Assembly: GCA_021733925.1 (NCBI GenBank)
Contig: JAIPJY010000063.1
Coordinates: forward strand, 1-37,709
DNA: 37,709 nt
Origin: Prosthecobacter sp.
GTDB lineage: Bacteria; Verrucomicrobiota; Verrucomicrobiia; Verrucomicrobiales; Verrucomicrobiaceae
Direction of reading: 5' to 3'
Positions 1-37,709 of this stretch are shown piece after piece. The position numbers and the translations under genes were made by a program. Under the pieces are notes generated by a model. It had not been told where the DNA came from. It worked only from the letters and a program-made list of their open reading frames with translations, and did no database searches. Numbering within the stretch: position 1 is the first letter of the stretch; each line of letters starts with the position of its first letter.

Positions 1-282
1 TCTTTCCTGCGGCATCACATCTTACGCCGTGGAATGCGCTTGGCAGCTTGCCATGGTCTTTCGTCATCCCATTCCGCTTTACACCAGTCCCAAGGGGACT
101 GCGCATCATAGCGAAGGGTTGCCGAGCCTCAGCGAGGCTACCCTGGCACCGGACGTCAATCACAGGAAAGCAAACCCAGCGCCTTCGCCACACACCACGT
201 CCACCAGCAGCGCTTGCAAGAAGCTCCGCCGCGTTCAGAGCGTACCGCCAGCCCCAAACCTCGATAACTTACCAAAGTAGAA
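1..282. repeat. MITE-like dispersed repeat, copy 1 (left end outside window)
   Basis: This stretch matches 9845-10122 almost base for base, including the terminal inverted repeat GATAACTTACCAAAGTAGAA at 263-282. The left terminal repeat would lie just before base 1. The core contains two obvious hairpins: CAGTCCC/GGGACTG near 87-103 and AGCCTC/GAGGCT near 124-139. Small open frames inside it (for example 29-280) look like by-products of the repeat, because both copies carry them without any sign of selection on protein. Confidence 0.75.
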
Positions 283-285
283 TTA

Positions 286-363
286 ACCACAGAGGCACGA
301 TGGACACAGAGGTTTGCAATCAAGATCGGATTCAGATCTCTGCGCTCATCGTGCCTCTGTGGT
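286..363. repeat. Palindromic hairpin element (17-bp arms)
   Basis: ACCACAGAGGCACGATG (286-302) is perfectly complementary to 347-363. The same arms with a related but partly inverted loop recur at 33422-33499 and 37197-37274. Just beyond it, 381-411 holds the reverse complement of a ~30-bp motif (ATACCACGATC.ATTGAAAACAGG) that also borders the other two copies, so the element travels together with that motif. It may act as an RNA hairpin or be a non-autonomous mobile unit. Confidence 0.7.
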
Positions 364-442
364 GGATTCACTGCTGAGAGACAGACCTGTTTTCAATTGG
401 TCGTGGTATCACTTCCTCCACTCACCGAGCGACCTCCGTCCC

Positions 443-1291
443 TCATTCCGCCTTCTTCATCTCCAGCCGCTCCCCACACCGCAACACGCGAAACGGCTGC
501 TCCAGCCGACCGCACGCGGTCACAAACTCATCCGTCGTCTCGGTGTTGAACTCAAACATGTCGTAATGGCAGGGCACCACCAGCCGCGCCTCCCCCACCT
601 TGCCCAGTGCCGCCGCCTCCGTGCCGTTGAGATTTCCCGCCACCCGGCGCTCGGGTTTGTTGCCATTGATCGGCAGCAGCATCAGATCGCACGCGTACTT
701 ACGGGCCATTGCAACGATATCATCGTGCCAGAGCGTGTCGCCGCTGTGGTAGATCGTAAACGGTCCGCACCTCACCAAAAAACCTGTGTAAAAACAGTTT
801 TCCTCTTCATCACGCATCACCTCATTGTGTTTGGCGATGACACCGCGCAGTTCCCACTGGCCCTCGTAATACACATCACGATCCCCAATGCCGCAGTAGG
901 TCACCGCAGCATCTCCCAGCCGCTTCTCCGCCTCGGGAATGATCGGCTGCGGCAGGTAGAGCCGATATCCAGGATTCGCCTCCGCCAGCGGCACCAGCGT
1001 GGCACCGTCCAGATGATCCGTATGCACGTGACTGGCCGTCACTCGGCTGATGCCCGTCAGCCGGCGCGGGTCGATGCAGCGCTCCGTCATCCGCACATGC
1101 GGCTTGTCCGTAGCCGCGTACTTTTCCGTCAGTGAATCAGAGAGGTAGGGGTCAAACAGCAGCCGCTCCCCTGCCCACTGCACCAGAAACCCGCTCTGCC
1201 CCAGCCACCACACATGCAGCGTGTCCTCGTCCAGCGAAGCCGCCGCCATGTCGGCCAGCAGCGCATCGTCTTTTTGTAACGCTGTGATCAT
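443..1291 (-). CDS. Metal-dependent hydrolase, metallo-beta-lactamase fold (UlaG-like)
   Basis: A 282-residue cytoplasmic protein of the Lactamase_B_2/UlaG-like branch of the metallo-beta-lactamase superfamily. The metal-binding signature HVHTDH is at residues 88-93, with further ligands expected in HSGDT (182-186) and the histidine of PCHYDMF near the C-terminus. The N-terminal strand WWLGQSGFLVQ is typical of the family, whose best known member opens the lactone of L-ascorbate-6-phosphate; the substrate here cannot be told from sequence. The start ATG at 1291 overlaps the stop codon of the upstream NadD/NAD kinase gene as ATGA, so the two are probably translationally coupled. The frame stays open upstream to 1630, but that extension is composition-biased shadow sequence of the upstream gene and is excluded. 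Confidence 0.88.
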   Translation of the reverse strand: MITALQKDDALLADMAAASLDEDTLHVWWLGQSGFLVQWAGERLLFDPYLSDSLTEKYAATDKPHVRMTERCIDPRRLTGISRVTASHVHTDHLDGATLVPLAEANPGYRLYLPQPIIPEAEKRLGDAAVTYCGIGDRDVYYEGQWELRGVIAKHNEVMRDEEENCFYTGFLVRCGPFTIYHSGDTLWHDDIVAMARKYACDLMLLPINGNKPERRVAGNLNGTEAAALGKVGEARLVVPCHYDMFEFNTETTDEFVTACGRLEQPFRVLRCGERLEMKKAE

Positions 1292-2670
1292 GCTCCGAAC
1301 TGGATGGCTGCAATTTTTTCCGCCATGTCGTGGCTGGCGCAGAACACCAGCTCCGCCGCCGCCGCACGCGACATCCGCGCATGCAGCGCCACCACACGGC
1401 CCATGCTCAGGCCGTCCACAAACGCCTGCACCGGGCGGTGCTTCGGTTCGATGTTGCGGATCTCCACCGTCGTATCGGGAGTCAGCAGCGCACTGCGCCA
1501 GTGCGCCGGCTGCAGCACATTGGAGCCAACAAGTAACCATGCCGGCGTATCCGCCAGCAGCGGCGGCGCCCCCATGCTGCGTGCATACGCCGTCGAACCG
1601 GCAGCCGTGGCCACCAGCGCCCCGTCGCACACCAGTTTGGGAATCCGGCGCACGTTATTCACAGTGATCTCCAGCCACGCCGACTGGCTCGTCGCACGCT
1701 CCAGCCAGGAATCATTGAACCCATGCGCCGAATGCCTGCGCCCCTCTTCGTCCTCAAACTCAAGGAAAAGCATGGGCATCTGGCGAAAAATGACATCACT
1801 CGGCGGAAACGAATTCGCCGTTACTTGTTCCAGCCCGTTCAGCAAAAACCCCAGGTGCCCCGCATTGACGCCAAAGAACGGCAGTCTCTTCCGCCAGTGC
1901 TCGCGAATGCTCCGCAGCATCGCCCCGTCCCCGCCGATCACATTGATAAAATCCGCCTCCCCCGCAGCCACATGCCCACCATCCAGCAGCTTGCTCAGCT
2001 CACGCACCTTGGGATTGTCCACGTCTGCCTGCAGAAAAAACTTCGCGTCTTCCAGCGTGCCCCGCGCCCAGTTCCCCGGCACCGGAGCGCGGTAAAGACC
2101 GTAGCGCGCCAGGTAGGCCTCCGCCCGTGGCGGCACCAGATCGCGCACACACTTTCCATGGCTCAAATGTTCGCGGATCGCCGTGCTGGAGCCTTCCACC
2201 AGATGTTCAATGACCTGCGCGTGCGGCGGCAGATCACCGTCATGCAGCGTGTAGCCCGGCCGCTTGAGCACCGCAAAATTCGCCTGCTCCCACAGTTCCG
2301 CGCCATGCGCCCACGTCCGCTGGATCAGCGACTCTCCGCTTGCTCCCCCCGTCACCAGATCCGCCCCCACCACATGCCACAGCTCCCCTTCGGCTTCAAA
2401 GCGCCGCTGCAGCTCATAATTCCGCGTAAACGTCTCCTGCTCAAAATCCGAGAGATCCACGCTCACCTTGGGCAGTCCGCCAAACACGATGTCCGCCAGC
2501 GCCGCGCGATACACCGAAGGGATGCCGTCGGTCTCCGGCTTGTCCGGCCGTGGTCCGCAGGGAATCACCCGCACCTCATCAAAATCCTGCGCCAGCCGCA
2601 GGGCAATCGCGGCATGGTGGTTCCCCGGGGGATTAAAGCTGCCTCCAAAAATAGCGATGCGCTTGGGCAT
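1288..2670 (-). CDS. Fusion of a NadD-like nucleotidyltransferase and NAD kinase
   Basis: A protein of 460 residues. The N-terminal ~205 residues resemble nicotinate-nucleotide adenylyltransferase (NadD): IAIFGGSFNPP near the start and GSSTAIREHL matching the family's SSTxIR motif. The rest resembles ATP-dependent NAD kinase (NadK): GGDGAML for GGDGTML, GVNAGHLGFLL, a Asn-Asp motif in GFNDSWLERATSQ, and DGALVATAAGSTAY. These are consecutive late steps of NAD(P) synthesis, so one polypeptide could make NaAD and phosphorylate NAD. The NadD HxGH signature reads GNHH here, with the first histidine lost, so adenylyltransferase activity is uncertain. The start ATG at 2670 gives the canonical N-terminus; a TTG at 2703 lies 12 nt after an AGGAGG and is the alternative, adding 11 residues. 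The gene overlaps the next one by ATGA. Confidence 0.87.
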   Translation of the reverse strand: MPKRIAIFGGSFNPPGNHHAAIALRLAQDFDEVRVIPCGPRPDKPETDGIPSVYRAALADIVFGGLPKVSVDLSDFEQETFTRNYELQRRFEAEGELWHVVGADLVTGGASGESLIQRTWAHGAELWEQANFAVLKRPGYTLHDGDLPPHAQVIEHLVEGSSTAIREHLSHGKCVRDLVPPRAEAYLARYGLYRAPVPGNWARGTLEDAKFFLQADVDNPKVRELSKLLDGGHVAAGEADFINVIGGDGAMLRSIREHWRKRLPFFGVNAGHLGFLLNGLEQVTANSFPPSDVIFRQMPMLFLEFEDEEGRRHSAHGFNDSWLERATSQSAWLEITVNNVRRIPKLVCDGALVATAAGSTAYARSMGAPPLLADTPAWLLVGSNVLQPAHWRSALLTPDTTVEIRNIEPKHRPVQAFVDGLSMGRVVALHARMSRAAAAELVFCASHDMAEKIAAIQFGA

Positions 2671-2801
2671 GCCCCACCGTGCCAGTGGTCCAAACGAGTG
2701 CAAGCAGCCAGAATCCCTCCTTTAAGCCCAGCCCGACCCGGCTCGAAAACCTTGAATGCCTTGAAGTTTTGCTGAAACCAAGGATTCCAGGGAGGAGCGG
2801 C

Positions 2802-2861
2802 AACGCGTCCCCACCTGCCCTGCAGGGTGCGGCGCGCGAAAAGGGAAGGTAGGGACGCGTT
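2802..2861. repeat. REP-like inverted repeat
   Basis: AACGCGTCCCCACCT (2802-2816) and AGGTAGGGACGCGTT (2847-2861) are inverted with one mismatch around a 30-nt GC-rich loop. It lies between the NadD/NadK gene and the kinase relic. It may be a REP-type hairpin. The rest of 2671-3013 holds no gene that I can support. Confidence 0.6.
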
Positions 2862-3013
2862 GTGCGCGTCCGTGCCCCCGACATCCAGCTCATCTCCATC
2901 CCCGACGCCCGCGACCTCAACATCATGCCCATCGCCACGTCCAAAGATTCGAAGTAAAGTATCACGGGCAATTGCATCCTCCGAAGCCCCGCGAAGGATG
3001 GACCTGCCCGTAG

Positions 3014-3535
3014 CTCTTAGCGCCGCGGCGTCAGGTGCGGTGTCAGTCGACAGCCCTGCGGCGGCGGATCGAGCACGAAGCAGCGCACGAGGAGCGGCTG
3101 CGGATCACACGCGAGTTTCACGATACGCTGGGGCAAGGGCTTGCGGGGCTTTCGCTCAGGCTCAAAACTGTGCAGGCACGCGGCATTGACGAAAAGAGCG
3201 GGCAGTTGCTGCGGGCCTCGCTCGGGCTGGTGTCGCAGATTCAGGCAGAGACACGCAGCCTCGTCTCGGAGCTGCGCGAGCCCTCCCAGGAGAGTGCGGA
3301 CATTGTGGCGGCGTTGCGCGAGATCATTGCCGACGACGGACACGGCTTCAATCCCGAGGTGCCGCGCGGCGGAGGAGGAGGGCACTTCGGCTGCATCGGC
3401 ATCGAGGTGCGTTGCGAAGAGCTCGGCACCAGCGCGCGTTGGCAATCCGCGCCGGACCAGGGCACGACGATTGAGATCGAGCTGTCGCTGGAAGAACCCG
3501 CCGAAGCGATCCGGCGCGGCATCATCAAAGTCTAG
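3014..3535 (+). pseudogene. Sensor histidine kinase relic with deleted ATPase core
   Basis: The frame opens after a stop at 3011-3013 and encodes a piece of a NarL/DegS-type (HisKA_3) kinase. LRRRIEHEAAHEERLRIT followed by REFHDTLGQGLAGLSLRL is the dimerization helix with the phospho-accepting histidine. About 70 residues later the frame jumps straight to DDGHGFNPE and GHFGCIGIEVRCEELG and then PDQGTTIEIELSL, which are the late G-box parts of the HATPase domain. The N-box and the first half of the ATPase domain are missing, as are all sensor and membrane segments. This is best read as a decayed remnant with an internal deletion. No partner response regulator is adjacent. Confidence 0.72.
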
Positions 3536-3623
3536 CCACCGCACCCGTCATCGAGATCAAACTCACGACCTTGCGCGCGCGAGCTGCCACCAGATCCTTC
3601 AGTCAGGGCGAGTTCCTTGCAAT

Positions 3624-3670
3624 AAAGTGTCGACACTTTGTGTTTGTTGAGCTGAAAGTGTCGACACTTT
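3624..3670. promoter_or_regulatory. Tandem palindromic operators, likely bound by the GntR domain
   Basis: The perfect 16-bp palindrome AAAGTGTCGACACTTT occurs twice, at 3624-3639 and 3655-3670. The centres are 31 bp apart, about three helical turns, so two dimers would sit on the same DNA face. The second copy ends 11 bp before the ATG at 3682. GntR-family proteins usually bind short palindromes near their own gene, so autoregulation is the natural inference. Confidence 0.8.
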
Positions 3671-3681
3671 AATCCCCTCCC

Positions 3682-6600
3682 ATGCCCAAAGTTCACTTCC
3701 AGCCCCGGCGCAACCTGTCCGATGAGATCGTCCTGCAACTGCGCGGAAACATCATCTCCGGCGTTTTCAAGCCGGGTGAAGCCCTCGCTGAACCGGTGCT
3801 GGCGAAACGCTTTGGCGTCAGCCGCGCTCCAGTGCGTGAAGCCATGATCGAGCTGGAACGCGTCGGTCTGGTTCAGTTCGAGACGTCTGGACGGACTCGG
3901 GTCAGGGTGCTGGAGGAAAAGGACATCGCCGAGATCCTCGAAGCCCGGATCGCCCTGGAGTCCATGGGGGCGCGACTGGCCGCCATGCGTTGGACTGCGG
4001 AAGACAGCCGCTGGATCGAGAACAGCATCGCGGGACAGGAGAAGGCTTTGACCGGCGCGGAGTTCAGCCAGCTGGACATCGCGATGCATGAATACATCAT
4101 GAAGCGCAGCGGGAATGAACGGCTGGTCGTGCTCTGGCAATGCGTCCGCTGGCAGTTCGAGATGGCGCTGGCTTTCATCCACCGGCTTCAGGAAAAGCTG
4201 GCTTCCGATCTCCGCCGCTTCAGCGTGGACGGGCATTGGAAGGTGCTTGAGACACTGGCCTCCCGTCAGCCGGAATCGGCCGCCAAAATGATGAGCCAGC
4301 ACATCACAGGCTCGCTGGAATGGTCCATCCCCGAACCCTCGGAACCGCCCCCTGCAGCCGCCCCCCTTCCCCGGAAAAGCCGCTCCGCAAAACTGGTCCG
4401 CGGATGGTTCGCCTGGTTGAGCCTGTCTTCGCTCGCGCTGGGATTGGGTGGTGGCGTCCCGGCCCTGGCGTCCAACGGCGTGCAGCCTGCTGCGGCGACC
4501 TTTTTTGAAAAGGAGGTGCGCCCGATCCTCGTGAACCGGTGTTTTGACTGCCACAGCAGCACAAAGCAGAAGGGCGGTCTGCGGGTGGACCATCTCGGCT
4601 ACCTGAAAACAGGCGGAGATACCGGCCCGGCCCTGGTGCCCGGGAACCCGGAGGGCTCCGCGCTCATGGAGGCCGTGCGCTACGCGAACAAAGACTTCCA
4701 GATGCCGCCGAAGCAGAAGATGCCGGACGCGGAAATCGCAGTTCTTGAAAAATGGATCCAGATGGGAGCGCCGTGGCCCGAAGATGCCTCGAAAAAGGTC
4801 GTGGTGACAGAGGGAGGCTTCACGGAGGAGCAGCGGAATTACTGGTTCTTCAAACCGGTGGCCAAGGTGTCGCCGCCGATGGCTGGCGGGAAATGGCCGC
4901 GCAATGACATCGACCGCTTCATCGCGGAGAAGCAGGCGGAATGGAAGCTCACCCCCGCGCCGGAGGCGGACAGGCATGAACTGGTGCGTCGGCTGTATTT
5001 TGACCTTCACGGCCTGCCGCCGACGAAGCAGCAGATCGACGCCTTTGTGAACGACAAGGCCCCGCATGCCTATGAAAGGCTCGTGGATGAGCTGCTGGCG
5101 AGCCCGCGCTATGGCGAACGCTGGGCGCAGCATTGGCTGGACCTCGTGCGCTATGCGGAGAGCGATGGTTACAACGCGGACGCGTATCGCGCGTCTGTCT
5201 GGCCGTATCGCGACTACGTCATCAAATCGCTCAACGACGACAAGCCCTACGACCAGTTCGTGCGTGAACAGCTCGCGGGTGACGAGATTGCGCCGGATGA
5301 TCCGAACGTCCTCGTCGCCACCGCTTTCATGCGTCATCCGGTGTATGAGTACAACCTGCGCGACGTGCGTGGCCAGTGGGACACCATTCTCACCGACATG
5401 ACGGACACCACGGGCGAGCTCTTCCTCGGCCTGAGCATGGGCTGCGCGCACTGCCACAACCACAAGTTCGACCCCATCCTGCAAAAGGATTACTACCGCC
5501 TGCGGGCCTTTCTGGCACCGGTGAACTGGCGCGATGACATGACGCTGGCCACCCCGGCGGAGAAAAAGGCCTTTGCAGAACAGCAGGCCCAATGGGAGGC
5601 GGCCACCGCCGAAATCCGCGCCAAAATCAACACCCTCACGGAGCCGGCCATCCACGAGCTGGTTGAGGTCTGGCGCGTCAGCTTCAGCGAGGACTTGCAG
5701 GCCATGACCCACAAGCCTGCGGACCAACGCGACGCGCTGGAGAAACAACTCGCCGGACTTTGCGAGCGCCAGCTGGAATACGCGCGCACCACTTTCAATC
5801 CGACCACCCATCTGAAGTCGGACAAGGCCAGAGAGGAATACAAGGCGCTCCAGGAGGAGCTGAAGAAGTTCCAGCACCTGAAGCCGAAACCGCTGCTCCC
5901 CGCCTTCGTCGTCACGGATGCGGGACCCGCAGCACCTGCGACCACGCTGAAGACACGCAAAGGCGGGCAGGAGATCAAGCCAGGCTTCCTTTCCATCGTG
6001 GACCCGCGCCTGCCGCAGATCAAACCGACCCAGACCTCCACCGGACGCCGCAAGGCGCTGGCGGACTGGATCACGCGTCCAGACAACCAGCTCTCCACCC
6101 GTGTGATCGTGAACCGTGTGTGGCAGTATCATTTCGGGCGCGGCATCGTCGCGACGGCAAGCGAATTTGGCAGGCTGGGCGAGCTGCCAACACATCCCGA
6201 ATTGCTCGATGATCTCACGTCGAAATTCGTGGCCGGAGGCTGGCATCTCAAACCGCTGCATCGTGAGATCATGCTCTCCGCCACCTACCGCCAGACAGCG
6301 CGTCGCGAGCCGGACGGGACTGCGGCAAAGGTCGATCCGTCGAACCGCTTTCTGTGGCGCTTCCATCCGCGCCGTCTCGATGCGGAGCAGGTGCGCGACG
6401 CCCTGCTGGCGGTCAGCGGCGAGCTTGAGACGAAGCCTGGCGGTCCCGCCGGCGATGGCAATGGCCCGCGCCGCTCGATTTACACGATGAAGAAGCGCAA
6501 CAGCCCGAACGAGCTGCTGCGCGCCCTCGACATGCCTGCGGGTTTTACGAGCGCCTCCGAACGACAGAGCACCACGACGCCGACGCAGGCGCTGCAATTG

Positions 6601-7545
6601 TTCAATGGCGACTGGCTGCTTTCCCGCGCCCGCAAGCTCGCCTCCCGTGTGGCAGGCATTGACGATGCGTGGCTGGCTGTCTTCGGCCGCCCGCCAACGG
6701 ACGAGGAGCGGGGCACGGCGGAGTCCTTCCTGAAAAAACGCATGGGAAAGGCCACGGCGGCCCATGCCCACGCCGAGGCCGCCGCAAGTGGAGCTTCGGA
6801 CGGGGGCTTCAAAATCAACAGTCCGCACGAGCGTCTGCTGGTGAAATCCAGCGAGAAGGAGGGCGATGAATTCACCGTCGAGGCCGTCGTGAAACTCGAC
6901 AGCATCGACTCAAACGCCGAACTGCGCACGCTGGTCTCGCGTTGGGATGGCGGCAAGGGCAGCCTGGAATCCTTTGGCTGGAGCATCGACGTCACCGGCC
7001 AGAAATCGCGCTACAAGCCGCGCCACATCCTTATGCAGATCGTCGGCGAGGACGAGAACGCGAATATCGGCTATCAGGTGGTGCCTGCCAGCATCCACAT
7101 CGAAGTGGGACGCCGCTATCACCTCGTGGCGCGTGTTTCCTCCGCCCGTCACAACGTCACCTTCACCGTGCGTGATCTCGACACCCCCGGGGCCGTCGTG
7201 CAGTCCACCGTGGCACCGCTGGACCCTCTCTCGAAGATCAGCCAGGGCGCTTCGCCAGTCGTCCTCGGCGGGTTGAGCAAGCGCATGCCGACGAGGCAGT
7301 GGGATGGCCGGATCGAGGCCCTGCGCATCGTCCCGGGTTGCCTCGCTGACCACGCGCTCAACGCCGATCCCGCGAAGTGGAACGCCGGATTCGTCGTCTG
7401 GAATGCCGCTGATCCGCCGAGCCCGCAGTTCACCTGGAGCGGCGCCGGCTCCAGGGACTCCGAGGAGAACGATCCTTTCCGCCAGGCCATGAGCGACCTC
7501 TGCCAGGTGCTGCTGACCTCGAACGAATTCTTCTACCTTTATTAA
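3682..7545 (+). CDS. GntR/FCD regulator fused to PSCyt1-PSCyt2-PSD1 cytochrome protein
   Basis: One uninterrupted 1287-residue frame. Residues ~10-75 are a GntR winged helix (AEPVLAKRFGVSRAPVREAM) and ~80-215 an FCD-type ligand domain. After a Pro-rich linker, ~241-264 form a hydrophobic segment ending in PALAS, like a signal peptide or anchor. Then follow a planctomycete cytochrome domain (PSCyt1) with heme motif CFDCH at 287-291 and QMPPK as possible distal ligand, a DUF1549/PSCyt2 domain with a second CxxCH (CAHCH, 588-592), a DUF1553/PSD1 domain, and a LamG-like beta sandwich (~1040-1230) inserted before the usual PSD1 end SNEFFYLY. The families are normally separate genes. There is no ATG near the junction to start a separate cytochrome gene. 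The DNA-binding part would be cytoplasmic and the rest periplasmic; internal cleavage by signal peptidase is possible. It heads an operon with DUF1501 and an aldolase. Confidence 0.85.
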   Translation: MPKVHFQPRRNLSDEIVLQLRGNIISGVFKPGEALAEPVLAKRFGVSRAPVREAMIELERVGLVQFETSGRTRVRVLEEKDIAEILEARIALESMGARLAAMRWTAEDSRWIENSIAGQEKALTGAEFSQLDIAMHEYIMKRSGNERLVVLWQCVRWQFEMALAFIHRLQEKLASDLRRFSVDGHWKVLETLASRQPESAAKMMSQHITGSLEWSIPEPSEPPPAAAPLPRKSRSAKLVRGWFAWLSLSSLALGLGGGVPALASNGVQPAAATFFEKEVRPILVNRCFDCHSSTKQKGGLRVDHLGYLKTGGDTGPALVPGNPEGSALMEAVRYANKDFQMPPKQKMPDAEIAVLEKWIQMGAPWPEDASKKVVVTEGGFTEEQRNYWFFKPVAKVSPPMAGGKWPRNDIDRFIAEKQAEWKLTPAPEADRHELVRRLYFDLHGLPPTKQQIDAFVNDKAPHAYERLVDELLASPRYGERWAQHWLDLVRYAESDGYNADAYRASVWPYRDYVIKSLNDDKPYDQFVREQLAGDEIAPDDPNVLVATAFMRHPVYEYNLRDVRGQWDTILTDMTDTTGELFLGLSMGCAHCHNHKFDPILQKDYYRLRAFLAPVNWRDDMTLATPAEKKAFAEQQAQWEAATAEIRAKINTLTEPAIHELVEVWRVSFSEDLQAMTHKPADQRDALEKQLAGLCERQLEYARTTFNPTTHLKSDKAREEYKALQEELKKFQHLKPKPLLPAFVVTDAGPAAPATTLKTRKGGQEIKPGFLSIVDPRLPQIKPTQTSTGRRKALADWITRPDNQLSTRVIVNRVWQYHFGRGIVATASEFGRLGELPTHPELLDDLTSKFVAGGWHLKPLHREIMLSATYRQTARREPDGTAAKVDPSNRFLWRFHPRRLDAEQVRDALLAVSGELETKPGGPAGDGNGPRRSIYTMKKRNSPNELLRALDMPAGFTSASERQSTTTPTQALQLFNGDWLLSRARKLASRVAGIDDAWLAVFGRPPTDEERGTAESFLKKRMGKATAAHAHAEAAASGASDGGFKINSPHERLLVKSSEKEGDEFTVEAVVKLDSIDSNAELRTLVSRWDGGKGSLESFGWSIDVTGQKSRYKPRHILMQIVGEDENANIGYQVVPASIHIEVGRRYHLVARVSSARHNVTFTVRDLDTPGAVVQSTVAPLDPLSKISQGASPVVLGGLSKRMPTRQWDGRIEALRIVPGCLADHALNADPAKWNAGFVVWNAADPPSPQFTWSGAGSRDSEENDPFRQAMSDLCQVLLTSNEFFYLY

Positions 7546-7578
7546 ATCAAGACCGCGAACAACCAGCTTTCCAAGATT

Positions 7579-8976
7579 ATGCCCTGCCATCGTTACGATC
7601 TCCCCGCCTCGCGCCGCGACTTCCTGCAGACTGCCGGCTGCGGCTTTGGCGGCGTCGCGTTAGCCGCGCTCATGGGCAGCCAGGCCCAGGCCGCGCCGCT
7701 TCTGCCGCACCGCGCCGCCAGAACGAAAAACGTCATCTTCCTCTTTATGGAAGGCGGTCCCAGCCACCTGGACACCTTCGATTACAAGCCGCTGCTCAAC
7801 AAGCTGGCCGGACAATCGCTGCCCGCGAGTTTCGGGATGCCGCTCACGGCGGCGGGAGAGGGCAGGTCGCCTCTGCTCGAATGCAAACGCACCTGGAAGC
7901 AATACGGCCAGGGCGGCCTGTGGGTCTCCGACTGGTTCCCCCGCGTCGCACAGCATGCCGACGATCTCGCCATGATCCATTCCTGCGCCTCCAGCGGCAT
8001 CAACCACGCAGGCGGCGTGTGCTCGATGAACACGGGCTCCATCTTTGGCGGCCGCCCGTCGCTCGGCTCATGGGCCACTTATGGGCTCGGCACTGAGAAC
8101 AAAAACCTGCCCGCCTTTGTCGTCATCAAGGACAGCGAGGCCTCTGTCGTCAACGGCGTGCGCAACTGGGGCAACGGCTTCATGCCCGCCGTGTATCAGG
8201 GCGTCGAGTTCAACTCCGACGGCACGCCGATCAAATACCTCGACAACCCGAAAGGCGTCGATCGCCAGCGCCAGCGTGACAAGCTCGACCTCTTCGGCGC
8301 GCTCAACCGCAGCTTCAACGCCAGCCGCGCCAGCTTCACCGAACTCGACGCCCGCATCAAGAGCTGCGAACTCGCCTACCAAATGCAGGCCGAGGCTCCC
8401 GACGCGGTCGATCTAAGCAAGGAAACCGAGGCCACCAAGAAGCTCTACGGCATGGACGACAAATCCACCGCCACCTTTGGCCGCAACTGCCTCCTCGCCC
8501 GCCGCCTGGTCGAAAACGGCGTGCGCTTCGTGCAGCTCTACAGCGGTGCCGGCAGCAAGTGGGACAGCCACAACGGCATCGAAGTGAAGCACTCCAGTCT
8601 GTGCCATTCCGTCGATCAACCCATTGCGGGTCTTCTCGCGGACCTGAAGTCGCGCGGCATGCTCGATGAGACGCTCGTCATCTGGGGCGGCGAATTCGGA
8701 CGCACGCCGATGAGCGAACGTGGCGACGGTCGTGACCACAACCCCACGGGCTTCACCATGTGGATGGCTGGCGGCGGTGTGAAAGGCGGCCAAACCTACG
8801 GCGCCACGGACGATCTTGGCCTGTATGCCGTGGAAGATCGTCTGCACGTTCACGACATCCACGCGACGATTCTGCACCTGCTGGGCATCGACCATACCCA
8901 GCTCACCTACACCCACAAAGGACGGCCCGAGCGCATCGACCAGAACGAAGGCCATCCCTACACAAAACTGCTGTGA
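7579..8976 (+). CDS. DUF1501 protein with Tat signal
   Basis: A 465-residue exported protein of the DUF1501 family, distantly related to sulfatases/alkaline phosphatases. The N-terminus carries a twin-arginine signal (ASRRDFLQ, followed by a hydrophobic stretch and AQA cleavage site). Family landmarks are NVIFLFMEGGPSHLDTFD, ARRLVENGVRFVQLY and VIWGGEFGRTPMSE, with conserved His/Asp residues near HVHDIHATILHLLGIDH. In Planctomycetes and Verrucomicrobia these genes routinely sit directly after a PSCyt/PSD1 gene, as here with a 33-nt gap, and the pair is assumed to work together in the periplasm. The biochemical function is not established. Confidence 0.92.
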   Translation: MPCHRYDLPASRRDFLQTAGCGFGGVALAALMGSQAQAAPLLPHRAARTKNVIFLFMEGGPSHLDTFDYKPLLNKLAGQSLPASFGMPLTAAGEGRSPLLECKRTWKQYGQGGLWVSDWFPRVAQHADDLAMIHSCASSGINHAGGVCSMNTGSIFGGRPSLGSWATYGLGTENKNLPAFVVIKDSEASVVNGVRNWGNGFMPAVYQGVEFNSDGTPIKYLDNPKGVDRQRQRDKLDLFGALNRSFNASRASFTELDARIKSCELAYQMQAEAPDAVDLSKETEATKKLYGMDDKSTATFGRNCLLARRLVENGVRFVQLYSGAGSKWDSHNGIEVKHSSLCHSVDQPIAGLLADLKSRGMLDETLVIWGGEFGRTPMSERGDGRDHNPTGFTMWMAGGGVKGGQTYGATDDLGLYAVEDRLHVHDIHATILHLLGIDHTQLTYTHKGRPERIDQNEGHPYTKLL

Positions 8977-8999
8977 GCAGCCTGACCCATTTCCCTGAT

Positions 9000-9728
9000 A
9001 TGACCACCGCCGACACCCTTCGCCAACGTCACCTGCAGCTCGGCACCTGGCTGCAGACCGGCTCCCCCATCATCGCCGAACTCGCGGATGCGAGCGGCTT
9101 CGACTGGCTGCTCATCGACCTCGAACACGGCTGCGGCACCGAAACGATGGTGCTCCCGCAGCTTCAGGCCATACGCCGCGCCGCCGCCATCGTCCGCGTG
9201 GGTGCCCCGCATCCCGACCTCATCGCACGGGCGCTCGACTGGGGTGCCGCCGGCATCATGGTCCCGATGGTGTCCACTGCGGAGAAAGCCGAGGCTTGTG
9301 TGCGCGCGATGCAGTATCCGCCGCGTGGAGACCGTGGCCTGGCCCGCATGGTGCGCGCCTACAACTTCGGACTTGAACGCGAAACGGTGTCCCCGGTGTT
9401 TTTCGCCCAGATCGAGACGGTCGAAGGCGTGAAAAACGCGCATGCCATCGCCGCTGTGGAGGGTGTGGATGTGCTCTTTATCGGACCAATGGACCTGCAG
9501 CTCAACATCCAGTCCTATCCGCAGGACGCCACCCTCGACTACGCCGCCTGTCTGCGTGAAGTCGCCGCCGCCGCCAAATCCGCCGGCAAAGTCTGCGGCC
9601 TGCTCACGCGCCAGACCGACGACGCCGCTGCTCTCCAAGCACTCGGCTTCACACATCTCGCCATCGAGACCGACATCACCGTCATGCGCGAAGGCTACCG
9701 TCAGATCATCAAACCGCTGCGAGGTTGA
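9000..9728 (+). CDS. HpcH/HpaI-type aldolase
   Basis: A 242-residue class II (divalent-metal) aldolase of the HpcH/HpaI family, which cleaves 2-keto-3-hydroxy acids to pyruvate and an aldehyde. Seen are DLEHG with the catalytic base His43, Arg66 in VRVGAP, the YPPRGDRG loop (106-113), metal ligand Glu139 in QIET, and Asp165 in IGPMDL. The ATG at 9000 gives the canonical short N-terminus (LGTWLQTGSP); the frame stays open to 8760 only because it overlaps the DUF1501 gene. The gap to that gene is 23 nt, so it is the third gene of the operon. FCD-type regulators often sense small organic acids, which fits the fused regulator at the head, but the true substrate is unknown. Confidence 0.9.
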   Translation: MTTADTLRQRHLQLGTWLQTGSPIIAELADASGFDWLLIDLEHGCGTETMVLPQLQAIRRAAAIVRVGAPHPDLIARALDWGAAGIMVPMVSTAEKAEACVRAMQYPPRGDRGLARMVRAYNFGLERETVSPVFFAQIETVEGVKNAHAIAAVEGVDVLFIGPMDLQLNIQSYPQDATLDYAACLREVAAAAKSAGKVCGLLTRQTDDAAALQALGFTHLAIETDITVMREGYRQIIKPLRG

Positions 9729-9749
9729 GCTTCGTTGAAGAAACGAAGC
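9729..9749 (+). terminator. Hairpin at the end of the GntR-cytochrome operon
   Basis: GCTTCGTT (9729-9736) and AACGAAGC (9742-9749) form a perfect 8-bp stem with a 5-nt loop directly behind the aldolase stop codon. No T-run follows, so it may be a weak terminator or an RNA-stabilising hairpin. Confidence 0.5.
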
Positions 9750-9791
9750 CCGGCCATCATTCAAGTCACACCTGAGTTCGCTCCCGCTTAG

Positions 9792-10122
9792 TTCTACTTT
9801 GGTAAGTTATCAGAGGTCATAAAATCCATCGGGATGTTTTTCCTTCGGTATCACATCTTACGCCGTGGAATGTTCTTGGCAGGTTGCCATGGTCTTTCGT
9901 CATCCCATTCCGCTTTTCACCAGTCCCAACGGGACTGCGCATCATAGCGAAGGGTTGCCGAGCCTCAGCGAGGCTACCCTGGTACCGGACGTCAATCACC
10001 GGAAAGCAAACCCAGCGCCTTCGCCGCACACAACGCCCACCAGCAGCGTTTGCAAGAAGCTCCGCCGCGCTCAGTGCGTACCGCCAGCCCCCCCCAAACC
10101 CCGATAACTTACCAAAGTAGAA
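9792..10122. mobile_element. MITE-like element with 20-bp terminal inverted repeats, copy 2 (complete)
   Basis: TTCTACTTTGGTAAGTTATC at 9792-9811 is the exact reverse complement of 10103-10122. The element is bordered by TTAG on both sides (9788-9791, 10123-10126); a TA duplication with slightly longer arms is an equally good reading and would fit IS630/Tc1-type insertion. It encodes no protein. The interior is the dispersed core repeat seen at 1-282 and 33758-33942, with a C-run expanded to eight near 10088-10095. It sits between the aldolase operon and a truncated hydrolase gene. Confidence 0.8.
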
Positions 10123-10126
10123 TTAG

Positions 10127-10330
10127 GCAAGCTGTTGCCGCAGGCCGGCGCGACAGGGATATGCACTTTGGCACCGAGTCGAAGAACTGACAGGCAATGG
10201 CACGCATTTCGTCAGGGAAGTCGTGCGGCGCATCGGGATGCTCGACACGCACGCCATCCGGTTTGCCGTAGAGCTGGTAAACCTGCCTCGCTGCCGCCGC
10301 GATGCGGTCCACACATTGCCATTTGAAGTT
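10127..10330 (-). pseudogene. C-terminal fragment of an alpha/beta-hydrolase
   Basis: Read on the minus strand, the frame begins directly behind the stop codon of the DUF1080 gene and gives FKWQCVDRIAAAARQVYQLYGK and then VEHPDAPHDFPDEMRAIA. The HPDxxHDFPxxMR pattern matches the C-terminal end of esterase-like alpha/beta-hydrolases, the His of HDFP being the expected catalytic residue. The nucleophile and all N-terminal parts are absent. The frame runs into the MITE-like element at 10126 and stops inside it. It is a relic, lost on one side by deletion and probably disrupted on the other by the insertion. Confidence 0.65.
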
Positions 10331-11080
10331 TCAGCCGCCGGTCAGCTGCTTGATACGTATGTTGCGAAACTGCACCAGCGAGGCACCCCATTCCCCGTCC
10401 TTCCGTTCAGGATGCAGCTGCAGGGCCAGCGGTCCCTGCCGTGGAACTCCTGGTAGCTGGGCATCTTTGATGATCAGCTTGTCGTTGAGCGTAACTGTCA
10501 GGCGGTCGCCCTTCATGATGATGTGGAATGTGTTCCACTCGCCAATCGGTTTGTCAGCCTTCACCTTCGGTGTTACCCCGGCATGCACCTTGGCGTCAAA
10601 AGCTGGATCGGTCCGGTAGCCCCACACCTCACCTGAACCAACCGGCCAGCACCAGATGTTCACCTGCGACTTGTGCTGGCCGCGCAGGAAGACTCCAGAG
10701 TCTGTGTTGGGTGCTGCTACCGTCATCACGTTGCCTGAATCATCCTTCTGGTAGGAGCCATCTGGCAGAATGATTCGTGCTTTCTTGTTCACGAAAGGAC
10801 TCTCCTTGATGCGCCAGTCCACCCACAGCTCAAAGTCTGCGTATTCCTTCGTCGTCCACAGTTCCCTGTCGCCCTTGGCCTCCCCCTGGGGATTGCAGTC
10901 AATGACGCCATCCACGACGTTCCAATCGTGATTGCCGGGCTGCTTGGTGGTCCATCCTGTCAGATCCTTGCCGTTGAAAAGGGATACCATGCCCTGCGCT
11001 GCATCGGTGCCGGGTTCTGGATGAGCTGTGCTGATGAACAGCGCGAGGAGGAAAAGGGCTGTACGGATCGGATGATGCAT
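10331..11080 (-). CDS. Secreted DUF1080 (3-keto-disaccharide hydrolase-like) protein
   Basis: A 249-residue protein with an N-terminal signal peptide (MHHPIRTALFLLALFISTAHPE) and one DUF1080 domain: LFNGKDLTGW at the start, ELWTTKEYADFELWVDWRI, NTDSGVFLRG, and the closing FRNIRIKQL. DUF1080 has a concanavalin-like beta-sandwich fold; some members hydrolyse 3-keto-glycosides, but the activity is not predictable from sequence alone. The start at 11080 puts the signal peptide right at the N-terminus; an ATG ten codons upstream (11110) is possible. Longer open frame up to 11551 is shadow of the kinase gene. Nothing is seen in 11111-11288 except spacer. Confidence 0.85.
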   Translation of the reverse strand: MHHPIRTALFLLALFISTAHPEPGTDAAQGMVSLFNGKDLTGWTTKQPGNHDWNVVDGVIDCNPQGEAKGDRELWTTKEYADFELWVDWRIKESPFVNKKARIILPDGSYQKDDSGNVMTVAAPNTDSGVFLRGQHKSQVNIWCWPVGSGEVWGYRTDPAFDAKVHAGVTPKVKADKPIGEWNTFHIIMKGDRLTVTLNDKLIIKDAQLPGVPRQGPLALQLHPERKDGEWGASLVQFRNIRIKQLTGG

Positions 11081-11288
11081 GGCTTCAGCGATGTGGAAAC
11101 AGAGTTTCATAATATTTACGTCGCCGAAGCGGCGGTTATACCACCTCAGTAGGGAACCTTGTCTGGCTTGTCCCGCCAGCAGCGCGACACGCCAGAGCCG
11201 CAGAGCGAGAGGTTTCCAGCGGTGGGTGGAGGTCATTCCAAATGGTTGGCAGCCACGCGGTGAAAGAGAAGCGCGCTTTGTTTTCAAA

Positions 11289-12704
11289 TCAGACGACGTT
11301 GGCTGAGGCGAGCGGATCACCGGCAGGAAGGTCGATCCAGAATTCGGCACCGCATTCATCCTGGTTGCGGCAGCCGGTGCTGCCGTTGTGGGCGTGGGCG
11401 AGGGCCTGCACGAGGCTGAGGCCGAGGCCCATGCCGGGGGTGTTGGCGCTGGCGGCGGAGCCGCGCGTGTAGCGCTGCCAGATTTTCGTCTGATCGGCGG
11501 GCGTGAGGCCGGGGCCGGTGTCGCGCACGGAGATGCGTGCCTGTTCGCCATGGATGCCGAGCGCGAGGGTGACGATGCCGCCGCGCGGGGTGTAGGCGAA
11601 GGCGTTGTCGAGCAGGTTGGCCACGGCCTGATTGATGCTCTGGCGGTCCAGCAGCACCCAGCGGGTGTCCGGGGCTTCGAAGGTGAAGTTCAGGCCGCGC
11701 TCATCGGCCGCCGCTTTGTAGAGGTCGAACAAATCGGCGAGCAACTGCCGCAGGTCGATGATTTCGAGATGCAGCTTCAAGGCTTTGTGCTCGGCTGCGC
11801 GGGTGGTGAGGATGGTCTGCACGAGTTCGGCGGCACGGTCGATCTCCTCCAGGCTGCGAGCGGCGGCATCGCGGGCAGTGGGGTTGTCGATGTGATCGTG
11901 GAAAATTTCAAGGTTGCCGCGGATGCGCGCCAGCGGGGTGCGCAGTTCATGGGCGAGGTTGTCATTGGCGCTTTGCAGCTCGGCGGTGAGCGCGTCGATG
12001 CGGTCGAGTCCGGTGTTGAAGGCGGAGGCGAAGGCCTGCAGTTCAGGAACGGCGTCGGGTGCCTGCAGGCGTGCATCGGTGCGCCCTTGGGCGAGTTGGC
12101 GTGTGCTTTGCATCATCTCCTGCACGGGGCGCAAGACATGGCGAACGAACCACCAGAGCGGCAGGAGCATGAGGGCGGTGGAGGCCAGTCCGGCGAACCA
12201 GAGATGGCGGCGGATGTACTCCACGTAGGCCAGGTCTTCGGCGTCGGTGCGGCCAAACCACAGGGCATTTTGATCCCCCAGAATCTGACAGCCGACGAGA
12301 AGCTGCTGCTCGCGCTCGGTGTGAGTAATGGTCATGAGCCAGGTCTCCGCCGGCTTCAGTGTCTTGGGCGGGCGTTTGGGCCAGTTATAGCCTGTGACAG
12401 CTTCCGGTGTCTGCTCGAAAATCGTTTCGCCCTCAGGATTGGTGATACGGACGGCCTGGCTTTCCTCATGTTTTCCAGCTTCAAATACCTCCTTGAGCTC
12501 TTTGAGACCATTGCGGTTGTAGAGCACGGCGTACTCACCCAGATCATCCAGCACCACGGCACGGGCGATGCTGCTGAGGTTCTGTCTCATCGCCCAGCCA
12601 GCCACCGTGATGCAGAGGGCGGTGCTGCAGGCCATGAGCACGGCGAGGAGGAGCCCCAGCCGCCAGGTGGACGGCATGCGTTCAGGAAACAGATGTGAAA
12701 ACAT
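11289..12704 (-). CDS. Membrane sensor histidine kinase
   Basis: A 471-residue two-component kinase. Transmembrane helices at about 15-37 and 168-189 enclose a ~130-residue periplasmic sensor region. A HAMP linker follows, then HisKA with phospho-acceptor His252 in AHELRTPLARIRGNLE, and HATPase_c with N-box NLLDNA (363-368), G1 box DTGPGL (395-400) and G2 box GMGLGLSLV (424-432). All catalytic motifs are intact. The start at 12704 overlaps the end of the response-regulator gene by 23 nt; an ATG at 12677 would avoid the overlap and is an alternative. The signal is unknown; the overall layout resembles heavy-metal/envelope-type kinases. The pair points away from the adjacent cytochrome operon. 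Confidence 0.93.
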   Translation of the reverse strand: MFSHLFPERMPSTWRLGLLLAVLMACSTALCITVAGWAMRQNLSSIARAVVLDDLGEYAVLYNRNGLKELKEVFEAGKHEESQAVRITNPEGETIFEQTPEAVTGYNWPKRPPKTLKPAETWLMTITHTEREQQLLVGCQILGDQNALWFGRTDAEDLAYVEYIRRHLWFAGLASTALMLLPLWWFVRHVLRPVQEMMQSTRQLAQGRTDARLQAPDAVPELQAFASAFNTGLDRIDALTAELQSANDNLAHELRTPLARIRGNLEIFHDHIDNPTARDAAARSLEEIDRAAELVQTILTTRAAEHKALKLHLEIIDLRQLLADLFDLYKAAADERGLNFTFEAPDTRWVLLDRQSINQAVANLLDNAFAYTPRGGIVTLALGIHGEQARISVRDTGPGLTPADQTKIWQRYTRGSAASANTPGMGLGLSLVQALAHAHNGSTGCRNQDECGAEFWIDLPAGDPLASANVV

Positions 12705-13362
12705 AGCCTTTGCCTCGGACGGTTTGCAGGTAGGACGGCTGGCCTGGAGTGTCGATCTTCCGGCGCAGGCGGCAGATCATCGCATCCACGACATTCGTGC
12801 CGGGGTCAAACTGGATGTCCCAGACTTTTTCGAGCAGGAATTTCTTGGTGAGGGTGCGCCCCTCATTGGCCAGCAGCACCTCCAGCAGCGTCCACTCGCG
12901 GGGCTGCAGCTCCATCTTTTCGTCAGCACGGACCAGGCGGCGATGGATCGGATCGAGCGTCCATTTGCCAAGGTGGCGTGCGGCAGGAGCAGCCGCGTTG
13001 CCAGCGGCACGGCGCTGCAGCGCCTCCAGCCGTGCCAGCAGTTCCTCCACGGCGAAGGGTTTCGTCACATAATCATCCCCGCCGGCTTTCAGGCCGCGCA
13101 CGCGGTCGGTCACATTGTCACGGGCGGTGAGAAACAGCACCGGGATGCCAAACCCGCGCACCCGCATCTGCTCGACCACGGTGAAGCCATCCATGTCCGG
13201 GAGGCCGACGTCGAGGATCACGGCATCAAAGGCTTCCTGCGCGAGCAACCGCAGTGCCATGCTGCCGCGCTCGCAGTGCGTGGAGGTGTGCCCGGCTTCG
13301 CGCAGCCAGAGCAGGGTCTGGCGTGCGAGCTCGGTGTCATCTTCCACAAGGAGGAGGTGCAT
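12682..13362 (-). CDS. OmpR/PhoB-family response regulator
   Basis: A 226-residue regulator with a receiver domain (acidic pocket Asp8/Asp9, phospho-acceptor Asp51 in ILDVGLPDMDGF, Thr79, Lys101 in TKPF) and a C-terminal winged helix ending in VDAMICRLRRKID and the wing LQTVRGKGYVF. The start at 13362 begins MHLLLVEDD, the canonical N-terminus; ten extra upstream codons are excluded. It is cotranscribed with and overlaps the kinase gene. The 114-bp space between this gene and the divergent cytochrome operon carries the 23-bp element shared with the giant surface-protein gene, so this regulator is one candidate for controlling it. Confidence 0.95.
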   Translation of the reverse strand: MHLLLVEDDTELARQTLLWLREAGHTSTHCERGSMALRLLAQEAFDAVILDVGLPDMDGFTVVEQMRVRGFGIPVLFLTARDNVTDRVRGLKAGGDDYVTKPFAVEELLARLEALQRRAAGNAAAPAARHLGKWTLDPIHRRLVRADEKMELQPREWTLLEVLLANEGRTLTKKFLLEKVWDIQFDPGTNVVDAMICRLRRKIDTPGQPSYLQTVRGKGYVFTSVS

Positions 13363-13425
13363 GATGGGGAGTCGTGGAGGGCGTTGTGCCACGAAATGCA
13401 GGCGGAGTCAGCCCTTTTTCGCCGG

Positions 13426-13448
13426 ATTACCAAACGATAACGTGTCCT
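13426..13448 (+). promoter_or_regulatory. 23-bp shared upstream element, copy 1
   Basis: The block starting ATTACCAAACGATAACG and ending TGTCCT is identical to 18841-18863. In both places its first base lies 51 nt before the ATG of a large secreted protein, and a second short block (TGNNGCAAT) is also conserved at the same offset nearer the start codon. The fixed distance fits a bipartite promoter or an activator site next to a promoter. Confidence 0.75.
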
Positions 13449-13476
13449 CGGTGCCGGAGTGTGGCGCAATACGCTT

Positions 13477-15762
13477 ATGAACAGGTCATCACATTGTTGG
13501 AGAGGCCGTGGCGTTGCAAGCGTCCTCTTGCCTTTCCTTTTTCCGTCTCTGCTGCTGGCAGGGGGCGGACAGTGGACCGTCGTGGCCTGGAACAACCTCG
13601 GCATGCATTGCATGGACGACGATTATTCCGTGTTCTCCATCCTGCCACCGTTCAACACGATCAACGCGCAGGTGATGGACGCTGCGGGGCGCCTGATCAC
13701 CGATCCGGCGGCCGCAGGCATCACGGTCACCTATGAGGCCGTCGCAACTCCAGACGGGTCGATCAACACGACATCGTTCGGGAAGACGAACTTCTACGAC
13801 TTCGCGGCGGTGCTCTTCGGCGCGAATGTGGCCGTGGACCAGGGGCTGGCCGGCAAGTCGATGCCGGGCGCGATCAACTCGCCTCAGGCGATGTCGTGGG
13901 ACGCCGGAATGAAGTGGTTCGAGGCGGCGGGCATTCCGATCACGCCGACGGACGACGCGGGCCGGCACAATCCGTATCCGCTCATGCGCATCTCGGTGAA
14001 GAATGCCTCGAACGTCCTGCTGGCCAGCGCGGACATCGTGCTGCCGGTGTCGGATGAAATGGACTGCCGCGCGTGCCACAAGTCCGGCTCCGGTGCCGCC
14101 GCCATGCCTGCCGCAGGCTGGGTCAATGATCCGAGCGACAAGCGCGACTTCCGTCTGAACATCCTGCGTCTGCACGATGAAAAGAATGCCGCCGATCCCA
14201 ACTACGCCACGGCGCTCGCGGCGACGGGTTATCCGGCGCAGGGGCTGTATTACAGCGTCACGAGCACGAACAAGCAGGTGCTGTGCGCCGCGTGTCATGC
14301 GTCCGAGGCGCTGGGCACAGGCGGTGCTGCCGGTGTGAAGCCGCTGACCGCCGCGATCCATGCGCGGCACGCCACGGTCATCAACCCGACGAACGGGCTC
14401 CAGCTCGACAACGTGCTCAGCCGCAACTCCTGCTATCTCTGCCATCCCGGCTCGACCACACGCTGCCTGCGCGGCGCGATGGGCAGCGCGGTGAACGCGA
14501 GCGATGGATCGCTCGTGATGCAATGCCAGAGCTGTCACGGACATATGAGCGATGTGGGCAGCACTGCGCGCACAGGCTGGCTCATGGAGCCGAACTGCCA
14601 GGCCTGCCACAGCGGCGATGCCGAGGCGAATGCGGGCTCGGTCCGTTTCACGTCCGTCTTCACGGCGCCAGGCGTGATGCGCGTTCCGACGAACCAGCGC
14701 TTTGCCACGAATGCGGACACGCCGGCGGCGGGGCTGTCGCTGTTTCGTTTTTCAAAGGGGCATGGTGGCCTCGTTTGCAGCGCGTGCCACGGCAGCACCC
14801 ATGCGGAGTACCCTTCGTTGCACCGCGACGACAATCTGTACTCCTGGAACAAGCAGGGGCATCGCGGCAAGCTCGCGGACTGCACCGTTTGTCATCCGTC
14901 GATGCCCTCGAACAGCGTCGGCGGCCCGCATGGCATCCACCCCATCGGCAGCAAGACCTGGGTGAAGGACCATGCGGACATCGCCCGCGCCATCAGCCCC
15001 AACTACACCGCATGCCGTGAATGCCACGGCGCCGACCTGCGCGGCACGGCGTTGTCGCGTGCGCAGGCGGACCGGGCTTTGAGCACGAAGTTCGGGCCGT
15101 TCACGGTGAAGCGTGGCATGGAGGTGAGCTGCTACTACTGCCACAACGGCCCCGGCAGCAGCAACGCCAGCACGCACGTCGGCCCCACCGTGGCGGACGC
15201 ACAGCTTGCGGTGCCATTAAACACGCCCACGAGCATCACGCTCAGCGCCAGCGGCACGAGTCCACAGCTTCGTATCATCCAGCAGCCCACGCACGGCACG
15301 GTGGGCATCGCGGCGAAGGTGGCGACGTATTTTCCAGATGGCGCCTACCAGGGTCCGGATGTGTTCACGTATATCGCGAGTGATTCGGGCAGCTTTGTCG
15401 ATTCGCAACCTGCCACCGTGTCCGTGATCGTCGGCACCACGGACTACCAGCGCGACTCGGACGGCGACTGCTTGAGCGACTGGCTCGAATACGCCCTCGG
15501 ACTTGACCCCTTGCAGCCCAGCCTGCGGCTGGAGCATCAGATCGAAAACATCGGCGGCACTTCCTATCTGACGCTGCGCGTTCCCCGCAGTCCCATGCGT
15601 CCACCGGAAATGACCACGACCATCAAAGTGTCCGGAGATCTGCAAAACTGGACGCCGGCAACGATCCTCAACGACACCGCCACCGAACTCAAAGCGCGCG
15701 ACACCACCGGCTCCGACGCCGCGCCCGCGCGATTCATGCGCATCGAAGCCAGCCGACCATGA
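13477..15762 (+). CDS. Secreted nine-heme cytochrome c with Ig-like and TSP3 tail
   Basis: A 761-residue protein with a signal peptide (hydrophobic VASVLLPFLFPSLLLAG). A ~170-residue N-terminal domain has the run VAWNNLGMHCMDDDYSVFSI. Nine CxxCH heme motifs start at residues 197, 270, 319, 350, 374, 434, 469, 513 and 552. After the hemes come a cadherin/Ig-like domain (PTHGTVGIAAKVATYFPDG), a calcium-binding-like segment DSDGDCLSDWLEYALGLDP at 661 and a beta-rich tail ending RFMRIEASRP. Multiheme c-type proteins carry electrons outside the cytoplasm; the tail suggests cell-surface location, so extracellular electron transfer is plausible but unproven. The ATG at 13477 is preferred over GTG 13459 because it keeps the 51-nt spacing to the upstream element. 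Its stop overlaps the sigma factor start (ATGA). Confidence 0.88.
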   Translation: MNRSSHCWRGRGVASVLLPFLFPSLLLAGGGQWTVVAWNNLGMHCMDDDYSVFSILPPFNTINAQVMDAAGRLITDPAAAGITVTYEAVATPDGSINTTSFGKTNFYDFAAVLFGANVAVDQGLAGKSMPGAINSPQAMSWDAGMKWFEAAGIPITPTDDAGRHNPYPLMRISVKNASNVLLASADIVLPVSDEMDCRACHKSGSGAAAMPAAGWVNDPSDKRDFRLNILRLHDEKNAADPNYATALAATGYPAQGLYYSVTSTNKQVLCAACHASEALGTGGAAGVKPLTAAIHARHATVINPTNGLQLDNVLSRNSCYLCHPGSTTRCLRGAMGSAVNASDGSLVMQCQSCHGHMSDVGSTARTGWLMEPNCQACHSGDAEANAGSVRFTSVFTAPGVMRVPTNQRFATNADTPAAGLSLFRFSKGHGGLVCSACHGSTHAEYPSLHRDDNLYSWNKQGHRGKLADCTVCHPSMPSNSVGGPHGIHPIGSKTWVKDHADIARAISPNYTACRECHGADLRGTALSRAQADRALSTKFGPFTVKRGMEVSCYYCHNGPGSSNASTHVGPTVADAQLAVPLNTPTSITLSASGTSPQLRIIQQPTHGTVGIAAKVATYFPDGAYQGPDVFTYIASDSGSFVDSQPATVSVIVGTTDYQRDSDGDCLSDWLEYALGLDPLQPSLRLEHQIENIGGTSYLTLRVPRSPMRPPEMTTTIKVSGDLQNWTPATILNDTATELKARDTTGSDAAPARFMRIEASRP

Positions 15763-16358
15763 AAGCCACTCTAGATGACGCCCCTTTTGGCCAGCAGGAC
15801 GAAACCTCCAGCCTCTTCATGCGGGCGCGAAACGGGGAATCAGACGCCGCCACGGAGCTGTACCAGCAGTGCGTGCCCCATCTGCGCCGCTGGCTCGCAG
15901 GTCGCGTGCCTGGATGCGATGCGGAGGAACTCGCGCATGTCGCGCTGGTCACCGCTTTTCGCAAGGCCGCCCGCTTTCGGCAGGGTGCCTCGTTTCAATC
16001 CTGGCTCAAGACGATCTCTCTGAATCTTGCGCTCAATCGCCAGCGCGACGAAACCCGCCGCCGTCAGCGTGAGAAAGCATGGTTCGATCACGAGCGCGTG
16101 CAGCGCTCCGGCGGCATGAATGATGAACCCAGCGGCCTTCGCGTGCTGGCCCGATGCGTCGCCGCCCTGCCGGAGGCGCAGCGCCAGCTCCTGCAGCTTC
16201 GTTACAGCGAAGGAAAATCCGCCGAGACCATCGCCATGGAGCAGGGCCGCCAGCGCGGCGCCGTCGCGGTGAACCTGCACCGCATCTGCCGACGACTGCG
16301 GACGGATTTGGAGCACGCCCTGCCGAAGCAAACCCGCGAGTCGCTTGTGTCCGCATGA
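15759..16358 (+). CDS. ECF-type RNA polymerase sigma factor
   Basis: A 199-residue sigma-70 family protein of ECF size. Region 2 is seen as ELAHVALVTAFRKAARFRQG and then FQSWLKTISLNLALNRQRDE; region 4 as LPEAQRQLLQLRYSEGKSAE followed by a helix-turn-helix (IAMEQGRQRGAVAVNLHRIC). No anti-sigma factor gene is adjacent. Both its start and its stop overlap the neighbouring genes as ATGA, so it is translated in fixed ratio with the upstream cytochrome and the downstream surface protein. It may activate its own operon and the giant gene at 18892 through the shared 23-bp element. Confidence 0.92.
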   Translation: MKATLDDAPFGQQDETSSLFMRARNGESDAATELYQQCVPHLRRWLAGRVPGCDAEELAHVALVTAFRKAARFRQGASFQSWLKTISLNLALNRQRDETRRRQREKAWFDHERVQRSGGMNDEPSGLRVLARCVAALPEAQRQLLQLRYSEGKSAETIAMEQGRQRGAVAVNLHRICRRLRTDLEHALPKQTRESLVSA

Positions 16359-18817
16359 AATCACTTTTCGCCATCATCTCAGCCTGGCTGCTTGCCACGA
16401 CCGCCATGCAGGCAGGCGTGGTCTTTGAGCAGCCGCACAACGGCACCTCGGTGCTGCGCCCTTCGTCGCGCATGATGCCGAACAACACCGACTACGACAT
16501 CTACGCCTGGGACTCGTTCAGCGTTGCCAATGCGCAGGCGGTCACGGAGATCCGCTGGCGTGGCGGCTACGACCCGCTGTTCGCACCCTATGCGGGCAAG
16601 CTCGTGAACTTCAGGGTCTCGATCTATGAATCCGTGCCCGGCCTCTCGCAGCCCTTCCTCGGGCCGCAGTATCCCGGAAATCCGGCCACCCTCGTTGCCT
16701 ACGACACGGGCGGCAAGGCGGGTGAGACCAGCGTCGGCGTCTTCAACGGGGTCGAGTTGTTCGACTACCACTTTGTGCTGCCCACCGTTTTTCAGGCGCA
16801 GGCCGGGAAGCTCTACTGGATTCAAATCGAAGCGGATCATGACTACGTTCCGAGCTGGGGTTTCGCCTCCGCCACGGGCAATGGGTCCTACTTCCGCCGC
16901 ATTCCGAACCAGGTGGACTTCTACTTCCAGATGGCGCCGGGAGATCTCGCCTTCAGCATCGTCGCGGGCGACGGGCCCATCCGCACGATTGATGCCGCGG
17001 CAGCACCCCTAGCGGGCGGCAGCGTCACCAACACGGGCCTCTATCCAGACGGCTCCGCCGCCCCGCTGACGGCCACGCCGAATCCCGGCTACGCCTTCGT
17101 GAACTGGACCGAAAACGGAACTGTCGTGAGCACCAGCCCGAACTACACCTTCACCGTGACGAGCAGCCGGAGTCTCGTCGCCAATTTCGCGGCGGGCTCC
17201 CGCATCATCACCGCTTCCTCGCCCCCCACCGGCGGCACGACGAATGGCGACGGGCAGTTCCTCAATGGAGCAACGCGTACGGTCGAGGCTGTCGCCTCGC
17301 CGAACTACACCTTTGTGAACTGGACTGAAAACGGCGTCCAGGTGAGCGCCAGCGCGTTCTACACCTTCACCGTGAACGGCGACCGTAATCTGGTGGCGAA
17401 TTTCACGCCGACGGCCACCAATATCGGCATCGTCTTCGCCCTGCCTCCGAACACGGCTTCCTCCACGCTCAACCCCTCGTCGTTTTTCACCCCCGACGGC
17501 ATCGACGGCCAGGGCTACTCGTATGAGAAGTTCAGCACCAATACCACCGAGGACATCATCGACGTTCGCTGGCGCGGCGGCTACACCGGCAACAACGCCG
17601 CCAGCAATCCCGTCGTCGAGTTTGTCATCAAATTCTATGCCGCCACGGCCAACGGCTTCTACGTGGACTTCGCCACGCCCGTGCTCAAGAAAGTGACCAT
17701 CCCCGGCAATGGCGGGCAGACGCCGGCCGGCGTCGTCGGTGGCATCCAGATGTACGACCACCACGTCACCCTGCCCAGTTCGTTCCATGCCGTCGCAGGC
17801 ACCACCTGCTGGATTCAAATCGAAGCCTCGCAGGCGGGTTATCCACTGACCTGGGGATTCGCCACCGGCACCGGCGGTGACAACAATCACTTTCGCGAGA
17901 CCACCGGCTCGCCGTTCACGAATCGCGCCGGCGATCTACCCATCACCCTCAGCGCCGCTGCTCCCACGACCTACGCCGTCAGCACCACGCCCTCGGCGGG
18001 CGGCAGTGTCTCCGGCGCGGGGAACTATGTGCCGGAGGCCGTGGTCATCCTCGCCGCCAGCCCGAGTGCAGGCTACGCCTTCATCAACTGGACCGAGGCA
18101 GGCGCCATCGTCAGTTCCAGCGCCTCCTGGTCCTTCAATGCGGCTTCAGCCAGGAACCTCGTCGCCAACTTTGCACCCACCTACACGCTGCAGCTTCTCT
18201 CGTCCTCCTTCACCATGGGCACCGTCAGCGGCGCAGGCAGCTTCGTCGGAGGAAGCACCGCGACCGCCACGGCCACCGCCAAACCCGGCTACGTCTTCCT
18301 GCACTGGACGGAAGGCGGCGTGCCCGTCAGCTCGCTGCCGTCCTACCCCTTTCCTCTCGTGGCAGGCCGCACCCTGACCGCTCAGTTCGCCATCGGTTTT
18401 AACATCACCACCGCCACCTCGTTCGCGCCCGGCGGCGTCGTCACCGGCGCGGGCGGCTATGCCACCGGCACGCCGGCCACACTCACCGCCACACCCGCCG
18501 CCGGCTATCAATTCACCGGCTGGAGCGAAGGCGGCTCCGTCGTGAGCGCCAGTTCGTCCTACACCTTCAGTGCCGCCGCCAATCGCACGCTCACCGCGGG
18601 CTTCGTGCCCATCGTCGGCATTTCCCAGTCCGTGCCCGGCACACTCGGCTTCGCCTGGCCCGCCTCCGCCAGCGGCTGGGTGCTGCAGGAATGCCCCGAC
18701 CTCAACCCCGTGAACTGGGTGGACTCCACCCTGCCCGTCACCAGCAGCGGCGGACAAAATCAAGTCTCCCTCTCCAATCCCCCTGGCAGCCGATTCTTCC
18801 GCCTGAGCCATCCGTGA
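16355..18817 (+). CDS. Secreted InlB-repeat surface protein with a duplicated domain
   Basis: An 820-residue exported protein (signal peptide MKSLFAIISAWLLATTAMQA). A ~185-residue beta-rich domain occurs twice, at about 21-208 and 357-535; both copies share G(V/I)VF at the start, IRWRGGY/VRWRGGY, and an YWIQIEA/CWIQIEA strand followed by WGFA. Each is followed by divergent InlB B-repeats (GYxFxNWTExGxxVSxxxxYxF...R.L.ANF): two after the first copy (~209-350) and three after the second (~538-752). The last ~65 residues (FAWPASASGWVLQECPDLNP, then SRFFRLSHP) match the end of the 18892 gene product. The start at 16355 overlaps the sigma gene stop (ATGA). Role probably adhesion or matrix; not established. 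Confidence 0.85.
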   Translation: MKSLFAIISAWLLATTAMQAGVVFEQPHNGTSVLRPSSRMMPNNTDYDIYAWDSFSVANAQAVTEIRWRGGYDPLFAPYAGKLVNFRVSIYESVPGLSQPFLGPQYPGNPATLVAYDTGGKAGETSVGVFNGVELFDYHFVLPTVFQAQAGKLYWIQIEADHDYVPSWGFASATGNGSYFRRIPNQVDFYFQMAPGDLAFSIVAGDGPIRTIDAAAAPLAGGSVTNTGLYPDGSAAPLTATPNPGYAFVNWTENGTVVSTSPNYTFTVTSSRSLVANFAAGSRIITASSPPTGGTTNGDGQFLNGATRTVEAVASPNYTFVNWTENGVQVSASAFYTFTVNGDRNLVANFTPTATNIGIVFALPPNTASSTLNPSSFFTPDGIDGQGYSYEKFSTNTTEDIIDVRWRGGYTGNNAASNPVVEFVIKFYAATANGFYVDFATPVLKKVTIPGNGGQTPAGVVGGIQMYDHHVTLPSSFHAVAGTTCWIQIEASQAGYPLTWGFATGTGGDNNHFRETTGSPFTNRAGDLPITLSAAAPTTYAVSTTPSAGGSVSGAGNYVPEAVVILAASPSAGYAFINWTEAGAIVSSSASWSFNAASARNLVANFAPTYTLQLLSSSFTMGTVSGAGSFVGGSTATATATAKPGYVFLHWTEGGVPVSSLPSYPFPLVAGRTLTAQFAIGFNITTATSFAPGGVVTGAGGYATGTPATLTATPAAGYQFTGWSEGGSVVSASSSYTFSAAANRTLTAGFVPIVGISQSVPGTLGFAWPASASGWVLQECPDLNPVNWVDSTLPVTSSGGQNQVSLSNPPGSRFFRLSHP

Positions 18818-18840
18818 ACTGCGGGCTCGGCGACTCTTTC

Positions 18841-18863
18841 ATTACCAAACGATAACGTGTCCT
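18841..18863 (+). promoter_or_regulatory. 23-bp shared upstream element, copy 2
   Basis: Identical to 13426-13448, starting ATTACCAAACGATAACG, and again 51 nt before the start codon of the next gene (ATG 18892). It separates the coupled operon from the giant gene and suggests that the latter has its own, co-regulated promoter. Confidence 0.75.
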
Positions 18864-18891
18864 TTGGGGTGACTGATGATGCAATGTGGGA

Positions 18892-21800
18892 ATGAACTTA
18901 TTGCTTATCCGCCAGGGAACTACGGGACTGTTTGCAGGGCTTGCCAGCCTGCTGCTCATGTTTAGTCCGCTCCAGAACGCGGAAGGCAGCATCGCCTACG
19001 GCAGCATCAACAACTTCGACACGGTCAACGACACTGGCAAGGAGGGCCACGGTTTTGAAATCGAACTCGATGACTGCCACTCCACCGACATCACCTACAC
19101 CTACAACTACAACCATTATGGGGTGCCGGAGATCACGGAGGACAACACCGATCCGGCGCATCCGAAGGTCTTCATCCGCTGGCAGAGCAAGAAAAAACCA
19201 GACGGGAGCTGGGCGGCTTATACCGCCATTCCAGCCGGCCCGATCCCGCCGACGCAGGGGCATCAGTTCACCAATCCAAACGTGAACTTCGGCGGCGAGC
19301 ATTTCGGCGTGGGTTATCGGAAACAGCCCAGTGCGGTGCTTTACAACTGGCTCGTGGACAACGGTGGCGGAACACTGGTGCGCGGCGGTGCGGTGCAGGT
19401 TTCGACGCCCACGTTCACCTACATTCCTCCTGCGGGTGGTGCGCCTGCGCAGGTGCAGGCTGTGATCGCGCCGCCCCCGCCGCCTGCGCCGCCGCCGAAG
19501 GAATTTGGCAAGGCGGTGTGGATGAAGGAAATCAAAACCACCACGCATAACGCCAACAAGGTGAAGCTGCGCGAACTGGTCTCCGACGATCCCAACGACC
19601 CCAACGACAAAAACTGGAAGAACGGCGAACCCGATGAGGTCGAGGTGGAATGGCGCATCCTGCAGAAGAAAACCAGCGCGGCCGATGGCGGCCCGAACAA
19701 CAACGTTCCCGCTGCCGCTGAAGCGCTGCCAAACGGCAATGAAGTCGTCACACGGCGCTACGAGTTTTACAAATATACCGGCCCGCTGGATGCTGAAACG
19801 GGAGAGGCCAAGGGTGACGCCGTCGGTGCCGATGGCATGCACGGAACCGGCAGCGTGACGTATGCGGACCATTTTGACGGTGCGATCGGTGAATGGGTCA
19901 TCGTCACCACGGACATGGCCACGAAAGTTGTTGTGGGGGATTTCACCGGCGCGCAGATGGCCGCCGTCGATGTGAATGAGTCTGTTGGATTGATCGATCA
20001 CGCTGGCGAAGGCAAGGTGGGCAAGGCCTTTGCGCCGCGCACGGTGGTGGTCGCAGGCGCGCTGCCGTTCACAGCGTCGAAATCGGGCATCGTGCCGCCG
20101 GGGCTGACCTTTGACGAGGTCACGGGCGTGCTCTCTGGCACGCCGACCAACGCGGGCACCTTCAGCTTTGCCATCACCGCCAGCGATGGCGTGAATCCAG
20201 ACGTGCAAAAGAAGTATACGATGAACATCGCTGCTGCTGGTTTTGCACTGCCAGCACAGAGCTTGCTGGATACGTCCGCAGCGCCCGTGGGTGCGGGAAC
20301 GACCACTGGCGACGGCTCCTTTGACGTCGGCGCAAACGCCACCGTCTCCGCCGCACCCGCCGCAGGCTATTTGTTCCAGAACTGGACGGACAACGGCCAG
20401 ATCGTCAGCACGGACAGCAGTTACACGCTTGCCATGGACGTGAATCACTCGCTGGTGGCGAACTTCGTGCCGGACGTCATGCAGTGGTCCGTCACCACGA
20501 GCGCCTCATCCGCCGCAGGCGGCACCACAACGGGCGACGGCCTCGTCAATGATGGTGCGAGCACCACCGTCACCGCCACAGCGAATGCGGGCTACGGCTT
20601 CACAAACTGGACTGAGGGCGCAGCCATCGTGAGCACCAGCGCCAGCTACACTTTCAATGCCACGGCGGACCGCGTGCTGGTGGCGAACTTCTCCGCATTG
20701 CCGTCCTACACCGTGGGTACCAGTGCCGCACCTCTGGCAGGTGGCACGACGAGCGGGGACGGTGGCTTCATCAGCGGCAGCAGCGCCACCGTCGTGGCCA
20801 CGGCAAACGCGGGCTACTTTTTTGTCAACTGGACTGAGAACGGGACGCAGGTGAGCACGAATGCGAGCTACACCTTCAATGTGACCGCAAACCGCACGCT
20901 CGCGGCGAACTTCTCCGTCATCGGCAGCACCCTCCGCACGATCACGACGGCTGTTTCACCGGTGAACTCTGGCACGACCACCGGCGGTGGCTCGTATGCC
21001 GATGGCACCAGCATCACCGTGGTGGCGACAGCGGCTCCGGGCTACAAATTCAGCAAGTGGAAGCAGGGAGGCAGCAATGTGAGCAGCGCAGCGAGCTACA
21101 CCTTCACCGTCACTGCGGACACTGCTCTGGTGGCGACCTTCACACCGGTTTATTACATCACCGCGACGTCGAATCCGCCCGCAGGCGGCACCACGGAAGC
21201 GGACAGCCTCAGCTACAATTCGGGTGATGGCGGCAACCTCACAGCCTTTCCCACCGCTGGCTGGCAGTTGGTGAACTGGACGGAGAATGGCAACATCGTC
21301 GGCACTGCCACGACGTTTAGCTTCAGCAACGCACAGGCGAACCATGCCTATGTGGCGAACTTCGCACTCACCGGAGGTGTGAACATCTCCGCAAGCGCAG
21401 CCCCGGCGGCTGGAGGCACGACAAGCGGTGGAGGCAGCTACATGATCGGCGACAGCGTGACCGTGGATGCGGCTCCAAATGCGGGTTATGCCTTCGTGAA
21501 CTGGACCTCGGGTGGGAACATTGTCAGCACCAGCGGGAGCTACTCTTTCACCGCGAGCACGAACCGCGTGCTTGTCGCGAATTTCGCCGCTGCAAACACC
21601 ATCTCCACCAGCTCCGCGCCAGCGATCGGCGGCAGTACGAGCGGCGGTGGAGACTATGCCACCGGAGGAAGTGCCACCGTCACTGCGACGCCAGGGGCTG
21701 GTTACAGTTTCCTCAACTGGACGGATGGCGCGACCATCGCGAGCACGAGCGCCTCCTACACCTTCACCGTGAGCGCCAACCGCACCTTGGTGGCTCATTT

Positions 21801-24138
21801 TGTTTCCGGCTACACGATCTCAGCCGCTCCGAGTCCCACTTATGCGGGCAGCATCAATGGAGCCGGCATCGTCAATGCGGGCACGAGCGTCACCCTCTCT
21901 GCGACGGCCAATCCCGGCTACAATTTCGTCAATTGGACTGACGTGACTGGCACGGAGGTGAGTGCCAGTGCGAGCTACACCCTCACGGTGAACGACAATG
22001 TCACGCTGACGGCGAACTTTGCCGCCGCACCACTGAGCATTGACTTCGATTTTGACACCGCTGCGCCCGTTCCTGCAGTGGATGCTCCACTGCCGCTCAT
22101 CCAAACGCAAGCAGGTTACACGGTCACGTTTAGCTCACCGCTGGCAAATGCCTATAAGGTCACCACGGAGGCTGCAAGCGGGCGCGTGCTGTCGAAGTTT
22201 GGCGGCAACTACCTCGAACCGCTCGCGGACAATGCCACGCTCGTACTCCAGCTCGATCTTCCCGTCACCGGCGTGAGCATTGATTTTGCCACGGTGGAGG
22301 ATCTGAACGTCGCCGTGCCTGCCAATGTGCAGATCACCGCCTACGACACCTCCAGCGGTGTTCCAGTAAGTGTTGGCACAGGCATCGCCCACGGCACCGT
22401 CACTGCAGGCGATACGCTGCCCGTCGGCACCATCACCTTCAACTCAACGGGCGGCGCCTTTGACCGAATCGTGCTGCAACTGCCGGACGCGCCTGTCGGC
22501 GCGGTTCGTTTCCTCGTTGATAACATCCAGGTGAGCCCCGCATCGAGCACGGGAGGCACCATGACGCTGACCAATCCGAACTGGAACATCACGCTTTCAG
22601 ATTTCGGTTATTCGGATTTCCTGCTCGACAACACGCCCGGTTTTGTCGGTCGTGAGTATCTGTCTGGCGAGTGGGGCAGCGCGGTCGCTTACCAAGTCAA
22701 CGGCCAGACCCGGGCGCCCACCTGGCTGGACCCCAGCTTTCTCTACCCAGACTGGCAGACGAACTCAAACTTCCATGTCGTCACGGGCATCCATCTCGTG
22801 GGCGGCAATGCGGACGGCCTGCCCATCGCGGAATCGGTGATCGCCAGCAACGATCTCGAAATCACGCAGCGTTTTGAAATGGTGGACACCGTTGTGGGAA
22901 CACCCATGGGGGTCACGCCAGCCAGTTCCGCATCTGCGGGCACATCGATCAACAGCAATCGATACGTGATGAACCAGAGTTTCGTGGTGAAGAACATCAG
23001 CGGCGCCACGATCAGCAACCTGCAGTTGTTTCAACTTCTGCATGGGTTCATCTCCCAGCATGGTCAGTATGACAACCGCAGCTATGCCGGGAAGCTTTCG
23101 GAGTATCGATACGACGCCACCATGTCAGGGGTGGACACCAGCGCGGCTGGAACTGACAGCTCCAGCATCGGACTTGAGGATCTCATCGGGTTCCATGCCA
23201 AAGTGGCACCCACGGCTTTCGAGATCGGCAGCTATGGAACCGAGGGCAATGGGATTGACGATCATGTCACCGGCAAGCCTTCGGACGGTGTTCATCTGTC
23301 GATTGAGAACAACTGGCAGAGCGGACCGTATGCGGCGCGAATGGGACGCGACTCTTTCGCTCCAGCCAGCCCTTGGGTTGCAGGCGGCCAGCGCTGGGAC
23401 CTCGGCACGTTGGCTCCGGGGCAAAGTGCGAGCCTGGACATCGTGTTAAGCCTGCTCACCGGCACGAAGGTGGTCATTACCGGCGGCGGTTCCGGCGGCA
23501 CCGGCGGTGGTGGCAGCTGCAACGGCGGCTCCAAGCATGTTGGAGGGGTCGATTTCGAATTCGACGACATCAGTCAGGAGGGCACCTTCTTCGGTGAATA
23601 TTCCGAGGCTGATGACGCAGAAATGGAGGAACGCGTCGCCGAGGGTGAGTTTGCTCTGCCGACCGTCCAGACCCCGAATGCCACACGGAAGCAGTTGTGG
23701 AAGTTGAAATACAACGGCGAACACACAGGCAGCATCAAACTTAAATTTGCCTACGATCCGAGCCTGCTGCCGGCAGGCTACGATGAAAACCAGCTCGCCA
23801 TCTACCACTTCCGCAACGGCACCTGGGAAAAGCTGAGCTGCAAAGTGGACACTGAGAACAACGTCATCGAGGCCGTCAGCCCCAGCCTCTCGCCCTTCGT
23901 TCTCGGTGTGAACGACGTGGTCGTGAAACCAACGGTGCAGGTCTCCGTTTCCAATCCTGGGTCCCTTAACGTGAGCTGGCCCGATTCGTTCACCGGCTGG
24001 ACTCTGCAGGAGGCGGTGGATCTAAATCCATCGAGTTGGATTAATTCAACTCGTCCGATGACATCGTCGGGCGGCTACAACAGCGTGTTGGTTCCCATCA
24101 ACTCTGGCTCAAAGTTCTTCAGACTGCTGCGTCCTTAG
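18892..24138 (+). CDS. Giant secreted protein with eight InlB-type repeats
   Basis: A 1748-residue exported protein (signal sequence LLLIRQGTTGLFAGLASLLL). An N-terminal ~370-residue region unknown to me contains a Pro stretch (PPPPPAPPPKE). A putative Ig domain follows (PPGLTFDEVTGVLSGTPTNAG). Residues ~457-1043 hold eight ~73-residue divergent InlB B-repeats, each with AGGTTSGxG, a GYxFxNWTExG core and LVANF. A lectin-like beta domain (SIDFDFDTAAPVPA onward), a ~300-residue unassigned domain, a Gly/Ser linker (GGGSGGTGGGGSCNGGSKH) and an acidic/beta region follow. The last ~65 residues (WPDSFTGWTLQEAVDLNPSSW to FFRLLRP) match the tail of the 16355 product. The repeats are similar at protein level but drifted at DNA level. 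Likely a cell-surface or matrix protein. Confidence 0.87.
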   Translation: MNLLLIRQGTTGLFAGLASLLLMFSPLQNAEGSIAYGSINNFDTVNDTGKEGHGFEIELDDCHSTDITYTYNYNHYGVPEITEDNTDPAHPKVFIRWQSKKKPDGSWAAYTAIPAGPIPPTQGHQFTNPNVNFGGEHFGVGYRKQPSAVLYNWLVDNGGGTLVRGGAVQVSTPTFTYIPPAGGAPAQVQAVIAPPPPPAPPPKEFGKAVWMKEIKTTTHNANKVKLRELVSDDPNDPNDKNWKNGEPDEVEVEWRILQKKTSAADGGPNNNVPAAAEALPNGNEVVTRRYEFYKYTGPLDAETGEAKGDAVGADGMHGTGSVTYADHFDGAIGEWVIVTTDMATKVVVGDFTGAQMAAVDVNESVGLIDHAGEGKVGKAFAPRTVVVAGALPFTASKSGIVPPGLTFDEVTGVLSGTPTNAGTFSFAITASDGVNPDVQKKYTMNIAAAGFALPAQSLLDTSAAPVGAGTTTGDGSFDVGANATVSAAPAAGYLFQNWTDNGQIVSTDSSYTLAMDVNHSLVANFVPDVMQWSVTTSASSAAGGTTTGDGLVNDGASTTVTATANAGYGFTNWTEGAAIVSTSASYTFNATADRVLVANFSALPSYTVGTSAAPLAGGTTSGDGGFISGSSATVVATANAGYFFVNWTENGTQVSTNASYTFNVTANRTLAANFSVIGSTLRTITTAVSPVNSGTTTGGGSYADGTSITVVATAAPGYKFSKWKQGGSNVSSAASYTFTVTADTALVATFTPVYYITATSNPPAGGTTEADSLSYNSGDGGNLTAFPTAGWQLVNWTENGNIVGTATTFSFSNAQANHAYVANFALTGGVNISASAAPAAGGTTSGGGSYMIGDSVTVDAAPNAGYAFVNWTSGGNIVSTSGSYSFTASTNRVLVANFAAANTISTSSAPAIGGSTSGGGDYATGGSATVTATPGAGYSFLNWTDGATIASTSASYTFTVSANRTLVAHFVSGYTISAAPSPTYAGSINGAGIVNAGTSVTLSATANPGYNFVNWTDVTGTEVSASASYTLTVNDNVTLTANFAAAPLSIDFDFDTAAPVPAVDAPLPLIQTQAGYTVTFSSPLANAYKVTTEAASGRVLSKFGGNYLEPLADNATLVLQLDLPVTGVSIDFATVEDLNVAVPANVQITAYDTSSGVPVSVGTGIAHGTVTAGDTLPVGTITFNSTGGAFDRIVLQLPDAPVGAVRFLVDNIQVSPASSTGGTMTLTNPNWNITLSDFGYSDFLLDNTPGFVGREYLSGEWGSAVAYQVNGQTRAPTWLDPSFLYPDWQTNSNFHVVTGIHLVGGNADGLPIAESVIASNDLEITQRFEMVDTVVGTPMGVTPASSASAGTSINSNRYVMNQSFVVKNISGATISNLQLFQLLHGFISQHGQYDNRSYAGKLSEYRYDATMSGVDTSAAGTDSSSIGLEDLIGFHAKVAPTAFEIGSYGTEGNGIDDHVTGKPSDGVHLSIENNWQSGPYAARMGRDSFAPASPWVAGGQRWDLGTLAPGQSASLDIVLSLLTGTKVVITGGGSGGTGGGGSCNGGSKHVGGVDFEFDDISQEGTFFGEYSEADDAEMEERVAEGEFALPTVQTPNATRKQLWKLKYNGEHTGSIKLKFAYDPSLLPAGYDENQLAIYHFRNGTWEKLSCKVDTENNVIEAVSPSLSPFVLGVNDVVVKPTVQVSVSNPGSLNVSWPDSFTGWTLQEAVDLNPSSWINSTRPMTSSGGYNSVLVPINSGSKFFRLLRP

Positions 24139-24146
24139 AGCCTGTG

Positions 24147-24755
24147 ATGAATGGCACTCAGTTAAGGCGGGGCATCGTGCTATTGTGATCTCATTCATCC
24201 GCCTTCTTCAACATCAACGGTGTTGCGTCATCCAGCCCAGGCGGTGCCGAGCCTTGGCGAGTGCTCCCCTGGGTCATCACGCCACCGACCGGGAAGCCCA
24301 CCCAAGACTTCGCCACACACCATGTCCACCAGCATGCCTGCCCTCCCGAATAACTCGGTCGGCTTTTCTGAGTACGTAGTTCGGGCTTCAGCCCGTTCCG
24401 GAAGCCCCGAATCGCCCCAGATCTAAAACCAGCCAGAGCACGTTTTGTAGTCCCGGCTTTCTTGTCCTTCCAGCCTGGGCGAAGAAGGAAGCCGGAATCT
24501 GGGAAGCTTATTGAGACTTGCATAACAGACTGACATCCTTGTCTTGAAGGCCAACGGCCTTCCGTAATACAGCCCAGGGGTGCCGAGCTTTAGCGAGTGC
24601 TCCCCTGGGTTCTGGCAGCCAATCTGGGAAGCAAACCCAAGACTTCGCCACACACTATGTCCACCAGCAGCGTCTGCCACGAGTCCCGCCGCGCTCAGAG
24701 CGTACCGCCAGCTCCAAAATCCACGATACCCCGCCCCTAACTGAGTGCCATTCAT
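24147..24755. mobile_element. Element A: 18-bp terminal inverted repeats, non-coding
   Basis: ATGAATGGCACTCAGTTA (24147-24164) is the exact reverse complement of 24738-24755. GCCTGT stands outside both ends (24140-24145 and 24756-24761), as a possible target duplication. Inside are two degenerate copies of the dispersed core repeat (about 24225-24335 and 24560-24730), a second repeat type at 24339-24470 and the hairpin CTTGAAGGCCAACGGCCTTCC at 24542-24562. No credible gene lies inside. Confidence 0.7.
24339..24470. repeat. Dispersed 130-bp repeat (copy 1)
   Basis: This segment matches 37578-37701 with scattered differences. It begins TGCCCTCCCGAATAACTCG and contains the short hairpin CGGGCTTCAGCCCG in GTAGTTCGGGCTTCAGCCCG. 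Such GTAGT...GGGCT(T)CAGCCC units recur at the second copy, so it is a repeat family and not coding. Confidence 0.7.
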
Positions 24756-24762
24756 GCCTGTG

Positions 24763-25230
24763 ATGAATGGCACTCAGTTAACCTGCATTTCTCACACTCG
24801 CAGGGAATCCACGAACAGCGTGTTGCCGCCATGATGTAGCTCGGTATTCCGATACCGAGTCGGTGCCGTCGCGGAATCGGAATTCCGCGCTACATCCCCG
24901 CATGTCAACGCTGGGAGTGTGAGAAGTGCGGGTTAAGGCGTGATGTCGTTGTTTCTTCACTCTTCTCCAGGTCATTTCATGCACTCTGCACCCTCCTCAG
25001 CATGTGCCTCCATTTCAGCCCCAAAGGGGCTGCGCATCAAAGCGAAGGGTTGCCGAGCCTCAGCGAGGCTACCCTGGTACACGGCATCAAACCCGGAAAG
25101 CAAACCCAGCATTCCGCCACACCCTATGCCCACCAGAAGCGTCTGCAAAGAGTCCCTCTGCGCATTGGCACCATGATCAGACAGCGCGCCAAAACCCACG
25201 ATACCCCGCCCCTGACTGAGTGACATTCAT
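24763..25230. mobile_element. Element B: tandem to element A, same terminal repeats
   Basis: It starts with the same ATGAATGGCACTCAGTTA (24763-24780) and ends with a two-mismatch inverted copy (25213-25230). GCCTGT again flanks it (24756-24761, 25231-25236). Inside are a nested inverted repeat (24778-24937) and one copy of the dispersed core repeat (about 25015-25190). No gene is supported in it. Confidence 0.65.
24778..24937. repeat. Nested double inverted repeat
   Basis: The outer arms are TTAACCTGCATTTCTCACAC and its near-complement ending GTGTGAGAAGTGCGGGTTAA. An inner imperfect palindrome runs from ATGTAGCTCGGTATTCCG (about 24833) to CGGAATTCCGCGCTACAT (to about 24895). It would fold into a long, stepped stem in single-stranded DNA or RNA. 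Confidence 0.6.
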
Positions 25231-25238
25231 GCCTGTTA

Positions 25239-25490
25239 TTAACTTTTGCCGAATAGAGAAGAGAGCATCATGTTTGCGCAGGCCAGCCAGTGCATGCCAG
25301 TGAGAGTCGAAGCCAGACGCTCGTAGTCCCTTGAGAGGCGCTTGAAGCGCGCCGCCCAGCCAAAACTGCGTTCCACCACCCAACGCTTTGGCAGCAGCAC
25401 AAAGCCCTTCTTGGCCTCCGAGAGCTTGACCACCTCCAGCTTGATGCCGTGCTCTTGCGCCTGGCGTGGTGAGTTCGCCGTCGCTGATGG
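25239..25490 (-). pseudogene. IS5-family transposase C-terminal fragment
   Basis: The minus frame ending at the stop 25239 reads KLEVVKLSEAKKGFVLLPKR, then WVVERSFGWAARFKRLSRDY. This is the C-terminal YREK-type region of IS5-family DDE transposases (pattern FxVLPxRWVVERTFxWLxRxRRLxxDYE). Upstream of about 25490 the homology stops, so the DDE core is lost. It directly abuts the end of element B, whose terminal repeat lies just behind the transposase stop, so elements A and B may be non-autonomous relatives of this IS. Bases 25491-25801 hold no gene that I can recognise. Confidence 0.75.
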
Positions 25491-25801
25491 TCTGGAGCAC
25501 TCTCATGGCAATGAGCTTTTAGTCAATACCGGCCCGCCAAAGCAGGCGGATCAGCACACGCCGGATGGCACGTTGCGAATAATTAGGCAACTGCCAATGC
25601 ACTACAGGAGTGGTCGAGGAGAACCAAATCCACGGAAGGTTCTACCAAACAGATGCAAGCAACGGATCATCGACCATTTGCAGCCATTTTGACGCACCCA
25701 GCGCCGTCACCCTCGTCACAGCCTCCAAAGCCGCGACGGCGAGCGGGAGGCGTCGATGACACGACAGATGAGCTTGTGCCGAAGACACGGCGAAGACCGG
25801 C

Positions 25802-26647
25802 TCAGGCCCTCAACGTGACGCGGCGGCGACGCAGGAGTACCAGGAGTCCCACCCCGCCGATGAGCACGGCGCTGCCCGGCTCTGGGATAGGTGCTGCGCC
25901 AGCTCCCAGGGTCCATTCTTCAAAACCTCCTGAAGCTGAGCCATCGATGCCTGTGCTCACCAAATCTCCACCGAACTTGCTATACAGGTACACGTAGTCG
26001 CTCCCTCGAGTGCCATTGAAGACGTCCAAGGGGATGAACATTCCCATGTCTGCCCCGCCACTGCCGCTGCTCACGCGGTTGTAGTCGAGCAACACGTAAC
26101 TCAACGTCTCTCCGACCGTGTTATCCAGAGAATACACCTGGTTCAAATTCGGAGTGTTCAGCATGCTGGCCAGGGTCGGGTAACTGGCTCCACTCACGAT
26201 CGAGGTGAAGATGCGCACGTCATCGAGCACCAAAAGATTATTGTCATTGCCTGGCTCGTTAATGTCCAGCAAGAATGGAACATACAAGGATCCTCCGATG
26301 TCCACCACATGGAGATCTGAGAACTGCAACTCGTAGTTGAATTGCGGCACCCGCTTCGTGTCCATGATGTTCGAGGCTGAAGTGTTATAACCTTGCTCAA
26401 CGCCAGTTTCCTGAATCGTCTCAAAGACGCCCTGGGTGTCCCGCGTGAAAATACCCGATCCGGAGGGACTGGACGTATCAACCGAAAATATGGCTCGGTT
26501 GATGACGCCCGATGTTACGGCGGGGTTTGACAAGTCGATCGACTGCGCCTGGCCAGCAATGGCGCTGAGCGCGAAGACCGTGATCCCTGCATAGAGACGG
26601 TAGAATTTCGAAGCATAAGCTTTCAACGTGATGAGGTGATGGTTCAT
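25802..26647 (-). CDS. PEP-CTERM sorting-signal protein
   Basis: A 281-residue exported protein. It has an N-terminal signal region (FYRLYAGITVFALSAIAGQAQS, Ala-x-Ala-like cleavage) and a classic C-terminal PEP-CTERM tripartite signal: PIPEPGSA, a hydrophobic helix (VLIGGVGLLVLL) and an RRRR cluster. PEP-CTERM proteins are processed by an exosortase in the inner membrane and released to the surface or matrix; no exosortase is in this window. The middle (~200 residues, VDIGGSLYVPFLLDINEPG and LDDVRIFTS) is beta-rich without a family I recognise. It is divergent from the secretion cluster that follows, separated by about 590 bp. Confidence 0.88.
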   Translation of the reverse strand: MNHHLITLKAYASKFYRLYAGITVFALSAIAGQAQSIDLSNPAVTSGVINRAIFSVDTSSPSGSGIFTRDTQGVFETIQETGVEQGYNTSASNIMDTKRVPQFNYELQFSDLHVVDIGGSLYVPFLLDINEPGNDNNLLVLDDVRIFTSIVSGASYPTLASMLNTPNLNQVYSLDNTVGETLSYVLLDYNRVSSGSGGADMGMFIPLDVFNGTRGSDYVYLYSKFGGDLVSTGIDGSASGGFEEWTLGAGAAPIPEPGSAVLIGGVGLLVLLRRRRVTLRA

Positions 26648-27239
26648 GCCTCATGGATCGTCTCGATTTCGATACCCAGAAGTAAGACGATTGTCATTTA
26701 TGAAAATAACAGCTTACAAGCTGCCCTTGGCACTGGCTGCCTCCCACCCCACCCGGTACGCTACTGCGCGAGAGTCACCGGCATCATCGCCATGCGCAGA
26801 AACCACGGCATGGGTCATGCCGGCGCAGGCGTCTTCATCTCCCACGGAATCCCCTCATTCGGCACCGCCTGCCCGCCATTCCGCCGCACGCAGGCAGTGC
26901 TCCCGCAAGCCCCCTTGTCTGCTCTCGATGCCTCCACCCACTTCATGGGGGGGGCACTCGATCGCACAAATCTCGTCAGTCGGCTGAATGACAGACCCGT
27001 TTTCAATCCAGCGTGGCATTACACATGTTCTGGAGAATATAATCAGAAATCACAACATACCTCAATGAGCCTCTGGCGTAAGCATCCTAACCCCTCGAGA
27101 ACCAAGTTTTTTAGCCCGGACAATTTCATGATTGCAGAACCGCCCCGGCCCCGATAGCTTCCCTTTGACACTTCACCGCCCCTGCGAAATTTCGCCGCCA
27201 TGGCGTATTTATCTGTGCTATCCCCATATCACAAAAAAA
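26648..27239. other. Intergenic region between divergent genes
   Basis: No credible gene was found in these 592 bases. It holds a degenerate copy of the ~30-bp motif at 26992-27022 (GACAGACCCGTTTTCAATCC on the plus strand), an eight-G run near 26947-26954, and presumably the promoters of the PEP-CTERM gene and the secretion cluster. A small open frame at 26700 starts like a signal peptide (MKITAYKLPLALAA) but then continues as Ser/Pro-rich shadow sequence. Confidence 0.5.
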
Positions 27240-28214
27240 ATGTCCATTCTGAATATGAACCACCGCCTGGTTAACCGCCGCACTTCCGCAAGCACAGGCT
27301 CGGTATTGCTGGCCGTGCTGTGCCTTGTGGCCGTGCTCTCGTTTTTGGTTATCATGACCGTGTCGGTTTCTCAACAGCATGGCGACATGCAACAGGCGCG
27401 GCAGGGCGCGATGCGCGCCCGTCAGCTTGCGGAAATGGGCGTGGCCGTGGCGGCACATCCTCAGATCAAGGCCGGCGATCCATTGCTGCGGCGGAATGTT
27501 TCAGCACTGGAGCGCTTTGAAGTCAGACTGGGCACCGAAGAAAGCCGGTTGAATCTCAATGCATTGCTCACGGACCAGCATCTTCCCGTGCTCGAGCGGA
27601 TGTTGATATCTTGGGGCATGTCGGTAGCAGATGCGCAGGGCATCACGGCTGCATTGATGGACTGGACGGACGCCGATGACTTGAAGCGCCGGCCTGACAG
27701 TGCGGAAAAGCTGGATTACGATCATCTGGGATATTCAGACCGGCCGTTTAATCGGAAATTCAGCAGCCTCAATGAAGTGGACCTGGTTGCGCGGGCAGAC
27801 GAAATCCAGGCGGCAAGACCAGACTGGCGTTCCTTTTTCACGCTCCTGGGCACCGGCCAGTTGGATGTGAACATGGCCTCTGCCGAAGTACTGGCTGCGG
27901 CGACAGGAGCTTCACTGGAGAATGCCAGCCGGCTGGTGCAGCAGCGCAATGGTCTGGATGGCCTGCAGCAGACCGAGGATGACCAGCCGCTCCAAAGTCT
28001 GAATGAAGCACTGTCGCTGCTTGGCATTGCCGGGCAGCAGGGCGCTGCCATCACCCCCTTGCTCACGCTACAGGGAGCGACACTGCGCATTGAAAGCATC
28101 GGCACCGCAGGAGATTCAAGCTGCGGTATCGCAGTCATCATGAATAAGAATGGCGGCGTGCCACATATTACCGAGTGGCGCGAATTTCCCGTGGAAGGAG
28201 CACATCGACTTTGA
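27240..28214 (+). CDS. General secretion pathway protein K-like (GspK)
   Basis: A 324-residue inner-membrane pseudopilin-like protein. Residues ~18-42 (TGSVLLAVLCLVAVLSFLVI) form a prepilin-like N-terminal helix after a basic stretch. The SAM-like helical domains typical of GspK are suggested by LISWGMSVADAQGITAALMD, SSLNEVDLVARADEI and LDVNMASAEVLAAATG. In type II secretion GspK caps the pseudopilus tip. ATG 27240 follows an A-run (AAAAAAAATG); ATG 27255 is a second option. The next gene starts 5 nt after its stop. It is the first of five genes. Confidence 0.78.
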   Translation: MSILNMNHRLVNRRTSASTGSVLLAVLCLVAVLSFLVIMTVSVSQQHGDMQQARQGAMRARQLAEMGVAVAAHPQIKAGDPLLRRNVSALERFEVRLGTEESRLNLNALLTDQHLPVLERMLISWGMSVADAQGITAALMDWTDADDLKRRPDSAEKLDYDHLGYSDRPFNRKFSSLNEVDLVARADEIQAARPDWRSFFTLLGTGQLDVNMASAEVLAAATGASLENASRLVQQRNGLDGLQQTEDDQPLQSLNEALSLLGIAGQQGAAITPLLTLQGATLRIESIGTAGDSSCGIAVIMNKNGGVPHITEWREFPVEGAHRL

Positions 28215-28219
28215 GAATT

Positions 28220-29431
28220 ATGGCATTTCAACGCCCATCGCAGCAGACACTCAGCTTTCCAGGAGAGGAATCTCGTGAAACCTGGCAGTGCGGCGCCGAT
28301 GGTGTTTGGATTCTTGCAGAGCATGCAGTCAATGACGGTCTGATGGGGGTCGAGGCACTCGCCTTTGACAGCGCACCATTCTGGTCCCTGACTCAGGAGG
28401 CACTCAATGAAACGGTGGATCTTCGCTGGGAAGCTCTTGGGATGAAAAACGAAAGCGGCTCGCGGCTGTGGCTGCACTGGCCGGTGATGCGAAAGGGCAG
28501 GCAGGCTCTGGTGGGCACTCTGGCACTCGCTGAGGATTTTTCCGGCTGGGAGCAGTTCGTTCATGGTCGGTTTGAGCCCAGCGTCCGCATGCTCCCGCTG
28601 CCTGACAATGGCATCGCCCTGTGGAAGGAGTTGGGCCGCCATGTAGTGGCCTTCACCCACGATGCAAAACTGCTGCATCTTGGAGTGCTCACTGCACGCA
28701 GTCTGGATGTGGACGCGGCCTTTGAAGTTCGTGACATGTGCGCCACGTTGGAAACACACGGCTTCATCAACTTTGCTCAAGTGGACGCCATCCACGTTTG
28801 GACGCACGGTGAAACCGATTTCGCCCCGCAGCTCGCCTGCCTGTTTGAAGCCGCCGCCGTGATCAAGGAGAATCGTCCTGATCCACGCCCCCCTGCAGAG
28901 GCTGGAGGCCTTCTGCCAGTGCAGGTGGCCGTGCGTCAGCTTCAGCAAAAGCGCCGCCAAAACCAATGGCTGATCCTTGCGACCGCAGCACTGGTTTACC
29001 TCTGCTTTTTCGGTGCCTGGTGGCTGCGGCTGCAATGGCGCACATCGCAGTTGAATCACGCGGATGTCGTCATGAGCAACGCTCAGCCGGAGATCGATCT
29101 CGTGCGCGAGGCGCAGAACCGCTGGCAGGAGATGGAGGCCGCGATCAATCCGGATTTATATCCGGTGGAGTTGTTTCACCAGATCGTCTCGCTGCTGCCT
29201 GCGGAAGGCATCCGACTCAAGGAGTTTCAGATCGACGGGGCCAAACTCATCGTCAGCGGTGAGGCCACCACTGTGAATCAGGCGCTCGCCTTCAAAAGCC
29301 AGCTGGCCGCATGCATTCCACTCCAGCGCTATACCTGGAATTTCCCGGTGCCGGCCATTCGTGAAGACAATCGCGCGGAGTTTCGCGCCGAAGGAAGATT
29401 CAATGGAGGGCTTGTGAATGAAGGCCAGTGA
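28220..29431 (+). CDS. GspL/PilM-PilN-like assembly-platform protein
   Basis: A 403-residue protein with a cytoplasmic ~245-residue N-terminal domain that fits the actin-like GspL/PilM fold in position though weakly in motif, one transmembrane helix at about 250-269 (LILATAALVYLCFFGAWWLR), and a periplasmic region with a heptad-like helix followed by a ferredoxin-like domain (LYPVELFHQIVSLLPAEGIR LK...). In type II secretion this protein links the ATPase to the periplasmic partners. Assignment rests mainly on topology and on its place between GspK- and GspM-like genes. It overlaps the next gene by 14 nt. Confidence 0.65.
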   Translation: MAFQRPSQQTLSFPGEESRETWQCGADGVWILAEHAVNDGLMGVEALAFDSAPFWSLTQEALNETVDLRWEALGMKNESGSRLWLHWPVMRKGRQALVGTLALAEDFSGWEQFVHGRFEPSVRMLPLPDNGIALWKELGRHVVAFTHDAKLLHLGVLTARSLDVDAAFEVRDMCATLETHGFINFAQVDAIHVWTHGETDFAPQLACLFEAAAVIKENRPDPRPPAEAGGLLPVQVAVRQLQQKRRQNQWLILATAALVYLCFFGAWWLRLQWRTSQLNHADVVMSNAQPEIDLVREAQNRWQEMEAAINPDLYPVELFHQIVSLLPAEGIRLKEFQIDGAKLIVSGEATTVNQALAFKSQLAACIPLQRYTWNFPVPAIREDNRAEFRAEGRFNGGLVNEGQ

Positions 29432-29972
29432 ACTCAGGCTGATCATGATTCTTGGCGTGCTGGCCGCACTGAGCGGTGGTGCTATCCTGTCACAGCGTCT
29501 GCTGCGCCAGCAGCATGCGATTGAACGGCGGGAGCAAACCCTCGAACTGCGGCAGATGGAAGCGCAGTCGATGCTGACCGAGGTCGAAATGTGGAGGCAG
29601 CGCCTCGACTGGCTGCAGGCGACTCAGCCCACGATGACCAGTGAAAACCAGGCCAGTGAAGAACTGCTCGAAACGCTGCTGGCCACCGCCGCCAAAAACG
29701 GACTGACCGTGCAGAAGAAACAGCTGCATGAGCCGGTGACCGCAGCTTTTTACCGTGAAGTGGGAGTGACGCTTACCATCAGAGGTCCGCTGCCTTCCGT
29801 CTTTCGCTGGATGCATGGCCTGCTTGCTCCCGCAGCTTTCAGGGTCGTCTCCCAGGTGAAGATCACGCCTGATGCCGCCAATCCGGCAGACGTCGTTGCC
29901 GTCCTGCACATCAGCCAGCTTCATGCACCCGCCGTGGCGCAGCAACCATCCCCGGAGGCTCCTGGCTCATGA
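29418..29972 (+). CDS. GspM/PilO-like protein
   Basis: A 184-residue bitopic protein: transmembrane helix at about 7-25 (RLIMILGVLAALSGGAILS), then a coiled-coil-like stretch (RQQHAIERREQTLELRQMEA) and a ferredoxin-like periplasmic domain (REVGVTLTIRGPLPSVFRWM). This topology is that of GspM/PilO, the partner of GspL/PilN. It overlaps both neighbours (14 nt upstream, 4 nt downstream as ATGA), so the cluster is one transcription unit. Confidence 0.65.
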   Translation: MKASELRLIMILGVLAALSGGAILSQRLLRQQHAIERREQTLELRQMEAQSMLTEVEMWRQRLDWLQATQPTMTSENQASEELLETLLATAAKNGLTVQKKQLHEPVTAAFYREVGVTLTIRGPLPSVFRWMHGLLAPAAFRVVSQVKITPDAANPADVVAVLHISQLHAPAVAQQPSPEAPGS

Positions 29973-30730
29973 ACCATGGCGGCCTCATAGTCCTTCTGCT
30001 GCTGATGGCGGTCCGGGCATGCGCGCAGCAGGAAGCAACGATCTTCCAGCCGCCCGTCCCGCATGACGTGCAACGCTACGAAGCTGGCTGGAACAAGAAT
30101 CCCTTCACCTTGAAAACAGTGGCGCCGCTCGTGGAGCAAGTCTCCTTTGCAGTGGATCTCACCATCTGCACCTACTTTGGCGACTCCGCAGATCCCACGA
30201 TCATCATCGCCAATACTAAAACGAACGAACGCATCAGCCTCAAGCAGGGCCAGCCCGCTGCCAACGGCATGAAACTCAGCAGTGTCAAATTGGGCACCAG
30301 TCGCAAGGACGTCGTGGCTCAGGTCACGCTCGGCACGGAAACCGCCGCCATCCGTTACAACGACAGCTACGTCAAACAGATGGCCGCCGCCGAGACGACC
30401 AAGGCTCCGCCAATGCAGCAGTCCCGTCAGCAGCCCGGCGCGGGGTTGAAAATTCCGGCGCCACAAATTCCCTCTCAGCCGGGCATGGGCACCTCACCAG
30501 CCACCGCGCAGGCCGCCTCACCGGGCACCTCACCGGCCACCGCGCAGGCTGCTCCCATAATTCCAGGCCGGCCAGGCTTCGTTCCGCCTTCAGGCAAACT
30601 CAATGCGCTAAATCCGCCCTCCTTCACACCACTTGTGTCACAATCTGCTGGTGTAAATGGCGCTCCCCCAGTGCCAGTACGCCGCAGGCTGGTTGGCCCG
30701 GCTCCCAATTCCCCAGTCATTTCGCAGTAA
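29969..30730 (+). CDS. Periplasmic PilP/GspC-like protein
   Basis: A 253-residue exported protein with a signal peptide (IVLLLLMAVRACAQ). A ~100-residue beta-rich domain (NPFTLKTVAPLVEQ, IANTKTNERISLKQGQPA, DVVAQVTLGTETAAIRY) resembles the PilP/GspC homology region, which docks to the secretin. The C-terminal half is Pro/Ala-rich and unstructured and includes a short tandem repeat (GTSPATAQAASPGTSPATAQAA). No family match is certain; the role is inferred from position before the secretin gene. Confidence 0.55.
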   Translation: MNHGGLIVLLLLMAVRACAQQEATIFQPPVPHDVQRYEAGWNKNPFTLKTVAPLVEQVSFAVDLTICTYFGDSADPTIIIANTKTNERISLKQGQPAANGMKLSSVKLGTSRKDVVAQVTLGTETAAIRYNDSYVKQMAAAETTKAPPMQQSRQQPGAGLKIPAPQIPSQPGMGTSPATAQAASPGTSPATAQAAPIIPGRPGFVPPSGKLNALNPPSFTPLVSQSAGVNGAPPVPVRRRLVGPAPNSPVISQ

Positions 30731-30751
30731 TCTTCTGCTTCCGCCTCCCCC

Positions 30752-33265
30752 ATGAAATTGTTCTGCAAATTTGCTCTGCTTTGTTCTGCCTCGTTGTGTC
30801 TCGTTCCAGAATTCCTGGCGGCCCAGAATGCCGCTATCCCCCCGATCCGAAGCCGCCCGCTCCTGACTGCGCCTGTCAATCCTCCCTCACCCGCGCCACC
30901 CCCAGTCAACTTGCCTTCACCAGGTCGCGTATCAGTGCCAGCTCCCGCCCCGCTGCCCCCTCCTGCCAGCCCCTCCCCCGCATCCACCGCCGCACCCAAG
31001 CCCTCCTCCGGCAAAAACATCATCGGTTTCACCGCCACCCCGCTCGCTGAGGTCATTGGAGAGTATTTCCGGGTGACTGGACGCCGCGTTCTCAAAGACC
31101 GTGGTCTGGAAAACGCCACGGTCACGATTGAAGTCCCGGGTGAGTTCAGCGACGAAGAATATCGCACCATCATTGAGAAGGGGCTGCTCATGCACGGCTA
31201 CGTGCTGGTTCCCAGCGGCGACAATCTGTTCAAACTCATCGCTGCCGAGCAGGGCACCAATCCCTCCACCCAAGGCGTGCCGTTTGTCCTGCGTTCAGAA
31301 GATCTGCCGACAAACGACCAGGTGGTCTCCCATGTCATTCAACTCAACTACCTGGGGGCGGAGGAGGCCTCCACCGCCTTTCAGCAGCTCATCCCCCTGC
31401 ATCAGTATGGCAAAATCCTGGCCGTGGCCAATGGCCAGTCGTTGATCATCACCGAGGCTTCTCAGACCATCCGCGCCTATCTGGACCTGGCCCAGCAGGT
31501 GGATTCACCACCCATGGAAACCATTCATAAAACAGTGCGCCTTGAGCGTGCAGAAGCTGTGAAAGTGGTGGAGCAGCTCAACAGCCTGCTTGGCTTGGGC
31601 GATGGTTCCGGCAATCGTCCTGCCACATCGCAACCCGGCGGCACGGCCAGGCCCCCGGGCGCCCCAGGATCTGTTCCAAACGCTCCTGTGTCCGCCTCCA
31701 TCGGTGGCGGAACGGGTGTCACTCCGGAGGCATTTCAGCCGATCATCGAAGCCGTTGAGCGAACCAACAGCCTCATCATTGTCGCTCGCCCCGTGGACAT
31801 GCGGCGCATTGACAACTTCATCACGGACTTGGACGCGGAATCACCCTACTCCCGTTATTATTCACGTCGGCTCAAATATCTCGACCTCACCGTTTTCCTC
31901 AGCCTCGCCGAAAAGGCGTTGCAGCGGACATCGCAAAACAACGTCACCGGCGGCCTTCCCCAGCAGAACACACCCACCACTCCAACTTCGCCCACCAACA
32001 ACAGCTTCGGCGGCAGTTCCGGCTCCAGCTCGGCATTCGGTGGCAGTTCGGGATTGGGTGGCAGCTCGGGATTGGGCAGTGGCGGCCAATCTAACAGCAA
32101 CTCCTTTGGCACTGGCAGCATCTCGCCATTGGAAGTCACCAAAAAAACCATCAGCATATTGATCGGCAGCACCTTCGTCATCGCCGATTCCGCCAGTTCC
32201 AAATTCATCGCCACCGGTCCGCCCGATCAAATCAAGGCTCTGCAGGAACTCGCGGATGAAATGGACGTGCGTCCACGCCAGATCCTTCTCTCCGCCATCA
32301 TTGGGGAGTTCACCCTCGGCGATAACTTCAACTTTGGTCTCGATTGGATTCAGTCACTCAAAAAAGTCGGGGACAATGGCTTGGTTGGCGGCGTGCTCAA
32401 CACGCAGGGCACCGCCTTTGCCGACCCTGCTAATTTGAAGGACGTCGCCGGCTTTCTTGGCGCTGGCGGCCCCGCTTCACTCGGGGGGCTCACCGCCTAC
32501 GGCCAGATCAACAAAAACCTCAACATCTTCCTGCAGACCCTCGAAAGCACAAATCGCTTCCATGTCCTGCAGCAGCCGACCATCACCGCGCTGAACCACC
32601 AGTCCGCCAGCATCTACATCGGCCAGCAGATCGCCATCGCCGGGCAGAGCTACACCAGCGGCGTGGTTGGCGGTGGGTTCACCTCCACCACCCAGTACAT
32701 TCCCGTTCGTCTTCAACTCGACATCACGGCGCACATCTTCAACGACAACGAAATCATGCTCGAATTCAAGCAGCAGAACAACGATGTCTCCGGTTACACC
32801 ACCATCAGCGGCAACCAAGTCCCCAACATTTCCGAGCAGGGCATGCACAACAGCCTGATCGTCCCTGATCAAGCCACCGCCATGCTCGGCGGCCTCATCA
32901 CCGAGCGTGACACCAACAACAAAGCCGGCCTGCCGTTTCTCGTTCGCATCCCCGTTCTCAAGCACCTCTTCGGCAACACCAACATCAAAAAAGAGCGGCG
33001 CGAGATGATGATCTTTGTGCAGCCTCGGATTCTCTCCGACACGGCCGACCACATGCTGGAGCAGGCAAAAATTGGCGATCACATGAGCACTTATACTCAA
33101 ACCGAACAGTTCGCCGCCATGCCCGAAGATATCGTCCCACGCGCCTTGCCGGCTCGTGCAGACAAGCCCAATGATCTCCTCCCGCCGCCGCCGAATGTTG
33201 CCGCAGAACCTAAAAAGGGTCTCTTCGGCAAAATGAAGGGCTGGTTTCAAAAGCCGAAAAAATGA
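30752..33265 (+). CDS. gspD: Type II secretion outer-membrane secretin (GspD)
   Basis: An 837-residue exported protein (signal LLCSASLCLVPEFLAAQ). A Pro-rich linker (~28-85) precedes N-domains: NIIGFTATPLAEVIGEYF and then three Secretin_N-type modules (VVSHVIQLNYLGAEEASTAF; TIHKTVRLERAEAVKVVEQL; RYYSRRLKYLDLTVFLSLAE). A Gly/Ser-rich loop (~405-455) splits the last. The secretin barrel follows, with FHVLQQPTITALNHQSASI and the signature AMLGGLITERDTNNKAGLPF to VRIPVLKHLFG. A short basic C-terminal tail (KMKGWFQKPKK) closes it. It forms the outer-membrane channel. The ATPase, platform protein and major pseudopilin genes are not in the window. Confidence 0.92.
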   Translation: MKLFCKFALLCSASLCLVPEFLAAQNAAIPPIRSRPLLTAPVNPPSPAPPPVNLPSPGRVSVPAPAPLPPPASPSPASTAAPKPSSGKNIIGFTATPLAEVIGEYFRVTGRRVLKDRGLENATVTIEVPGEFSDEEYRTIIEKGLLMHGYVLVPSGDNLFKLIAAEQGTNPSTQGVPFVLRSEDLPTNDQVVSHVIQLNYLGAEEASTAFQQLIPLHQYGKILAVANGQSLIITEASQTIRAYLDLAQQVDSPPMETIHKTVRLERAEAVKVVEQLNSLLGLGDGSGNRPATSQPGGTARPPGAPGSVPNAPVSASIGGGTGVTPEAFQPIIEAVERTNSLIIVARPVDMRRIDNFITDLDAESPYSRYYSRRLKYLDLTVFLSLAEKALQRTSQNNVTGGLPQQNTPTTPTSPTNNSFGGSSGSSSAFGGSSGLGGSSGLGSGGQSNSNSFGTGSISPLEVTKKTISILIGSTFVIADSASSKFIATGPPDQIKALQELADEMDVRPRQILLSAIIGEFTLGDNFNFGLDWIQSLKKVGDNGLVGGVLNTQGTAFADPANLKDVAGFLGAGGPASLGGLTAYGQINKNLNIFLQTLESTNRFHVLQQPTITALNHQSASIYIGQQIAIAGQSYTSGVVGGGFTSTTQYIPVRLQLDITAHIFNDNEIMLEFKQQNNDVSGYTTISGNQVPNISEQGMHNSLIVPDQATAMLGGLITERDTNNKAGLPFLVRIPVLKHLFGNTNIKKERREMMIFVQPRILSDTADHMLEQAKIGDHMSTYTQTEQFAAMPEDIVPRALPARADKPNDLLPPPPNVAAEPKKGLFGKMKGWFQKPKK

Positions 33266-33375
33266 GGTCCGGTGTCGTCTTTCACCACACTCGCGTCACC
33301 AAGCCACGATCTCCATCCTTCGTCTTTGTCACTGAATTTTGAGAAGGCCAGACTTGATGGATTGGTCGGGTTGTT

Positions 33376-33780
33376 ATACCACGATCAATTGAAAACAGGT
33401 CTGTATCTCAGCATTGAATCCACCACAGAGGCACGATGAGCGCAGAGATCTGAAGCCGGTCTTGATGGCAAACCTCTGTGTCCATCGTGCCTCTGTGGTT
33501 AAAAAGAGGCCCCCTTCTGTCCAGACCCTTTTTAAACGGCTCATGATATGAGGGTGCTCGCGCCTCGGCACTGCGCAGCAGAGATTTGATCTTGCTCCAC
33601 ATCTTCTCGCTGGGATTGCGGTCGGCTGCAGATACCACGATCCATTGAAAACAGGTCTGTCCCCGGATCGAATCAGCCGCTCTAACTGGGATCATTTCAC
33701 CTGCGGAGCCGCTCTCCTTGCGGAGCCGCTCTCCTGTCTTGAAGGCCAACGGCCTTCCGCATCATAGCGAAGGGATGCCG
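33376..33780. repeat. Direct repeat R1 (~405 bp) with IS630 relic
   Basis: Matches 37151-37556 with about six substitutions and one single-base indel. It contains the hairpin element at 33422-33499, two copies of the ~30-bp motif ATACCACGATC(A/C)ATTGAAA (33376-33405, 33632-33660), an IS630 transposase fragment, tandem copies of CGGAGCCGCTCTCCT near 33700-33735 and the hairpin CTTGAAGGCCAACGGCCTTCC. Confidence 0.85.
33530..33631 (-). pseudogene. IS630-family transposase fragment
   Basis: Minus-strand translation gives DRNPSEKMWSKIKSLLRSAE and then ARAPSYHEP, which fits the C-terminal D(x)NPIExMWSKIKxLLRxAxAR block of IS630-family DDE transposases that contains the last catalytic acidic region. 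Only ~34 codons remain. The second copy is at 37300-37407. Confidence 0.7.
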
Positions 33781-33942
33781 AGCCTCGGCGAGGCTTCCCT
33801 GGTAAAGGGTACAACCCGATTGGGAAAGCAAACCCAGCGCCTTCGCCACACACCACGCCCACCAGCAGCGTCTGCAAGGCGCCCCGCCGCATTCACAACG
33901 CATCGCCAGCTCCCAAATCCCGTTAACTTACCAAAGTAGAAT
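33758..33942. repeat. MITE-like dispersed repeat, copy 3 (right part)
   Basis: The core (GCATCATAGCGAAGGGATGCCG onward) and the right terminal repeat (GTTAACTTACCAAAGTAGAA at 33923-33942, one change) match copies 1 and 2. The left part has been replaced by repeat R1. Together with R1 it fills the ~700-bp gap between the secretin gene and the next gene; 33266-33375 shows nothing recognisable. Confidence 0.7.
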
Positions 33943-33967
33943 TAAAAACGGCCTTGTTGATATCGCT

Positions 33968-36877
33968 CTAACTTCCGCCAGCCGTAAACACCAGCCGCAT
34001 GAAGCGCCGGTTCGCATTGCCTGTCGCCAGCGTATCCCGAGCGCGCCAGGTTTGCACCGCTCCGTCGCTCACAAGTTCCAGAGTAATGGGGGTCCACGAG
34101 CCAAGGCTGTCGGTAGATTCGGCTGAGCAGCTCACGTCGGGCAAATCTTTGGGTCGCGTGAACGTCAATGTCAGACCGTTGGCATCCGCGATCGGAGCGG
34201 GCAAGGCATTGCGCATCCACGGATCGGTGCCCAGGGCATACTCGACCAGATTCTTCAAGCCATCGCCATCGGGATCCGCATCATCGTCCGCCGAGCCGGC
34301 AGTGATCTCAGTGGGGGTGAAGTGCTGCGTGCGCCAGCTTGCGGCCGACTGGCCCCTGATGATCAGCGTGCCGCTTGCCTCACCGCTGTAGTTGGCGTCG
34401 TTGATGCTGGCCGCAATGACATAGCTGCCATGATTGGTGGGCGCTGTGGAGGACCCGTCATAGGTGATGCTCACCGTGAGTCCCGACGGCGTGGTGGTGG
34501 CCGAAACGGGCTTCGGACTGCCGTTGTAGGTTTGCAGCAGCCCGTTCAAAACAAGGCCGGCTGTCGCTTTGGCAACAACGATGCTAAAATTCTGCGTCGC
34601 CGCCGTGCCAATACCATTGCTCGCCGTCACCGTTCCGGTGAAGGTTCCCGCCGCCGTCGGCGTCCCCATGATCACTCCGCCCGCGCTCAGGTTCAAGCCC
34701 GTCGGCAACGCTCCCGCGGTGACACTGAAGGTCGGCGCAGGAAATCCGGTCGTGGTGTAGCTGAAGTTGTAAGGCGTATTCGCGATGGCAGCCGGAGGCG
34801 GGGAGCTCGTGATCACAGGCGCCTGATTGACAGTGACGGTGAACGTTTGCGACACCGTGCCGCCATCGAGATCCGTCGCAGTAACCGTCACGTTGGTCTG
34901 GCCGCCCGCCAGCGCATTGATTTGCACGTTCGTGCCGCTGATCGTGGCGCTGGCCACGGCGGAGTTGGTGTTTCCCGTCACCGCGTAACTCAAGACCGCC
35001 ACCGGCGCCGCCGAGGTGATCGAAACCACTTTGCTCGTATCCATCGCAGCGCTCGCGGAGGTCAGCGGCCAGCTGTCCATGCTCGTGGAGGTTCCGCCCA
35101 GATTCACGCTGTAGGTTGCCGTTGGAAGGTTGCCGATGGCGTCGGCCACCGTCATGCCGTTCCCCGCCACTCGGGCGAAAGCGGTGAACCCTCCGTTCGC
35201 ATTCGGGCTGCCGCTGTCGCGGTCCAGGTTGCTGCTGTTGTTGCCCAGGTTCACAAAGAACTGATCCGTGGCGCTGTTCGGATTGCCGCCAACCTTCGCC
35301 ATCGCCACGGTCCCCCGCAGGTTCGAGATCCCCGGTTCGTTGGTCGGCGAGGCGCTTGTAGGCGTCACGCTAAAATTGTTCGGTGCGGACTGCACTTTGA
35401 AAGCGCCACCCTGCGCCACGAACCCAGAGACCGAACGATGGAAGACAGCCCCATTGTAGTTGTTCACCTCTGCATTCACATAGCTCAGGAAGTTCGCCAC
35501 GGCCAGCGGAGTGGCGGAGTTGAAAAGGATGAAGTCCATCGTCCCCAGGTTCGTGACGATGCGCACCGCAGATTCGGAGTCCGGGTCTGAAAACTTGTCC
35601 CCCAGCGCCACGGCAGTGTTCCCGTCCACAGTGAGCGTCGGCGTCCCGATCGTCGTCGCGGGCACCGGCGCTCCAGGCGCTCGTATCACACGCAGCTGCA
35701 GCGTGTTGTTGGCCGTCCAACCGTTCGCAAACGTGGCGGACATGGGACAGTTGAATGCCCCCGTGACCGTGGGCGTGCCGGTGATTGCTCCCGTCGAACT
35801 GTTAAAGGTCAGGCCCGTCGGCAAACCCGTGATGCTCCATGAACTGCGAGACGATCCGGTGGTGACCACCGCCTGATACGAAAACGCCTGATTGAAAAAG
35901 ATGGGCGGCGCTGTGCCGCTGGTAAATCCGTCCTTCGTCGTCGCGCTGGCAGTGTTGCTTGGGGCCGATTCGATGACCGTCGTGGATTGGTACGCGGCGG
36001 TCACTCGAAAATCATACGCAGTGCCGGCGGTCAACCCCGTCACCGAGTAGGTCGTGGCATTTGCGGCGGCGTAATTGAACAGCGTGTAGCTGCCGCTGCC
36101 GCTCAGCCGGTAATACACCCCATACCCGCCCTCGACCGCCGAGTTGTCCACCCAGCTCAGATTCACCGTGCCTTCCGAAGCAGCCGTGGCCGTGAGACTC
36201 GTCGGCGGCGTGAGCACCGGCGTCGTGACGGATGCAACGGATGAATAAGCTGTAAACGCTGTGGGACTCGCCGCCGTACCCTGAAAGCCCCTCACACGAA
36301 AATAGTAAGTCGTGGAAGGATCAAGCGCACTGATGAGTCCCGTGTCGTCGGCGCCTGTGCTGCCCAACACCGAAAAGGGGCCGGCGGCAGCAGTGCCGAT
36401 TTCCACAAAGTAGCCCGCCTCCGAATAGGCGTTGTCCGTCCACATGAAGATCACGCTTCCATCCGCTTGAGTCTTGGAGAGAATGTTGCCAGGGGTTCCA
36501 AACGCGGCAAAAGACACACTGACGGTGTTCGACAATGACGATCCCGAACCATTGTTGGCGCGGATTTGGAATGTCGCTGTAACCCAGCCTGAGAGGTCTG
36601 TAAATCCGATGCTGATGGTTCCCGTGCCAGTACTGGTGCCTAATAAGTAAGAATTAACAGCCCCTCCATTGACCGAGTACAACATGTCAAAGCTGGTTTC
36701 ATCCGTCGAATTATCATCCCAGATCAGCTGGAAGGCATTTGAGGCGGTGACTGCACATCTCAGGTTGGTCGGTGCATTCGGTGCCGCCACCGCAGCACGG
36801 GTGAAAGCCAGGGCGAAGAAGCTGAGGATGCATAGGCGGACAGCCCGGAGAGAAAAGGAACATGAAGCCATTGGCAT
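33968..36877 (-). CDS. Secreted FN3/Ig/cyclophilin multidomain protein
   Basis: A 969-residue exported protein (signal FSLRAVRLCILSFFALAFTRAAVAA). Order: three fibronectin type III domains (~32-315), a putative Ig domain (PTGLTFNSSTGAITGTPTVTG), a cyclophilin-type peptidyl-prolyl isomerase (~430-605; IVTNLGTMDFILFNSATPLA, FHRSVSGFVAQGG, FFVNLGNN), two more Ig-like modules, an MBG domain (LVLNGLLQTYNGSPKPVSAT) and a tail with DDADPDGDGLKNLVEYALGTDP and RFMRLVF. The cyclophilin core keeps the FHR and QGG motifs, so activity is possible. The start at 36877 puts the signal peptide at the N-terminus; the frame is open to 36934. A long repeat copy stands on each side. Confidence 0.87.
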   Translation of the reverse strand: MPMASCSFSLRAVRLCILSFFALAFTRAAVAAPNAPTNLRCAVTASNAFQLIWDDNSTDETSFDMLYSVNGGAVNSYLLGTSTGTGTISIGFTDLSGWVTATFQIRANNGSGSSLSNTVSVSFAAFGTPGNILSKTQADGSVIFMWTDNAYSEAGYFVEIGTAAAGPFSVLGSTGADDTGLISALDPSTTYYFRVRGFQGTAASPTAFTAYSSVASVTTPVLTPPTSLTATAASEGTVNLSWVDNSAVEGGYGVYYRLSGSGSYTLFNYAAANATTYSVTGLTAGTAYDFRVTAAYQSTTVIESAPSNTASATTKDGFTSGTAPPIFFNQAFSYQAVVTTGSSRSSWSITGLPTGLTFNSSTGAITGTPTVTGAFNCPMSATFANGWTANNTLQLRVIRAPGAPVPATTIGTPTLTVDGNTAVALGDKFSDPDSESAVRIVTNLGTMDFILFNSATPLAVANFLSYVNAEVNNYNGAVFHRSVSGFVAQGGAFKVQSAPNNFSVTPTSASPTNEPGISNLRGTVAMAKVGGNPNSATDQFFVNLGNNSSNLDRDSGSPNANGGFTAFARVAGNGMTVADAIGNLPTATYSVNLGGTSTSMDSWPLTSASAAMDTSKVVSITSAAPVAVLSYAVTGNTNSAVASATISGTNVQINALAGGQTNVTVTATDLDGGTVSQTFTVTVNQAPVITSSPPPAAIANTPYNFSYTTTGFPAPTFSVTAGALPTGLNLSAGGVIMGTPTAAGTFTGTVTASNGIGTAATQNFSIVVAKATAGLVLNGLLQTYNGSPKPVSATTTPSGLTVSITYDGSSTAPTNHGSYVIAASINDANYSGEASGTLIIRGQSAASWRTQHFTPTEITAGSADDDADPDGDGLKNLVEYALGTDPWMRNALPAPIADANGLTLTFTRPKDLPDVSCSAESTDSLGSWTPITLELVSDGAVQTWRARDTLATGNANRRFMRLVFTAGGS

Positions 36878-37150
36878 GAGACAATCTGGGAAGCAAAAAG
36901 CGGCGAGAATAGCGAAGCGGCCTGCCGACGTCAATTCCTAGAAGACGCAGCAGGCCTGACGGCCCTCTTAAGACACCCTGGACCGGATTTTGTTCAGCAA
37001 TCGGGCGATCAGCACCGGGCCTCACTCGAGATCACCTATGGCTGAGGGTGGATTGGACGGTGTCTTCGCAAATACCATGCTCTCCCGCAGGAGAAAAGCG
37101 GGGGCTGGTCGCAGGTGGTGAGGGAGCGCGTTTTGAAAGGAGGGTGAGTG

Positions 37151-37556
37151 ATACCACGATCAATTGAAAACAGGTCTGTATCTCAGCATTGAATCCACCA
37201 CAGAGGCACGATGAGCGCAGAGATCTGAAGCCGGTCTTGATTGCAAACATCTGTGTCCATCGTGCCTCTGTGGTTAAAAAGAGGCCCCCTTCTGTCCAGA
37301 CCCTTTTTTTAACGGCTCATGATATGAGGGTGCTCGCGCCTCGGCACTGCGCAGCAGAGATTTGATCTTGCTCCACATCTTCTCGCTGGGATTGCGGTCG
37401 GCTGCTGATACCACGATCCATTGAAAACAGGTCTGTCCCCGGATCGAATCAGCCGCTCTAACTGGGATCATTTCACCTGCGGAGCCGCTCTCCTTGCGGA
37501 GCCGCTCTCCTGTCTTGAAGGCCAACGGCCTTCCTCATCACAGCGAAGGGATGCCG
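37151..37556. repeat. Direct repeat R2 (~406 bp) with IS630 relic
   Basis: Near-identical, same-orientation copy of R1. The hairpin arms are at 37197-37213 and 37258-37274; the T-run is seven here against five in R1. Bases 36878-37150 in front of it show no gene. Confidence 0.85.
37300..37407 (-). pseudogene. IS630-family transposase fragment, second copy
   Basis: Same DRNPSEKMWSKIKSLLRSAE remnant as at 33530-33631, with the frame continuing differently (EPLKKGSGQKGASF) because of the indel in the T-run. Confidence 0.7.
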
Positions 37557-37577
37557 CGTGTCCTCCGAAGCTCAGCT

Positions 37578-37709
37578 TGCCCTCCCGAATAACTCGATCG
37601 GCTTTTCTGAGTACGTAGTTCGGGCTTTAGCCCGTTCCGGAAGCTCCGCATCGTCCCAAATCTGAAACCAGCCAGCGCACGTTTTGTAGTACCGGCTTCA
37701 GCCGGAATC
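37578..37709. repeat. Dispersed 130-bp repeat (copy 2, reaches window end)
   Basis: Matches 24339-24470. It includes GTAGTTCGGGCTTTAGCCCG and, at the end, GTAGTACCGGCTTCAGCCGG, two small hairpins of similar design. Confidence 0.7.

Follow-up and report, generated by a model that had tools for sequence, protein, structure and literature searches.

What happens when a DNA-binding repressor and an exported protein are encoded as a single polypeptide? To our knowledge, the known regulators of the GntR/FCD type are free soluble proteins. In the window, a 37,709-nucleotide stretch of a Prosthecobacter sp. contig, one open reading frame passes from a GntR/FCD regulator through a hydrophobic segment into a PSCyt1-PSCyt2-PSD1 protein. 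The open-licence PMC literature offers no precedent among the matches listed: none concerned a membrane-bound GntR protein, and phrases for membrane-bound or fused GntR proteins retrieved only an engineered switch. In the same literature, no report of a DUF1549/DUF1553 fusion was found, nor any match for Prosthecobacter GntR with cytochrome c; gene fusion and overlapping genes gave an unrelated match only, and the passages available from a Rhodopirellula transcription paper covering DUF1549, DUF1553 and GntR do not mention a fusion. We ask whether the frame is real, how it arose, and what its product may do.

Results

Architecture of the fused gene

An earlier note on this DNA, made from the letters alone, had proposed the single-frame fusion and its domain order. 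The frame is unbroken from the ATG at 3682 to the stop at 7543-7545, and all five domains match Pfam above their cut-offs in that order. At the junction, the other two forward frames both contain stops and neither is open across it. The features of the locus are as follows.

3624..3639, no strand: palindrome 1, AAAGTGTCGACACTTT, probable operator upstream of the fused gene
3655..3670, no strand: palindrome 2, identical AAAGTGTCGACACTTT, 31 bp start to start from palindrome 1
3682..7545, + strand: fused gene, GntR-FCD / signal segment / PSCyt1-PSCyt2-PSD1, 1287 aa (open frame and Pfam)
3718..3903, + strand: GntR winged helix, residues 13-74 (Pfam PF00392, 4.5e-15; PDB fold matches)
3931..4308, + strand: FCD ligand-binding domain, residues 84-209 (Pfam PF07729, 2.6e-17; alignment)
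4324..4404, + strand: linker, residues 215-241, Pro/Ala-rich and then basic PRKSRSAKLVRG (sequence; model mostly of low confidence)
4405..4470, + strand: hydrophobic signal-peptide-like segment, residues 242-263, with an A-L-A end before S264 (hydropathy)
4540..4713, + strand: PSCyt1 domain, residues 287-344, first CxxCH at 4540-4554 (Pfam, 3e-16)
4909..5523, + strand: PSCyt2 (DUF1549), residues 410-614, second CxxCH at 5443-5457 (Pfam, 3.2e-82; alignment)
6046..6729, + strand: PSD1 (DUF1553), residues 789-1016 (Pfam, 2.3e-80)
7579..8976, + strand: DUF1501 protein, next gene (Pfam; conserved order)
9000..9728, + strand: HpcH/HpaI-type aldolase, following gene (Pfam; conserved order)

The N-terminal half has the architecture of the FCD subfamily, a GntR winged helix followed by FCD, and its Foldseek matches were structures of the GntR family, among them PmiR and TM0439 (best E 3.6e-10; E below 1e-6 in 39 of the 50 rows listed). 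Residues D132, H136, H185 and H207 are invariant in 16/16 aligned sequences, the three fused ones included; we take this Asp-x3-His, His, His combination to be the metal/carboxylate-site set of TM0439-type structures. Because the FCD domain is intact, it suggests that the signal is still a cytoplasmic small molecule, and the earlier proposal that the periplasmic half senses haem or substrate finds no support.

The PSCyt half contains its three domains in order, with a CxxCH motif in each of PSCyt1 and PSCyt2 (residues 287-291 and 588-592), the two motifs that the note had recorded. The second (C588, C591, H592) is invariant across 20 aligned sequences; haem c is putative, the motifs being what was seen. 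The model of the PSCyt2/PSD1 part is weak (mean pLDDT 62) and has no PDB match at E 0.001, and weak lectin-like PDB matches hint at a laminin-G-like C-terminal piece. This PSCyt protein lacks an N-terminal signal peptide of its own, its signal-like segment being internal. An unfused paralogue in the same genome, C47:170389, is 73% identical, has no GntR part and lies beside a DUF1501 gene.

The fusion is real and inherited

A sequencing or assembly artefact could hide a stop or frameshift between two genes. Homopolymer C runs are a classical place for indel errors, the window junction holds a run of six C, and the majority of relatives are split. However, a separate genome, G010, 85-88% identical to the window, carries the same in-frame fusion without that run. 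Over the 58 codons of linker and signal the two share 76% nucleotide identity (24% divergence) and 62% amino-acid identity with no indel. Because the same frame is kept through so diverged a linker, the fusion is not an assembly slip, and with stops present in the other forward frames as well, an artefact is nearly excluded. The G010 contig ends 1119 residues into the frame, counted from the start codon, which leaves the C-terminus unseen.

Between the window and G010, dN/dS is 0.17-0.41 for both halves. When an equal number of random changes was simulated in the linker, 34% of the results remained stop-free and 10% attained the observed identity, which is modest evidence for selection on the linker. 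The note had asked for a search for the same architecture elsewhere, and had seen the danger in an indel or stop between 4300 and 4450 or in homologues that are always two genes. The frame is open through that interval and, since two further genomes, G010 and G066, have fused forms, the homologues are not always split.

Fused and split relatives

The search of 386 genomes of the order (at most 7 candidates per genome scored) found this GntR subfamily at 17 loci: 3 are fused, in 12 a separate PSCyt gene comes after the GntR gene, and in 2 no PSCyt gene follows. In 8 of the 12 split pairs the genes, GntR first, overlap by 4 nt (GTGA/ATGA); the PSCyt start in split relatives is GTG or ATG, just ahead of the signal-like segment, and the order PSCyt-DUF1501-HpcH is conserved. 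With only 3 of 17 loci fused and 12 split, the fusion is, on this distribution, a derived, merged form of a conserved overlapping gene pair and an exception among its relatives. In the tree, the GntR halves of the window and G010 form a pair (99/96), around which the split orthologues branch. G066 carries another fusion, in a frame that leaves its contig end; because its PSCyt half belongs to a different clade, fusion probably happened twice, in G066 separately from the window and G010.

All candidates were scored in the genus and family searches, and at most 7 per genome in those of the order, phylum and class. Among the candidates scored, no further long frame turned up, either in 387 genomes from the phylum (E 1e-30) or in 384 from the class (E 1e-45); given the number scored, fusions may have been missed at these three levels. 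The C47-type GntR gave 48 matches in 68 genomes of the family, where one frame alone, the G066 fusion counted above, exceeded 600 aa. In G064, a frame of 567 aa was rejected as a fusion, since it ends in a stop directly behind the GntR part, with a DUF1501 gene next. A viral origin was likewise rejected: 9 pattern stretches occurred in viral contigs, none of them a relative.

Palindromes upstream of the regulator

FCD (FadR/VanR-like) repressors have palindromic operators near their own promoter. The two palindromes of the window are perfect, at a mean chance expectation in the window of 0.01. With one mismatch allowed, the core AASTGTCGACASTT lies upstream of a GntR orthologue in 16/16 genomes, fused or split, and 28 of the 34 such sites in these genomes occupy that position. 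The palindromes of the window are probable operators, which the GntR half would bind. Two observations count against this reading: in G067, the palindromes precede a GntR copy with no PSCyt gene after it, and a promoter scan detected no promoter-like site at the palindromes.

The aldolase encoded downstream scores below the cut-off of every specific NCBIfam aldolase model. In G008, the GntR gene is followed directly by the aldolase gene, without PSCyt, an order that fits a ligand from the aldolase pathway.

FCD regulators and PSCyt genes

All five FCD regulators found in the window's own genome stand directly upstream of a PSCyt gene; four of these pairs overlap by ATGA, and the fifth is the fusion. 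A search of six other genomes gave 32 matches, 30 with loci, and all 30 were inspected. A PSCyt gene follows in 4/4 cases in G033, in 2/3 in G012, and in 4/5 in G010, where one is the fusion and a contig end truncates the fifth. The numbers are 2/7 in G061, 1/4 in G059 and, for PSCyt directly after, 2/9 in G067, where two more adjoin DUF1501 and two are without a locus. Since few are paired in G067, G061 and G059, pairing this close to complete characterises the window's genus and not the whole family. It ties one repressor type, FCD, to PSCyt genes.

The hydrophobic segment

Hydropathy confirmed the signal segment ending in PALAS that the note had pointed out. The Wimley-White values of the three fused segments run from -4.9 to -6.2, stronger than that of any of the 7 split relatives measured (-3.5 to -4.8), whereas on the Kyte-Doolittle scale the window segment, at 1.47, falls within the split range of 1.38-2.06. 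The unfused paralogue C47:170389 has a stronger Wimley-White value (-6.5) than the fused proteins. A stable anchor is therefore not assured, and residues 242-263 form no confident helix in the AlphaFold model. Because the repressor gene is merged with that of an exported cytochrome-like protein, the regulator is probably retained at the membrane. The exported half is probably released by signal peptidase: P-A-L-A before the presumed cleavage site is common to the window and G010, although in G066 no clean A-x-A was seen there by eye. The cut after PALAS that the note had considered is thus favoured by the A-x-A kept in two genomes, the cleavage itself being predicted.

Discussion

We give a probability of about two in three to the view that the inherited fusion is a local autorepressor, tethered to the membrane, whose exported half is probably cleaved off. 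In the sequence of events that we infer for the fused protein, in DNA binding, repression, ligand, topology, tethering and cleavage alike, an ancestor of the window organism and G010 would have lost the stop codon and the frame offset, so that one polypeptide was made. Its N-terminal half would stay in the cytoplasm, dimerise, and repress its own operon (GntR/FCD, PSCyt-PSD1, then DUF1501 and a sugar-acid-type aldolase) at the two palindromes by the start codon; binding of a small carboxylate from the pathway in the FCD pocket would end repression. The basic stretch and hydrophobic segment would serve as an internal signal peptide carrying the PSCyt half to the periplasm, and signal peptidase I would most likely cut after A263. 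The products would be a repressor of ~263 residues, tethered to the membrane, and a mature exported protein resembling the one that split relatives make.

Alternatively, two proteins could come from the one frame if, as in the split ancestors, the exported half arose mostly from an internal start; the PSCyt genes of split relatives begin with GTG or ATG. In-frame GTG codons occur in G010, at codon 239, and in G066, just before RKRRLGSLASKVILVLLLG, both placed like a signal-peptide start. In the window, however, codon 239 is GTC, and codons 205-266 hold no in-frame ATG or GTG, only TTG at 246 and 255; inspection by eye showed neither of them preceded by a Shine-Dalgarno-like run of purines, and no basic residue lies between either and A263. 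With no stop codon left, the coupling of termination to re-start is also lost, and we consider internal initiation unlikely. It is rather improbable, too, that the chain is an uncleaved sensor of the ToxR/CadC type, in which a periplasmic haem half would control DNA binding across the membrane. One chain does hold a DNA-binding domain, a single hydrophobic segment and exported-type domains, and a survey (PMC10269533) describes transmembrane transcription regulators, in which a DNA-binding domain and one or more transmembrane regions share a chain, as widespread. Against that description, the DNA-binding domain is present here, but the segment is signal-peptide-like, the two scales disagree on it and no confident model covers it. 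Moreover, FCD with its conserved residues already supplies a cytoplasmic ligand site, G010 keeps P-A-L-A, split relatives that cannot be tethered in this manner share the same palindrome, and the exported half can be aligned almost end to end with free exported relatives. That the fusion is a near-neutral accident with broken regulation is very improbable: paralogue C47:170389 beside its DUF1501 gene could cover the enzyme, and selection on the linker is weak, but the dN/dS values of both halves, the perfect palindromes and the origin of a fusion in a second GntR/PSCyt combination all speak against it.

The tethered autorepressor might also act in cis, the folded GntR half being held at the membrane beside its own operators during translation and Sec threading. 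This idea is speculative and probably wrong; if true, exported PSCyt molecules would be counted singly and the operon shut without a freely diffusing repressor, and the repeated merging of overlapping GntR-PSCyt pairs would have been selected for export-coupled feedback. The intact ligand pocket, conserved palindrome and adjoining aldolase offer a direct handle on the pathway, which the ligand releasing the repressor from AAAGTGTCGACACTTT would name. The fusion itself provides a natural GntR protein that is probably membrane-bound.

Among known systems, PmiR (7xp0), TM0439 (3sxy) and Atu1419/VanR (6za3) share the winged helix, the all-helical FCD domain and the Asp/His set; unlike them, the window protein continues for ~1070 residues, with an export signal, in the same chain. 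The PSCyt1-PSCyt2-PSD1 (DUF1549/DUF1553) proteins of Planctomycetes and Verrucomicrobia have the same domains, two CxxCH motifs and a DUF1501 neighbour, whereas here the export signal lies inside the chain, preceded by a DNA-binding regulator. The overlapping pairs C47:155157 and C85 of the same genome encode these two functions, likewise with the regulator first and presumably on one mRNA, but as two polypeptides with a 4-nt ATGA overlap in place of one frame. Transmembrane transcription regulators such as ToxR, CadC and TcpP (survey PMC10269533) resemble the window protein in their cytoplasmic DNA-binding domain, one hydrophobic segment and large exported part. It differs from them as a GntR/FCD repressor that carries a cytoplasmic ligand domain of its own, in a hydrophobic segment that resembles a cleavable signal peptide, and in an exported part of cytochrome type, encoded in an operon that the same chain probably regulates.

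Structure and validity of the fused gene

The window comprises one entire contig (G000:C116, G000 being its own genome; 37,709 bases), in which positions 3682-7545 form a single frame of 1287 aa with the following domains and motifs.

Features of the fused protein (domains by Pfam)
residues 13-74: GntR
residues 84-209: FCD
residues 287-344: PSCyt1
residues 410-614: PSCyt2
residues 789-1016: PSD1
residues 287 and 588: CxxCH motifs

The junction reads ...SLEWSIPEPSEPPPAAAPLPRKSRSAKLVRGWFAWLSLSSLALGLGGGVPALA|SNG..., in which basic residues are followed by hydrophobic ones and then by a closing A-x-A. In an AlphaFold model of residues 1-390, confidence is good across most of 11-210, lower at 161-180, and lacking over most of 220-266. 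The model aligns with solved structures of FCD repressors along about 210 columns, and the FCD residues D132, H136, H185 and H207 are invariant among 16 sequences.

The single open frame from GntR into PSCyt that the earlier note had described is real, as a second genome, G010, carries the same long frame. G010 was the one further genome with a long frame when 48 genomes of the genus were searched with the GntR part, its open frame of 1129 running off the contig end. The linker and signal together span 58 codons, in which the window and G010 differ at 42 of 174 bases, with no indel and no stop. Linker changes at codon positions 1, 2 and 3 number 5, 4 and 13, third positions changing most; those of the signal part number 4, 9 and 7, the third position not being the most changed. 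Measured against a null model, this pattern is weak evidence of selection. Between the same two genes dN/dS is 0.41 in the GntR half and 0.17-0.26 in the PSCyt parts. G010 does not have the run of six C that makes the window junction a possible site of error.

Fused and split arrangements across the order

A search of 386 genomes of the order, with at least 56% identity to the window and up to seven candidates scored per genome, gave 17 loci of this GntR subfamily in 16 genomes. The architecture was indeed found elsewhere in the Verrucomicrobiota, as the earlier note had proposed to check, in G010 and G066, whose fused frames are both cut by contig ends; many of the genomes compared are draft assemblies. 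With long fused frames at three of the 17 loci, including the window, fusion is no general rule. At 12 loci a separate GntR gene precedes a separate PSCyt gene; by start codons picked by eye, eight of these pairs share 4 nt (GTGA in seven, ATGA in one) and the other four have a spacer of 25-73 nt. The fusion is the derived state, and because the PSCyt frame differs from the GntR frame in the overlapping pairs, it needed both loss of a stop and a net frame change.

The two remaining loci have no PSCyt gene after GntR. In G008 (L069, 3065-4434) the aldolase gene directly follows GntR; the GntR orthologue overlaps this HpcH aldolase gene by ATGA with no PSCyt or DUF1501 gene between, and the regulator-aldolase linkage persists where PSCyt is gone. 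In G067 (L087, 3923-11026) two GntR paralogues flank one PSCyt-DUF1501-HpcH unit, the second copy having no PSCyt behind it.

Fusion probably arose twice, judging from the trees. Among 26 GntR proteins the window and G010 are sisters (99/96), with the forks immediately around them poorly resolved, and G066 falls outside the Verrucomicrobiaceae group. Among 18 PSCyt N-terminal parts G066 joins the type found on contig C47 of the window's genome (100/100) and the window joins the other type. The two fusions took different PSCyt halves and would therefore be independent, unless one half was swapped later. GntR genes from genome records titled Akkermansia muciniphila (L111, L112) group with Chthoniobacter ones; these titles may be wrong.

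Association of FCD regulators with PSCyt genes

The window's own genome (93% complete) has five FCD matches, each of which stands immediately before a same-strand PSCyt gene. Those on contigs C66, C89, C85 and C47 each overlap it by ATGA, as counted from frames, and the fifth is the fusion itself. In six further genomes the pairing was strong within the window's genus and weaker outside. At Chthoniobacter-type loci an exported protein bearing CxxCH (read by eye) comes next after GntR in eight of nine cases; one such neighbour, run through Pfam, gave PSCyt1, PSCyt3 and PSD2-5. From these pairings we conclude that FCD repressors of this type mostly serve PSCyt-type units. Gene overlap is a natural step preceding fusion.

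An unfused PSCyt-DUF1501 paralogue, 73% identical to the window pair and with its own start, lies at G000:C47:170389-173478 (L002); no GntR gene was found within 1.5 kb upstream. In G059, G061 and G067 (L172, L180, L184) a different FCD regulator precedes a conserved protein starting MKPIVQISLDLTNIDEAL.

Upstream palindromes

FCD regulators are known to have palindromes of the TGTNNACA type. Ahead of the fused gene stand two perfect 16-bp palindromes with an offset of 31 bp, the nearer ending 11 bases and the farther 42 bases from the start codon; no further copy with up to 2 mismatches was found in its genome. The core AASTGTCGACASTT, allowing one mismatch, has 34 sites across the 16 orthologue-bearing genomes, 28 of them no more than about 60 bases ahead of a GntR orthologue and six elsewhere; the core pattern read backwards, as a control, gave 19 matches in total. 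All 16 genomes, including the three fused, have the core upstream of a GntR orthologue. On the whole, this distribution is what a local autoregulator would leave behind. Counting against that reading, G067 has core sites only before its second GntR copy, the one lacking PSCyt behind it.

Other features of the window

Upstream of the fusion, a histidine-kinase remnant (3035-3535) matches only HisKA_3 in Pfam, and three relatives align to it as two pieces split by about 50 extra residues; for these reasons part of the ATPase domain seems to be missing from the window copy. Further along are an exported protein that resembles a multihaem cytochrome and has, by eye count, about nine CxxCH motifs (13459-15762), a 1750-aa frame with many GGTTSGDG...YSFVNWTENG-type repeats (18886-24138), and an exported protein (25802-26647) whose C-terminal tail, IPEPGSAVLIGGVGLLVLLRRRR, we take to be PEP-CTERM-like.

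Proposed working and comparison with known systems

We propose that the fused regulator would act as a local autoregulator at the upstream palindromes. Since the four FCD residues are invariant, it probably still binds a small cytoplasmic carboxylate. The aldolase gene is of HpaI/GarL type, its specific function falling below the cut-off, and together with the G008 arrangement it may indicate a pathway of sugar acids or keto acids. The exported half would enter the periplasm by way of the internal signal. Cleavage after A263 would be the likeliest fate of the chain because P-A-L-A is kept in G010; after such a cut, the former signal peptide would keep the repressor tethered. On one scale the hydrophobic segment falls inside the range of the split relatives; on another it exceeds all seven of them that were measured. 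We found no evidence that the haem half senses anything on behalf of the GntR half, and no viral relative.

Transmembrane regulators are a widespread class, with 50,302 reported across 9,673 genomes (PMC10269533); the main text of that paper names no GntR, and GntR cases may stand in its supplementary tables. The fused protein has the domains of PSCyt proteins but differs from them in lacking an N-terminal signal peptide, and by domains, residues and fold it belongs to the GntR/FCD family.
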